From positions 1 to 53,125 of the forward strand of contig CAIRTK010000007.1 in NCBI GenBank assembly GCA_903881475.1: DNA of 53,125 nucleotides, given 5' to 3'. This stretch comes from an uncultured Opitutia bacterium. GTDB taxonomy: Bacteria; Verrucomicrobiota; Verrucomicrobiia; Opitutales; Opitutaceae. A model generated the notes under the pieces. That model was not told the DNA's origin and ran no database searches. It saw nothing but the letters and a program-made list of their open reading frames with translations. The translations under genes were made by a program, and so were the position numbers. Position 1 is the first letter of the stretch, and every line of letters starts with the position of its first letter. Positions 1-53,125 of the stretch are shown one piece after another.

Positions 1-267
1 CTGCTCATCAACACCAACAGCCGCACCGACACCTACCCGGCCATCACCGTCCGCGGCGACGCCAACAGCGTCCAGCACGAGGCCAGCGTCTCGAAGGTCA
101 GCGAGGAGCAGATTTTCTACATGCAGCAGCGCGGCCTCACCGAGGGCCAGGCGATGAGCCTGTCGGTCAACGGGTTCGTCAACGACCTCGCGAGCCAGTT
201 CCCGATGGAATATTCCGTCGAGCTGAAGCGCCTCATCGACCTCGAGATGGAGGGCTCGGTGGGCTGA
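1..267 (+). CDS. sufB: SufB, Fe-S cluster assembly scaffold (3' end only)
   Basis: The window opens inside this gene; the frame is open from base 1 and ends in TGA at 265-267, giving the last 88 residues. SufB is the core scaffold of the SufBCD complex, which builds Fe-S clusters in the cytoplasm under iron or oxidative stress. The visible part has the family's C-terminal pattern: [18 protein letters not shown], then [13 protein letters not shown], then a helical tail ending in DLEMEGSVG. The next gene on the same strand is sufD, then sufT, so this is the 3' part of a suf operon. sufC and sufS are not in view and may lie upstream. Identification is confident from the C-terminal signature and context. 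Confidence 0.93.
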
Positions 268-277
268 CGCCCGTTGG

Positions 278-360
278 ATTTTCGATTTTGGACTCCCGAT
301 TTTCGATTCCCCGAAAATTCCGGCTCCCAATCGAAAACGAGAATCCAAAAATCGAAATTT
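278..360. repeat. AT-rich imperfect inverted repeat between sufB and sufD
   Basis: Arms at about 278-310 and 326-360 are built from repeated ATTTTCGATT / AATCGAAAA units and fold back on each other with a few mismatches. The stretch is far more AT-rich than its surroundings. It lies between the sufB stop and the sufD start, so it could form an mRNA hairpin within the operon. It is one of several intergenic palindrome types in the window. Confidence 0.7.
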
Positions 361-365
361 TCCGC

Positions 366-1679
366 ATGTCCGTCTCCGCTCCCCCTTCCCTGACCGGCAG
401 CTTCACACCCGAGCTCTTCGCTGCGCACCTGGCCACCGTCTCGCACCTGCCCGCGTGGTGGCTTGAGCGCAAGCGGGCCGCCTATGAAAAATTCGCCACG
501 CTCCCGCTGCCGACGCGCACCGACGAGTCCTGGCGTTTTGCCACCCTCACCGGTCTGAAGCTCGACGGCTACGCGCTGCCCGCGCCCGCCTCGCCCGACC
601 AACTCGGCCATGCCCCCATCGGCATCGCCAAGGCCGGCAAGCTCGTCCTCGCCAACAACCGCCTGGTCGCGCAGGAATCCATCGCCGCCGAACTCGCCCG
701 GCGCGGCGTGATCTTTGAAACGCTGCAGAACGCCCTCCTGAAGCACGGCGACCTGGTGAAGGCCCATCTCCTCGCCCAGCCGGCCAAGCAGGGCTCCGAG
801 AAATTCTCCGCCCTGCATACCGCCCTGCTGACCGACGGGGCGTTCATCTACCTGCCGCGCGGGGTCGAGCTCGATGAGCCGCTCGCGGTGTTCCACTACG
901 CGCGCGGCGCCGGCGCCGCGGTGTTTCCCCACACGCTCGTCATCGCCGAGGAAAACACCCGGGCCAGCGTCGTGGATTTTTACCGCTCCGCCGACGATGG
1001 CGCCCATTTCGCCTGCGGCCAGAACGACCTCTACGCCGGCCACGGCGCCCAGCTCACCTATGCCGCCGCCCAGACGTGGTCGCGGGAGACGCTCTCCTTC
1101 CAGTCCAATTCCACCGTCGCCCGCCGTGATGCGCGCGTGCAGTCGATGAACCTGCACCTCGGCGGCCGGCAGTCGCGGCATGAGAGTCACAGCCAGCTGC
1201 AGGCGCCCGGCGCCCACAGCGAGATGCTCGCCCTCACCGTCGCCCACGGCCACCAGGAGTTCGACCAGCGCACGCTGCAGATCCACCAGGCACCGCACAC
1301 CAGCTCGAACCTGCTGTACAAGAATGCCCTGCTCGACCACGCCAAGACCATCTTCTCGGGCCTGATCGTCGTCGACCCCGATGCCCAGAAGACCGATGCG
1401 TACCAGAGCAACCGGAACCTGATGCTCAGCGACGATGCCGAGGCCAATTCCCTCCCCGGCCTCGAAATCCAGGCCAACGACGTCCGCTGCACGCACGGCG
1501 CCACCTCCAGCCGGATCGATCCCGAGCAGGAGTTTTACCTCCAGGCCCGCGGCATCCGCAAGGACGACGCCGGCGAGCTGCTCACCTTCGGTTTCTTCGA
1601 GGAGGTCCTGAGCAAGCTCGCCAGCGAGCCGCTGCACGATGCCTTCCGTGACTTGATCAAGGCCAAGTTCAAACAATGA
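366..1679 (+). CDS. sufD: SufD, Fe-S cluster assembly protein
   Basis: This is a 437-residue SufD, partner of SufB in the SufBCD scaffold. The C-terminal right-handed beta-helix core is recognisable: HTLVIAEENTRASVVD, then a block with SRHESHSQL, then YKNALLDHAKTIFSGLI, and the family signature EIQANDVRCTHGAT. His377 in RCTHGAT corresponds to the SufD histidine known to matter for cluster assembly at the SufB-SufD interface. I chose ATG 366 (MSVSAPPSL) because an in-frame start at 288 would translate the AT-rich inverted repeat. The gene follows sufB by about 100 bp and precedes sufT by 94 bp. Confidence 0.94.
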   Translation: MSVSAPPSLTGSFTPELFAAHLATVSHLPAWWLERKRAAYEKFATLPLPTRTDESWRFATLTGLKLDGYALPAPASPDQLGHAPIGIAKAGKLVLANNRLVAQESIAAELARRGVIFETLQNALLKHGDLVKAHLLAQPAKQGSEKFSALHTALLTDGAFIYLPRGVELDEPLAVFHYARGAGAAVFPHTLVIAEENTRASVVDFYRSADDGAHFACGQNDLYAGHGAQLTYAAAQTWSRETLSFQSNSTVARRDARVQSMNLHLGGRQSRHESHSQLQAPGAHSEMLALTVAHGHQEFDQRTLQIHQAPHTSSNLLYKNALLDHAKTIFSGLIVVDPDAQKTDAYQSNRNLMLSDDAEANSLPGLEIQANDVRCTHGATSSRIDPEQEFYLQARGIRKDDAGELLTFGFFEEVLSKLASEPLHDAFRDLIKAKFKQ

Positions 1680-1680
1680 C

Positions 1681-1738
1681 CGGTAGGGCGCGTGATCCTT
1701 AACGCGCCGTGGCGGATGAGGGATAATCCGCCCTACCG
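1681..1738. repeat. Intergenic palindrome, CGGTAGGGCG type
   Basis: Perfect 10-bp terminal arms (CGGTAGGGCG at 1681-1690, CGCCCTACCG at 1729-1738) flank an interior with further partial complementarity (GGATCC- and GGATAATCC-like stretches). It begins one base after the sufD stop and lies upstream of sufT, so it is probably transcribed as a hairpin within the suf mRNA. Confidence 0.75.
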
Positions 1739-1773
1739 ACTCCCTCCACTCCTCGCTACTTCCCTCTCCTCCC

Positions 1774-2316
1774 ATGAACACCGACCGCACCCTCTCCCGC
1801 GAGGTCATCGCCACCCAGATTCCTTCCGGCGACAAGACGCCCCTGCCCGCTGGCACGCGGATCACGATCTCGCAGACCCTCGGCGGCACCTATACGGTCG
1901 CGACGGACTTCGGTCTCTTCCGCATTGAAGCCAAGGATGGCGATGCCCTCGGCGAGACCGTCGCCAACCCCACCGTCAAGGCCGCGACGCTTCCCGGCGG
2001 CGCGCCCGATCCCGAGGCCATCTGGACGCAGCTGCGCCATGTGTTCGATCCCGAAATCCCGGTCAACATCGTGGACCTCGGCCTGGTTTACTCGATGGAT
2101 GTTTCCGGCGACACGGCAACCGGCTACAAGGTGGACGTGGCCATGACGCTCACCGCGCCCGGCTGCGGCATGGGTCCGGCCATCGCGGAAGATGCGAAGA
2201 CCAAGATCCTCCTCGTCCCCGGCGTCGGTGCGGCCGAGGTCCGCATCACCTGGGAGCCCGCGTGGAACCAGTCGATGATCAGCGAGGAAGGAAAGATGAA
2301 GCTCGGCCTGATCTGA
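1774..2316 (+). CDS. sufT: SufT, MIP18/DUF59-family Fe-S assembly factor
   Basis: This 180-residue protein has an N-terminal beta-rich region (1-75) followed by a MIP18/DUF59 domain (about 80-170). Diagnostic motifs are DPEIPVNIVDLGLVY (92-106) and TAPGCGMG (127-134) with the conserved Cys131. SufT proteins help mature Fe-S proteins, notably when demand for clusters is high. The N-terminal extension is typical of SufT and separates it from short PaaD-like relatives. The gene is last in the visible suf operon and converges on the membrane protein ending at 2456. Start ATG 1774 fits the family's length. Confidence 0.9.
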   Translation: MNTDRTLSREVIATQIPSGDKTPLPAGTRITISQTLGGTYTVATDFGLFRIEAKDGDALGETVANPTVKAATLPGGAPDPEAIWTQLRHVFDPEIPVNIVDLGLVYSMDVSGDTATGYKVDVAMTLTAPGCGMGPAIAEDAKTKILLVPGVGAAEVRITWEPAWNQSMISEEGKMKLGLI

Positions 2317-2333
2317 TTGCTTGCGCGGGGAAA

Positions 2334-2450
2334 TTGAAACGCAAAGACGCGAAGGCGCAGAAGACAGGGCAAACCCTGATTCTTCAGCCAAGACCAGCCG
2401 GCCTTGGCGATCGGGCCTGGCGCTTTCGCTTCCTCGCGATTAGTCTCCCC
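2334..2450. repeat. Dispersed repeat (GCAAAGACGC type), copy 1
   Basis: The segment beginning GCAAAGACGC at 2341 is closely related to one beginning at 31518: both read GCAAAGACGC, then a GGCGC-AAGA block, then GCAAA-CCCTGATT. The other end (CGCTTTCGCTTCC, near 2420-2440) is weakly complementary to the first. It fills the gap between convergent sufT and the membrane protein gene. Confidence 0.55.
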
Positions 2451-2455
2451 CGGTT

Positions 2456-4111
2456 TCAGGGCGCGCTGATATCAGCCGGATCCTTGGGCTTCGGGCGCCA
2501 CACCCGCACCGGGCTGTGGCCGAAGTAGGTGAAATAATCCACCTGCTCAACCTTGTCATAGTTCTTCTTGAGCAGCTCCGGGTCGCAAAAATAAGGGTCG
2601 TCGAACTCCGTCAGCACCATGCCGTAGTTCCGGTTCGCGACCTTCGTCCGGACGTCGGACTCCGTCGCGTTGTACCGCCGGGCCAGCGCCCCGACCATGG
2701 GATCGCGTTCCGCGCGGTTGTCCGAGAACGCGAAGCCGATGAACATCGTGTTGCCGTTGTGCAGCACGTGCCGGCTGTCGCGCTCAAAAATATCCGTCAC
2801 GCACGCGATGCCCAGCACCTCGGCATGGGTGTCGAACACCAGGCGTTCCAACCGGTGGTAGGCCGCGCTCGAATCCGGCACCCCGGGGATATCCATGAAG
2901 AGCGTGACAAAGACGATCAGGATCAGCCCGAAGCCGACCTTGAACCAGCGCCGGCTGGCCGCGTGCGCCGCCAGCAGGAACATGAGCGGGAAAAGCAAAT
3001 GGAGATGGTACGTGAAGTAGGCGCCGGCGTTATGGCCCATGTAGAAGTAGACCAGCGCGAGAAAGATGACGAAGACCGTGCCCATCGCGAGGAAGCGCAG
3101 CTCGTCGCGCCGGGCCTTCTTGTCGATCCGGCCCGTGAGCTTCTCCTGGCGCCGGGCCGCCTGCCGCCGCCAGAGCCACGCCACCAGCCCGCACCCCATC
3201 AGCAGGAAGAACGGCCATCCGCGCTGGAACAGCATGATCGTGTGCATCAGCGAGACGTCCTCCCGCCAGTTCACGATGGCCCCGCCGCGCTGCACGATGA
3301 CCGTCTCGATGTAGTAATACGGGTAGAAATAGCACGAGGCCCAGAAGGTCAGCCCGAGCAGGCCGAAGAATCCCACGCCGAGCCAGCAGGCCGCGCGCCT
3401 GTCGCGCACGATGAAGTGGCACAGCAGCGTCGCACAGCCCGCCAGCGCAAAATAGGATTTGCACTGGAACGCCACCACGGCGCACAGCAGCCCGACGACC
3501 GACGACCCGAGGGTGTAGCCGCGTTCCCACGGCACGTAGAGGCCCAGCAGGAAAAAGCACAGGCCGAGGGTGTCGGGGCGGGCCGTGATCTCGATGTTGC
3601 CCAGGCTCATCCAATAATAAAACACCGCCGACAGCAGCGCGATGCCGAGTCCCGCGCCCGCCTTCTGCATCACGCGCACGATGAGCCAAAGCGAGGCAAA
3701 GAGGAAGATCAGCACGACCATGCGGTGCGCCGGGTAGTCGTCGCCCAGCAGCGGCTTGAGGGCCAGCACCACGTAATTGTAGAGCGGGCCGAAGCAGTAG
3801 GCCGCCCCGGGGAGCTCGGTGATCGTATAGGGATTCCGTCCGTGCTCCAGCAGCCAGGTCGTCTGCCAGATCGCCGGCTCGTTGTATTCCTGCGGACCCG
3901 GCTGGGTGATCATCTTCACATGCGAGAACAGCAGCGGGATGAACCAGCCGATCGCAATGACGATGCCGGCAAAGTTCACGCACCGCACCAGCTGGTCCAC
4001 CGACCGCCGCCGCCACCGTTCCAGCAGCCAGCCGGGAAGACCGTTGAGCATGGCCCGGAACCGGGCCATCGGGCCGGCGGGCGGGGCCTTCTGGTTCCTA
4101 CTTTTCGACAT
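2456..4111 (-). CDS. Polytopic membrane protein, glycosyltransferase-like (GT-C type)
   Basis: A 551-residue integral membrane protein with about 11 hydrophobic segments. A cytoplasmic basic N-terminus is followed by a large loop after the first segment (QPGPQEYNEPAIWQTTWLL, then GRNPYTITELPGAAYCFGPL), as in lipid-linked-sugar glycosyltransferases of the GT39/PMT/ArnT fold. The C-terminal 150 residues are soluble. I cannot name the donor or acceptor; an oligosaccharide- or exopolysaccharide-related role is inference. In-frame starts also exist upstream (GTG 4222); ATG 4111 (MSKSRNQ) is preferred because the upstream extension has low-complexity composition, but this is uncertain. Divergent from the Deg protease gene. 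Confidence 0.7.
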   Translation of the reverse strand: MSKSRNQKAPPAGPMARFRAMLNGLPGWLLERWRRRSVDQLVRCVNFAGIVIAIGWFIPLLFSHVKMITQPGPQEYNEPAIWQTTWLLEHGRNPYTITELPGAAYCFGPLYNYVVLALKPLLGDDYPAHRMVVLIFLFASLWLIVRVMQKAGAGLGIALLSAVFYYWMSLGNIEITARPDTLGLCFFLLGLYVPWERGYTLGSSVVGLLCAVVAFQCKSYFALAGCATLLCHFIVRDRRAACWLGVGFFGLLGLTFWASCYFYPYYYIETVIVQRGGAIVNWREDVSLMHTIMLFQRGWPFFLLMGCGLVAWLWRRQAARRQEKLTGRIDKKARRDELRFLAMGTVFVIFLALVYFYMGHNAGAYFTYHLHLLFPLMFLLAAHAASRRWFKVGFGLILIVFVTLFMDIPGVPDSSAAYHRLERLVFDTHAEVLGIACVTDIFERDSRHVLHNGNTMFIGFAFSDNRAERDPMVGALARRYNATESDVRTKVANRNYGMVLTEFDDPYFCDPELLKKNYDKVEQVDYFTYFGHSPVRVWRPKPKDPADISAP

Positions 4112-4241
4112 GGGCAAGGGAGGGTGGCAAACTCGCCCCCAGTTTCGGGCCGCGCCCGCCTGATGCAATGTCGAATGAGATTGGTCCCAGAGGTCCATCG
4201 CTTTCATGATCCGTTTACCCACTGCAAGGTAACCCGCCGGA

Positions 4242-5861
4242 ATGAAAAAACTGGCCTTAGCCCGGACAGATGCATGCGCTTACCGGCGCATGCATCTGTC
4301 TTCGCTCTTACCCCGCGGACCGGCTACTTGGCTGCTGGCTGCCATTCTCACCGGCATGACCGTCCGCGCCGCCGACGCACCCTCCGGTCCGGGCCCGGCC
4401 ACAAGCCCTTCGGCCAGCGCCGAGGCCAAGCCGGGTTCTGTCGAAAACTCCGTGGTGAAAATCTTCTCCACCATGCGCTACCCCGATCCCTTTCGCCCGT
4501 GGACCAAACAGCCTCCCACCGAAGTGACCGGGTCTGGCGTCGTGATCGAAGGTAACCGCATCCTCACCAACGCGCACGTTGTGCTCTACGCAAGCCAGGT
4601 CCAGGTGCAGGCCAACCAGTCGGGCGACAAGGTGTCGGCCACGGTCGTGGCCATGGCGCCGGGCATCGATCTCGCCGTGCTGAAGCTGGAGGACGAGTCG
4701 TTTTTCGAGAGCCACCCTGCGCTCCCGCGCGCCACCGTCCTGCCCGAAATCAAGGATTCCGTGCTGGCGTACGGCTTTCCCACGGGTGGCAACAGCCTCT
4801 CCATCACCAAGGGCATTGTCTCGCGCATCGAGTTCATGCCATATAATTTCCCAACTTTTGGCCTGCGCATCCAAATCGACGCCGCGATCAACCCCGGGAA
4901 TAGCGGCGGTCCCGCCGTTGCCGGTGACAAGATGATCGGTCTCGCCTTCAGCGTGCTCGGCAATGCCCAGAATATCGGCTATATCATTCCCAACGAGGAA
5001 GTGGAACTGTTCCTGAAGGACATCGCCGACGGCACCTACGATGGAAAGCCGATGATGTACGATGAAACGCAAAAATTCCAGAATCCCTCGCTGCACAGCT
5101 ACCTGAAACTGGGAAAAACCGCCGAAGGCATCCTGGTGCGCCAGCCCTTCGAGCAGTCCGCGGACTATCCCTTGAAAAAATGGGATGTGATCACGCAGAT
5201 CGGCGATGCGCCGGTGGACGACGAAGGCATGATCAAGCTCGGCCCCAATCTGCGCGTGCGATTCGAATACCTTATCCAGAAAATCGCCCGCAACGGCACC
5301 GTCCCCCTGACCGTCTGGCGCGACGGCCGTAAAATCGCCGTTGAGCTACCCGTCTCCAGCACACGCCCGATGCTCGTGCACGATCTGAAGGGAAGCTATC
5401 CGTCGTATTTCGTTTATGGCCCGTTGGTTTTTTCCGAGGTCACCAGCCAGTTCCTCGGCGGCATCAACCGCGATTCGATCGACGGTCTCGCCTTCGGCGG
5501 AAGCCCGCTGGTGGCGCGTAAGGGTGAAAAGCCGGCCTTTCCCGGCGAGCAATTGGTGGTGATTTCCTCCCCTTTCTTCCCGCACAAGCTGGCCAAGGCC
5601 TATTGGCCGCCAACCGGATGGGTCGTGGCCACGGTCAATGGCACGCCGATCAAGAATCTAGCCCATCTCGTGGCGGTGCTGCGCGATTTGCCGGACGAGT
5701 TCGTCGTCTTCGAGTTTGTCGGGCGCGGCGCAGAAACCTTCGTGTTTCCCCGCAAGGAAATGGTCGCGGCCACGGAAGAAATCCTGAACGACAACGGCGT
5801 CCGGGCCCAGGGCTCGCCCGACACCCTCGCCATCTGGAACACCCAGCCGGCAAAAAAATAA
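4242..5861 (+). CDS. HtrA/Deg-type periplasmic serine protease
   Basis: A 539-residue trypsin-like serine protease. The triad is His112 (in TNAHVV), Asp143 (GIDLAVLK) and Ser221 (NPGNSGGP). A signal peptide is present (WLLAAILTGMTVRAADA), followed by a Ser/Pro/Ala linker. After the protease domain (about 65-260) come a PDZ domain (about 275-370) and a second, more divergent PDZ-like region near 440-520. The long C-terminal part resembles plant Deg9-like and other non-DegP Deg proteases more than DegP itself. Likely role: quality control in the envelope. ATG 4242 is used; ATG 4290 (MHLSSLLPRG) also gives a signal peptide and sits in a perfect hairpin. Confidence 0.88.
   Translation: MKKLALARTDACAYRRMHLSSLLPRGPATWLLAAILTGMTVRAADAPSGPGPATSPSASAEAKPGSVENSVVKIFSTMRYPDPFRPWTKQPPTEVTGSGVVIEGNRILTNAHVVLYASQVQVQANQSGDKVSATVVAMAPGIDLAVLKLEDESFFESHPALPRATVLPEIKDSVLAYGFPTGGNSLSITKGIVSRIEFMPYNFPTFGLRIQIDAAINPGNSGGPAVAGDKMIGLAFSVLGNAQNIGYIIPNEEVELFLKDIADGTYDGKPMMYDETQKFQNPSLHSYLKLGKTAEGILVRQPFEQSADYPLKKWDVITQIGDAPVDDEGMIKLGPNLRVRFEYLIQKIARNGTVPLTVWRDGRKIAVELPVSSTRPMLVHDLKGSYPSYFVYGPLVFSEVTSQFLGGINRDSIDGLAFGGSPLVARKGEKPAFPGEQLVVISSPFFPHKLAKAYWPPTGWVVATVNGTPIKNLAHLVAVLRDLPDEFVVFEFVGRGAETFVFPRKEMVAATEEILNDNGVRAQGSPDTLAIWNTQPAKK
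4267..4298 (+). promoter_or_regulatory. Perfect 13-bp hairpin over the alternative start of the Deg protease
   Basis: CAGATGCATGCGC (4267-4279) and GCGCATGCATCTG (4286-4298) are perfect inverted repeats with a 6-base loop. The right arm contains ATG 4290, a possible start of the protease gene. As DNA it could be an operator; as RNA it could hide the start codon. Only the symmetry is seen; the role is inferred. Confidence 0.45.
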
Positions 5862-5924
5862 TTCCCGCCAGCTTCACCGGCGGCCAGTTCATCGGGGACG
5901 TTACAGACCGACCAGGCGCACCGC

Positions 5925-7211
5925 CTAGGCACGCTCCGATTCAATCTGCTCCAGCGATTTGCCCGAGGTGTCGGGCATGAAGCCGAAGCCCACCACGCCG
6001 CTGATCGCGAGGAACAGCGTCAGCAACGCGGCGATTTCCCGGATGCCGGCGTGCGCCAGCACCGGCACGAAAAAGCTCCAGATGCCGAGGAAGGTGCGCG
6101 CCACGCCAAACGTGAAACCCTGCGCCGTGCCGCGCAATCGCGTGGGAAAAAGTTCCTGGCTGAAGACCTTGTAGAAGGCCTCGCCCGCCAGCGCCGAGCC
6201 CACCGCGAACAGTACGATATTGGCCACGACCGACACGATCGTGAACGGGAAGACCAGGAACAGGCCGTAGGCCAGGACCTGCATGATCGCACCGACACCC
6301 CAGATGACCCGGCGGGTGCGGAAATCACCGTCCGCGTACTTCATGAAGACTGTCACGGTGACAATCATGGTGACCGCGAAGTTGGCGCTGGAGAGGCCGA
6401 CACTCATGGCCTGGCCGCCGGCGTGGAGCGTACTGATGATGTAGGGGTTGAAGATCCCCGCCGTGCCGGCCGCGATGTTCCAGAAGAGATAGATCGTCGC
6501 GGTCCAGACCAGCGCCTTGAGGTTCGAGCCGCGGAACAACTCCGCCATGCTGCCCAGCGCGCCCTTGGCCGACTTGGCGGCTTCCTGCCAGCGCGCGGAC
6601 TCGGCCAGCCCGCGGCGCAGCGCCCAGGTCACGATCGCGACCACGAACAGGTGCAGGAAGACAATGCGGATCCCGAGCAGTCCCCACGGCGCCAAGGCCA
6701 GGGCCATCCACAGGACCACCACCGGGCCGAGGCACCAGGCGACCTGGGTGAAGCCGAGCAGCTTCCCGCGCGCCTTCGCCGGGGCGAATTCGCCCACCAG
6801 CGCCAGCGAGGTCGGCACGTCCGCTCCCACCGCCACGCCCACAATGAAGGTGCCGGCGAACAGCATGGTTGCATTGACCGCCAGCGCGATCAGCAGGATA
6901 CCGAACGCATAGACCATCAGGTCATATTGGTAGATGCGTTTCCGGCCGAGTTTGTCGCCGAGCCAGCCGCCGAGAAATGCCCCGAGCGCACAACCGAGCG
7001 CATTGGGGCCGATGGCCGCGAGCACGCCCACGGTGCCGTCCGTCAGGCCGAATTCCTTCTGCAGGATCGCGAGTCCCGCCCCGAGGGCGACAATGGAGCC
7101 GGCATCGAGGTAGGACGCCATACCCGCAAGCGCGGACCATTTCCATTGCTGGCGGGTGATGGAGGAGGAGTCGCCCGGAGTGTCAGCGGCGAGAGGGGTG
7201 TTCGGGCTCAC
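5925..7211 (-). CDS. MFS permease (sugar/organic-acid type), GTG start
   Basis: A 428-residue protein with 12 predicted membrane segments and the MFS motif A loop between helices 2 and 3 (GGWLGDKLGRKR). A second conserved stretch (ADVPTSLALVGEFAPAKARG) is typical of the sugar and aromatic-acid branches. It begins at GTG 7211, 60 bp downstream of the adenine deaminase gene on the same strand, so the two are probably cotranscribed. A purine or nucleoside substrate is therefore possible, but the family does not fix the substrate. It converges on the Deg protease gene. Confidence 0.82.
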   Translation of the reverse strand: MSPNTPLAADTPGDSSSITRQQWKWSALAGMASYLDAGSIVALGAGLAILQKEFGLTDGTVGVLAAIGPNALGCALGAFLGGWLGDKLGRKRIYQYDLMVYAFGILLIALAVNATMLFAGTFIVGVAVGADVPTSLALVGEFAPAKARGKLLGFTQVAWCLGPVVVLWMALALAPWGLLGIRIVFLHLFVVAIVTWALRRGLAESARWQEAAKSAKGALGSMAELFRGSNLKALVWTATIYLFWNIAAGTAGIFNPYIISTLHAGGQAMSVGLSSANFAVTMIVTVTVFMKYADGDFRTRRVIWGVGAIMQVLAYGLFLVFPFTIVSVVANIVLFAVGSALAGEAFYKVFSQELFPTRLRGTAQGFTFGVARTFLGIWSFFVPVLAHAGIREIAALLTLFLAISGVVGFGFMPDTSGKSLEQIESERA

Positions 7212-7271
7212 GCAGGGTGAATGAAGCTGGGTTGGGGTGCAGTTTCAGCGGGGTATGCAGCAAAGAAAGCC

Positions 7272-8918
7272 TCATCCCACGCAATTATCCATCAGCGGTT
7301 GAAACGCCCAGTTCGTCCCGGAAAACAGCCCGCGATCGCTGAGCTTCAGATCCGGAATGACCAGCAGCGCCATGAAGGACAGCGTCATGAAGGGCGCGTC
7401 GAGCCGCGACCCCAGCTGCTTGGCCAGCGCATCGAGCGCCGTGTAGCGCCGCGCCACCGTGCGGCCGTCCTTGTCGGACATCAGGCCGGCAATCGGCAGC
7501 GGCAAAACGGCCCGGCGGCCCGGACCGACCGCACTGATTCCGCCGTGATGCGCGATGACCAGATTGACCGCCGCCGCGATCGAGGCGTCATCCGCACCCA
7601 CGGCGACGATGTTGTGCGAATCGTGCGCAACCGACGATGCCAGGGCTCCGTCCCGCAGCCCGAATCCCCGGATAAACCCGACGGCCACCGGCGCCCGCGG
7701 CGCATAACGGTTGACCACGGCGATCTTCAGCAGGTCCCGGCCGGGGTCGGCGACCGCGCAGCCGTCCACGACCTTGGCCCGCAGCCGCAGGGCGCGGGTG
7801 ATGAGCTGGCCGTTCAGCGCATCGATGATATTCAATTTTCCCGAACCTGCCCTTACGGCAAAGTCCTCCGCCCGCCGCGGCCGGGCGCGAAATTGATTCA
7901 CCACCCGGGCTCGCTGCCGCGGCAACAGGCTCCGCCCCTGCCGGGCCACCAGCCGGCCCGCGATCCAGGTGCGCCGCACACGGAAATTCCGCCAGCTGTC
8001 CACCTCGATGAAATCCGCCGGATCGCCCTCGCGCAGCAGGCCGACGGCAAGGCCATAGTGCCGCACCGGGTTGGCCGACGCACAGGCCAGCACGTCGAAG
8101 CGGTTCGCGCCGAGCGCGAGCGCCCGCCGCACGTGCTCGTCAAGATGCCGCACCATCAGCAGGTCGGGGTGCAGGTCGTCGCAGCAGAACATGCAGTTCA
8201 TGGGATCCGTTTTAAGGAGCGGCGCCAGCGCGGCAAAATTCCGCGCGGCCGAGCCTTCCCGGATGAGAATCTGCATGCCCGCGGCTAGCTTGTCCTTCGC
8301 CTCGGCGAGCGTGAAGCACTCGTGGTCGGTCGTGATGCCCGCGGCGGCATAGCGCTCGGCCAGCTGGCCGCGCAAGCCGGGCGCGTGGCCGTCCACCGGC
8401 TTGCCGGCCCGCTTCGCCGCCGCAATCATCGCGAGCAGCGCGGGATCACCGTTCAGCACGCCGGGAAAATTCATCACCTCGGCGAGGAATTTCACGTCCG
8501 GCAGCGCCAGCAGCTTCGCCACCGCGCGGGCATCCAGCGCCGCGCCCGCCGTCTCGAACGTCGTGGCCGGCACGCAGGACGGCACCCCGAAGTTGAACTT
8601 GAACGGCGACCGGCGACCGTCGGCGATCATGTAACGAACTCCCGCCGCCCCGAGGACATTGGCGATCTCGTGCGGGTCGGACACCGTCGCCACCGTGCCA
8701 TGCACCACGGCATGCCGGGCAAACTCCACCGGCGGCAGCATCGAGCTCTCAATGTGGATATGCGCATCGACCAGCCCGGGCATGAGCAGATGAGGGCCGC
8801 GGACCCGGGCATCGCGGACGATCCGCCGGATGATTCCGGCCGCCACCTCGATCGTGCCCGGAAATTCCGTGCGGTTAAGCACATCGACGATTCGGCCGGA
8901 GATGCGTTGGACGGTCAT
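7272..8918 (-). CDS. ade: Adenine deaminase
   Basis: A 548-residue amidohydrolase of the Ade family (COG1001), which converts adenine to hypoxanthine and ammonia in purine salvage. The metal site starts with MPGLVDAHIHIESSML (His53 and His55). Other family blocks are TVATVSDPHEIANV, GHAPGLRG, DHECFTLAEA, and CCDDLHPDLL in the catalytic core. The C-terminal domain has VAHDSHNIVAVG and HHGGI, characteristic of Ade rather than other amidohydrolases. ATG 8918 (MTVQRISGRI) gives the normal N-terminal beta domain; a longer in-frame extension to 8996 reads through a repeat and is rejected. Leads a likely operon with the MFS permease. Confidence 0.93.
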   Translation of the reverse strand: MTVQRISGRIVDVLNRTEFPGTIEVAAGIIRRIVRDARVRGPHLLMPGLVDAHIHIESSMLPPVEFARHAVVHGTVATVSDPHEIANVLGAAGVRYMIADGRRSPFKFNFGVPSCVPATTFETAGAALDARAVAKLLALPDVKFLAEVMNFPGVLNGDPALLAMIAAAKRAGKPVDGHAPGLRGQLAERYAAAGITTDHECFTLAEAKDKLAAGMQILIREGSAARNFAALAPLLKTDPMNCMFCCDDLHPDLLMVRHLDEHVRRALALGANRFDVLACASANPVRHYGLAVGLLREGDPADFIEVDSWRNFRVRRTWIAGRLVARQGRSLLPRQRARVVNQFRARPRRAEDFAVRAGSGKLNIIDALNGQLITRALRLRAKVVDGCAVADPGRDLLKIAVVNRYAPRAPVAVGFIRGFGLRDGALASSVAHDSHNIVAVGADDASIAAAVNLVIAHHGGISAVGPGRRAVLPLPIAGLMSDKDGRTVARRYTALDALAKQLGSRLDAPFMTLSFMALLVIPDLKLSDRGLFSGTNWAFQPLMDNCVG

Positions 8919-8981
8919 GCGCGCTGAGAAATGGCCCTGGCCGGCGCCGTTGGCAAGACCGTCACCCATCCGGGAATTTTC

Positions 8982-9150
8982 AACCACGGATTGCACAGAT
9001 CCAATCCGGATAATACCGCTCAGAGCGGAAAGCAGATGGTTCAGATCCGAACCCGGTTCAGGATGTCTTTATCCGGATCGAATCCGTGAAATCCATGGTC
9101 AAAGAAACGATTGGGTTGTCTCTCCGTTTCCTCGGTTACCTCCTGTAAAA
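8982..9150. repeat. Compound intergenic inverted repeat upstream of clpP
   Basis: This fills most of the 301-bp gap between the divergent ade and clpP genes. Arms at 8982-9013 and 9069-9100 match in about 26 of 32 positions (ACCACGGATT... against ...ATCCATGGTC). A 30-bp unit at 9121-9150 (TCTCCGTTTCCTCGGTTACC then TCCTGTAAAA) recurs at 32895-32924 with 27 of 30 identical. Any ade or clpP promoter must lie in or beside it. Confidence 0.75.
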
Positions 9151-9219
9151 GGGTCGTTGATCCAGGGATCGGGCCAAACCACTTGCCAACCGGGCGAAGC
9201 CCGCCAACCTTTTCAGCCT

Positions 9220-9873
9220 ATGTATTTCGACAATCTTCAGCCCGGTCTCGCCGCTCCCGTCCCCCGCGCCGACGAAGACGATGACGACGAAGAACAGGAA
9301 ACCGCCGCCGCCAAGAAGAGCTCTGCTCCCGTGGCCATGCTCATCCAGAAGAAATTCCTCGAGCAGCGGAAAATTTTCCTCTGGGGCGCCGTGACGGATG
9401 AGTCCGCCAAGGACCTCACCGAGAAGCTCCTTTATCTCGAGGCCGTGGCCCCGGGCCAGCCGATCACGTTCTACATCAATTCCCCCGGCGGCTCCATCAC
9501 CGCGGGCATGGCGGTGTACGACACAATGAAGCTCGTGACCTCACCCATCACGGTGGTGGTGACGGGCATGGCGGCCTCGATGGGATCGATCCTCCTGTCT
9601 GGCGCCCCCAAGGGCCGCCGGCTGCTCTACCCGCATTCCCGGGTGCTGATCCACCAGCCGCTGATCTCCGGCCGCATGGTCGGGCCGGCGTCGGACATCA
9701 ACATCCAGGCGAAGGAAATGGAGAAGATCCGCGCGGAGCTGAACCAGATCCTCGCCACTGCCTCGGGCCAGCCGCTCGAGCGCATCAACCGCGATACCGA
9801 CCGTGATTTCTACCTGAATGCGGCGGAGGCCATCGCCTACGGGCTGGCCGACCGGATTGTTGACCAAGTCTGA
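9220..9873 (+). CDS. clpP: ClpP, proteolytic subunit of Clp protease
   Basis: A 217-residue ClpP serine peptidase, which forms the tetradecameric chamber used by ClpA/ClpX-type unfoldases. The triad is Ser120 (GMAASMGS), His145 (HSRVLIHQP) and Asp196 (DRDFYLNAAEA). The oligomer-facing core (FYINSPGGSITAGMAVYD) is typical. The N-terminus is unusual: about 20 residues rich in Asp/Glu (RADEDDDDEEQE) precede the ClpP fold. ATG 9220 gives the normal core; no unfoldase gene is adjacent. The gene ends just before a strong terminator at 9895-9925. Confidence 0.95.
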   Translation: MYFDNLQPGLAAPVPRADEDDDDEEQETAAAKKSSAPVAMLIQKKFLEQRKIFLWGAVTDESAKDLTEKLLYLEAVAPGQPITFYINSPGGSITAGMAVYDTMKLVTSPITVVVTGMAASMGSILLSGAPKGRRLLYPHSRVLIHQPLISGRMVGPASDINIQAKEMEKIRAELNQILATASGQPLERINRDTDRDFYLNAAEAIAYGLADRIVDQV

Positions 9874-9894
9874 TCCCGTTCCGGCTTACTCGTG

Positions 9895-9925
9895 GCGCGG
9901 TCCTCACGGACCGCGCTGTTTTTTT
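9895..9925 (+). terminator. Rho-independent terminator of clpP
   Basis: A perfect 9-bp stem (GCGCGGTCC / GGACCGCGC) with loop TCAC is followed by TGTTTTTTT, 21 bp after the clpP stop. The loop holds the TGA stop of the convergent gene, so the terminator is embedded in that gene's last codons. Confidence 0.88.
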
Positions 9926-11559
9926 GCCTCGGCCGGCACGTCATCCAGCGCACGGGTCCACTCCGCCACCTGTCCGTCATCCCCGGCCGCCACGGCTGCC
10001 GCCCGCGCGTCGCGCAGCCATGGTTCGCGCAGGTCCCACGGCACCGCCGGGTCTTGCAGCAGGTGACCGTAGAGCTGCACGGCCCGGATGGAGGCGCCCG
10101 TCCGTTGCAGCAGGAGGCCCGCTGCGTGCGCCAGCACCCATTCGTCCGGTTGAAAGGCGGCCAATGAGGCTGCAAATGAGAGTTCCCTCGCTGCGCCCGC
10201 GGCATCGCCCGCCTGCTCCCGGGTCCGGGCCAGCGCATAGCCCAAGGCCAGCGTCGGCCGTTCCTGCTGGGTGGCCCGCCCCACCGCCAGCGCCCAGGCC
10301 GGTTGGTGGGCGGCCTCGAGTCGGTGCATCTGGCGGAGAGCCGCATAACCCGCCTGGCGCGCCGGCAGCGCCGCCCGATTTTTCCATTGCACGTCGAACG
10401 GCACCGCGAAGGGACGGTAAAGGGGATCGCCGATCGCGATCGCCTGCCAGCTCAGCACCGGTTCCGCGTAGTAGGCGGCGTCGCCAAACGTATCGCCCCG
10501 CACCAAGGCACGCAGGAGAAAATCCGGCCGGTGGGTCAGCTGCAGGTAGGGCTCAAAGACATTTCCCACGGTGGCCGTCACGCCGCGGGCCACCAGCGGC
10601 CCGCACCAGCCCGCTGTCGCGGAGCGCAGGGTGGCGGCGGAAAAGCTGTGGATGTGCACGGCGATCGCCCCGGCGGGAAATCGAAAACCCGGCAGCGCGA
10701 AGGGTCCGTTGAGGCTGGCCGCATACCAGCCGAAATAGAGGACCGGCGCATCCATCCGCGCGGTCTCCGGGAAAGTCGCGGGTGCCTCGTCCACGTCCAG
10801 GTCGTAACCCAGTTCGGCCAATTGCACCGCCACCGCCTTTAGCCAGCGGTCGCCGTCGGGATGATAGCCGCCGAGGTCCACATAGGCGCGGCCGGCCAGG
10901 CCCGTGTGCTCGGCCGCCATGGCCTGGTCCACCAGCGCCTCCGCGTCGGTGGCAGTCGGACCATCGAGGCGTGAGACCTTGACGACCTGCGCGAGCTCAT
11001 AAGGCGTCGGATGATCGTTGTGAAACAGGGGATTGGGGACAAACGCATTGATCGCACTGTTGGTCTGTGCAAGCAGGCTCAACTCGGAATCCACCGCCGC
11101 CTCGTTGGTGCGAAAGCGCGGATCGTCCGGGAGCGGCGACGGGAGCTGGAGCAGCGACGGGTCGTGGGCGATGCGGAGCGGCACCCCGCGGCAGACCACG
11201 AGATACGCGATGCGGTGGCCGGAAATGGCGGGTTTCCTCCGGCCGGCCGCATCCGTCAACGCCATCGGGATGGCGTCGATCCACCGGCGCCGCACCAGTT
11301 CATCCTGCAGCGGCTGCCAGACTGCGGTGACAAACTCCGTCCAGGTAATGGTCTCCGTGAGCGGCATGCTTTGCGCGATGATGTTTTCGGGCGGCACCCC
11401 GCGCACCGCGGCATAATGCCGGGCGATGCGGAGCGAGTCCGGGTCGTCGCGATTCGCGAGCAGAATCACCCGGGCGGCGGGTGCATCGGCGGCGCCCAAC
11501 CGGGCCGCCGTGAGGCCGGCGGCCAGCAGCAACGGGAGTAGTTTGCGCAGCAAGCTCAA
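9904..11559 (-). CDS. TIGR03790 family protein (function unknown), exported
   Basis: A 551-residue protein with a signal peptide (LLPLLLAAGLTAARLGAADA). The N-terminal half matches TIGR03790, a family of unknown function reported mainly from Verrucomicrobia and related phyla: RVILLANRDDPDSLRIARHY, VPPENIIAQSMPLTETITW, then IAYLVVCRGVPLRI and YFGWYAASLNGPF. The C-terminal third (about 405-535) is alpha-helical and Ala-rich and looks like a TPR-type region. The start is TTG 11559; a second TTG two codons later is equally possible. Its stop overlaps the clpP terminator. Confidence 0.8.
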   Translation of the reverse strand: MSLLRKLLPLLLAAGLTAARLGAADAPAARVILLANRDDPDSLRIARHYAAVRGVPPENIIAQSMPLTETITWTEFVTAVWQPLQDELVRRRWIDAIPMALTDAAGRRKPAISGHRIAYLVVCRGVPLRIAHDPSLLQLPSPLPDDPRFRTNEAAVDSELSLLAQTNSAINAFVPNPLFHNDHPTPYELAQVVKVSRLDGPTATDAEALVDQAMAAEHTGLAGRAYVDLGGYHPDGDRWLKAVAVQLAELGYDLDVDEAPATFPETARMDAPVLYFGWYAASLNGPFALPGFRFPAGAIAVHIHSFSAATLRSATAGWCGPLVARGVTATVGNVFEPYLQLTHRPDFLLRALVRGDTFGDAAYYAEPVLSWQAIAIGDPLYRPFAVPFDVQWKNRAALPARQAGYAALRQMHRLEAAHQPAWALAVGRATQQERPTLALGYALARTREQAGDAAGAARELSFAASLAAFQPDEWVLAHAAGLLLQRTGASIRAVQLYGHLLQDPAVPWDLREPWLRDARAAAVAAGDDGQVAEWTRALDDVPAEAKKQRGP

Positions 11560-11788
11560 CCCGGCGACCTTGACCGCCCGTGGTCCGACTTTCGAGCCGC
11601 AATCGCACGGCTTGCCAAAAGCCTCGCGGCCGTTTCACTGCGGCCGGCGATGGATTCCGCCCTCCCGCAAGGGTAAACCGCCCCGCCGCCGCGGGGCTGA
11701 TGACTCCTGTTAAACTCAACTCCTAACAGGCCATGTCATATATCCCGACTCATTTCCTCAAACCCACGCCCGATGGGCGCCGCCGCGC

Positions 11789-13090
11789 ATGAAGCGGCTG
11801 TTCAACGTCGGCGATCATCTCGGCAATGTCTGGCAGTTGCTGTGCTGGACGGTCCTCGTCCTGCCGGTCGCCGTGCTCTCCGGCTCGGCCAGCGCTCTCT
11901 TTCTCTGGGCGCTCGACCAAGTCACGCGGCTGCGCTGGGAACATGGCTGGCTGCTTTTCCTACTGCCGGCCGCGGGCCTGGCGGTCGGCTGGCTTTATCA
12001 CGCCTTCGGCCGGCGCGCGGAAGGCGGCAGCAACCTCATCATGGAGGAAATCCACGAGCCGGGCGGCGGGGTGCCCGGACGCATGGCGCCGCTGGTGCTC
12101 GTGGGCACGCTCGTCACCCATCTCTTCGGCGGCTCCGCCGGCCGCGAGGGCACCGCGGTCCAGATGGGCGGCAGCCTCGCGAGCGTTTATGCGCGGCTGG
12201 GCCGGATCCATGCGGCAAACCTGCGCGTCCTGCTGATGGCGGGCGTCGCCGCCGGGTTTGGCTCCGTCTTCGGCACGCCGCTGACCGGCGCGATTTTCGC
12301 GCTGGAAGTACTGGTGGTGGGACGCATGCAGTATGACGCGCTGATTCCGGTGCTGGTCGCCAGCATCGTCGGAGACTTCACGTGCACCGCCTGGGGCATC
12401 CACCACGCGGCCTATCATGTCGATTTTGCCGGAGCCGCGGCCGGGACCCACCTGTTCGACGGGCCTTTGCTGGGCAAGGTCGTGCTCGTCGCCATGCTGT
12501 TCGGCCTGGCCAGCCAGCTTTTCGCCGAGCTCACGCACGCGCTCAAGGGACAGTTCGCACGGTTCATCGCCTATGCACCCCTGCGCCCTGTGGTCGGCGG
12601 CGTGCTGGTGATTGCCCTGGTGTACCTGCTGGGCACGCGGGACTACCTTGGCATCGGCGTGACCTCGCCCGAGCCCGGCGCCGTGACCATCCTCTCCGCC
12701 TTCACGCCCGGCGGCGCCACGCCCTGGAGCTGGTGGTGGAAGCTGCTGTTCACCGCGGTCACGCTCGCCAGCGGGTTCAAGGGCGGCGAGGTCACGCCGC
12801 TGTTCTTCATCGGAGCCACGCTCGGCCACACGCTCGCCGTGCTGCTCGGCGCGCCCGTGGATCTGTTCGCGGCCCTCGGGTTCATCGCGGTCTTCGCCGG
12901 CGCGACCAACACGCCGCTGGCCTGCACGGTGATGGGCATCGAGCTGTTTGGCGCCCACTACACCGTTTACTTCGCCGTGGCCTGCGGCATCGCGTATCTC
13001 TTCAGCGGCCATTCCGGCATCTACAGCGGCCAGCGGCCCGGCAGCGCCAAGAAGGATCCGTCCCCCGCACCGCGGGTTTCCCACCCCTGA
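11789..13090 (+). CDS. ClC family chloride channel/transporter
   Basis: A 433-residue membrane protein of the ClC family. The gating-glutamate motif is present as [14 protein letters not shown] (114-128), with Glu120 matching the external gating Glu of E. coli ClcA; the usual Pro after GREG is Thr. A later block, [18 protein letters not shown], corresponds to the conserved GG-x-F-x-P-x-L region. About 10-12 hydrophobic segments are present and there is no CBS domain. Chloride or fluoride selectivity cannot be read reliably. Followed 4 bp later by the EamA gene, so the two are probably cotranscribed. Confidence 0.88.
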
Positions 13091-13094
13091 ACCC

Positions 13095-13514
13095 ATGAAC
13101 TGGCTCTTCTGGTCTTTGCTCTCCGCGCTGTTCGCCGGCGCAACCGCCGTGCTCGCCAAGGTCGGCGTTGCCGGGGTCAACTCGAACCTCGCCACCGCCA
13201 TCCGCACCTCCGTCGTGCTGGTCTTTGCCTGGGCCATCGCCCTTGCCACCACCAAGCCCATGGCCCTGGGAGAACTTTCGCGCCGCACGTGGCTGTTCCT
13301 CGGGCTCTCCGGCCTCGCGACCGGGCTGTCGTGGCTGTGCTATTTTCGCGCGCTGCAGCTGGGCGAGGCCTCGCAGGTCGCGCCGATCGACAAGCTCAGC
13401 GTGATCTTCGTGCTGGTTTTCGCCGCGCTGTTCCTGCAGGAGCCGCTCACGCTCAGGAGCGGCCTCGGCGGCCTCCTCATCGTCGCGGGCGCCATCGTGC
13501 TGGCGCTGAAATAG
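13095..13514 (+). CDS. EamA/DMT-superfamily small permease (half-size)
   Basis: A 139-residue membrane protein with about five hydrophobic helices, one EamA repeat (usual two-repeat members are near 300 residues). The conserved pattern is SALFAGATAVLAKVGV at the start, then GLSWLCYFRALQLGEASQVA, APIDKLSVIFVLVFA and a final LLIVAGAIVLALK. Half-size members presumably dimerise. It begins 4 bp after the ClC stop on the same strand. Substrate unknown. Confidence 0.85.
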   Translation: MNWLFWSLLSALFAGATAVLAKVGVAGVNSNLATAIRTSVVLVFAWAIALATTKPMALGELSRRTWLFLGLSGLATGLSWLCYFRALQLGEASQVAPIDKLSVIFVLVFAALFLQEPLTLRSGLGGLLIVAGAIVLALK

Positions 13515-13525
13515 GGCTACGCCGC

Positions 13526-14623
13526 TCAGGGCGCGGCCTGGGCCGGGGCCGGCAACGCGGCGGCCTGGCGCTTCAGCAGACTCGCCTTCAGGTAGGTGTC
13601 GGGCTGCGCGTTGCGCCAGGCCGTGTACCAGATCGCGCCAAGCATTTCGCCGCCGCGGAGCAGCTGCGCCTCGATGAAGGCGCGGCCCTCGTCCGTGACC
13701 GGACGCTTCTCGTGGATGGTCTTCCCCTCGGGGGAATGCGTGACCTTGTCGTCGCCCAGCTTGCCGGCCTTCTGGAGCTGGTAGAGCGGCTCCACGAGTT
13801 TGTTCGTGCCGATGATGTAGTCTATCGTCGCGACAAACATCGGGTCGCGCCCGTCGGCCCGTGGCGTCACCGGGATCAGCGTCGCCGGCACGACCCGGGG
13901 CTGGATCGCCGCCGGAGTGATCCGGGCCTTGCCGATCAGGCCGCCGTCGATCCAGGCATGGATGCCCGCCCAGGTCGTGTAACCGTTGGGATTCGCCCCC
14001 ACCCAGCCGTGATGGTGGACCGTCGCGTGCAGCGGCTGCGCACAGTCGCCAACGTAGTGGCCCATGACCCCCATGACGTAGAGGATGTTGGCCTCGGCAT
14101 TGGCGACCTCATCGGAATGGCCCGCCTCCTGGTAGGCCTTGAGATAGGAGAAGGCCGACTTGAGCTTGCCGTAGTACTCGGCGATGGCCCAGGGCGCAAA
14201 GCCGGGCCATTCCCGCGAGTGGTCGCTGTTTTTCTCGGGATCGATCGGCGGAAAATTGGCGGCATGGGCGGCGCGGCCGCGGGCGAATTCCACCGCGAAA
14301 TCATACCGGTACGACGGTACCGTGGTGGGATCGAGTCCCGCCTCGGCCAGTTCCTCGAGGTCGAGATAATGGTCCATGCCGTTCACGTGGGACAGCGGCA
14401 GGTCGCCGGGCACATTGCGCCAGCGGTCGGGCTCGCCGGCGAGGAATGCGATGCGCTCGGCGGCCACGGGATCGTGCACGAACGCCGGAAAATCCTTCGG
14501 CAGCGAGGCCAGCGCGAGCTCATTGACGATGCGGTGGCCCTCGTAGTCCCACGCGCGCGCAGTGGCGGCGGAAACGAGGAAAGCGGCGAGACACGTGGCG
14601 CGGATCAGATGGGACATTTTCAT
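13526..14623 (-). CDS. S1/P1-type nuclease, exported
   Basis: A 365-residue zinc nuclease of the S1/P1 family (fold shared with phospholipase C). A signal peptide ends at TARA, so Trp25 (in AWDYEGHRIV) becomes the mature N-terminal residue, which is a zinc ligand in this family. Further metal ligands lie in the block VMGHYVGDCAQPLHA and in DHYLDLEE. It probably degrades extracellular or periplasmic single-stranded nucleic acid. ATG 14623 overlaps the TGA of the amidase gene (ATGA), so translation is probably coupled. It is the last gene of the minus-strand cluster. Confidence 0.9.
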   Translation of the reverse strand: MKMSHLIRATCLAAFLVSAATARAWDYEGHRIVNELALASLPKDFPAFVHDPVAAERIAFLAGEPDRWRNVPGDLPLSHVNGMDHYLDLEELAEAGLDPTTVPSYRYDFAVEFARGRAAHAANFPPIDPEKNSDHSREWPGFAPWAIAEYYGKLKSAFSYLKAYQEAGHSDEVANAEANILYVMGVMGHYVGDCAQPLHATVHHHGWVGANPNGYTTWAGIHAWIDGGLIGKARITPAAIQPRVVPATLIPVTPRADGRDPMFVATIDYIIGTNKLVEPLYQLQKAGKLGDDKVTHSPEGKTIHEKRPVTDEGRAFIEAQLLRGGEMLGAIWYTAWRNAQPDTYLKASLLKRQAAALPAPAQAAP

Positions 14624-15768
14624 GGTTGGGAGGAAGGAGGGGAGACGGCGGGAGCAGCGGGAGGTTTCGGCTGCAAGGCGGCCAGCGTGTCGGCGTAAGC
14701 CTGGATCCCGGCGGCAATTGCCTCGGCAATCTGCTGACGGTAGCCGGCCGTGGCCACGCGATTCGCCTCGCCGTCGTTGGACACGAAAACCGACTCGACC
14801 AGCACGGCCGGACAATCCAGCTCCCGCAGCACGGCGGAATGCATGGTCTTCTGGCCGCGGTCCAGCGTCTTGAGCGAGCCGATGACCTCGCGGTGAACAA
14901 GCTGCTGCAGCAGGGCGCTCCAAGGATCGAAGCGGTTGACCGGCGCGGGCTCGCGCTCGGTGTCATCAGGTTCCAGCGGGCTCGCCGCGCGATCGGAGCG
15001 CTGGAATTCGCGGGTGAAGGTGTAGGTCTCCGTGCCGCTGGTCTTGGTGTCCGGGTACAGGGAGTTGAAGTGGATGCTGACGAAAAGATCCGCGCCCGCC
15101 CGGTTGGCGATCTCGGCGCGCTTCTTGAAATCCGTCGGCTTGTCCGGACCCAGCTGGCGGTCATCATTCCGCGTCAGCACGACGCGGTAGCCGCGGACCT
15201 CGAGCAGTTTTTTCAGCCGCTGCGCGACATCGAGGGTGAGCACCTTTTCCTTCAGGCCGAGCCGCTTGTTCTCCATGCCGTTGTCGTTCCCGCCGTGGCC
15301 GGGATCGAGGACAATCACCCGCGGACGGGACGGCGGCGCACCCAGCACGGCGGGCTGCAGCCGGGTCGCCAGAGCGCGCTCAAAGTCAATGCGGCTGACA
15401 TAGAGCGCGCCGTTGCGCAGCAGGACGGCCTTGCCCAGAAACAGCCGCAGGCCGTGGAGGGAGATCTCCCGGCTGTCGGCCTCGAACTCGGCCTTGCCGG
15501 CCTGATCCAGCAGGGTCAGGCGCCGCTCCTTCTCCGCCCACGACGTCTTCATGCCGAGGAGCGCGGCGGCCTCCCGCAGGGACACATACTCCACGCCGGC
15601 GAAACGGACCACGGGCAGCGCCGCCAGCCTTGCGGGCGAGGAGGCGGCCGGAACCGGGCCGGCGGCCGCCGGCCGCAGGGGGGCGACACAGGATGCCGGT
15701 TCAGCCGCGGCGGACAGCGCCAGCAGCCATGGCGTGAGCAGGGCGCAACGTAATGCCGCCGGCAGCAT
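14620..15768 (-). CDS. N-acetylmuramoyl-L-alanine amidase (Amidase_3)
   Basis: A 382-residue secreted cell-wall hydrolase. After a signal peptide (about 1-22) comes a copper-amine-oxidase-like N-terminal region (VEYVSLREAAALLGM, about 55-140). The catalytic domain starts at VIVLDPGHGG. Zinc ligands are His158, Glu174 (GLKEK) and His233 (FVSIHFNS); Glu325 in AVLVESVFVSN is the likely catalytic residue. This corresponds to AmiA/B/C-type amidases that split peptidoglycan septa. ATG 15768 is 12 bp after the infC stop, and its stop overlaps the nuclease start, so infC, amidase and nuclease form one unit. Confidence 0.92.
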   Translation of the reverse strand: MLPAALRCALLTPWLLALSAAAEPASCVAPLRPAAAGPVPAASSPARLAALPVVRFAGVEYVSLREAAALLGMKTSWAEKERRLTLLDQAGKAEFEADSREISLHGLRLFLGKAVLLRNGALYVSRIDFERALATRLQPAVLGAPPSRPRVIVLDPGHGGNDNGMENKRLGLKEKVLTLDVAQRLKKLLEVRGYRVVLTRNDDRQLGPDKPTDFKKRAEIANRAGADLFVSIHFNSLYPDTKTSGTETYTFTREFQRSDRAASPLEPDDTEREPAPVNRFDPWSALLQQLVHREVIGSLKTLDRGQKTMHSAVLRELDCPAVLVESVFVSNDGEANRVATAGYRQQIAEAIAAGIQAYADTLAALQPKPPAAPAVSPPSSQP

Positions 15769-15780
15769 GGCGGCGCGGGG

Positions 15781-16440
15781 TCAGGTGCCGGTCGAAGGCT
15801 CGGCTGCGGGCGCCTCGTCCTCGGGCCCGTCCTCGTCCGGCACGTGGAATTTCGGCTTGCGCTTGTTCACGGGCAGCGGGGTGAGCATGACATGGATGTT
15901 GCGGCCGATGAGCTTCGGGTCGGCATCAGGGTGGCCCATGCCGATCAGGTCGGCGACCGCGCGCTTCATGACATCGAAGCCGATCTCGGTGTGGGCCATC
16001 TCGCGGCCGCGGAACTTCAGGCGGAGCTTCACCTTGTTGCCGTGCGCGAGGAACTCCTCCGCGTGGCGCAGCTTGGTGAAAAAGTCGTTCTGCTCGATGC
16101 GCGCGCTGAACTCGATCTCCTTGATCTTGCTCGCGGTGGACTTCACGTGGGAGGTCTTCTTCGACTCCTCGTACACGTACTTGCCGAAATCCATGATGCG
16201 GCAGACCGGCGGCGTCGCGTTGGGCGCGACCTCGACGAGATCCAGCCCGACTTCGAGGGCGAGGTTGATGGCCTTGGCAGTGTCGATCACGCCGAGCTGC
16301 TTGCCTTCGGGGGAGATCAGGCGCACCTGCGGAACCTTGATGCGGTGGTTGCGGCGGATGGCCGCGAACGGGTCGACATTGCGACGCTGATAAGAGCCGG
16401 TGCGGTTGCCGCCGCCAGCAGGAGGGAACGAAGTAGCCAT
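15781..16440 (-). CDS. infC: Translation initiation factor IF-3
   Basis: A 219-residue IF-3. The N-terminal domain has NHRIKVPQVRLISPEGKQLG and ALEVGLDLVEVAPNATPPVC; then come RIMDFGKYVYEESKK and the C-terminal 30S-binding domain (EFSARIEQNDFFTKLRHAEEF shortened here, ...KVKLRLKFRGREMAH). An acidic tail (DEDGPEDEAPAAEPSTGT) extends beyond the usual end. The start is ATG 16440 (MATSFPPAGG), immediately preceded in frame by TTG and TAA, so TTG 16443 is the only alternative. The rpmI-rplT pair that usually follows infC is absent; a cell-wall amidase gene takes that place. Confidence 0.95.
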   Translation of the reverse strand: MATSFPPAGGGNRTGSYQRRNVDPFAAIRRNHRIKVPQVRLISPEGKQLGVIDTAKAINLALEVGLDLVEVAPNATPPVCRIMDFGKYVYEESKKTSHVKSTASKIKEIEFSARIEQNDFFTKLRHAEEFLAHGNKVKLRLKFRGREMAHTEIGFDVMKRAVADLIGMGHPDADPKLIGRNIHVMLTPLPVNKRKPKFHVPDEDGPEDEAPAAEPSTGT

Positions 16441-16542
16441 CAATTAGGGTTGGATCGGGTGATTGGGTCGGGCGGTTTTTCTCCCGGCAGGGCCGGAATG
16501 ACAACACCTATTTAGTCCGGGTCCCCTCGTGGCGCCGCCGGG

Positions 16543-16974
16543 TCACACGCTGAAGCTCTCGCCGCAGGAGCAGCTCGCCTTGGCATTGGGGTTGGAGAAC
16601 TTGAAGCCGCCGGCAACCATGGCGTCCGAATAGTCAAGGTGGGTGCCCTTGAGGTAGAGCGCGCTTTTGCTGTCCACCAACACCGGGACGCCTGCCGTCC
16701 GCACCAGAATGTCACCGCGCCTTGCGGCCGGAATAAATTTCATCTTGTAGCTGAGCCCGTTGCAGCCGCCGCCCGAGATGGCCAGCCGCAAGAACGAGCC
16801 CTGCCCTTCCCGCGCCATCAGCGCCACCACCTTGGCGCCGGCCGCCGGGGTCAGCCGCACCAGCTGCTCGCTACCCGGCCGCACGCCTTCGGGCAGCCCG
16901 GCCGCATCGGCAACTGGCGCGGCGGGTGCGGCATCGGTGGAAAGGGTGCTGGATTCAGGCATGGCGCAGGGCAC
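16543..16974 (-). CDS. erpA: A-type Fe-S carrier (ErpA/IscA family)
   Basis: A 143-residue iron-sulfur carrier that passes clusters to target enzymes. The three ligand cysteines are present: Cys71 in ISGGGCNGLSY, and Cys135 and Cys137 in ASCSCGESFSV. The HesB-like domain covers about 38-143. The first 35 residues are an Ala/Pro-rich extension not found in short members; starting at the second Met (16962) changes little. It is co-directional with the S8 protease upstream and infC downstream, away from the suf genes at the window start. Confidence 0.88.
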   Translation of the reverse strand: MPCAMPESSTLSTDAAPAAPVADAAGLPEGVRPGSEQLVRLTPAAGAKVVALMAREGQGSFLRLAISGGGCNGLSYKMKFIPAARRGDILVRTAGVPVLVDSKSALYLKGTHLDYSDAMVAGGFKFSNPNAKASCSCGESFSV

Positions 16975-17025
16975 TGTTGACAGGCTCCGGGGTTTCGCAA
17001 GCGCCGCGGAGCCCGGCCGGCCGGT

Positions 17026-18903
17026 TCAGGCGGCCTTCTTCATCGCCAGGAGCAGGGCGAGGCTCCGTTTGGGATTGATCAGGTTGATGCGGCCGTCGGC
17101 ACTCCGATCGGCCCCCAGCTTGATCAGGCCGATCACCTGCTCGACCGTCAGGCCGGGCTCGATTGCGAGGAGTTTGGCCGCGAGATTCACGACGTTGGGC
17201 GAGGCCATCGACGTGCCGGAATACTTCATCCGCTCGCCCCCAGGCAGGTAGCTTTCCACCTCGAAGCCGTTGGCGTGCACCGCGACGTTGCGGCCGAAGC
17301 TCGAGAACGAGGTTTCCTCGCCCGCCTGGTCCACCGCGCCGACCGTCAGGATGTTCGGCAGCTGGATGCCCGAGGGCACGAACTCGTCGAACTCGGCGTC
17401 GCTATTGCTGTTCCCGGCGGCGGCGACAAACAGGATCTCGGGCGCGCTGCGCATGGCCTCGGTCATCGCGGTCCGGAACAGCTGGAAATACTCGCGCGCG
17501 GTCTTACGGCGCTCCTCCGGCGTCCCGCCTGCGCCGTTCGCCTCGAAGGCCGCCTCGATGTCGCGCGGCGATCCGCCCCAGCTCATGTTCACCACGCGCA
17601 CGTGGTTTTGCTTCAGGTAGGCGACGACGGCGCGGGCCGCCGCGGCGTCGCGCTCGGCCTGCGCGCGCGTGGGCACGTCGGGAATCATCCGGTAGTCAAA
17701 GGTGATGCGCGCCACCATGAGCCGGATCGCGGGATTGCCGGCCGACGCGATACCCGCGACATGGGTGCCGTGGGTGTAGTTTCCAAACAGGCCGAGGCTC
17801 TCGATGAAGGGCTTCACCTCCGCCTGCTTGAGCGTGGCCAGGTGCTGCTTCACTGCCGCAGCCTCGGGGCTGTCCACGTTGGCCTGGAGGTCGATGAAGC
17901 CCTTGGTCCAGTTGCGGGCGGCCGGATAGGCCGCCTTCTGTTCGGCCGTCAGCGGCATGAGCAGGTCGGTGACGGGCTGCGATTTCAGGTCGAAGGCAAT
18001 GCCGTGCGGGCCGTCAATGATGCCGCTGGTGGCGTCAACCTTGCCGTCAAACCTCTCCACCGGGTTAGTCCATTGCTGCCGGGGATACACCGCCAGGTCG
18101 ACGCCACTGTCCCAGATGGCCACGATGACGGGATGCAGCGCGGCATCGGGGGCGAGCGTGATCTGGCGCTCCGTCCAGATGTCCTTCTTCACCTTCGTGT
18201 GCGCCGCCACGACGGCGGTGAGCACCGCGACCCGCTCGGCCTTGAGCGGAAGGAAATAGACGTAGGTGGTGCGTGCGCCGACCAGGGTGTGGGCGACTTC
18301 GCCGCTGATGCGGCCGGTCTTGTCGACACCCGGTTGGAGCTGGCTTTCCAGGTTTCCGGTGATCAGCGCCGCCGAGGTGATCTCGGCCCCCGCCTTCGCT
18401 GACTTGAGATTCTCGGCCACCACCTCCCAGGGCAGCGCAGCCAGCTTGTCGGCGTAGATCCTGGCGAACGCCGCATGGAAGGCCGCGTCGGTGGCATAGT
18501 CTCCGCTCCGGCGGGCCGCAATGTAAGCCTCCGCCAGCAGCCCGATCGTGAGCTTTGCCGACGGTTTCTCCTCCAACGCGCGCGCCTGGGCGATGCGGTT
18601 GAGCGCGGCGTCGTAATGCCCTTCGCCCACGTCCATCGCCACCAGGGTCAGCAGGATCGACTGCAGCGTCGTCCGGTCGGCGATGTCGTAATCGCTCAGC
18701 AGCTTCTCCAGGTCCGCGCGCACGGCGGGTGCCAGCTGCTGATAGGCCGCGTCGCTCGTGACGACATCGGTGACCTTGCCCGTGAGCGGGTAACTGAAGC
18801 GCGGCAGCTGGTCCTGGGAAGTGATCCGCGGCTTTTCAGCGCGCAACGGCAGTGCGGCGAGGACGCCGGCGAGGAGGAAGGGAATGACGGGTTTCAATTT
18901 CAT
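17026..18903 (-). CDS. Subtilisin-like S8 serine peptidase, exported
   Basis: A 625-residue protein with a signal peptide (IPFLLAGVLAALPLRAE). The triad is Asp265 (VAIWDSGVD), His378 (YTHGTHVAG) and Ser565 (YSGTSMASP), with oxyanion Asn498 (AAAGNSN). About 110 residues are inserted between Asp and His. Residues 25-245 form an N-terminal helical region, perhaps a prodomain, that I do not recognise. ATG 18903 overlaps the pdxA stop (ATGA), so translation is probably coupled, an odd partner for a biosynthetic enzyme. Likely periplasmic or secreted. Confidence 0.9.
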   Translation of the reverse strand: MKLKPVIPFLLAGVLAALPLRAEKPRITSQDQLPRFSYPLTGKVTDVVTSDAAYQQLAPAVRADLEKLLSDYDIADRTTLQSILLTLVAMDVGEGHYDAALNRIAQARALEEKPSAKLTIGLLAEAYIAARRSGDYATDAAFHAAFARIYADKLAALPWEVVAENLKSAKAGAEITSAALITGNLESQLQPGVDKTGRISGEVAHTLVGARTTYVYFLPLKAERVAVLTAVVAAHTKVKKDIWTERQITLAPDAALHPVIVAIWDSGVDLAVYPRQQWTNPVERFDGKVDATSGIIDGPHGIAFDLKSQPVTDLLMPLTAEQKAAYPAARNWTKGFIDLQANVDSPEAAAVKQHLATLKQAEVKPFIESLGLFGNYTHGTHVAGIASAGNPAIRLMVARITFDYRMIPDVPTRAQAERDAAAARAVVAYLKQNHVRVVNMSWGGSPRDIEAAFEANGAGGTPEERRKTAREYFQLFRTAMTEAMRSAPEILFVAAAGNSNSDAEFDEFVPSGIQLPNILTVGAVDQAGEETSFSSFGRNVAVHANGFEVESYLPGGERMKYSGTSMASPNVVNLAAKLLAIEPGLTVEQVIGLIKLGADRSADGRINLINPKRSLALLLAMKKAA

Positions 18904-19838
18904 GGGGAAAGACTTTGGAGGGAGTGGCGCCAGGCCACCAGCCGCCGGGCGACGGTGACGGCATTGGCAAAGCTGGTCGTCCGCGCCTTGCCCTGGCCGG
19001 CGAGGCCAAAGGCCGTGCCGTGGTCGGGACTGGTCCGCACAAAAGGCAGGCCAAGGGTGACGTTCACCGCCTCGTCAAAATCCACCGCCTTCAGCGGCGC
19101 CAGGCCCTGGTCGTGGTAAAGCGCCACGATCACGTCGAACTCACCGCGGAGCGCTCGCGCGAACAGCGTGTCGGCCGGCTCGCACCGCGAGACGCCGGGA
19201 AATTCCGCCCGCAGCCGGTCGAGGGTGGGATTGAGGAAATCGCGCTCCTCTTCGCCCAGCAGGCCACCCTCCCCGGCGTGGGGATTGAGCCCGCAGACCC
19301 CGATGCGCGGCTGGCGGACGCCTTCGGACCGGGCCAGGAAGTCCGCCGCGGCCACCGTCCGCTGCAGCAAGTGCGGCCCCAGCACCCGCGAGACCTGGTG
19401 CAGCGGCACGTGCCACGTCGCCAGCACGACCCGCAGCCGGCCGCCGCAGAATCCCATCACCGGCTCGCCGCCCCAGCGCGCCGCAAAAAACTCGGTCTGG
19501 CCCGGAAACCCATAGCCGATGCGCGCGAGCCGTTCCTTGCTGACCGGCCCGGTAACGACCGCCGAAAATTCGCCGGATTTGCAGCCCTGCGCGGAGCGCT
19601 CCATCGCCGCCCAGGCCACCAGCGCGCCATCGCCGTTCGGCTCGCCCGGTGTCGCGGAAAACTCCTCCAGCCCGACCGCGATTTTCTGCGCCGGAGTTTC
19701 CAGCGAAGCCAGCCAGCGCGCCGGCCCGATCACAGCCACGTCCCGCGACCCGTCCGGCTGCGCGGCGAGCCAGGCCGCGATGATTTCCGGCCCGACGCCG
19801 GCCGGGTCGCCGCAGGTGATGGCAAGCTTAGCCGGCAT
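18900..19838 (-). CDS. pdxA: 4-hydroxythreonine-4-phosphate dehydrogenase
   Basis: A 312-residue PdxA, the NAD-dependent enzyme of the DXP-dependent pyridoxal 5'-phosphate pathway. Motifs: ITCGDPAGVGPEI at the N-terminus, VVTGPVSKERL, the PGQTEFFA loop, and three metal-ligand histidines in WHVPLHQVSRVL, GLNPHAGEGG and ALYHDQGLAPLK. ATG 19838 (MPAKLAI) overlaps the 3' end of lpxA by 11 bp; a longer upstream extension only re-reads lpxA in another frame. Its TGA overlaps the S8 protease start. Confidence 0.94.
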   Translation of the reverse strand: MPAKLAITCGDPAGVGPEIIAAWLAAQPDGSRDVAVIGPARWLASLETPAQKIAVGLEEFSATPGEPNGDGALVAWAAMERSAQGCKSGEFSAVVTGPVSKERLARIGYGFPGQTEFFAARWGGEPVMGFCGGRLRVVLATWHVPLHQVSRVLGPHLLQRTVAAADFLARSEGVRQPRIGVCGLNPHAGEGGLLGEEERDFLNPTLDRLRAEFPGVSRCEPADTLFARALRGEFDVIVALYHDQGLAPLKAVDFDEAVNVTLGLPFVRTSPDHGTAFGLAGQGKARTTSFANAVTVARRLVAWRHSLQSLSP

Positions 19839-20589
19839 CGTTCTCTTCCGCGGTGGCGCGCCGCGCCCGGGCAAAGCTGCGCTTGCCGTCCGCAAAAAAC
19901 TCCAGGAACCGCCGGGCCTCGGGCGTGGTGAACTTCCCGCCGGCCTGCGCCGCGGCAGCCACCGCACGGATGTTTCCCGAAGTGAAATAAACGTCGTGGT
20001 ACGCCTGCTTGAGCTGCGCGATGGCCTCCCGGCCGAAGCCGCGGCGCTTCAGCCCGACGAGGTTGAAACCGATGACGTCGTCGCGCTCGGCCACCATGAC
20101 GAAATGCGGGACGTCGCGCGTGATCGACGCATGGCCGGCCACCATCACGCCCTCGCCGATCCGGCAGAACTGGTGCACCGCCGCGCCGCCCCCGAAAAAC
20201 GCATGGGCCCCCACCGACACATGGCCGGCCAGCAGGGCGCCGTTGGCCAGGACGACCTGATCGCCCAGCACGCAGTCGTGCGCCACGTGGCTCGCGGCCA
20301 TGAGGAAGCAGTTCGCGCCGATCACCGTGAACCCGCCCGGCTGGGTCGAGCGGTTGAGGGTGACATGCTCGCGGATGACCGTGCCGGCTCCCACGCGCAG
20401 GCCGGCGGCGGTCGCGCGGTCGAATTTCAGGTACTGCGGATCCCCGCCGACCACGGCATACGGGTGCACCACCACCCGGTCGCCCAGCACACAGTGCTTC
20501 GTGACAATCGCCCCGGCCATGATTTCACAGTCCGCGCCCAGCTGCGCGCCGGGCTCGATAAGGGCGGTGGGATGAATGACGGTCGGCAT
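19828..20589 (-). CDS. lpxA: Acyl-ACP--UDP-N-acetylglucosamine O-acyltransferase
   Basis: A 253-residue LpxA, the first enzyme of lipid A synthesis. The N-terminal two thirds show left-handed beta-helix hexapeptide repeats (IHPTALIEPGAQLGADCEI and so on). His104 in SHVAHDCVLGD matches the catalytic His125 of E. coli LpxA. GGDPQYLKF and the C-terminal helical domain (FNLVGLKRRGFGREAI) separate it from LpxD. It starts 6 bp after the upstream hypothetical gene and overlaps pdxA, so it is part of a tight operon. The rest of the usual lpx set is not here. Confidence 0.94.
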   Translation of the reverse strand: MPTVIHPTALIEPGAQLGADCEIMAGAIVTKHCVLGDRVVVHPYAVVGGDPQYLKFDRATAAGLRVGAGTVIREHVTLNRSTQPGGFTVIGANCFLMAASHVAHDCVLGDQVVLANGALLAGHVSVGAHAFFGGGAAVHQFCRIGEGVMVAGHASITRDVPHFVMVAERDDVIGFNLVGLKRRGFGREAIAQLKQAYHDVYFTSGNIRAVAAAAQAGGKFTTPEARRFLEFFADGKRSFARARRATAEENDAG

Positions 20590-20595
20590 GGGCGG

Positions 20596-21228
20596 TCAGG
20601 GTTTCGCGCCGCGTCGCACGGCCGCGCGGTCGGGAAACATGTCGAGCTGGGTGTCCTTGATCAGGTCATAGTTCTTGAGGATGCGCATGACCTGCAGCGT
20701 GTCGCTCTTGCTGTAGTTCTGGTTGATTTCGATCTTGTCGAGGATGTCGAGCAGCATGGCGCGGAACGAGATGATGGCGTCGACTCCATGGGCCTTGAGC
20801 AACTCCACGCTCTGCGAGCGGAACGGTTCGGCCGTCGGCAGGCTCGGCAACACCAGGATCTTGGTCAGCGTGCCGCCGGCGTCGTCCGCCGGATCCGGCG
20901 GGAAGAAATTCGTGGCTTCCTTCAGCACCTTTTCCTCCAGGAAGCGGAAGATCTCCGGGCTGTTTTTCAGCGTGGCCGGCGTGAACACACCCGTATGCCA
21001 GCCCTTGACGGCCACGATGGCCCGCTGCACGAACTCCAGTTCGCTCGAGAACAGGAAGAAATCCGGCCGCCGCGAACCCCGCCGCCAGGCCGGATTGTAC
21101 ACCACCAGGTCGATCTCCTCGTCGCCGGTCTTGCGGCGCGCCGACACCTGGTACTTGCGCGCCTGGCGGACGAGAAATCCGTTCTGCTCGAAGTATTCGC
21201 GGACAATGCCTTCGTCGATGGCCGACAT
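20596..21228 (-). CDS. Conserved hypothetical protein, possible PD-(D/E)XK-like fold
   Basis: A 210-residue soluble protein without signal peptide or membrane segments. The N-terminal half has YFEQNGFLVRQARKYQVSAR, then GDEEIDLVVYNPAW, then RAIVAVKGWHTGVFTP. Spacing of an acidic-Asp strand followed by a hydrophobic strand ending in Lys recalls PD-(D/E)XK nucleases, but the expected Glu before the Lys is Ala, so activity is doubtful. The C-terminal part (QNYSKSDTLQVMRILKNYDL) looks helical. It sits between aroB (32-bp gap) and lpxA (6-bp gap), so it is expressed with core biosynthetic genes. Function unknown. Confidence 0.75.
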   Translation of the reverse strand: MSAIDEGIVREYFEQNGFLVRQARKYQVSARRKTGDEEIDLVVYNPAWRRGSRRPDFFLFSSELEFVQRAIVAVKGWHTGVFTPATLKNSPEIFRFLEEKVLKEATNFFPPDPADDAGGTLTKILVLPSLPTAEPFRSQSVELLKAHGVDAIISFRAMLLDILDKIEINQNYSKSDTLQVMRILKNYDLIKDTQLDMFPDRAAVRRGAKP

Positions 21229-21260
21229 GATGGGCAGTTAACCGGGAAAAGCCGGAAAAG

Positions 21261-22358
21261 TCACAGGGAATCCACCGCGCCTGCGGCACGGAAGCACGCC
21301 TCGACCATCGCCGGGGTGATCCCGTCCTGCCGTGTGACGGCCGCGCCAATTTTCTGGAGCACGACAAATCGCGGCAGGCCGGCGCGGACTTTCTTGTCCC
21401 GCGCCACGGCCGTCATCAGCGCCGAAACTGCAAGCGGTGCGCGCAGGCGGATGGGCAGCGCATGGGCCGTCAGCACCGCGTCAATCCGGGCTGTCTCCCG
21501 CGCCGAAATGAACCCGATCTCCTGCGACAGCCGCCCCGCCGCACTCAGGCCGACCGCGACCGCCTCGCCGTGCAGGTAAGTGCCGTACCCGGCGCTCTGC
21601 TCGATCGCATGGGCGAAGGTGTGGCCGAGATTGAGCAGTGCGCGGCCGCCCTCTTTCGCCAGTTCGCGCTCGTCCGCCTCGACGATGCGGGCCTTCAGTT
21701 CACAGCAGCGGCGGACCACCGCGGCCAGGCCGGGGCTTGCGACCGTGAGCGGCGCCCGTTCCAGCTGGGCAAAGAGCTCGGCGTCACCCAGCAGGCCGTA
21801 CTTAATCACTTCGGCCATGCCCGCGGCAAACTCCCGCGCCGGCAGGGTCGCGAGCAAGCCCGTGTCGATGTACACCCCGCGCGGCTGGTGAAACGCGCCC
21901 GCCAGGTTCTTCCCCGCGGCGAGATTGATCCCCGTTTTGCCCCCGACCGAGCTGTCGACCATCGCAAGCAGCGTCGTAGGGACCTGATAGAATTCAATCC
22001 CGCGCAGGTAGCTCGCGGCGGCAAATCCGCCGAGGTCTCCGATCACCCCCCCGCCCACCGCAAAAAGCGCGCCGGTGCGGTCGAGATGCTGGGCCGCCAA
22101 GAAATCCAGCACCCGGCCAAAGTCCGCGAGTGACTTGGTCTCTTCACCCGCCTGGAGCACGAGCACCGGCGCCGCCGCGAACATCGCTTGTAGCGCGCGA
22201 CCGTGCTGTCCGGCGACATTGCGATCGGTCAAAACCACAACCCGCCGGCCAGCGGCAATCAGTGCATCGACGTTCGCCCGCACCTCCGACCCCAAGCCCG
22301 ACCCAAACAAGATAGGGTAGCTGCGTTCATTCAGGTTGACCGTGAGTGCTTTGACCAT
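21261..22358 (-). CDS. aroB: 3-dehydroquinate synthase
   Basis: A 365-residue AroB, which makes 3-dehydroquinate from DAHP in the shikimate pathway. The nucleotide-binding and active-site blocks are GGGVIGDLGGFAAASYLRG, QVPTTLLAMVDSSVGGKTG and INLAAGKNLAGAFHQP. Metal ligands are found in GMAEVIKYG (Glu), LGHTFAHAIE (His) and LHGEAVAVG (His). ATG 22358 (MVKALTVNL) gives the normal length; longer in-frame options cross the promoter region. First gene of the minus-strand cluster, divergent from xylA across 217 bp. Confidence 0.95.
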   Translation of the reverse strand: MVKALTVNLNERSYPILFGSGLGSEVRANVDALIAAGRRVVVLTDRNVAGQHGRALQAMFAAAPVLVLQAGEETKSLADFGRVLDFLAAQHLDRTGALFAVGGGVIGDLGGFAAASYLRGIEFYQVPTTLLAMVDSSVGGKTGINLAAGKNLAGAFHQPRGVYIDTGLLATLPAREFAAGMAEVIKYGLLGDAELFAQLERAPLTVASPGLAAVVRRCCELKARIVEADERELAKEGGRALLNLGHTFAHAIEQSAGYGTYLHGEAVAVGLSAAGRLSQEIGFISARETARIDAVLTAHALPIRLRAPLAVSALMTAVARDKKVRAGLPRFVVLQKIGAAVTRQDGITPAMVEACFRAAGAVDSL

Positions 22359-22575
22359 GTGCGGCCTTACACGCTGCGGGATAACCCGACTGAATTGAAG
22401 CCTTTTAGATGGGCATGCCCCCATCGATCGATTTCTGCCGACGCAGCCTTGGCCCAAGTCGCCGGCAACCATCCGTCTGACAGCGGCCTCTGTTGCCCGT
22501 CGCGAGCCCGGGTCCGCCCGCGTTCGTTTTCCGCTGGTTCCGGCGCGGCGCGGTGTTTAGCTTCGCCGTCCCCTT

Positions 22576-23905
22576 ATGAAAAAAGCGAAGTCCCACTTCC
22601 CCAAAATCCGCCGGATCGCCTACGAAGGCGCCTCGACCCAAAACCCGCTGGCGTTCCGCCACTACAACCCCGACGAGATCGTCGACGGCAAGCCGATGTC
22701 GGCGCACCTCCGCTTTTCCATCGCCTACTGGCACGCCTTCCGCGGCGTCGGCGCCGACCCGTTCGGCCCGGGCACGATCCAGCGCCCGTGGGAACAGGGC
22801 ACCGATGCCCTCTCCATCGCGAAGACCCGCATGGATGCCGCCTTCGAGTTCTTCCAGAAGATCCGCGTCCCGTTCTACTGCTTCCACGACCGCGATATCG
22901 CGCCCGAGGGGCAAGACGCTCGCCGAGTCCAACCGCAACCTCGACAAGCTCGTCGCCCACGCGAAGGACCTCCAGAAGGCCACCGGCGTGAAACTCCTCT
23001 GGGGCACGGCGAACCTGTTCTCCAACCGCCGCTACATGTGCGGCGCCGCCACCAATCCCGACGCCCACGTCTTTGCCTACGCCGCCGCGCAGGTGAAGAA
23101 GGCCCTCGAGGTCACCAAGGCCCTCGGCGGCGACGGCTACGTGTTCTGGGGCGGCCGTGAGGGCTATGAGACGCTCCTCAATACGAACCTGAAGCGCGAG
23201 CAGGACCACCTCGCAGCGTTCCTCCACATGGCGGTGGATTACGCAAAGAGCATCGGCTTCAAGGGCCAGTTCCTCATCGAGCCCAAGCCGAAGGAGCCCA
23301 CCAAGCACCAGTACGATTTCGATGTCGCCAGCGGCGTCGCCTTCCTCCGCACCTACGGCCTCGACCGGGACTTCAAGTTCAACATCGAGACCAACCACGC
23401 CACGCTCGCCGGCCATACCTTCCAGCACGAGATCGAGACCGCCGCCGCGCATGGCATGCTCGGCTCGATCGATGCCAACGCCGGCGATGAACTCCTCGGC
23501 TGGGACACCGATCAGTTCAACACCAACGTCAAGGAACTCACACTCGCCATGGTGTCGGTGCTCCGCGCCGGCGGCCTCGGCCGCGGCGGCCTCAATTTTG
23601 ACGCCAAGCTCCGCCGCCCGAGCATCGATCCCGAGGACCTCTTCCACGCCCATATCGGCGGCATGGATGCCTATGCCCTCGCCTTCAAGTTCGCGCGCCG
23701 CCTGCTCGCCGATGGAAAGTTCACGGCCTTCCTGAAGGACCGGTACGCCAGCTACGACACCGGCTTTGGCCGCGACATCGAGAAGGGCCGCACCAACTTC
23801 CGCGAGCTGAACAAGCTCGTCCTGAACAAGCTCGGCGAACCCAAGCCCCGCTCCGGCAAGCAGGAATACCTGGAAAACCTGCTCAACACCTACCTGCACG
23901 GCTGA
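22576..23905 (+). pseudogene. xylA: Xylose isomerase, interrupted by a +1 frameshift
   Basis: Full-length class II xylose isomerase (about 442 residues) in two frames. Frame one runs from ATG 22576 ([18 protein letters not shown]) to [12 protein letters not shown]. Frame two continues as [14 protein letters not shown] through [58 protein letters not shown] and [16 protein letters not shown] to [11 protein letters not shown]. One G too many in the GGGG run at 22908-22911 explains the break; removing it restores the gene. All active-site blocks (metal-binding Glu/Asp/His and the FHD histidine) are otherwise intact, so this is either a very young mutation or a sequencing/assembly error. Confidence 0.9.
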
Positions 23906-23920
23906 GCCTGTATTTGTGGT

Positions 23921-23984
23921 AGCGCAGGCCTCCGGCCTGCTTCAAATTCGCCGGCAGGCCGCTGATCCGCGCGGCCCTGCCGGC
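23921..23984. repeat. GC-rich intergenic hairpins after xylA
   Basis: Two stem-loops follow the xylA stop: GCAGGCC/GGCCTGC (23924-23940, 3-base loop) and a near-perfect 13-bp stem with arms GCCGGCAGGCCGC (23950-23962) and GCGGCCCTGCCGGC (23971-23984). No T-run follows, so a simple terminator is unlikely. It looks like a dispersed intergenic repeat. Confidence 0.65.
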
Positions 23985-24039
23985 TCCGCCTGCCTGCGAT
24001 TGTTTGCTACCTCCGCCGTTCTCCGGCGTCTATGCCGCG

Positions 24040-24453
24040 ATGAAAATCTCCGCCCTCCTGCTCCTTGGCTGTTTCCTGCTCTCCGGCTGTTCGTCCCTGA
24101 GCACGCATAAGTCCGGCGATCTCGGATCCCTCAAGCACATCTATGTGGAGCACCTGTTGAACGACAATTACCGCATGGACGAATCCATGGTCCGGGAATT
24201 AAAGGCCTTGGGCTACGACGCCTCGTGCGGCCCGATCACCATGATGCCCGAGGGGATTGATGCGATCATCACCTACAACGCCCGCACCGCTTGGGATTTC
24301 AAGAGCTACGTGATTGAGCTGAATGTCCTCGTGAAGGAGAATTTCACCGAGAAGGTCCTCGGGACCGGCCGCTATTACCAGGCCTCGATGAGCACGAAAT
24401 CACCCGAGGAAACGGTCCACGAGGTGATCACCTCGCTTTTCAAGCGCGGCTAA
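24040..24453 (+). CDS. Small predicted lipoprotein
   Basis: A 137-residue protein with a lipoprotein signal peptide (MKISALLLLGCFLLSGC; lipobox LSGC, acylated Cys17). The mature part is about 120 residues, with a pattern of strands and helices (KHIYVEHLLNDNYRMDESMV, then ITYNARTAWDFKSYVIELNV and a C-terminal helix). It resembles small lipoproteins that give the envelope alpha/beta periplasmic domains, but I cannot assign a family. ATG 24040 is chosen because it starts the signal peptide directly. Its 3' end overlaps the convergent DUF1294 gene by 14 bp. Confidence 0.75.
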   Translation: MKISALLLLGCFLLSGCSSLSTHKSGDLGSLKHIYVEHLLNDNYRMDESMVRELKALGYDASCGPITMMPEGIDAIITYNARTAWDFKSYVIELNVLVKENFTEKVLGTGRYYQASMSTKSPEETVHEVITSLFKRG

Positions 24454-24721
24454 GGCCCCAGCCGCCCCAGGCCAGGGCATGGACGGCGAGGGCCAGCCAC
24501 GCGCTCACGATCATCCGGGGCTGGCGCGATTTGTGCCGGAGCAGTTGCTGGCCGGCCAAGGCGCCCGCAAAGCCGCCGAGCCAGGCCCACCCCTGCAGCG
24601 TGGCCTCGCTCACGCGGTGCGTCCCGCGCCGGGCGGCCGATTTGTCTACCGCATATAGCAGCCCGGTCGTGAGACTCGCGACCAGGTACCACGCCGCCAC
24701 GACGACTTCCGGTCCGGTCAT
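24440..24721 (-). CDS. DUF1294 family small membrane protein
   Basis: A 93-residue protein with three to four hydrophobic segments. The DUF1294 pattern is clear: LLYAVDKSAARRGTHRVSE, then LQGWAWLGGFAGALAGQQLL and RHKSRQPRM. Function unknown; some family members are fused to cold-shock domains. ATG 24721 overlaps the TGA of the phospholipase gene (ATGA), so it is probably translated with it. Confidence 0.85.
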   Translation of the reverse strand: MTGPEVVVAAWYLVASLTTGLLYAVDKSAARRGTHRVSEATLQGWAWLGGFAGALAGQQLLRHKSRQPRMIVSAWLALAVHALAWGGWGLSRA

Positions 24722-25923
24722 CGCACGATGGTGTAGCCGAAGCGGAGCTGGGAGGGATCGCGTTTGTTGTAGTCCAGCAGGCTCTCACCCCAGCCGTTGA
24801 AATACTGCAGCTGCAGGTAGCCCCCCGCATTCGGTGACACGCCCGGTACCAGCCGCAATGGCCACGTCACATCGAGCTGCCCGCTGCCGTAGCCGGAACT
24901 GTTCCCCTTCCGCAACAGCGCGTTGAGCTGGAGTCCCTTGTCCTGGCCGAACCGGACCTGCAGCTCGACATTGCCCCGGTAGCGCGCGATGTCGGCATTC
25001 TCGCTCTTCTCCAGATAGGCGACGAACCGCGGCGCGACCAGCATCCGCCACTTCCCCTCCAATGACCAGAGCGCGATCGGGGTGAGATAGGCCGTGTTCA
25101 GGCTGCGGGAGTCGGTCGAGCCCTTGCCATTGGACTCATGCTGCAACCCCGCCTGCAGGCCGAGCCGGCTCAGCCAGTCGGGTTTCAGCGCGAGGGATTC
25201 CCGGTAATAGAACAGCGTGGGCTTGTAGCTCGTGTCGTAGAATGGCGCGGACGGCGCGGACAGGTCCCAGAGCGAAGTCTGGGTGTAGCCCAGGTAGAGG
25301 GAGCGCCACCATTCCGGGTCGTTGTTGTTGGGCGCAATCAGTCGGTATTTGAAGCTGAACTGGAACTTGGCGTTCGCGCCGTCGTTGAACCCCACCGCGA
25401 AATAGATGGGCTCGTAGCTGGAGATATGGCGCCGGATGTTTTCCCGGTCGGTGGCCAGGTCGACATCCTCGCCCTTGTTTTCAACCGCGATTTCAGCCGC
25501 CTGCACCGCCCGCGGGGTCGCCCGCACCACCGCGGCCGGCGTGACGTCAAACATCACCGCGTTCGTCGGCAGGTCGGCAATCCGCAGCGCCACCGTGCCG
25601 GCCAGTGTGTCCGGCAGCACCACCGCCACGGTAAGCGTGGCAAAGCTCATGGGCGCCACCCGGATCCTTGCCCCGGGCAGGAGATCCGGTGCCACGACGG
25701 CCAGCCGGCGCTGCTCGCTCGCGCTGGCGACCTCGGCGCGCATGTCATCCGGGACGATGAAGTCATACGCCTCCGCGGACGGATTGTTCAGGTAGATCTT
25801 CAGCTTAAGCAGCCGGCCCGCCTGCGCCGCCTCGGCCGGCGGCACGAGCAGCGCCTCCGTCGCGGCGCGCAGCGACAGGATTCCGGCGAGAAAAAGCAGG
25901 AGGGACGGCAGGAGTTTTTTCAT
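24718..25923 (-). CDS. pldA: Outer membrane phospholipase A (OMPLA) family protein
   Basis: A 401-residue exported protein. The C-terminal domain (about 165-401) is an OMPLA-type barrel: the catalytic His262 and Ser264 lie in GLQHESNGKGS, and Asn276 in SRSLN completes the triad; alternating hydrophobic strands run to the C-terminal Arg. Enzymes of this family deacylate phospholipids in the outer membrane, normally when lipid asymmetry is lost. Residues 22-160 form an extra beta-rich periplasmic domain not found in E. coli PldA. ATG 25923 (MKKLLPSLLL) starts the signal peptide. Divergent from the peptide transporter gene; overlaps DUF1294. Confidence 0.85.
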   Translation of the reverse strand: MKKLLPSLLLFLAGILSLRAATEALLVPPAEAAQAGRLLKLKIYLNNPSAEAYDFIVPDDMRAEVASASEQRRLAVVAPDLLPGARIRVAPMSFATLTVAVVLPDTLAGTVALRIADLPTNAVMFDVTPAAVVRATPRAVQAAEIAVENKGEDVDLATDRENIRRHISSYEPIYFAVGFNDGANAKFQFSFKYRLIAPNNNDPEWWRSLYLGYTQTSLWDLSAPSAPFYDTSYKPTLFYYRESLALKPDWLSRLGLQAGLQHESNGKGSTDSRSLNTAYLTPIALWSLEGKWRMLVAPRFVAYLEKSENADIARYRGNVELQVRFGQDKGLQLNALLRKGNSSGYGSGQLDVTWPLRLVPGVSPNAGGYLQLQYFNGWGESLLDYNKRDPSQLRFGYTIVR

Positions 25924-26024
25924 GAAGCGGCGGAAAGGAACGTGCAAAACGCGCCCCTGAAAGCGAGGGGGAAGCGGACTTTGGGCTTTGCGGTGCCAGC
26001 GGCGCCCGCCAAGCTCCGCCCCGC

Positions 26025-27548
26025 ATGAGTGACTCCCCCGCCCGCGTCATCCCATCGGACCTCGGCCCGGTTCCCGCCCTCGATCCGCTGGCCACCGGCG
26101 GGATCGGCGGCCAGCCACGCGGCCTCACGACGCTGTTTCTCACCGAGATGTGGGAGCGTTTCAGCTTCTATGGGATGCGGGCACTGCTCGTGCTGTTCAT
26201 GACCCTCGGAATCGCCGAGGGCGGGCTGGGGTTCTCCGACCAGCGCGCCGCCGCCATCTACGGCACCTACACCATGAGCGGCTACCTGCTCAGCATTCTG
26301 GGCGGATTCATCGCGGATAATTTCATCGGCGCCCGCCGCGCCGTCCTCTGGGGCGGCAGCATCATCGCCCTCGGCCATTTCTCCATGGCGCTCCACGGCC
26401 AGTCCACTTTCTTTGCGGGCCTGGCCCTGGTCGCGCTCGGCACCGGCCTCCTCAAGCCGAACATTTCCACGATGGTCGGCGGCCTTTATTCCCCGACGGA
26501 TGCGCGCCGCGACGCGGGATTCTCCATCTTCTACATGGGGATCAATATCGGGGCGGTCTCGGCCTCCCTCATCTGCGGCTTTCTCGCCCAGCATGCGGTG
26601 TTCCGGGATTTCCTCGGGCATCTCGGACTGAATCCCCATCAAAGCTGGCACTGGGCCTTCGGCGCGGCCGGCGTCGGCATGACCCTGGGGCTCATCACCT
26701 ACGTGCGCCGTCGTGCCACGCTCAGCCATGTGGGACGCCCGCCGGCCGCCCATCAACCCCGCCCCTGGGCCCTGCTCGCCCTCGTGGCGCTGGCGTCACT
26801 GGCACTGGTGGGCGTCATGATCGCCGCCGACTACTACCGTGCGATCGTCTACGGTCTGTTCACGCTTCAGTTCGCGCTGATCATTTTCTTTGCCTTCCGC
26901 CCGAGCTTGGAAAGCCGCCGGATCGCCGCCATTCTCGTCCTATTCTTCGCCGCCCAGGTCTTCTGGTCGATCTTCGAGCAGGCCGGTTCCTCGATGTCGC
27001 TGTTCGCCGACCGGCTGACGGACAACCGGATCGGGGACTGGGGCTTTCCCTCGACGTGGTGGCAATCCGTCAACTCAACCTGGGTCATTCTCCTTGCGCC
27101 CTGCTTTGCCTGGCTGTGGATCAAACTCGGCAGCCGGCAGCCCTCGAGTCCGGCGAAGTTCGCGCTCGGCCTGCTCTTCGTGGCACTGTCGTTTGTTTGG
27201 ATGGTCCCGGCCGCGCGCCTGACCGTCGAGGGACGGGTCAGCCCGATCTGGCTCTTGGGCCTCTATCTGCTGCAGACGACCGGGGAGATGCTCATCAGCC
27301 CCGTCGGCCTCAGCACCATGACCAAGCTGGCCCCGGCGCGGCTGACCGGCCTCGTGATGGGCATCTGGTTCATGGCGGCGGCGCTGGGCAACAAGCTCGC
27401 CGGCGTTCTCGCCGGGGATTTCAAAAGCGATAATGCCGCCGGGCTCGTGACCTTTTTCTGGCACCAGGCCATCGGCGTCGGCATCTGCGCCCTGGCGCTG
27501 TTCGCCCTCGTGCCGTGGGTCAAGCGCCTCATGGGCGGCGTCCGTTGA
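26025..27548 (+). CDS. POT/PTR2 family proton-coupled oligopeptide transporter
   Basis: A 507-residue membrane protein of the proton-dependent oligopeptide transporter family. The defining ExxERFxxYG motif appears as FLTEMWERFSFYGMRALL in the first helix. Further family blocks are GGFIADNFIGARRAVLWGG and GTGLLKPNISTMVGGLY, and FYMGINIGAV. About 14 hydrophobic segments are present. It imports di- and tripeptides, driven by protons. ATG 26025 is 101 bp from the divergent phospholipase gene; the SMR gene follows 21 bp after its stop and may be cotranscribed. Confidence 0.93.
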   Translation: MSDSPARVIPSDLGPVPALDPLATGGIGGQPRGLTTLFLTEMWERFSFYGMRALLVLFMTLGIAEGGLGFSDQRAAAIYGTYTMSGYLLSILGGFIADNFIGARRAVLWGGSIIALGHFSMALHGQSTFFAGLALVALGTGLLKPNISTMVGGLYSPTDARRDAGFSIFYMGINIGAVSASLICGFLAQHAVFRDFLGHLGLNPHQSWHWAFGAAGVGMTLGLITYVRRRATLSHVGRPPAAHQPRPWALLALVALASLALVGVMIAADYYRAIVYGLFTLQFALIIFFAFRPSLESRRIAAILVLFFAAQVFWSIFEQAGSSMSLFADRLTDNRIGDWGFPSTWWQSVNSTWVILLAPCFAWLWIKLGSRQPSSPAKFALGLLFVALSFVWMVPAARLTVEGRVSPIWLLGLYLLQTTGEMLISPVGLSTMTKLAPARLTGLVMGIWFMAAALGNKLAGVLAGDFKSDNAAGLVTFFWHQAIGVGICALALFALVPWVKRLMGGVR

Positions 27549-27569
27549 TCTTCGGGCCTGCTATTTTTC

Positions 27570-27887
27570 ATGCACTGGACGCTCCTCTTGATCGCGGCGG
27601 TTTTCGAAATCGTCTGGGCCGCCGGCCTTAAGTACACGGCGGGTTTCACCCGGTTGTGGCCCTCGCTCGGGGTCGGCGCGGCGATGGCCGCCAGCATGGC
27701 CCTGCTGGCGCTTGCGGCGCGCGGCCTGCCCATCGGCACGGCCTACGCCGTCTGGACCGGCATCGGTGCCGCCGGCACCGCCGTCGCGGGTATTCTTCTC
27801 TTCCACGAGGACGCGTCCGCCCTCCGGCTGGTCTGCCTCGCGCTCATTGTCACCGGCGTGGTCGGCCTCAAGCTCCTCGCCAAGTAA
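27570..27887 (+). CDS. sugE: SMR family guanidinium exporter (SugE/Gdx type)
   Basis: A 105-residue protein with four membrane helices, highly similar along its length to E. coli SugE/Gdx. Glu13 in [18 protein letters not shown] is the conserved substrate/proton-binding Glu. [19 protein letters not shown] is the Gdx-type signature and differs from EmrE-type drug exporters. Members export guanidinium and some quaternary ammonium ions as antiparallel dimers. No guanidine riboswitch fits in the 21-bp gap upstream. Convergent with the M14 carboxypeptidase gene, with stops one base apart. Confidence 0.94.
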
Positions 27888-27888
27888 A

Positions 27889-29385
27889 TCACCGGGCCGC
27901 CCCTTCGGGCTGAAGGCTCGCTTCGAGTTTCGTCCAGTTCCCGGCGGCGACCGCCAGGTCGTGAAAGACCGCGGTTTGATAGCCGGGACGGGAAATGATC
28001 ACCTCGTAATTGCCGGGTCGCAGCTGCCGCCAGTAATGCCCGAAGGCTGCCTCGGTCGTGCGCCGGTCCACCGTTTCATTTTCAATCCGGGGCAGCCACA
28101 CCTGCGCCGCCAGGGGCCGGCCCGTCGCCGCATCCGTCACGTGCACGGCAAGACCGGGGCCCGTCGTCCGCGCCATCAGCGCCCGCACGCCTTCCAGGTT
28201 GGCCGCGATGATGCCCGGCACGTCCTCCGGCGCGAAGAGATGCGTGCCTTTGCCCGTCTCGATGATGAAATCGAACACGCCCTTGCGGCCGTAAAGCCAC
28301 GCGTAGCTCTGGCTCGACGGACCGCCCGGCGAAACCGCGTAAGTGGCCTGCCCGTCCATGGTCCGGATCTTCCCGGCCACCTCGCCCGCGATTTCGCGGA
28401 GCAGCGCATCGTCCGGCGCCCCCTGGCCGCCCCAGGACCACGGATAATAGATCACCTCGCCCTGGCTGTGGTAGGAGACCGAGAGCAGGAACGGCTTGAG
28501 CTCCAGCAGGTGGCGCATCGCCCGGTTCTCCGCCTCCGAGAATGGATATTGCCCGCGGTAGTTGTCCTTCTCCGGCCGGTCGCTGCCGCCCATCGCCCAG
28601 TTGAAGTCATAGCCGCGGTTCACATCCACGCCCTCCGGGAAGACCCCGGTGACCCCGTCGCCGTTCACATCCCGGGCATTCTTGCGCCAGCGGGGGTCGC
28701 GGCCCGAGGTCACGATGTCATGGCCGTCCACGTTGACCACCGGCACGAGGTAGATTTCGCACCGGTCCACCCACGCGGTGACCTCCGGGTCGCGGCCGTA
28801 GTCGAGCACCAGTTTCTGCAGCAGGGTGAGGACAATCTCCGCGCCCACGACTTCATCGGAGTGATGGCAGCCGTCAAACAGCACGCCCGGCTTGTCCTGC
28901 GGGTGGCGGGCGTCGCTTGAGATCCGGTAGGCGTAGATCGGACGGTGGAACTGGGTCGTCTCGCCGATGGGCACGCGCGCGATGCGCTCGGGATGCTCCC
29001 GCACCAGCTCGTCGGCCCGCGCGACGATCTGGTCATAGCTATGATAGACCGGCGGCAGCTTCAGCGTCGGCCCGTAGTACGCCCGTTTGTAAAGCGTCAG
29101 CACCTCCGGGCTTTCCATCAGGACCGTCGCGTGAAATCCCGCGTGCTGCAGCCCCTCGAACTCGGCGCGCGTGGCCAGCAGCTGGGCGGTGCTGCGCACG
29201 ATGCTCAGCAGCGCCCCGCGGTTGTAGTCGCTGTAGTCGAAGCGCCCGCCCTTGGCCTGTTCCTTCGCCGGGATGTCGCGCACCTCGACCAGCAGCGTCC
29301 GGGCCGGATCGGCCGCGCCCGCAGCGCCCGCGAGCAAGGTCATGGCGAGCAGCAGAACAATCCGGGGCAATCGCAGTGGATTCAT
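27889..29385 (-). CDS. M14 zinc carboxypeptidase, exported, with C-terminal carboxypeptidase-regulatory-like domain
   Basis: A 498-residue protein with signal peptide (PRIVLLLAMTLLAGAAGA). The M14 domain begins at YHSYDQIVARADELV. The first two zinc ligands are His175 and Glu178 (DGCHHSDEVV); the third His lies in LLSVSYHSQGEV; the catalytic Glu is in FDFIIETGKG. The substrate-binding Asn-Arg appears as GVDVNRGYDFNW. Residues from about 410 form a beta-sandwich regulatory-like domain (TDAATGRPLAAQVWLP, then GNYEVIISRPGYQ). It cuts C-terminal residues from extracellular or periplasmic peptides. ATG 29385 directly starts the signal peptide. Confidence 0.92.
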   Translation of the reverse strand: MNPLRLPRIVLLLAMTLLAGAAGAADPARTLLVEVRDIPAKEQAKGGRFDYSDYNRGALLSIVRSTAQLLATRAEFEGLQHAGFHATVLMESPEVLTLYKRAYYGPTLKLPPVYHSYDQIVARADELVREHPERIARVPIGETTQFHRPIYAYRISSDARHPQDKPGVLFDGCHHSDEVVGAEIVLTLLQKLVLDYGRDPEVTAWVDRCEIYLVPVVNVDGHDIVTSGRDPRWRKNARDVNGDGVTGVFPEGVDVNRGYDFNWAMGGSDRPEKDNYRGQYPFSEAENRAMRHLLELKPFLLSVSYHSQGEVIYYPWSWGGQGAPDDALLREIAGEVAGKIRTMDGQATYAVSPGGPSSQSYAWLYGRKGVFDFIIETGKGTHLFAPEDVPGIIAANLEGVRALMARTTGPGLAVHVTDAATGRPLAAQVWLPRIENETVDRRTTEAAFGHYWRQLRPGNYEVIISRPGYQTAVFHDLAVAAGNWTKLEASLQPEGAAR

Positions 29386-29505
29386 GGGCAGGTGATACTG
29401 GGTGATGACTTGGGCGTGGGGCGTATTCCGGCTCACCCGCCGGGCAAGGCAAGGCCGCGGTTTTCACCGTTGCTGCGGCGGCGGCCGGCGGCAAACCATT
29501 GCCGC

Positions 29506-30123
29506 ATGCCCGTCCGCTCCTGGTTCCCCACGCTCATCTACTCCGAGCCGCTGCAGCCCGCGGGCCTGGACTGCTTCAACACGGAGCTGGCCGACGAATG
29601 CCGCCGCCTGCGGCAATTCGATGCCGCGGGCCGGCGCTGGTCCGCCAAAAACTACCCGGGCGGCTACACGAGCTACGCCTCGATGAACGAGCTGCACCGC
29701 TTCTCCAGCACGTTCACCGACCTCGAGCGCAAACTGCTCCGGCATGCCCGGGCCTTCGCCCGCGCCCTCGACCTGGACCTGCGCGGGCGCACCGTCCGGA
29801 TGTCCGATTGCTGGGTGAATATCATGCCGCCGATGGCCGCCCATTCGCTGCACCTGCATCCGCTCTCGTTTATCAGCGGCACCTACTACGTCAGCACGCC
29901 CCGCGGTTGCCCGGGCCTGAAATTCGAGGATCCCCGCCTGGACCGATTCATGGCCGCGCCGCCCAAGCTCGCCTCCGCCCGCGCCGCCCGGCTGACCCAC
30001 GTCACCTACCCGGCCGAAGCCGGCCGCGTCATCCTGTTCGAAAGCTGGCTCCGGCATGAGGTCGCCGCCAATCAGGTCGCCGACGAGCGCATCAGCATCA
30101 GCTTTAATTTTCAGTGGGTTTGA
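29506..30123 (+). CDS. TIGR02466 family protein, putative 2OG-Fe(II) oxygenase
   Basis: A 205-residue soluble protein. The N-terminal WFPTLIYSEPL and NYPGGYTSY are typical of TIGR02466 (2OG-FeII_Oxy_5). A His cluster (MAAHSLHLHPLSFISGTYYV; His113, His116, His118) and the later block RVILFESWLRHEVAANQ, with ERISISFNF at the end, match the double-stranded beta-helix iron and 2-oxoglutarate sites. The substrate is unknown. ATG 29506 is the first Met of the conserved domain. Divergent from the M14 gene. Confidence 0.85.
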   Translation: MPVRSWFPTLIYSEPLQPAGLDCFNTELADECRRLRQFDAAGRRWSAKNYPGGYTSYASMNELHRFSSTFTDLERKLLRHARAFARALDLDLRGRTVRMSDCWVNIMPPMAAHSLHLHPLSFISGTYYVSTPRGCPGLKFEDPRLDRFMAAPPKLASARAARLTHVTYPAEAGRVILFESWLRHEVAANQVADERISISFNFQWV

Positions 30124-30274
30124 GCCGTTTACGGAGGGTTGATGCGCGAGCCATGACTTTTAAACGTCGGCCGAAATCCCCCATGTTTTCCGCCATCCGG
30201 CTTTTCTCTTTTCCGCTCCATCACATCGCCCGCGGAACTTTCGACCCGCCCGCACGTCATCAGGAACCTGGTCC

Positions 30275-30919
30275 ATGAAAACTTCCTCCCGCCACTCCCC
30301 CTGCAGCTTGCTTCTGGCTCTCGCCCTCCTGGTTTTCGCCGGCTGTGAATCCGGTCCCGACCGGCGCGCCATGGAGGAAGCCCGCCGCTCGGTTCCGCCG
30401 ATGGCCGCGAACGAGACGTTTTTTGGCGGCCAGATCGCCGCCCAACTGACCCTCGGCAGTGGTTTGCCCGATAATGCCCAAGCCGGCGGCAAGGAGGGTT
30501 CGGCCACCGGCGGCAAATGGTCCGGTGGCGGCACGCGTGTGCGCGGCAGCCACCACGGCAGCGGTGGCGACGATGAGATCGGCCCGGCCGGCGGCGGCGG
30601 TTCCGACGAACCGCGCTCGAACCTGGTCGACAGTCCCATGCCGCCGGCCCTGCTCCGCCTCCGGCTGGTCAACACCTCGACCGTCCCCTTGGAGGTCGAA
30701 ATCCGCGACCTGAATTCCGAGCTCGGAGACTTTGCCGTGCGCCCCGACACCTTTACGCTGGCGCCCGGCGAGTCGGGTTCGCCCGACGGGATGCAATCCC
30801 TCCTCGGCCTGGACACCCTCGCGCTGCCCGTGACGGTTACGCTGAGGTCCGGTGGCAAGAACGAGACCAAGGTCCTCACCCTGCGCCCCGTAATCCCTCC
30901 GCCCGCGGCGGGTAAGTGA
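30275..30919 (+). CDS. Predicted lipoprotein, function unknown
   Basis: A 214-residue protein with a lipoprotein signal (SLLLALALLVFAGC; lipobox VFAGC, Cys24). A low-complexity Gly/Ser-rich linker (about 70-110, GGKWSGGGTRVRGSHHGSGG and so on) precedes a beta-sandwich-like C-terminal part (LLRLRLVNTSTVPLEVEIRD, then DTLALPVTVTLRSGG). The design, an anchor, a flexible linker and a beta domain, suggests an outer-membrane protein with an exposed domain. I do not recognise the family. It ends 8 bp before a perfect 25-bp inverted repeat. Confidence 0.75.
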   Translation: MKTSSRHSPCSLLLALALLVFAGCESGPDRRAMEEARRSVPPMAANETFFGGQIAAQLTLGSGLPDNAQAGGKEGSATGGKWSGGGTRVRGSHHGSGGDDEIGPAGGGGSDEPRSNLVDSPMPPALLRLRLVNTSTVPLEVEIRDLNSELGDFAVRPDTFTLAPGESGSPDGMQSLLGLDTLALPVTVTLRSGGKNETKVLTLRPVIPPPAAGK

Positions 30920-30927
30920 CCAGCCTC

Positions 30928-30997
30928 GTAGCAGCCGACGTGAGGAGGCTGGCACCGGGCAATGCTTGTAAACCAGCCTCCTCACGTCGGCTGCTAC
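30928..30997. repeat. Perfect 25-bp inverted repeat (GTAGCAGCCGACGTGAGGAG type)
   Basis: Arms 30928-30952 and 30973-30997 are exact reverse complements, beginning GTAGCAGCCGACGTGAGGAG, around a 20-base loop. It is placed between a lipoprotein gene and dgkA. With no T-run it is not a classic terminator, though such a strong hairpin could stop transcription or protect the mRNA end. Confidence 0.9.
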
Positions 30998-31093
30998 TGC
31001 AGGGATGAAGGGACTGGTCCAGATAGATATGAAACCCTGTCCGCCAAAAAATGCGCTTCCGCCCCGCCCGCGCGCGGCCTAGCGTTCCCTCCC

Positions 31094-31504
31094 GTGGCGG
31101 CTCCCAGCGAAAATTCCGAGGTCAAGCGGCGCAGTTTCCGCAATTTTTTCTCCTCGGTGCGCTACTCCATCGACGGGTTCTTCGCCGCGCTGAAGCACGA
31201 GCCTTCGTTCCGCGAGGACCTGATCTTCGCGATCCTGCTCGTCCCCCTCGCGATCATCCTGCCGATCAACGCCGTCTCCACCGCGCTGATGATCGCGTCG
31301 CTCATCCTCATCCTGATCGTCGAGCTGCTGAACTCCGCCATCGAGTGGATCATCGACTATCTCCGCCCCGAGCGGCATCCGCTCGCGAAGCGCATCAAGG
31401 ACATGGCGAGCGCCGCCGTTTTTCTGAGCTACATCAACTGCATCGTGGTCTGGGTGATCATGCTCTGGCCCAGCAACGCCGTCTGGCGCCGCCTTGTCGG
31501 CTGA
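31094..31504 (+). CDS. dgkA: Diacylglycerol kinase (prokaryotic DgkA)
   Basis: A 136-residue integral membrane kinase with three membrane helices. The family signature is IVELLNSAIEWIIDYL, equivalent to EILNSAIEAVVD in E. coli DgkA; the N-terminal FRNFFSSVRYSIDGFFAALK and HEPSFREDL also fit. It recycles diacylglycerol to phosphatidic acid in the inner membrane. No ATG exists near the conserved start; GTG 31094 gives a normal length. The upstream in-frame ATG at 30962 lies in the inverted repeat and would add an unrelated extension. Confidence 0.9.
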   Translation: MAAPSENSEVKRRSFRNFFSSVRYSIDGFFAALKHEPSFREDLIFAILLVPLAIILPINAVSTALMIASLILILIVELLNSAIEWIIDYLRPERHPLAKRIKDMASAAVFLSYINCIVVWVIMLWPSNAVWRRLVG

Positions 31505-31510
31505 GGTTGG

Positions 31511-31620
31511 GTTAAGCGCAAAGACGCCACGGCGCCAAGACCGGAGCAAAGCCCTGATTTGGGCCAGATCCCGCTCTGCCTTTCCTCCGAACTTTGCCTG
31601 TTCGCGCCTTTGCGCTTATC
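31511..31620. repeat. Dispersed repeat (GCAAAGACGC type), copy 2, with inverted ends
   Basis: GTTAAGCGCAAAGACGC (31511-31527) and the end near 31604-31618 (GCGCCTTTGCGCTTA) are inverted repeats. The first half, from 31518, closely repeats 2341-2385. It lies between convergent dgkA and the LptF/LptG gene. Confidence 0.6.
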
Positions 31621-31633
31621 CGAATTTCCCGTC

Positions 31634-32746
31634 TCAACGCAGCTTCGCAAACAGCCACACCGCCACGCCCGTCATCCCGATGTTCGGCAGCCACGCGGCC
31701 AGCACGGGATCGATGTACTGCTTCGCCGCCAGCGACGAGGCGACGTTGGCGAAAATGTAGTAGAGGAAAAAAAGTCCGAACGATTTCGACACGCCGACCG
31801 CCGGGTTCACCCGCACGCCCGCCACGGCAAACGGGATCGCGATGGCGATCACGATCAACGGCCCCAGCGTGTCCGCGATGAGGCTGAAATACCGCACCTC
31901 GTACGGCGTGGCTTTCTCCTGGTTCTCGAACTCGAGGTAATCAATCAGCCGCCTCAGCTCCGAAAACGACAGGTCCACCGGCCGACGGTCGATCAGCAGC
32001 ATCAGCTTCGGGTCCTCGCGATACTGGCTGCGGGCTTCCCGGGTGAACGCCACCGCCCCCAGCAGTTCGCCCGTCTCCGGATTGAAGGACATCGCGCGAC
32101 CGTCCTTGAACACCCAGCCCCCGCCCTGCTCGTCATACGCGGCCTCCGTGGCCACCAGCCGCGTGACCTCGCGGCGCCGCCCGTCGAGCTCGGAGACCGT
32201 GACCCCGTAGCCGCGGTGCAGAAACTGGCTGTACCGGTTGAAGAACCACATGCGCCGCGAGCGCTGGTTGTCGAAAGCCACGCTCTCGATCACGCCCACT
32301 TGGTCGGCCGCCTTCGTGGCCGCCTGCTTGCGGAAGTCCAGGTTGTCGCGCAGTTCCCGCGAGGTCTCGACGGACCAGGGCACCACCGTGGAGTTGAGCC
32401 ACCAGGAAAGCCCGCAGGCCAGCATCCCCACGACCCAGATGGGCGCCGTGATGCGCGCGAGGCCCACCCCTGCGGCCCGCAGCGCGGTGAATTCGTTCGC
32501 CCGGTGCAGCTTGCCCAGCACGAACAGCAGGGAAACCAGCAGGGCCACCGGCAGCATGTTCGCCAGGAAACTCGGCATCGTCACCAGCACGTACATCCAC
32601 AGGTCCAGCCCGCGCGCCCCGAGGTCGCGCATCGTGCGGAAATCGTCATACATCACCTGCACCAGCATCAGCCCGATGGTCGCGCCCAGCACGAGGCCGA
32701 GGATCGCGAGCCACTCGCGCAGCAGGTGTCGGTCGTAAGTATTCAA
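31634..32746 (-). CDS. LptF/LptG family LPS-export permease
   Basis: A 370-residue YjgP/YjgQ family permease: membrane helices at the N-terminus (about 10-110), a central periplasmic beta-jellyroll (about 125-280) and three C-terminal helices (about 285-370). Typical blocks are TYDRHLLREW at the start, LHRANEFTALRAAGVG before helix 3 and GPLIVIAIAIPFAVAGVR after the jellyroll. LptF and LptG form the inner-membrane core that extracts LPS with LptB. The partner permease is not in the window; this one cannot be called F or G with certainty. Start TTG 32746 is chosen by family alignment; TTG 32815 is possible. Confidence 0.87.
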   Translation of the reverse strand: MNTYDRHLLREWLAILGLVLGATIGLMLVQVMYDDFRTMRDLGARGLDLWMYVLVTMPSFLANMLPVALLVSLLFVLGKLHRANEFTALRAAGVGLARITAPIWVVGMLACGLSWWLNSTVVPWSVETSRELRDNLDFRKQAATKAADQVGVIESVAFDNQRSRRMWFFNRYSQFLHRGYGVTVSELDGRRREVTRLVATEAAYDEQGGGWVFKDGRAMSFNPETGELLGAVAFTREARSQYREDPKLMLLIDRRPVDLSFSELRRLIDYLEFENQEKATPYEVRYFSLIADTLGPLIVIAIAIPFAVAGVRVNPAVGVSKSFGLFFLYYIFANVASSLAAKQYIDPVLAAWLPNIGMTGVAVWLFAKLR

Positions 32747-32815
32747 CCCCGCCAGCAAAACCGGCGGCCCCGTGAAAGCAAAACCCAAACCGTGCCGACA
32801 AATCCCGACCCGCAA

Positions 32816-32924
32816 TTCTCACAGGAGACAACGGAAAGAACGGAGATTGGAGAGGATTGGAAACGGCCCCTATTCCAGATTCCTGAGGTCGGACTCTCTG
32901 TTTCCTCATTTACCTCCTGTAAAA
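32816..32924. repeat. Intergenic inverted repeat, second copy of the TCCTGTAAAA unit
   Basis: The 30-bp unit at 32895-32924 repeats 9121-9150 with three differences. The other end (CAGGAGACAACGGAAAG, near 32819) is its imperfect reverse complement, so the element folds back. It occupies part of the 301-bp gap between the divergent LptF/LptG gene and the first binding-protein gene. Confidence 0.75.
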
Positions 32925-33047
32925 AAACAGACTGAGCTTCGGGCGTGGGCCGGCACGCCGGCTGCTGACGGAATCCAACAGTTTGGTTGAAAACCAACCT
33001 GCCCTCCCCTTCGCTTCCCTTCCCGCCAATCCCTCCTCCGTTCCTTT

Positions 33048-34181
33048 ATGACCAAAGCCCTCCGCTCCCTTTTGCTTCCCGTGCTCGCGACCGCGGCCTT
33101 CACCGGCGCCGCCTGCGCCCAAGAGACCATCAAGGTCGGCGAATTCGCCTCCCTCACCGGCAAGGAGGCCGCCTTCGGGCAGTCCTCGCACAAGGGCACC
33201 CTCCTCGCCGTCGAGGAGCTGAACGCCACCGGCGGCATCCTGGGACGCCAGGTCGAGCTCATCACCGAGGACAACCAGTCCAAGCAGGGCGAGTCCGCCA
33301 CCATCGTCAAAAAACTCATCTCCCGCGACAAGATCATCGCCCTCCTCGGCGAGGTCGCCTCCGGCCGGTCCCTCGAGGCCGCGCCCATCGCCCAGAACTA
33401 CAAGGTCCCGATGATCTCGCCGTCGTCCACGAATCCGCGCGTGACCGAGATGGGCAACTACATCTTCCGCGTCTGCTTCATCGATCCCTTCCAGGGCACG
33501 GCCATGGCGAAATTCGCCAAGGACAGCCTCCATCTGAAAAAGGTCGCACTCCTCACGTCCGTCTCGTCGCCCTATAGCGTCGGCCTGGCCAAGTACTTCA
33601 AGGAGACCTTCGCGGCCATCGGCGGCGAGATCGCCATCGAGCAGAAGTACTCGGAGGGGGACAAGGACTTCAAGGCCCAGCTCACCGCCATCAAGGCCGC
33701 CGGCGTCGATGGCATCTTCGTCCCGGGCTACTACACCGAGGCCGCGCTCATTTCGAAGCAGGCACGGGAACTCGAGCTAAACTTCCCCATTTTCGGCGGC
33801 GACGGCTGGGAGGCCCCGCAGCTCATCGAGATCGGCGGCAAGGCCATGGAAGGGACCTACTACTCCACCCACTACTCGCCGGAAAATTCCTCCCCCGCCG
33901 TGCAGAGTTTTGTGAAAAAATTCCGCGCCCGCTTCGCCGGTGAGACCCCGGACGCCATGGCCGCCCTCGGCTACGATTCCGCCATGGTGCTGGCCGATGC
34001 CATCCGGCGCGCCGGCACCACCGACGGCCCCAAGCTTCGCGCCGCCCTCGCCGGCACCCGCAATTACGAGGGGGTCACCGGCCGCACCACCATGGATCCC
34101 CACCGCAACGCCACCAAGGCCGCCGTGGTCATCACGGTCAAGGACGGCCAGTTCAAGTTCGTCGAGTCGATCGCCCCGTAA
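33048..34181 (+). CDS. Branched-chain amino-acid ABC transporter, binding protein 1
   Basis: A 377-residue periplasmic binding protein of the Leu/Ile/Val type (Peripla_BP_6). A signal peptide ends at ACAQ. The mature start TIKVGEFASLTGKEAAFG and the blocks NATGGILGRQVELITED, SPSSTNPRVTEMGNYIFR, and KDFKAQLTAIKAAGVDGIF are typical. It captures an amino acid or related small amide and delivers it to the LivHM channel. It leads the six-gene operon. The TAA stop shares its last A with the ATG of the second binding protein (TAATG). Confidence 0.93.
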   Translation: MTKALRSLLLPVLATAAFTGAACAQETIKVGEFASLTGKEAAFGQSSHKGTLLAVEELNATGGILGRQVELITEDNQSKQGESATIVKKLISRDKIIALLGEVASGRSLEAAPIAQNYKVPMISPSSTNPRVTEMGNYIFRVCFIDPFQGTAMAKFAKDSLHLKKVALLTSVSSPYSVGLAKYFKETFAAIGGEIAIEQKYSEGDKDFKAQLTAIKAAGVDGIFVPGYYTEAALISKQARELELNFPIFGGDGWEAPQLIEIGGKAMEGTYYSTHYSPENSSPAVQSFVKKFRARFAGETPDAMAALGYDSAMVLADAIRRAGTTDGPKLRAALAGTRNYEGVTGRTTMDPHRNATKAAVVITVKDGQFKFVESIAP

Positions 34182-35326
34182 TGCTGCCCGCCCCGATCCG
34201 GCGCCTCCTCGCGCGCGGCGCGTGGCTGCTCTTCCCGCTCACCTGCGGCCTCGCCGCCGATCCGGTCGCGCCGATCCGGGTCGGCCAGTTCGCCTCGCTC
34301 ACCGGCAAGGAGGCCTCGTTCGGTGTCGCCGCCCGCGAAGGGATCGACCTCGCCGTCGGGGAGCTCAACGCCCGCGGCGGCGTGCTCGGCCGGCCCGTGG
34401 AGTTTCTTGTCGAGGATATCCGCTCCCAGTCCGGCGAGTCCGCCACCGCCGTCAAGAAGCTCATCGCCCGCGACCGAGTCGTCGCCATCCTAGGCGGCAA
34501 CGCCTCCACCAATTCCCTCGAGGCCGCGCCCATCTGCCAGGCGGCGCACGTGCCAATGATCGCCATCTCGTCGACCAATCCGAAGGTCACCGCCATGGGC
34601 ACCTACATTTTCCGGACCTGCTTCATTGACCCGTTTCAGGGCGCGGTGCTCGCAAAGTTCGCCCGCGAGTCGCTCCACGTGCAGCGCCTCGCCCTGCTCA
34701 CCTCCGCCTCCGCCTCCTACAGCGTCGGCCTGTCGCGCGTGCTCCGCGAACGCTTCACCGCGGCGGGCGGCGAGATCGTCGCCGAGCAGAAGTACGCCGA
34801 GGGCGACAAGGACTTTCGCGCCCAGCTCACGGCGATCAAGGCCCTGCACCCTGACGCCATCGCGGCCACCGGCTACTACACCGAGGCCGCCCTGATCTGC
34901 CTCCAGGCCCGCGCTTTGGGCCTGGACCTGCCCATCATCGGCGGCGATGGCTGGGAGGCGCCCCAGCTCCTTGAACTCGGCGGTCGTGCCGTGGACGGCA
35001 CCTATTACTCCACCCATTACTCGGCCGAATCCCCTGCGCCCGAGGTGCGGGCTTTCATCCGAAAGTTCTCCGCCCGCCACGACGGCCGCGTGCCCGATGC
35101 CGTGGCCGCGCTCGGTTATGATGCGATGATGCTCCTCGCCGACGCGATCCGGCGCGCCGGCACCACCGAGGGCCCCGCGGTCCGCGCGGCCCTCGCCGCC
35201 ACCCGCGATTTTCCCGGCGTGACCGGCCTCACCACCATCGACGCCCAGCGCAATCCGTCCAAGCCCGCCATTATCGTGAAGGTGGAAGGGGGCCGGGTGC
35301 AGTTCGTCGCCGCCGTCCGGCCCTAG
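34181..35326 (+). CDS. Branched-chain amino-acid ABC transporter, binding protein 2 (tandem paralogue)
   Basis: A 381-residue paralogue of the preceding gene, alignable over almost the full length: VGQFASLTGKEASFG, NARGGVLGRPVEF, SSTNPKVTAMGTYIFRTCFI and KYAEGDKDFRAQLTAIKAL match the first protein closely. The signal peptide differs (LLARGAWLLFPLTCGLAA). A tandem duplication followed by divergence is the simplest explanation; the two may bind different ligands for the same channel. ATG 34181 overlaps the previous stop by one base. Confidence 0.93.
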   Translation: MLPAPIRRLLARGAWLLFPLTCGLAADPVAPIRVGQFASLTGKEASFGVAAREGIDLAVGELNARGGVLGRPVEFLVEDIRSQSGESATAVKKLIARDRVVAILGGNASTNSLEAAPICQAAHVPMIAISSTNPKVTAMGTYIFRTCFIDPFQGAVLAKFARESLHVQRLALLTSASASYSVGLSRVLRERFTAAGGEIVAEQKYAEGDKDFRAQLTAIKALHPDAIAATGYYTEAALICLQARALGLDLPIIGGDGWEAPQLLELGGRAVDGTYYSTHYSAESPAPEVRAFIRKFSARHDGRVPDAVAALGYDAMMLLADAIRRAGTTEGPAVRAALAATRDFPGVTGLTTIDAQRNPSKPAIIVKVEGGRVQFVAAVRP

Positions 35327-35417
35327 GGCCGCGCGCCGGGCCCGGAAAGCCCGTCTTACGGCCAACGCGGCGATTGACCCGCGCCCAACCCTCTTTCAAC
35401 TCATCCCACCTTACCGC

Positions 35418-36308
35418 TTGTCCGAATTTCTCCAACAGCTGCTCAACGGTCTTTCCCTCGGCGCGATCTATGCGCTGATCGCGCTGGGTTACACGATGGT
35501 CTATGGCGTGCTGCGCTTCATCAATTTCGCCCACTCGGACGTGTTCATGGTCGGCGCCTTCATCGGCTACTACATGGGCAAGCTGGTGCCCGAGGGCACA
35601 CTCTGGGGCGGGCTTGCCGTGCTGGGGGTCGCGATGCTCGGCTGCGCCCTCCTCGGCATGACCATTGAGCGGCTCGCCTACCGCCGGCTGCGCAGCGCCC
35701 CCACCCTCAACGTCCTCATCACCGCCATCGGGGTCTCCCTCCTGCTCGAGTACACCGGCCAGGTCTTCTTCGGCGCCGCCCCGCGGAATTTCCCTTCGAT
35801 CTTCCCCGTGCGGAACTTCCAGCTCGGCGGGATCATCGTGGGCAGCAACCAGCTGATCGTGATCGCCGTCTCGGTCGTGCTCATGGTCGTCCTGCAACTG
35901 ATCGTGTACCGCACGCGCATCGGCACCGCCATGCGCGCCGTCTCCCTCAACCCCAAGGCCGCTGTGCTCATGGGTGTGAACAATGACGTCGTCATCTCCT
36001 TCACCTTCGGCCTCGGCTCCGCCCTCGCCGCGGCCGGTGGCATCCTCTACGCGCTGAACTACCCCTCGATCGACCCGCTCATGGGCGTGATGCCCGGCCT
36101 GAAGGCCTTCGTGGCCGCCATCCTCGGCGGCATCGGCAACATCCCCGGCGCCGCCCTCGGCGGGCTGATCCTCGGCACGGTCGAAACGTTCGTGAGCGGC
36201 AGCCAGTGGTCGACCTACAAGGACGCCATCGCGTTCGCGATCCTCATCATCATCCTGCTGTTCCGCCCGGCCGGCCTGCTCGGCCGGTTCACCGTCGAGA
36301 AGGTCTGA
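35418..36308 (+). CDS. livH: Branched-chain amino-acid ABC transporter permease LivH
   Basis: A 296-residue permease with about eight membrane helices. Family blocks: LLNGLSLGAIYALIALGYTM, VYGVLRFINFAHSDVFMVGA, and AVSLNPKAAVLMGVNND (the EAA-like loop that contacts the ATPase), then GGIGNIPGAALGGLILG. It pairs with LivM to form the channel. Start TTG 35418 has no better alternative, as the LivH fold begins with the next residues. It follows the second binding protein by 91 bp. Confidence 0.94.
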   Translation: MSEFLQQLLNGLSLGAIYALIALGYTMVYGVLRFINFAHSDVFMVGAFIGYYMGKLVPEGTLWGGLAVLGVAMLGCALLGMTIERLAYRRLRSAPTLNVLITAIGVSLLLEYTGQVFFGAAPRNFPSIFPVRNFQLGGIIVGSNQLIVIAVSVVLMVVLQLIVYRTRIGTAMRAVSLNPKAAVLMGVNNDVVISFTFGLGSALAAAGGILYALNYPSIDPLMGVMPGLKAFVAAILGGIGNIPGAALGGLILGTVETFVSGSQWSTYKDAIAFAILIIILLFRPAGLLGRFTVEKV

Positions 36309-36314
36309 CGCGCC

Positions 36315-37256
36315 ATGCCCAAGCCGCATCTCGCCCTCCTCGCCGCGCTGCTGGCCGCCTTCGGGATCCAGTACTTCTCCGATCGGATTGACCCTTACTA
36401 CCTCGATGTCCTCACCGGCATCGGCATCAACGTCATCCTCGCCGTCTCGCTCAACCTGGTGAACGGCTACACCGGCCAGTTCTCGCTTGGCCACGCGGGC
36501 TTCATGTCCGTCGGCGCCTACCTCTCCGCAGCGGTGACGATGTTTCTCGGGCCGAAGCTCTTGGGCGACGACGGCGGCACCGCCTTCCAGCAGGGCGCCC
36601 TTTTTCTCGCCGCGCTGCTCGCCGGCGGTCTCAGCGCCGCGCTCGCCGGTCTCCTGGTCGGCGTGCCCTCGCTGCGCCTCAAGGGCGACTACCTCGCCCT
36701 CGTCACCCTCGGCTTCGGTGAGATCATCCGCGTCATTTTCCAGAACGTCGAGGTGCTCGGCGGCGCGCTCGGCATGAACGGCATTCCGCCCTACACGAAT
36801 ATATTCTGGGTCCTCGCCTTTGTCGCGATCACCGTCTTCGTCGTGACCTGCTTGGTGAACTCGACCTACGGGCGCGGCTTCCTCGCCACGCACGATGACG
36901 AGATCGCCTCGGAGGCCGTCGGTCTCAACACCACGCGCTACAAGATCGTGGCCTTCGTGATCGGCGCCTTCTTTGCCGGGATCGCGGGCGGACTCTACGG
37001 CCACTTCAAGCTCACCATCACGCCCACCGGGTTCGATTTCACCAAGTCAATCGAGATCGTCGTGATGGTCATCCTCGGCGGCATGGGCAACACCGTCGGC
37101 GTCATCCTCGCCGCCATCCTGCTCACGCTGCTGCCGGAGGTGCTCCGGCCCATCGCCGAGTACCGCATGGTCCTCTATTCCTTCCTCCTGATCGTCCTGA
37201 TGCTTGTCCGGCCGCAGGGTTTGTTTAACTTCCGGTTCGGCAAGGCCCGAGGCTGA
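36315..37256 (+). CDS. livM: Branched-chain amino-acid ABC transporter permease LivM
   Basis: A 313-residue permease with about nine to ten membrane helices. Diagnostic: ILAVSLNLVNGYTGQFSLGH, AGFMSVGAYLSA, SLRLKGDYLALVTLGFGE, the ATPase-contact loop ASEAVGLNTTRYKI, and VVMVILGGMGNTVG. It starts 6 bp after livH and is 12 bp from livG, so translation is probably coupled. Confidence 0.94.
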   Translation: MPKPHLALLAALLAAFGIQYFSDRIDPYYLDVLTGIGINVILAVSLNLVNGYTGQFSLGHAGFMSVGAYLSAAVTMFLGPKLLGDDGGTAFQQGALFLAALLAGGLSAALAGLLVGVPSLRLKGDYLALVTLGFGEIIRVIFQNVEVLGGALGMNGIPPYTNIFWVLAFVAITVFVVTCLVNSTYGRGFLATHDDEIASEAVGLNTTRYKIVAFVIGAFFAGIAGGLYGHFKLTITPTGFDFTKSIEIVVMVILGGMGNTVGVILAAILLTLLPEVLRPIAEYRMVLYSFLLIVLMLVRPQGLFNFRFGKARG

Positions 37257-37268
37257 TCCCGCGCCCAT

Positions 37269-38060
37269 ATGCCTTCGCCCCTGCTCCAGCTCGATGAGGT
37301 CACGATCCGCTTTGGCGGCCTGACCGCGGTCAACGGCGTCAACTTCACCGTCGGCGAGGGCGAGCTCTGCGGCCTGATCGGCCCCAATGGCGCCGGCAAG
37401 ACCACCGTCTTCAACCTGATCACTGGCGTCTATCAGCCGACCGAGGGCGCCGTGACCTTCTGCGGGCAGAAACTCGCCGGTCTCGCCGTCAACGAGATCG
37501 TCGAGTGCGGGATCGCGCGCACGTTCCAGAACATCCGGCTATTCGGCAGCCTGTCGGTCTTCGACAACGTCCGTGTCGCCTGCAACCTCCACCGCGGCAC
37601 CAGCCCCCTCCAGACGATGATCCGGCTGCGCGCCTTCCGCGCCGACGAGGCCGCCATCACGCAGCGGGCCGAGGAGCTGCTCGACATCTTCAATCTCCGC
37701 CGTTTCCGCAACGCCCCCGCGAAGAGCCTCCCCTATGGCGAGCAGCGCCGGCTTGAGATCGTCCGCTGCCTCGCGACCAAGCCCCGGCTGCTCCTCCTCG
37801 ACGAACCCGCGGCCGGCATGAACCCCACCGAGAAGATTGAGCTCATCCGGCTCATCCAGCAGGTCCAGAAGCAGTTCAACCTCTCGATCCTCCTCGTCGA
37901 GCACTCGATGAAGGTGGTGATGGGTGTCTGCCAGCGCATCGCCGTCCTCGACTACGGCGTGAAGATCGCCGAGGGCAACCCCGCCGCCATCCAGTCCGAC
38001 CCCAAGGTCATCGAGGCCTACCTGGGCGAGGACCACACCACCAGCCTGGCGCATCACTGA
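37269..38060 (+). CDS. livG: Branched-chain amino-acid ABC transporter ATPase LivG
   Basis: A 263-residue ABC ATPase. Walker A is GPNGAGKTTVF, the signature is SLPYGEQRRLEIVRCL, Walker B is LLLLDEPAAGMNP with the H-loop His in LVEHSMKVVMG. The insertion FQNIRLFGSLSVFDNVRVA and the C-terminal EAYLGED are LivG-type and separate it from LivF. ATG 37269 fits. Confidence 0.95.
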   Translation: MPSPLLQLDEVTIRFGGLTAVNGVNFTVGEGELCGLIGPNGAGKTTVFNLITGVYQPTEGAVTFCGQKLAGLAVNEIVECGIARTFQNIRLFGSLSVFDNVRVACNLHRGTSPLQTMIRLRAFRADEAAITQRAEELLDIFNLRRFRNAPAKSLPYGEQRRLEIVRCLATKPRLLLLDEPAAGMNPTEKIELIRLIQQVQKQFNLSILLVEHSMKVVMGVCQRIAVLDYGVKIAEGNPAAIQSDPKVIEAYLGEDHTTSLAHH

Positions 38061-38166
38061 TTCAATTGCGGATCGTGGAAACCGCATCCCGCATGGAAAC
38101 CCCAGCGCCCTCTCCTCCTTTGCCTACACTCTGCCCCTGCCCGGTTTCCGGTCTCCGAAATTCGCA

Positions 38167-38874
38167 ATGTTAACTGTCTCCGACCTCTCTGTCAGCTACG
38201 GCGCCATCTCGGCGCTCAGCGGCATTTCCTTCCGGATCGAGCAGGGCTCCATCGTCACGCTCATCGGCGGCAACGGAGCGGGCAAGACCACCACGCTCCG
38301 CACCATCTCCGGCCTGCTCCGGCCCAAGGCGGGGAAAATCGAGTTCCTGGGTGAGGACATCACCCGGCTCGCCGCCCACCGCATTGTCGCCCGCGGCCTG
38401 TGCCACGTCCCCGAGGGCCGGATGATCTTCTCCAACCTGACCGTCGACGAAAATCTCGCCATGGGCGCCTACCTGCTGCGCGACCATGAGCTCATCGCGA
38501 AGAACCGCGACTATGTCTTCAGCATTTTTCCCCGCCTCAAGGAGCGCCTGAAGCAGATGGCCGGCACCCTTTCCGGCGGCGAGCAGCAGATGCTCGCGAT
38601 CGGCCGCGCCCTGATGGGCAACCCCAAGTTCCTCATGCTCGACGAGCCGTCGCTGGGCATCGCCCCCCGCCTCATCAGCACCATCTTCGAGAAGATCGTG
38701 GAGATTAACCGGAATCACGGCATCACCATCCTCCTCGTGGAACAGAACGCCAACCTCGCGCTCGAGGTGAGCCAGCGGGCCTATGTCCTGGAGACCGGCC
38801 GCATCGTCATGCAGGGCGAGAGCAAGCAGCTCCGCGCCGACCCGCAGCTGAAGGCGACGTACCTCGGAGGGTGA
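38167..38874 (+). CDS. livF: Branched-chain amino-acid ABC transporter ATPase LivF
   Basis: A 235-residue ABC ATPase. Walker A GGNGAGKTTTL, signature LSGGEQQMLAIGRAL, Walker B FLMLDEPSLGIAP, H-loop in LLVEQNANLAL (Gln/Asn-type, as in LivF where Glu-Gln-Asn is usual). VPEGRMIFSNLTVDENLAMGA is the LivF hallmark. A 106-bp gap separates it from livG, larger than elsewhere in the operon, holding a weak, imperfect dyad around GGTTTCC that may be a processing or regulatory signal. Last gene of the transporter operon. Confidence 0.94.
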   Translation: MLTVSDLSVSYGAISALSGISFRIEQGSIVTLIGGNGAGKTTTLRTISGLLRPKAGKIEFLGEDITRLAAHRIVARGLCHVPEGRMIFSNLTVDENLAMGAYLLRDHELIAKNRDYVFSIFPRLKERLKQMAGTLSGGEQQMLAIGRALMGNPKFLMLDEPSLGIAPRLISTIFEKIVEINRNHGITILLVEQNANLALEVSQRAYVLETGRIVMQGESKQLRADPQLKATYLGG

Positions 38875-38898
38875 CCGGTAAAACCCACCGGCATCTCC

Positions 38899-39041
38899 TT
38901 CACCACGAAGGGCGCAAGGCGCGCAAACGCTGGATGGTCTTGAGGATTGGTCTTCGCGCGCTTCGCGTCGCGGTCCTTGCCGTGAAAAGCGGCCTGGGCT
39001 TCAGGTCTGCCCTTCGTGAGCTTCGTGCCCTTCGTGGTGAA
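38899..39041. repeat. Intergenic inverted repeat (TTCACCACGAAGGGC type)
   Basis: Perfect 15-bp arms (TTCACCACGAAGGGC at 38899-38913, GCCCTTCGTGGTGAA at 39027-39041) flank an interior with more partial complementarity (GCGCGC and TTCGTG-rich). It lies between livF and htpG in a 271-bp gap and may separate the two transcripts. Confidence 0.8.
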
Positions 39042-39145
39042 CATCCGTCGCTTGCTTTTTTCACGCGCCCGCTAAACTAGCGGGCTCTTTGCCTTTCTGC
39101 CCATAAGTCATACCTCTTACACTACACCTTATCACTCCTCCTCCC

Positions 39146-40987
39146 ATGTCCACCGCCACACCGCAGAAATTCGAGTTCCAGGCTGAGATCAAGCAGCTCC
39201 TCGATATCGTCATCCACTCCCTCTACACCGAGAAGGAAATCTTCGTCCGCGAGCTCGTCTCCAATGCGTCCGACGCCCTCGAGAAGCTCCGCCACACCCA
39301 GATCACCGAAAAGGACATCGCCGACGACCAGCTGACGCTCGAGATCAACGTCACCACCGACGACAAGGCCAAGACCATCACCATCCAGGACACCGGCGTC
39401 GGCATGACCCGCGCCGAACTCATCGAGAATCTCGGCACCATCGCCCACTCCGGCTCCAAGCAGTTCCTCAAGGCCCTCGGCGAGGGCGGCGCCAAGAACT
39501 CCAACCTGATCGGCCAGTTCGGGGTCGGCTTCTACTCCGCCTTCATGGTCGCCAAGAGCGTGAAGGCTTACTCGCACTCCTGGCGCAAGGACGAACCCGG
39601 CCACGTCTGGACCAGCGACGGGTCCGGCAGCTACGAGATCGAGGAGGTCGACGGCCAGCAGCGCGGCTCCAAGATCGTCATCGAGCTCAAGGACGACTGC
39701 GCCGACTACGCCACCGACTGGAAGATCAAGGAGATCCTCGAGCGCTACAGCGCGTTCGTCTCCTTCCCGATCAATCTCAACGGCAAGCACGTCAACACCG
39801 TGCAGGCCCTCTGGCTCCGCTCGAAGAACGAGATCAAGGACGAGGAGTACACCGAGTTCTACAAGTTCCAGACCCACGCCTTCGACGAGCCGCGCCTGCG
39901 CCTGCATTTCTCCGCCGACGCCCCGCTCGCAATCAACGCCCTCCTCTTCGTCCCGAAGGAGAACACCGAGAAGATGGGCTTCGCGCGCACCGAGGCCAGC
40001 GTCGCGCTTTACTGCCGCAAGGTGCTGATCGATGCCAAGCCCAAGGACCTCCTGCCCGAGTGGCTGCGCTTCCTCAAGGGCGTCGTCGACAGCGAGGACC
40101 TCCCGCTGAACATCTCACGCGAAACGATGCAGGACCGCGCTCTCATCGAGAAGCTGAACAAGGTCATCACGAAGCGCTTCCTCAAGTTCCTCGAGGAGGA
40201 GGCCAAGAACCACGCCGACGCCTATGCCGAATTCTATCAGGAGTTCGGGATCTTCCTGAAGGAAGGCGCCGCGATGGACTTCGCCCACAAGGATCAGCTC
40301 GTGAAACTCCTGCGCTTCGAGTCGTCCCTCACCGAGAAGGGCAAGACCACCAGCCTCGCCGACTATGTCTCGCGCCTCGGTGCCGACCAGAAGGAGATCT
40401 ATTATCTCGTCGGCCCGAACCGCGCCGCCATCGAGAGCGGTCCGTACCTGGAGGGCTTCAAGGCCCGCAACCTCGAGGTGCTGTTCTGCTACGAGGCCGT
40501 GGACGAGTACGTGATGAGCAACGTGCGCGAGTTCGACGGGAAAAAGCTTACCGCCGCCGATCACGCCGATGTGAAGCTCACCGATCTTCCCAAGCCCGAG
40601 GGCGCCCTCAGCGAGGACGACACCAAGGCGCTCACTGCCTGGCTCAAGACCACCTTGGGCGAGCGCGTCGCCGAGGTGAAGGCCAGCGACCGGCTCGTCG
40701 ATTCCCCCGCCCTGGCGCTCAACGCCGACAAGTTCATGTCGCCGCACATGCGCCGCATGATGAAGGCCATGAACAAGGACAGCGCCGAATCGCCCCTCCG
40801 CGTCAACCTCGAGATCAACCCGCGCTCCGCGGTGATGAAGCGCCTCTTCGAGACCCACACGACCGCCCCCGAGAAGGCGAAGCTCGTTGCCGAGCAGATC
40901 CTCGACAACGCCCTGATCTCCGCCGGCCTGCTCGACGACGCGACGCCCATGGTCGCCCGCCTCTACAAGCTCCTCGAGTCCGTCTGA
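39146..40987 (+). CDS. htpG: HtpG, Hsp90 chaperone
   Basis: A 613-residue Hsp90. The N-terminal GHKL ATPase has SLYTEKEIFVRELVSNASDA, DTGVGMTRAELIENLGTIAH and GQFGVGFYSAFMVA. The middle domain has LFVPKENTEKMGF and SEDLPLNISRETMQ; the C-terminal domain ends at LLESV with no MEEVD, as usual in bacteria. Cytoplasmic ATP-driven chaperone for stress-labile clients. ATG 39146 starts MSTATPQKFEFQ, a normal N-terminus. Transcribed alone. Confidence 0.96.
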   Translation: MSTATPQKFEFQAEIKQLLDIVIHSLYTEKEIFVRELVSNASDALEKLRHTQITEKDIADDQLTLEINVTTDDKAKTITIQDTGVGMTRAELIENLGTIAHSGSKQFLKALGEGGAKNSNLIGQFGVGFYSAFMVAKSVKAYSHSWRKDEPGHVWTSDGSGSYEIEEVDGQQRGSKIVIELKDDCADYATDWKIKEILERYSAFVSFPINLNGKHVNTVQALWLRSKNEIKDEEYTEFYKFQTHAFDEPRLRLHFSADAPLAINALLFVPKENTEKMGFARTEASVALYCRKVLIDAKPKDLLPEWLRFLKGVVDSEDLPLNISRETMQDRALIEKLNKVITKRFLKFLEEEAKNHADAYAEFYQEFGIFLKEGAAMDFAHKDQLVKLLRFESSLTEKGKTTSLADYVSRLGADQKEIYYLVGPNRAAIESGPYLEGFKARNLEVLFCYEAVDEYVMSNVREFDGKKLTAADHADVKLTDLPKPEGALSEDDTKALTAWLKTTLGERVAEVKASDRLVDSPALALNADKFMSPHMRRMMKAMNKDSAESPLRVNLEINPRSAVMKRLFETHTTAPEKAKLVAEQILDNALISAGLLDDATPMVARLYKLLESV

Positions 40988-41024
40988 GTCTGAAGCAGCG
41001 CAGGTGTCGCCGCCTGCCACGGAA

Positions 41025-41135
41025 GGTGGGCGGGCACGTCTCGTGCCCGCATTCGAAAGCGTTTTCAGCTCCGACAACGTCGATCTCAGAATCGAGGCAT
41101 GCCGGAATGCGGGCACAGGGACGTGCCCGCCCACC
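41025..41135. repeat. Large near-perfect inverted repeat downstream of htpG
   Basis: Arms 41025-41054 and 41105-41135 are almost exact reverse complements (GGTGGGCGGGCACGT... against ...ACGTGCCCGCCCACC; about 28 of 30 paired, with one extra base). The 50-base loop contains GCGTTTTCAGCTCC. It fills most of the 422-bp space between htpG and the truncated Hsp70-like gene, where I see no other gene. Confidence 0.85.
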
Positions 41136-41409
41136 CCTGAGCAAGCCCAAACAGAGGCGCTCATTTGACGATCCACGCTGCTTTCCCACGCACCCATCCG
41201 CACGCCTCCCGGCCCACGTAATGGCAATCGCCAACCTTTCTTTTACCGACGCGGTGCGCGGAACGCAATCTTCCAGGCCGGCTTAAAAATCGCGGCGAAA
41301 AATAGATGAAGCTTGTGCAAGGCCATTGGGTTCAGTGGCTTATCCGTCCTTCGTCTCGGGCACCGTGGCGTCCCCTGTTTCCCCGTTTTGGTCCGTCGGC
41401 CCTTTCTCC

Positions 41410-41913
41410 ATGCCTCCTTCTCCTTTCTCCGGTGGACGCGCCGCTTCCACCTACATTTACGGCATCGACTTCGGCACCAGCAATTCCTCGATCACCATCT
41501 GGGATGTGGAGCGGCGCGACCTCGTGCGTGACCCGCATATTGCCGGCGTCGAATCGTCGTTCATGTATTTCCCTTACACCTTGCGGAAGGACCCGCCGCT
41601 CATCGGCAACGCCGCCAAGCTCCGCTATGTGCAGGACGAGATGCGCGGCCGCTTCTTCCAGGCGATCAAGACCATCCTGCCCAATCGCACGTTTTCCGAG
41701 ACGATCGTCAACAACCAGCCCTTCCAGCTCGAGGAGCTAATCGCGTTTTTTCTCCGCTTTCTGAAGGCCAAGGGCGACCTCGTCACCGGCCAGGACGTAA
41801 AGCGCGTCGTGATGGGCCGGCCCGCCGTGTTCTCGACCGATCCGGAGGAGGACGCCCTGGCGCAGGCGCGCCTGCTGCGCGCGGCGCAACTGGCCGGCTT
41901 CGAGGAAATCCAC
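41410..41913 (+). pseudogene. Hsp70-family (YegD-like) ATPase, N-terminal fragment
   Basis: The first 168 residues of an actin-fold Hsp70-like protein. STYIYGIDFGTSNSSITIWD is the phosphate-1 loop, and DVKRVVMGRPAVFSTDPEED and AQLAGFEEIH match YegD-type homologues before the phosphate-2 region. At about 41904-41916 the similarity stops abruptly; the frame then reads antisense through the YdeI-like gene to a stop at 42087. Full YegD proteins exceed 400 residues, so the second half of the ATPase domain is lost. ATG 41410 (MPPSPFSGG) is chosen by context. Confidence 0.8.
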
Positions 41914-42416
41914 TCGATGTACTCCCGGCGCTGGCTCGGACTGAAGGCCTTGAAGTTCGTCGCGGCCTGCGGGGTTTTCCTTAGCCCAGCCGCCAGGTCG
42001 GCCGGCACGGGCAGCGGCTTTCTCGCCTTGGGCCTGGCCCGGGCGGGTCCGCCGGTTTCATTCAGCTCCTTCGTCTTGCGGACATAGCCAAGGATCGTCT
42101 GGTCGGGCGGCAAGTCGGCCAGGCTCGTGATGCGACCGAGGTTGCCCATCGCTTCATCCGCCTTCGTGCTGCCGCGCCTGGCGATCCCGTGCATCTTCTG
42201 GTGCCAGAACCAGACGGCGCAGTGCGCCTTGAAGGCCGCCATCCCGCAGAGGATGCGACCGCCGTGGGTGAATGAGGGCATGCTCCATTTGATCGTCTCC
42301 TCCGCCTCCGGGCAGCCCTCGTGCACCAGTTTCCGCAGGTGCCGGAGGATCGGCTGGGCAAAGGGCGCGGACTTGGCGATGTAGGCGTCAACCCGGGGAT
42401 CGGTCGTCGATTTCAT
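41904..42416 (-). pseudogene. YdeI/DUF1801-type protein, C-terminally truncated
   Basis: About 170 residues from ATG 42416. The DUF1801 domain is clear (VDAYIAKSAPFAQPILRHLR, then EETIKWSMPSFTHGGRILCG, AFKAHCAVWFWH), followed by the YdeI/OmdA-type region (DLAAGLRKTPQAATNFKAF, SPSQRREYIEWIS). Homologues continue after EYIEWIS with a basic helix and end some 25 residues later; here the frame runs into antisense of the Hsp70-like fragment. The two genes are therefore cut at the same point and joined tail to tail. Confidence 0.8.
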
Positions 42417-42568
42417 GGCACCGACGATGAGGCAGCCCGCACCGCGCGCAATGTTGCGGGCGCCGGCTCCAGACGGCCGACCTTACCTAAATTTGTCCGG
42501 CGCCGGCCCGGCAATTTGTTTGGCAGCCCGCCAATTTTCCGGAAACCTTGCGCACAGCTATTCCCCAC

Positions 42569-45500
42569 ATGTTGAAACATACCCGTCTGCTCGGCGCGCT
42601 CCTCGCGTGCCTCCTCGTCAAACTCACGGCGGCCGATCCCACCGCCGGCGTCGCACCGACCAAGCTGCTCCGCTTCCCCGCCACCAACGGCACCGCGATC
42701 GTCTTCTCTTACGCCGGCCAGCTCTACACAGTCCCCGCCGAAGGCGGCACCGCCCGCCGCCTGACCGACGGCCCCGGCTACGCCATCTTTCCGCACTTCT
42801 CCGCCGATGGCACCCAGCTGGCCTTCACCGCCCAGTATGACGGCAACACCGAGGTTTACGTGATGCCCGCCGAGGGCGGCGTGCCCAAGCGCCTCACCAC
42901 CTCCGCCACGCTCGACCGGGACGACCTCGCCGACCGCATGGGCCCGAACAACCTCGTCATGGGCTGGAAAAACACCTCCAACGAGGTCGTCTTCCGCTCC
43001 CGCTGGCGCTCGTTCAACCCGTTCCTCGGCGAACTCGATACCGTCGGCCTTGATGGCGACGTCCCCACCCAGCTCCCCGTGCCGCGCGGCGGCTTCGTCT
43101 CCTTTTCCCCCGACGACACCAAGATCGCCTACAACCGCGTCTTCCGGGAGTTCCGCACCTGGAAACAGTACCGCGGCGGCATGGCCGACGATATCTGGAT
43201 TTTCGACCTGAAGACGGGCGCACTGGAAAACATCACGAACAACCCGGCCCAGGACATCTTCCCGATGTGGGCGCCCAACGGGAAAATCTATTTTGTCTCC
43301 GAACGCACCCAGCGCGCCAACCTCTTCAGCTACGACCTCGCCACCAAGCAGACGAAGCAGCTGACCAGCTTTGACCGCTACGACGTCAAGTTCCCGTCGC
43401 TCGGCAAGGGCGCCATCGTGTTCGAGCAGGCCGGCCAGGTCTGGAGGTTCGACCTCGCCACCGAGAAGGCTGCGCCCGTGCCGATCGTCGTGCGCGAGGA
43501 TTTCGCCGCCGCCCGCCCGGTCCTCACCAACGTCTCCCACTTCATCGAGGGCGTGCAGCCCTCGCCCGACGGCCAGCGCGTCACCGTCGTCGCCCGCGGC
43601 GACGTGTTCACCGTGCCCGCCAAGGACGGCCCCACCCGCAATCTCACCCAGACGCCCGGGGTGCACGAGCGCGCCGCCAGCTGGTCACCCGACGGCCGCC
43701 TGATCGCCTACCTCTCCGACGCCACCGGTGAGTTCGAACTCTACGTCCGCCCGCAGGATGGCAAGGGTGCCGCAACCCAGCTCACCTTCGACGACGACAC
43801 CTATCCCTTCACGCCGGTCTGGTCGCCCAACTCGAAGAAGCTCCTCTGGTCAGACCGCAAGCAACGCCTGCGCTTCGTCGACCTCGAGACCAAGGCGGTC
43901 ACGGTCGTGGCCGAGGATCCCGACTCCCCCATCCAAGAGTACGCCTGGGCGCCGGATTCGCAGTGGATCACTTACGTCCGCCAAGAACATGGCACCCTCG
44001 CCAAGGTGATGCTCTATGGCCTCGCCTCCAAGCAGACGCTCGCCGTCACCGACGGCTGGTATGCCTCCAGCGCCCCGGTGTTCAGCGACGACGGCAAGTG
44101 GCTGCTCTTCGCCTCCGCCCGCGATTACCGCCCCATCTACTCCGACACCGAATGGAACCACGCCTACCAGGACATGGAACGCATTTACCTGGTCGCGCTC
44201 TCCAAGGACACCGCCTCGCCCTTTGCCCCGAAGAGCGACGAGGTCGCCATCGCGAAAGACGAGGATGCGGCCCCGAAATCCGACGGCGAGAAAGCCGACC
44301 CCGCCAAGGCGGATGAGCCCAAGCCCGAGAAGAGGGAATCCAGAAAGCACGTCGTGGTGAAGGTGGACGCCGACGGCCTCGCCGACCGGGTCATCAGCCT
44401 GCCCATCACCCCCTCCAACTACGGACCGATCCGCATGATCGGCGACAAGGTTTACTACCGCCGTGCACCCGGCGGCCCCATCACGGGCGGCGGGGGTGGC
44501 GAGGGCTTCGGCGGCGCCAGCAACAGCCGCGCGATGGTCGCGCTCTATGATCTCAAGGCCCGGAAGGAAACCGAGCTCGGTAATTTCGACCGCTTCGAGA
44601 TCACGGCCAACGGCAAGAAGATGCTCGTCCGCCTCGGCCACGACTACTCGCTCATCGAGCTCCCCGTCGCCAAGGTCGAGCTCAAGCCCGACGCCAAGCT
44701 CGATTTCTCCGCCCTGGAGGTCCAGCTCGACCACCATGCCGAGTGGACGCAGGTCTTCAACGAGAGCTGGCGCCAGATGCGCGACTTTTTCTACGCGCCG
44801 AACATGCATGGCATCGACTGGGCCGGTCAGCGCGACAAATACGGCGCCCTGCTGCCCTACGTGAACACGCGCAACGATCTCACCTACTTGATCGGCGAGA
44901 TGATCGGCGAGCTCCACATCGGCCACACCTATGTTACTCCCGGCGACCGCCCGGAAGCCCCGCGCGTCCGCACTGGTCTGCTCGGCGCCCAGGTCTCCCG
45001 CGACGCGGTCAGCCGCGCCTACCGCATCGACAAAATCCTTCCCGGTGAAAACTGGCAGAACCGGACGCATTCGCCGCTCACCGAGATCGGCGTCAATGTG
45101 AAAGCCGGCGACTACATCCTCGCCGTCAATGGCCATTCCGTCCGCGACCTGGCGAACATCTATTCCGCCCTGATCGACACCGTGGGCAAGCAGGTCGTCC
45201 TGCGGGTCAACTCCCAGCCGGTGGAAGAAGGCGCCCGCGACATCACCATCGTGCCGATCGGTGACGAGGCCCCGCTGTACTATGATGCCTGGGTGCAGCA
45301 CAACATCGACTACGTCGCCAGCAAGACCGGCGGCAAGGTCGGCTACCTCCACATTCCCGACATGGGCCCGGAAGGTCTCAATGAGTTCGTCCGCCGCTAC
45401 TATCCGCAGCTCGACAAGCAGGCGCTCATCATCGACGTGCGTGGGAACGGCGGTGGCAATGTCTCGCCCATGATCATCGAGCGCCTCCAGCGCGAACTCA

Positions 45501-45949
45501 CGATGATCAACATCCGGCGCAACGGCACGCCCACACCCAACCCGGCGCAGACCATGCTCGGGCCCAAGGTCACGCTGCTCAACGAGTACTCCGCCTCCGA
45601 CGGCGACCTGTTCCCGTACCGCTTCCGGGAAAACGGCCTCGGCAAGCTCATCGGCAAGCGCTCGTGGGGCGGTGTGGTCGGCATCGCCGGCACCCTGCCC
45701 TTCACGGATGGCGGCGGGCTCACCAAACCCGAGTTCGCGCCCTATTCCAAGGACGGCAAGACCTGGATCATCGAGGGCCACGGCGTCGATCCCGACATTG
45801 TGGTCGACAACGATCCCGCCCGGGAATTCCGCGGGGAGGACCAACAGCTCGACAAGGGCATTGAGGTCATCCTCGAGGAGCTGAAGACCCAGGCTCAGAC
45901 CCTGCCGCCCCCGCCCCCGTGGCCGGACAAGTCGAAAATCCAGCCGTGA
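42569..45949 (+). CDS. Tricorn-type protease (S41), exported
   Basis: A 1126-residue protein with signal peptide (LLGALLACLLVKLTAADP). Order: a WD40-like beta-propeller of TolB/tricorn repeats (about 35-330, with RFPATNGTAIVFSYAGQLYT and repeated FSADGTQLAF-type units), a second propeller (about 340-650), core domain C1 (about 700-790) with His786 in GELHIGHTYV, a PDZ domain (about 800-890, GVNVKAGDYILAVNGHSV), and the C2 catalytic domain with the nucleophile Ser1010 in NEYSASDGD. Tricorn degrades peptides released by upstream proteases; here it is probably periplasmic. A charged linker (KADEPKPEKRESRKH) sits near 590-600. ATG 42569 begins the signal peptide. Confidence 0.92.
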   Translation: MLKHTRLLGALLACLLVKLTAADPTAGVAPTKLLRFPATNGTAIVFSYAGQLYTVPAEGGTARRLTDGPGYAIFPHFSADGTQLAFTAQYDGNTEVYVMPAEGGVPKRLTTSATLDRDDLADRMGPNNLVMGWKNTSNEVVFRSRWRSFNPFLGELDTVGLDGDVPTQLPVPRGGFVSFSPDDTKIAYNRVFREFRTWKQYRGGMADDIWIFDLKTGALENITNNPAQDIFPMWAPNGKIYFVSERTQRANLFSYDLATKQTKQLTSFDRYDVKFPSLGKGAIVFEQAGQVWRFDLATEKAAPVPIVVREDFAAARPVLTNVSHFIEGVQPSPDGQRVTVVARGDVFTVPAKDGPTRNLTQTPGVHERAASWSPDGRLIAYLSDATGEFELYVRPQDGKGAATQLTFDDDTYPFTPVWSPNSKKLLWSDRKQRLRFVDLETKAVTVVAEDPDSPIQEYAWAPDSQWITYVRQEHGTLAKVMLYGLASKQTLAVTDGWYASSAPVFSDDGKWLLFASARDYRPIYSDTEWNHAYQDMERIYLVALSKDTASPFAPKSDEVAIAKDEDAAPKSDGEKADPAKADEPKPEKRESRKHVVVKVDADGLADRVISLPITPSNYGPIRMIGDKVYYRRAPGGPITGGGGGEGFGGASNSRAMVALYDLKARKETELGNFDRFEITANGKKMLVRLGHDYSLIELPVAKVELKPDAKLDFSALEVQLDHHAEWTQVFNESWRQMRDFFYAPNMHGIDWAGQRDKYGALLPYVNTRNDLTYLIGEMIGELHIGHTYVTPGDRPEAPRVRTGLLGAQVSRDAVSRAYRIDKILPGENWQNRTHSPLTEIGVNVKAGDYILAVNGHSVRDLANIYSALIDTVGKQVVLRVNSQPVEEGARDITIVPIGDEAPLYYDAWVQHNIDYVASKTGGKVGYLHIPDMGPEGLNEFVRRYYPQLDKQALIIDVRGNGGGNVSPMIIERLQRELTMINIRRNGTPTPNPAQTMLGPKVTLLNEYSASDGDLFPYRFRENGLGKLIGKRSWGGVVGIAGTLPFTDGGGLTKPEFAPYSKDGKTWIIEGHGVDPDIVVDNDPAREFRGEDQQLDKGIEVILEELKTQAQTLPPPPPWPDKSKIQP

Positions 45950-45982
45950 GTGGCACGGTTAGGAAACCGTGATGCCAGATTC

Positions 45983-46015
45983 AAGGCCCCGGAGAAATCC
46001 GGGGCCTTTGCTTTT
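45983..46015 (+). terminator. Rho-independent terminator of the tricorn gene
   Basis: Perfect 11-bp stem (AAGGCCCCGGA / TCCGGGGCCTT) with a GAAA loop, then TGCTTTT, 33 bp after the tricorn stop. On the other strand the T-run is weaker, but it may also help stop the convergent kinase transcript, whose gene ends at 46060. A second small dyad (CACGGTT...AACCGTG, 45954-45970) lies just upstream. Confidence 0.85.
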
Positions 46016-46059
46016 GGCGGGGTCGGCCCCTGCCCGCCCTTCCGGTCTGCGTGGCCGGC

Positions 46060-48819
46060 TCAGGCTTTTCCCGCGGGATGGAGCAGCCTGTGCACGGTTT
46101 TCAGCAGATCGTCGGCCTTGAAGGGCTTCCGCAGGAAGACATGGACGAGTTTCTCGACTTCCTGGACTTCCAAGTCATCTGACTCGCTGTGATCCAGTCC
46201 GCTCATGGCGATGAGCCGGATATCAGGCCTTATCTGCAAGAGGGCGCGGACCAGTACCGCGCCGCCGACATAGGGCATGTTGATGTCCGTGATGACCAGT
46301 ACCAGCTTGTCGGATTGCGTGGCAAACAGGGCGATCGCCTCCACCCCATCCTTGCAACTCACGACCCGGTAGCCGTGATTGACCAGCACCTTGGCGACAA
46401 TTTCGCGGATCGAAGTGTCATCGTCCACCACCAGGATGAGCTCGCCCGCGCCGTCAGGGATGACGAAGGGCGACGCGGTGCCGGGCGGGCCTGATTCGCT
46501 GTCGGCCGCGGGCAGAAACAGCCGGAAGACGCTGCCCCGGCCGACTTCCGTATGCAGCTCGATGAAGCCTTGGTGGCTGGCGACCAATCCCTGCACCGTG
46601 GAAAGTCCCAGCCCGGTGCCCTTGCCGACGGCCTTGGTGGTGAAGAAAGGCTCCCAGATGCGCACGAGAATCTCCGGCGGGATCCCCGTGCCCGTGTCGG
46701 CGATCTCAATCACGATCCAGGGACCGGGCCGCGCCCCGGCGATGGCCCCGGCCTCGACCGCATCAAGCCGCCGGTTCCGGGCCGTCAGACGGAGCGTGCC
46801 ACCCTGCGGCATGGAGTCGCGCGCATTGATGCAGAGGTTAAGCAGCATCTGGTGGATCTGCGTCGCGTTGCCGAATACCGGCCAGAGGTCCGTCGGGATT
46901 GTAGGCTCGAGCTGGATCGACTTCGGGAAGGTCTGCTCGATCACGCTGACAATATCGCGGGCCAGGTGCTTCACCTGGGTGAGGTGGAGCTCGCTCGTGC
47001 CCGTGTGCGCAAAGCCCAGAATCTGTTTCACCAGCCCGGCCCCGCGGGCCGCGCTTTGCTCGAGCGTCGCCAGCACTTTCAGATCCTGCGGGTTCGACAG
47101 GCTGCGGCGCAGCAGCGGCGCCACGAACATGATCGGGGCCAGCACGTTGTTGAGGTCGTGCGCAATGCCCGCGGCCAGCAGGCCGATGCTCTCCAACCGC
47201 TGCGCATGGAGAAATTTCTCCTCCAACAGCTTCTTTTCCGTGATGTCCGTCGCGATCACCAGCCGGGCAGGCCGGCCGTCGTACTCCAGCGAGCGGGCCA
47301 TGACCTCGACGTGGATCATGGAGCCGTCCTTCCGCCGGTGCCGCCATTCCCGCATCTTCAACGGCCCGCCAACAGCCTCATCCAGGGCCTTCATCAGCAT
47401 CGCGACGTCCTCCCCGGGATGAAACCGCGTGGTGCTCATCGCGGCGAGCTCTTCGCGCGTGTAGCCGTAGTGCTGCACGACCGAGTCGTTGACGGCGAGA
47501 AAGCGCAGCGTCTCCCGGTCATAGAGCCACATCGGCAGCGGATTGTTCTCGAAGAGCAGCCGGTACCGTTCCTCGCTCAGGCGCAGCACTTCCTCCGCCC
47601 GCTTGCTCTCGGTCAGGTCCAGCTTGATCGCGATGAAATGCGTGATCACACCGGCGGCGTCGCGCACCGGCGTGATGGTCTGCTCCTCCGGATACAGGCT
47701 GCCATCCTTGCGGCGGTTTACCATCTCGCCATGCCACACACGGCCGGCAAGGATCGTGGTCCAGAGATCATGATAAAGCGGGGCCTGATGCTGGCCGGAC
47801 TTGACCAGATCCCGGGGGTTTTTCCCGACCGCCTCCGCCAGCGTGTAGCCGGTCAGCGTCGCGAAGGCCGGGTTCACCCAGACGATGACCCCATCGCGGT
47901 CCGTGATGACGATGGCATTGGCCGCAGCGGTCAGCGCGGCGCCTTGCAGCCGCAGAACCGACTCCGCCCGGACGCGCTCCACTGCTTCCCGCCGCAGGGC
48001 CTCGTTTGCCGCCCGCAGCGCTTCGGTGCGTTGCTTGACCCGGAGGTCCAGCTCGCCCTGCACCAAGCGCGCAGCCGCGTCCATCTGCCGGTAGAAGGTG
48101 ATTTCCCGATCCGAATCGCGCCAGCGCCGGTAGGCAAAGACCAGCAAGCCCGCCCCCAGGAAGATGAGGGTCAGGACCAGTTCATCCACATCCAGCCGCG
48201 CGACGCCCTGCAGGCCCAGGATCCAGCCGGCCAGCGCGGCGAACCAGTGGAACCGGGAGCCCAGGCCGTAGAAGCCCAGGCTGAGGGCGACCACCACGGC
48301 GAATTCGGCCAGCACCCGGAAACGCCGGCGGCGAAAGGTCCGGCTCATGGCCACGGCGGCCTCCTCCTGCGCCCGTTTGCGCCCCGTGATATCGGTCAGG
48401 GTCCCTTCGTGGTGAACCACGCCGGATTCATCCCGGGTGGCCTGGATGTCGCTGGAAACCCAGACCAGACTGCCGTCCCGGCGGCGGAGCCGGAACTCAA
48501 AGTCCACCACGACGCCGTGCTCGTTCAATTCACGAAGCAATTCATCCCGGCGGCCCTTGTCGGCATAGCGCTCCGCGATGTTCGGCGTCATCTGCATCAG
48601 CTCCTTCACCGATTCAAAACCGAGGATCTGTGCGACCGCCGGGTTTGCCGTGACGATCTTTCCGTCCAGCGTGGTCTGCAGGACCCCGGCCCGCGCATTA
48701 TCCACAATCCGCTGGTATCTGGACTCGGCCGCGTTTCGGTCAGGCAGTTTCAAAGCCTGAAGCCCGTCGGTCACAACAGGATCGTTCTGCCTGATTCCGC
48801 CTTCAGGCTCGTTGCTCAA
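46060..48819 (-). CDS. Hybrid PAS histidine kinase with C-terminal receiver
   Basis: A 919-residue sensor kinase. Order: PAS 1 (about 30-155), two or three membrane helices (about 165-240), coiled coil, PAS 2 (about 285-405, DRDGVIVWVNPAFATLTGYT), PAS 3 (about 410-535), HisKA with phospho-acceptor His554 in GIAHDLNNVLAP, HATPase (NARDSMPQGG, IADTGTGIPPE, GKGTGLGLSTVQG) and a receiver (about 790-915) with acceptor Asp845 (VITDINMP) and Lys in FLRKPFKAD. No output domain, so it must pass the phosphate on or regulate itself. Start is TTG 48819; the first ATG inside PAS 1 would break the domain. No partner regulator is adjacent. Confidence 0.9.
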   Translation of the reverse strand: MSNEPEGGIRQNDPVVTDGLQALKLPDRNAAESRYQRIVDNARAGVLQTTLDGKIVTANPAVAQILGFESVKELMQMTPNIAERYADKGRRDELLRELNEHGVVVDFEFRLRRRDGSLVWVSSDIQATRDESGVVHHEGTLTDITGRKRAQEEAAVAMSRTFRRRRFRVLAEFAVVVALSLGFYGLGSRFHWFAALAGWILGLQGVARLDVDELVLTLIFLGAGLLVFAYRRWRDSDREITFYRQMDAAARLVQGELDLRVKQRTEALRAANEALRREAVERVRAESVLRLQGAALTAAANAIVITDRDGVIVWVNPAFATLTGYTLAEAVGKNPRDLVKSGQHQAPLYHDLWTTILAGRVWHGEMVNRRKDGSLYPEEQTITPVRDAAGVITHFIAIKLDLTESKRAEEVLRLSEERYRLLFENNPLPMWLYDRETLRFLAVNDSVVQHYGYTREELAAMSTTRFHPGEDVAMLMKALDEAVGGPLKMREWRHRRKDGSMIHVEVMARSLEYDGRPARLVIATDITEKKLLEEKFLHAQRLESIGLLAAGIAHDLNNVLAPIMFVAPLLRRSLSNPQDLKVLATLEQSAARGAGLVKQILGFAHTGTSELHLTQVKHLARDIVSVIEQTFPKSIQLEPTIPTDLWPVFGNATQIHQMLLNLCINARDSMPQGGTLRLTARNRRLDAVEAGAIAGARPGPWIVIEIADTGTGIPPEILVRIWEPFFTTKAVGKGTGLGLSTVQGLVASHQGFIELHTEVGRGSVFRLFLPAADSESGPPGTASPFVIPDGAGELILVVDDDTSIREIVAKVLVNHGYRVVSCKDGVEAIALFATQSDKLVLVITDINMPYVGGAVLVRALLQIRPDIRLIAMSGLDHSESDDLEVQEVEKLVHVFLRKPFKADDLLKTVHRLLHPAGKA

Positions 48820-48958
48820 TTCGTGAATCTTGCCCGACCAGCTCCTGAAAGCAATCCCCTTGGCCGGTCCGGCCGTGGTCTCGGTCGCCGGTCATTGCGA
48901 GCCCCGCGCGGCGCGGCGCGGCGTTCCGGCTGAATGGCCTGCCCCAACGAAATCCGGA

Positions 48959-49293
48959 TCAAGCCGCCACCTTGCGCAGCCAGATCTGCCCGCCGCCACC
49001 CATGGCGCACCGGGGCATGTGCTCGCGAAACCAATCGGGGCGCATCCGAAACAGCCACGAGGGGAAAAGCTCCACGCGGAAGGCCCGGTTATACATCAGG
49101 AAGGCCCGCAGGAGATATTGCTCGTTCCAAGCCCGGCCTTCTTCCAACCAGTCGCGCGGATACTCGAAGTTGCCCGCAATGTCATGGATAACGGAGTCGA
49201 AAACAGGAAAAACGTGAAGAATGGGTGTTTATGCCAGCGATCAATGCCCGCCCCGCTGGCCAGTTGGTCTTTGCAGTCGAGTTGCACGCTCAA
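48959..49293 (-). pseudogene. Hypothetical third gene of the island module, frameshifted
   Basis: Two short frames appear to form one protein of about 110 residues. Frame one starts at TTG 49293 (MSVQLDCKDQLASGAGID, then RWHKHPFFTFFLF) and overlaps the nucleotidyltransferase stop (TTGA). Frame two continues as DSVIHDIAGNFEYPRDWLEE, GRAWNEQYLLRAFLMYNRAF, RVELFPSWLFRMRPDWF and GGGGQIWLRKVAA, stopping at 48959. A one-base loss near 49195-49215 would explain the shift; an upstream TAA in frame two shows the crossing must lie there. I do not recognise the family. The rich Trp/Phe/Arg content is unlike the antisense shadows elsewhere. Moderately sure it is or was a gene. Confidence 0.5.
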
Positions 49294-49982
49294 CCCAGTG
49301 CCACGATGGCCTGGAGCTTTCTACGCAGCGCCGGGAGGCGTTGCTGGCTGGCTTGGTCGGGCGGAATCTGTCCCGGCAACGCCTCATCAAACTGCCGCGT
49401 GGCGATAAGCGACCGCACCGCGCCGATCACATAGGCCCGCAATTCGGCGGGAGCTTGGTTCACATCGGCCACGATGCCCGCACGGCCATCAATCACCGTT
49501 ACGAAGTCCTCCAAATCGTGGCTGGCGTAGTAGTCCCCGCCGCCTCGGTCGGAGAAGGCAATGTGCTTTGTCGCGAGAAACGCGACCGGAGAGATAAGTT
49601 TGAGCCGGACGTGCCCGAACTCGCGCTCGGTTGCCGTAGCCAGCGCTTCCGCGAACCACGCGGTGTTGAGTCCGAGAAACCCGCCCTCGGTCGGCATGAT
49701 GTCCACGGTGAGATTGCCGAGCACCCACCGGCACTTCGGCGCTTTCTCGCGCATATCATGATCGAAGCCGAGGCTGCGCAGCTTCGCTTCGACATCGGAG
49801 TAGCGCTGCGCGGTTACAGCTTCGAGAATGACGTCGAAATCGTCGGTCGGACGCGCGGGCGAAAACGCGGGATTATCCAACAACAGGTTCACGATAGACC
49901 CGCCGACGAAGGCATAGTCCAGACCGAGACTGTCAAGACGGTCGGCGACCGCGCGCAGGGCACTGAGATTAGGCTGCGACAT
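49290..49982 (-). CDS. Nucleotidyltransferase, AbiEii/DUF6036-like
   Basis: A 230-residue protein with the minimal nucleotidyltransferase core: GG(S) motif in YAFVGGSIVNLLL (Gly27-Ser29) and the metal-binding pair in PTDDFDVILE (Asp48 and Asp50), then VDIMPTEGGF as the third acidic strand. KHIAFSDRGGGDYYASHDLED is typical of AbiEii-type enzymes. AbiEii toxins modify tRNA or other targets and are held in check by a partner, so this is the likely toxin of the pair. It overlaps the winged-helix gene by 14 bp and the third gene by four. GC content looks lower than in the rest of the window, in line with acquisition. Confidence 0.82.
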   Translation of the reverse strand: MSQPNLSALRAVADRLDSLGLDYAFVGGSIVNLLLDNPAFSPARPTDDFDVILEAVTAQRYSDVEAKLRSLGFDHDMREKAPKCRWVLGNLTVDIMPTEGGFLGLNTAWFAEALATATEREFGHVRLKLISPVAFLATKHIAFSDRGGGDYYASHDLEDFVTVIDGRAGIVADVNQAPAELRAYVIGAVRSLIATRQFDEALPGQIPPDQASQQRLPALRRKLQAIVALG

Positions 49983-50487
49983 GGACGTTCAGGCGTTGCG
50001 TGATTTCTTTTTCCGCCAGACTGCGTTCGCGTGCCCGACCGATGCGGAGGGCATCAACCAAGGCGAGCAAATCGTAAAGTGCTGGATCGCGTCGCGCAGC
50101 GCCAGGCACACTGCTATAGAGGGGCTGCACAGCGGCCCCTTGCACCTGTCCATCCGGGTCCGGCCAGACGGGAGGAATCTGTTCCGACGCGCTGATTTTG
50201 CCGGACAGCACCGGAGCCGCCCAAGCAGTGGGCATCCCACGGGTGACTTCCTTGGGGCTGGCCGGAAAGGCATGGGGCACCCCATGGATGAGAAAATTGC
50301 GGAGCGCTTCCCGCCGGATTTCCCGGGTTTCGGGATCGACCAAGCGAGCTTCGCCTAGCCGGCGCACGGCGGCATGGACTTCGGAGGCGCTCATCCCTAG
50401 TTCTTGGCCCAATTCGGCATAGCTCCGCCGGGCTCCTTCGAGGCAGAGCTTGAGAGCGACAACGATATCCTGTGGCTTGGTGAACAT
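49969..50487 (-). CDS. Winged-helix protein, putative antitoxin/regulator
   Basis: A 172-residue protein with an N-terminal winged helix-turn-helix (RRSYAELGQELGMSASEVHA, AAVRRLGEARLVDPETREIR; about 20-65). It is followed by a region with FLIHGVPHAFPASPKEVTRG and a C-terminal helical part (about 135-172). Winged-helix proteins paired with nucleotidyltransferases are the antitoxin/repressor half of AbiE-like systems. ATG 50487 lies 11 bp from a perfect 12-bp palindrome (50498-50509), fitting autoregulation. The gene overlaps the nucleotidyltransferase start by 14 bp. Confidence 0.8.
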   Translation of the reverse strand: MFTKPQDIVVALKLCLEGARRSYAELGQELGMSASEVHAAVRRLGEARLVDPETREIRREALRNFLIHGVPHAFPASPKEVTRGMPTAWAAPVLSGKISASEQIPPVWPDPDGQVQGAAVQPLYSSVPGAARRDPALYDLLALVDALRIGRARERSLAEKEITQRLNVHVAA

Positions 50488-50497
50488 GGAAATACGT

Positions 50498-50509
50498 TAT
50501 TCGCGAATA
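50498..50509. promoter_or_regulatory. Palindromic operator candidate of the winged-helix/nucleotidyltransferase module
   Basis: TATTCGCGAATA is a perfect 12-bp palindrome ending 11 bp before the winged-helix start codon. An extra TTCGC half site lies next to it (GTTCGCTATTCGC on the coding strand). Position and symmetry suggest binding by the dimeric winged-helix protein; no binding data are implied. Confidence 0.55.
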
Positions 50510-50716
50510 GCGAACGGTCAAGCTTCATCATACTTGAGACCTCCCGTTGGCGGCGCTGGAGAACGCATTCTGGCCTATATCTTTGCGGCCATCCCTTTTG
50601 CTGTGGAGGGGGCTGGTTGGCTTGGCGGGTGGGCTCGGTGAGTGTCGCCGGTGCTCCGCGCGCCGATCCCTACGGCGCTTTGCCACGGCGCGCGGCCCCG
50701 AACGCCGCCGCGCCTA

Positions 50717-50740
50717 GCTGGGGCCAAACCTGACCCCAGC
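50717..50740 (-). terminator. Possible hairpin terminator of the integrase-helicase gene
   Basis: A perfect 7-bp stem (GCTGGGG / CCCCAGC, 10-base loop) lies 9 bp after the gene's stop. There is no T-run, so strength as an intrinsic terminator is doubtful. The rest of the 50510-50748 gap shows no gene I can support. Confidence 0.35.
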
Positions 50741-50748
50741 CCCCGCCA

Positions 50749-52806
50749 TCACGGGGAGATTTTAACCCGGTTCGTTTCCGGGGCGGGATGCCGCATGAAC
50801 GCCTCGTGCAAACGCGACCGCTCGGATGCAGCCATGGCCCGGCGTGACCACTCCGGCAGGCGTTGGCGCATTCCGCGCAGGACGAATGACTCCGCCGCCG
50901 GTCGCTTCATTTCCAAGGCGAGTCCACGGTCGCCGCTTTGCTCGATACTAGCACGAAGCTCGGCTTTGTTTTCCGTGAAAACGAGGACCCGTTTCCGGCC
51001 GCGCGAGATGGCGACATACCACTGGTTACCATTGGTCGCAGCGCGGCAGCCCGCGTCCGCCACCAGCACGGTGTCCACGGTCTTGCCCTGCGAAGCATAG
51101 GACGTGACCGCGTAGCCGCGATTGAAGAATCGCTGTTGCGGCGAAAGCGTCTTCACCGTGAGACGGTCATCTTCAATCGTCACCGAGCCATCGGCGGCGA
51201 CATCGCGCACCGTCACGAGTTCGCCGTTAGCAATGGCGAGCCCCTCCTTGGATTTGCCATTGAACTTGAGTTGCAGCCGGTCGCCGGGGGCGATGTCGGT
51301 CTCATGCTCGACGGCGATGGCCAGCCGGTGGGTGTGGCCGTAGCTCATGGTAGAACGCCGACCATCCTTGATGAGCACGACGCCCTGTTCATTGGTCCCG
51401 ACGATGGGGCAAATATCGCCCTTGGCATACCGGCCATAGCGTTTGATGACGTAGGCGAACTGGCCGGGTTGATAGAACCGGCCATCTCGCTTCTGCGCTT
51501 CGTCGAGATCGACCCCTTGGTAGGTCTTCAACGTGACGCCCAAGCCGATTCGCCCGACCGCTTTGATTTCCGCCCGGATCGCTTCGTTCAAGGCGTTCAC
51601 CTCGTTCCAAGTTTGGGCCACGACCAGCGGGCGTTCCTTGCGGTCAAGACTGGCGATGTATTCTCGGGCCAGTATGGCCCGTCGATCACCCGGCGCGACT
51701 TCGCGGATGCACCCCAACCGGTCCAGGCCATCGAAGGACTCGGCAATGTGCCCGGATGCCGCCGCTTTTACCGCCCGGCGGTAGTCCGCTACATATTGCC
51801 GATCCTGCGCCGTCTTTGCTCTCGCCGGGTCTTGGCGACGAATGTCCCGCAGGACGGCCGGCTTTAAACCACTGAATTCCTCGATGGCGCGCATAGCGTC
51901 CGAAGCCTGCACGGCACCATGCTGCCGGGTGTCACCCGAGAGGAGCAATCGGCCGTTGTGCGTTTTTACCAATGCCACCAGTGCGGCCAATTGCTTCCCG
52001 CCAATCTGACCGGACTCATCCACCAGCACCACCGCCCGCGACGGCAGGGTTTGGTTCTGGAGGCACAGCGACAGGGTTGAGGCCGGTAGCCCATCGGCGC
52101 AGAGGTCGGCGACCTGCTGGCGCTGTGGGGCCAGCACGACCACGGGATGGCCGGCGGCCTTGAGGCCGTTTGTCACTTCCCGGAGGGTGAAACTTTTGCC
52201 CGTGCCGGCGCTGCCTCGAAACAGGGTGATGAAATCCCGGCTTTTGAGAATCTGTTTCACCGCCACCGCCTGCTCTCCCGACAGGTTGGCCGCCGGCTGG
52301 TAGTTCTCACTGAGGGGACATTGCTGCCCACGGCCGTCATGGGCGGCGACAGTGATGCCGGGGAAATGCTTCTTCAGCGCCTTCATGTGCCGGTTGATCG
52401 TCGTGAGCTGAGACGCCGAAATGAGCTTCTGCTCATGCTCCCTCGTTTTTACCACGAGGTAGGCCGCGACCGCCTCATCCAGCGCTTTCTGGTTTTCAGG
52501 TGTGCGGTGGTTGGTCAGGGCGTAATCGACGCAGAAGGACAGCGTGCGACTGCCGCCGGCCAGCCGCCGGAAAACGGCCTCGGCCTCGCGGACTTGATCC
52601 TCGGCGAGGCAGGTGGTGACGGCGCTTAGGCTCGATGCCAGTTGCAGCGCCTTGAGTTCAAGGACGCTCTTTTCGGCGGCAGCCTCCTCCTGACTCTTGA
52701 AGTTGCGGCGGATGCGGACGCCGTTGAGCTGGCCATCGACGCGGAACGAGAACACGCCGTTCCGGTTCTTAAACCGGCTGACAGCAAACATAGGTTGGAC
52801 ATTCAT
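50749..52806 (-). CDS. Fusion of tyrosine-integrase N-terminal region and MobF-type SF1 helicase
   Basis: A 685-residue protein. Residues 1-155 match the arm-binding and core-binding region of verrucomicrobial tyrosine recombinases (MFAVSRFKNRNGVFSFRVDG, LNGVRIRRNFKSQEEAAAEK, SFCVDYALTNHRTPENQKAL); the recombinase catalytic domain is absent. Residues 165-685 are a RecD/TraI-like SF1 helicase as found C-terminal in MobF relaxases: Walker A GSAGTGKS (198-205), Walker B VVLVDESGQ (259-267), motif III LLLSGDTRQ (287-295), RRQDP, motif V GYAVTSYASQGKTVD (564-578), motif VI WYVAISRGRKRV (596-607). The relaxase His/Tyr domain is absent. It starts at ATG 52806, 64 bp from tRNA-Ser. Confidence 0.83.
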   Translation of the reverse strand: MNVQPMFAVSRFKNRNGVFSFRVDGQLNGVRIRRNFKSQEEAAAEKSVLELKALQLASSLSAVTTCLAEDQVREAEAVFRRLAGGSRTLSFCVDYALTNHRTPENQKALDEAVAAYLVVKTREHEQKLISASQLTTINRHMKALKKHFPGITVAAHDGRGQQCPLSENYQPAANLSGEQAVAVKQILKSRDFITLFRGSAGTGKSFTLREVTNGLKAAGHPVVVLAPQRQQVADLCADGLPASTLSLCLQNQTLPSRAVVLVDESGQIGGKQLAALVALVKTHNGRLLLSGDTRQHGAVQASDAMRAIEEFSGLKPAVLRDIRRQDPARAKTAQDRQYVADYRRAVKAAASGHIAESFDGLDRLGCIREVAPGDRRAILAREYIASLDRKERPLVVAQTWNEVNALNEAIRAEIKAVGRIGLGVTLKTYQGVDLDEAQKRDGRFYQPGQFAYVIKRYGRYAKGDICPIVGTNEQGVVLIKDGRRSTMSYGHTHRLAIAVEHETDIAPGDRLQLKFNGKSKEGLAIANGELVTVRDVAADGSVTIEDDRLTVKTLSPQQRFFNRGYAVTSYASQGKTVDTVLVADAGCRAATNGNQWYVAISRGRKRVLVFTENKAELRASIEQSGDRGLALEMKRPAAESFVLRGMRQRLPEWSRRAMAASERSRLHEAFMRHPAPETNRVKISP

Positions 52807-52869
52807 GCTTAGGTTGCCACGTCAACTTGGCAACCTAGCTTCGGGATTCTCCTCCTCAGAGGGGGAAAA

Positions 52870-52959
52870 TGGCGGAGAGGGAGGGATTCGAACCCCCGGT
52901 ACCCTTTCGGGCACGCCTGATTTCGAGTCAGGTACGATAGACCACTCTGCCACCTCTCC
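52870..52959 (-). tRNA. tRNA-Ser (anticodon CGA)
   Basis: Read on the minus strand: acceptor stem GGAGAGG/CCTCTCC, discriminator G and an encoded CCA at 52870-52872. The anticodon stem CCTGA/TCAGG carries loop CTCGAAA, anticodon CGA for codon UCG. A long variable arm (GTGCCCGAAAGGGTAC region) and T-arm GGTTCGAATCC confirm the serine class. Its 3' end faces the integrase-helicase gene, as expected of an integration site. Confidence 0.95.
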
Positions 52960-53094
52960 GTTCAGGAACGTGAAAACGTAGGCTTCACCGTCGAAAACGG
53001 AAGCAGAAAAACTGGATGAAATTAGCTTTGACGTGATTCCGGAAATTCGAGCCGCTTGAAGAGTTGGTCTGGGCCAATAAAAAGGACCCAGATC

Positions 53095-53125
53095 ATGAAA
53101 GGAAAAAGATTCAGTACGGAGGAGA
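53095..53125 (+). CDS. Start of a putative IS3-type transposase OrfA (cut by window end)
   Basis: Only ten codons are visible: MKGKRFSTEE. This start is typical of IS3-family OrfA proteins (MK-x-KRFS-x-E). The preceding bases hold a short dyad (TCTGGGCC/GGACCCAGA, 53068-53092) that may be part of the element's end. Too short for certainty. Confidence 0.45.
   Translation, partial: MKGKRFSTEE

Follow-up and report, generated by a model that had tools for sequence, protein, structure and literature searches.

A probable deletion scar joining integrase and relaxase helicase parts of a decayed mobilizable element at tRNA-Ser in an Opitutaceae genome

The stretch of DNA analysed here (53,125 nucleotides, the window) carries the remains of what is very probably a decayed integrative mobilizable element at tRNA-Ser, and a long reading frame in it is best read as the scar of a deletion that by chance kept the reading phase. 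This minus-strand frame (52806..50749, 685 codons, zero internal stops in the translation) consists of residues 1 to ~153 of a tyrosine integrase followed by the helicase half of a MobF (TrwC-type) relaxase. Decay of a tRNA-borne element can thus yield a long, clean two-domain frame, in which gene callers and readers could wrongly see a novel fusion; setting it beside the undeleted pair of neighbouring genes resolves the case.

Organization of the Fused Frame

The coordinates of the features are listed in Table 1. The start codon of the frame lies 63 bp downstream of tRNA-Ser(CGA) on the same strand. Residues 1–154 are 98% and 94% identical to the integrase starts of related loci L012 and L013, respectively, and residues 1–155 are 97% identical to those of genomes G272 (carrying L005) and G339 (carrying L012). 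Residues 1–154/155 have no integrase match in Pfam, and the integrase profile has no match among solved structures up to E 5. Intact copies of the integrase are 401–406 aa long (406 aa each in L005 and L011) and show a weak Phage_integrase match at residues 217–302 (1.6e-4 to 2.3e-4, below the Pfam cut-off).

Table 1. Features at the tRNA-Ser end of the window
Feature	Position	Strand	Remarks
tRNA-Ser (anticodon CGA), integration target	52959-52870	-	presumed attL core: the 3'-terminal 25 bases (52894-52870)
Tyrosine integrase, 5' part: codons 1 to ~153, catalytic C-terminus missing	52344..52806	-	DNA identity to L005 and L011
Probable deletion junction	52344..52350	-	about residues 150-155; short run common to both genes of relatives
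MobF relaxase, 3' part: SF1 helicase half, TrwC nicking domain missing	50749..52350	-	DNA identity to L005 and L011
Non-coding tail behind the relaxase, common to L005	50583..50748	-	homology stops at 50583
Two-gene pair like PADLOC PDC-M21A/B	49290..50487	-	4.8e-45 (PDC-M21A), 3.2e-48 (PDC-M21B)
3' remnant of a methyltransferase gene, residues 286-359 of 361	48968..49189	-	far edge of the element remnant

The second part of the frame matches Pfam AAA_30 (residues 175–370, 8.3e-35), TraA_Ti, which is the helicase part of Ti-type TraA relaxases (residues 168–614, 2e-34, far below the cut-off of that model for whole relaxases), and TraI among solved structures (1.5e-20). Its helicase motifs GSAGTGKS (198), VDES (262), GDTRQ (291) and VAISR (598) place Walker A, Walker B and further motifs in order, as is characteristic of SF1 (RecD-like) helicases. 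A MobF relaxase combines an N-terminal TrwC HUH nicking domain with a C-terminal SF1 helicase; here the helicase alone is found.

A preliminary description of this DNA had claimed one uninterrupted frame at 50749-52806 with an integrase front, a helicase back, both catalytic parts missing and tRNA-Ser adjoining, and all of this is borne out: the frame encodes 685 aa without a stop, its front matches integrase starts at 97–98%, its back matches AAA_30 and TraA_Ti, and neither the C-terminal integrase part nor the TrwC domain is present. The same description proposed to check whether homologues also adjoin tRNA genes. They do at the loci compared: counting the window itself, the spacing between tRNA and start codon is 63 bp in five of the five loci compared, the others being L005, L011, L012 and L013.

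Undeleted Gene Order in Related Loci

Two related loci retain both genes undeleted and in one direction. In L005, tRNA-Ser(CGA) (2869-2956) is followed by the integrase (3020-4240) and the relaxase (4855-7617; TrwC 11–297, AAA_30 415–611); in L011, tRNA-Ser(GGA) (2459-2548) is followed by the integrase (2612-3832) and the relaxase (from 4444 to the contig end). The nearest described relatives of this type of relaxase are TraA/TraI/TrwC; the helicase half in the window is 89–94% identical to it, although the window lacks the nicking domain.

The window aligns with each of these loci in two blocks. The first, which includes the tRNA end, covers 618 bp at 93.2% (L005) or 92.1% (L011) identity; the second covers 1771 bp at 88.7% (L005, continuing beyond the relaxase stop) or 589 bp at 91.7% (L011, to the contig end). 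Between the blocks the window lacks 2558 bp relative to L005 and 2555 bp relative to L011. At 52344 the identity flips within a single 20-base bin, from 18–19 of 20 bases in the integrase register to 18–19 of 20 in the relaxase register. At this point the integrase and relaxase genes of L011 have TCGCCG (6 bp) in common and those of L005 have 4 bp; runs of at least 6 bases occur at 0.23% of all integrase–relaxase position pairs in L011, and runs of at least 4 bases at 2.2% in L005.

The gene-order survey comprised 23 loci, of which 16 are distinct and seven are repeats. Both genes are present at six distinct loci, the relaxase only at four, the integrase or a piece of it at five, and neither at one. 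The integrase stands behind tRNA-Ser in the direction of the relaxase in L005, L008 and L011, and the two genes are on opposite strands in L078, L079 and L080. Since only part of the 16 loci has the co-oriented pair, the ancestral order does exist but is not kept everywhere. Among the searched genomes, no direct ancestor of the window turned up. The comparison brings to view a set of tRNA-Ser elements with integrase and MobF relaxase in Opitutales-type Verrucomicrobia, the integrases of which are often broken.

Broken integrases of the same kind recur behind tRNA genes. They were found at 18 distinct loci (22 entered), two of which run into a contig end; at the other 16 the integrase homology ends at residues 157–332, in 7/16 at 157–184. 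No conclusion is drawn from this clustering because the loci were chosen for short frames. The junction sequences differ among the seven loci compared beside the intact one.

Proposed Origin of the Fusion

The ancestral element would have been integrated in the 3' end of tRNA-Ser(CGA), with tRNA-Ser, integrase, a short gap and the MobF relaxase arranged in one direction. One internal deletion of ~2.56 kb would then have removed the DNA from integrase codon ~153 to the end of the relaxase nicking domain and linker, fusing the genes in frame, for which the chance is one in three. Joining probably took place via short homology. A second loss would have taken the far attachment site together with the 5' part of a methyltransferase gene. 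We infer the single event, the mechanism of joining and the order of events. Since integrase and relaxase are co-oriented neighbours in L005 and L011, a single internal deletion suffices for the fusion. The preliminary description had also considered a chance fusion by recombination between an integrase gene and a relaxase gene; that caveat holds up, and unrelated genes need not have exchanged DNA. The joining of two different elements is likewise unneeded, as the two halves and the tail all find their counterparts in one pair of relatives.

No TrwC domain was detected in the whole genome (3.2 Mb, estimated 99.9% complete), and the E. coli control was detected. The element cannot integrate or excise alone because no recombinase catalytic part is left, and it cannot start transfer because the TrwC domain is missing. 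If translation begins at the intact start of the integrase, the fused protein would presumably have no selected role; it may be translated and may still be an active helicase.

Occurrence of the Fusion in Other Genomes

Within the order, a search with the whole protein finds matches of E 1e-20 or lower in 69 of 372 genomes (one genome per species), with up to three candidates scored per genome. The sole match over residues 1–685 belongs to the window's own genome; other matches cover the first ~155 residues or begin at ~136–177. A match in G202 (49–635, 32%) crosses the junction and was rejected, its 987-aa frame being a whole relaxase without an integrase part, which corresponds to the L005 relaxase over 19–876. 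Within the family, again with one genome per species, 98 of 252 genomes match a 141-residue query spanning the junction, and among the best matches, which are those listed, only the window's genome (G000) covers residues 1–141. A conserved family of integrase–helicase fusions was therefore rejected: among the matches scored or listed, the fusion occurs in one genome of 372 in the order and one of 252 in the family, in each case that of the window.

The whole protein has matches in at least 5000 plasmid records; identity is below 60% throughout, and nine of the records cover 80% or more of it. The 153-aa integrase part alone has no plasmid match. A plasmid-borne fusion was rejected on this ground and on inspection of H9, an IS3-interrupted mobF region, which is the one of the nine high-coverage records among the 15 matches listed and the one looked at. 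Viral contigs gave no match to the protein. No report of such a fusion was found in the parts consulted of the literature on integrase–relaxase-helicase fusions, Opitutaceae elements and Verrucomicrobia with MobF.

Weighing of Alternative Explanations

The preliminary description had proposed a site-specific DNA-binding module on a motor that could act in attachment-site remodelling, excision, replication or defence. Such a functional chimera, in which the N-terminal DNA-binding part of the integrase would take the SF1 helicase to the attachment site, is very unlikely. It could draw on the open frame with intact helicase motifs, on the 63-bp spacing kept in all five loci compared, on a candidate defence pair 0.26 kb downstream and on the fact that relaxed selection is not visible. 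The dN/dS ratio is 0.04–0.15 for the integrase part of the window (0.065–0.19 for intact pairs) and 0.075–0.13 for the helicase part (0.126 for the intact pair); silent and replacing codon changes private to each sequence number 22:4 in the window, 24:6 in L011 and 30:14 in L005. By these measures neither half of the frame shows relaxed selection. The ratios fit a recent deletion and a maintained gene alike, because both predict such values. Against the chimera, the fusion occurs in one genome only among those searched, so that the proposed search for homologues with the same fusion point speaks against it; the undeleted ancestor accounts for every part; no attR was found in the window; and the genome has no TrwC domain.

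The structure prediction of the junction, also proposed in the preliminary description, is of low confidence (mean pLDDT 43.6 for the fusion and 42.3 for the intact integrase, both too low to base fold searches on) and does not favour the chimera either. Four helices are predicted for residues 103–197 of the intact integrase (model pLDDT 42), a stretch which we take to be the core-binding domain, and the junction falls behind the second of them. Because this presumed domain is cut, the models make it improbable that a site-specific binding module is left whole; the three strands and helix at the front of the intact integrase (residues 7–64) are predicted better. A bolder proposal is that the deletion product is translated from the start codon of the integrase and was kept as a newly born guard derived from the element, beside the candidate defence pair; its integrase-derived DNA-binding part would direct a processive helicase to attachment sites at tRNA-Ser and block or alter the integration of related elements. 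This is very improbable.

An assembly artefact, i.e., two real places wrongly joined in a metagenome-style assembly, could be suspected, since the assembly is in 83 contigs and the contig ends 43 bases past the start of a repeat beside the tRNA. The common run at the junction is, however, just 4–6 bp long, and usual assembler overlaps are far longer. Both blocks are arranged and oriented as in the intact element, and the genome has no other copy of the missing parts: with the L011 relaxase (589 aa) as query, the window locus is the sole place found, from residue 391 on, and integrase residues from 155 onward match other integrases only, with identities of up to 62%. We consider such an artefact very unlikely.

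Other pieces in the same genome comprise a relaxase piece on contig C66 (60%, 251-aa frame) and integrase pieces on contigs C22 (342-aa frame) and C81 (124-aa frame). In a 7.9-Mb genome of the family (G520:C1 and C2), 15 matches to the relaxase helicase region are present among the matches listed, and therefore many MobF elements would reside in one chromosome.

Far End of the Element and Chromosomal Flank

The 25-base tRNA end is repeated with one mismatch in L012 (8386), 2.5 kb away, and in L013 (9430), 3.5 kb away, and this repeat appears to mark the far attachment site. A second copy of the core is absent from the window, with up to 6 mismatches allowed, and also from the available part of L005. 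In another genome of the genus (G260, locus L061), tRNA-Ser(CGA) has a whole 361-aa methyltransferase gene (PF13578, 1.1e-11) beside it, and the DNA on the far side of this gene aligns to window 43321-46015 at 90%. Among the eight tRNA-Ser(CGA) loci of the genus that were fetched, L061 alone is co-linear on both sides. As no attR copy is found and the methyltransferase is cut to residues 286–359, the second loss probably took attR and the front of this gene. In L064 and L065 a piece of the left flank is reversed with respect to the tRNA, and L061 lacks the histidine-kinase gene of the window (46060-48819); the site has therefore changed more than once.

The PDC-M21-like pair encodes proteins of 172 aa, with an AsnC-type HTH, and 230 aa. 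It resembles a regulator paired with a nucleotidyltransferase-like protein (weak DUF2204 match) and is a candidate defence system. No match to it was found in the related loci tested. Since it lies between the element tail and the chromosome, it is possibly cargo.

Relation to Known Mobile Elements

The consulted part of the literature (review PMC5704250) describes integrative mobilizable elements (IMEs) that carry a tyrosine integrase and sit in tRNA 3' ends. It also describes how they decay into cis-mobilizable elements (CIMEs), which have lost integration and transfer genes and kept attL and attR. Compared with the classes as given there, the element resembles an IME in its tRNA 3' end target, in the integrase directly behind it, in the MobF-type relaxase and in that no transfer apparatus is seen adjoining in L005/L011. 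It differs in that neither key gene in the window is intact and just one of the two attachment sites is found, which makes it a remnant: codons 1 to ~153 of about 406 remain of the integrase, and the matching C-terminal part is absent from the genome; the genome has no TrwC match either; and attL is present in the window without a second 25-base core, with up to 6 mismatches allowed. The loss of integrase and relaxase function with retention of attL resembles a CIME, but the two attachment sites of a CIME are not found in the window, attR being the one missing, and at the far edge a chromosomal gene is cut short. On the description available, the remnant is best read as one step beyond CIME decay, in that it has lost an attachment site as well.

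In L012 (5848-8410, the same place as L044/L071), two copies of the tRNA-Ser end enclose a 2.5-kb element; its integrase is truncated at codon 170, and antiparallel to this lies the gene of a 411-aa serine recombinase with Resolvase and Recombinase domains. At the end of the window, a repeat of ~98 bases (53027-53125) is 99–100% identical at seven other places in the genome, six of which lie no more than 44 bases from the start of a contig, and ~82–88% similar in three further species of this genus; it is probably the end of a transposable element where contigs break. A fluoride riboswitch (RF01734, 47.3 bits) is located at window 11637-11716.
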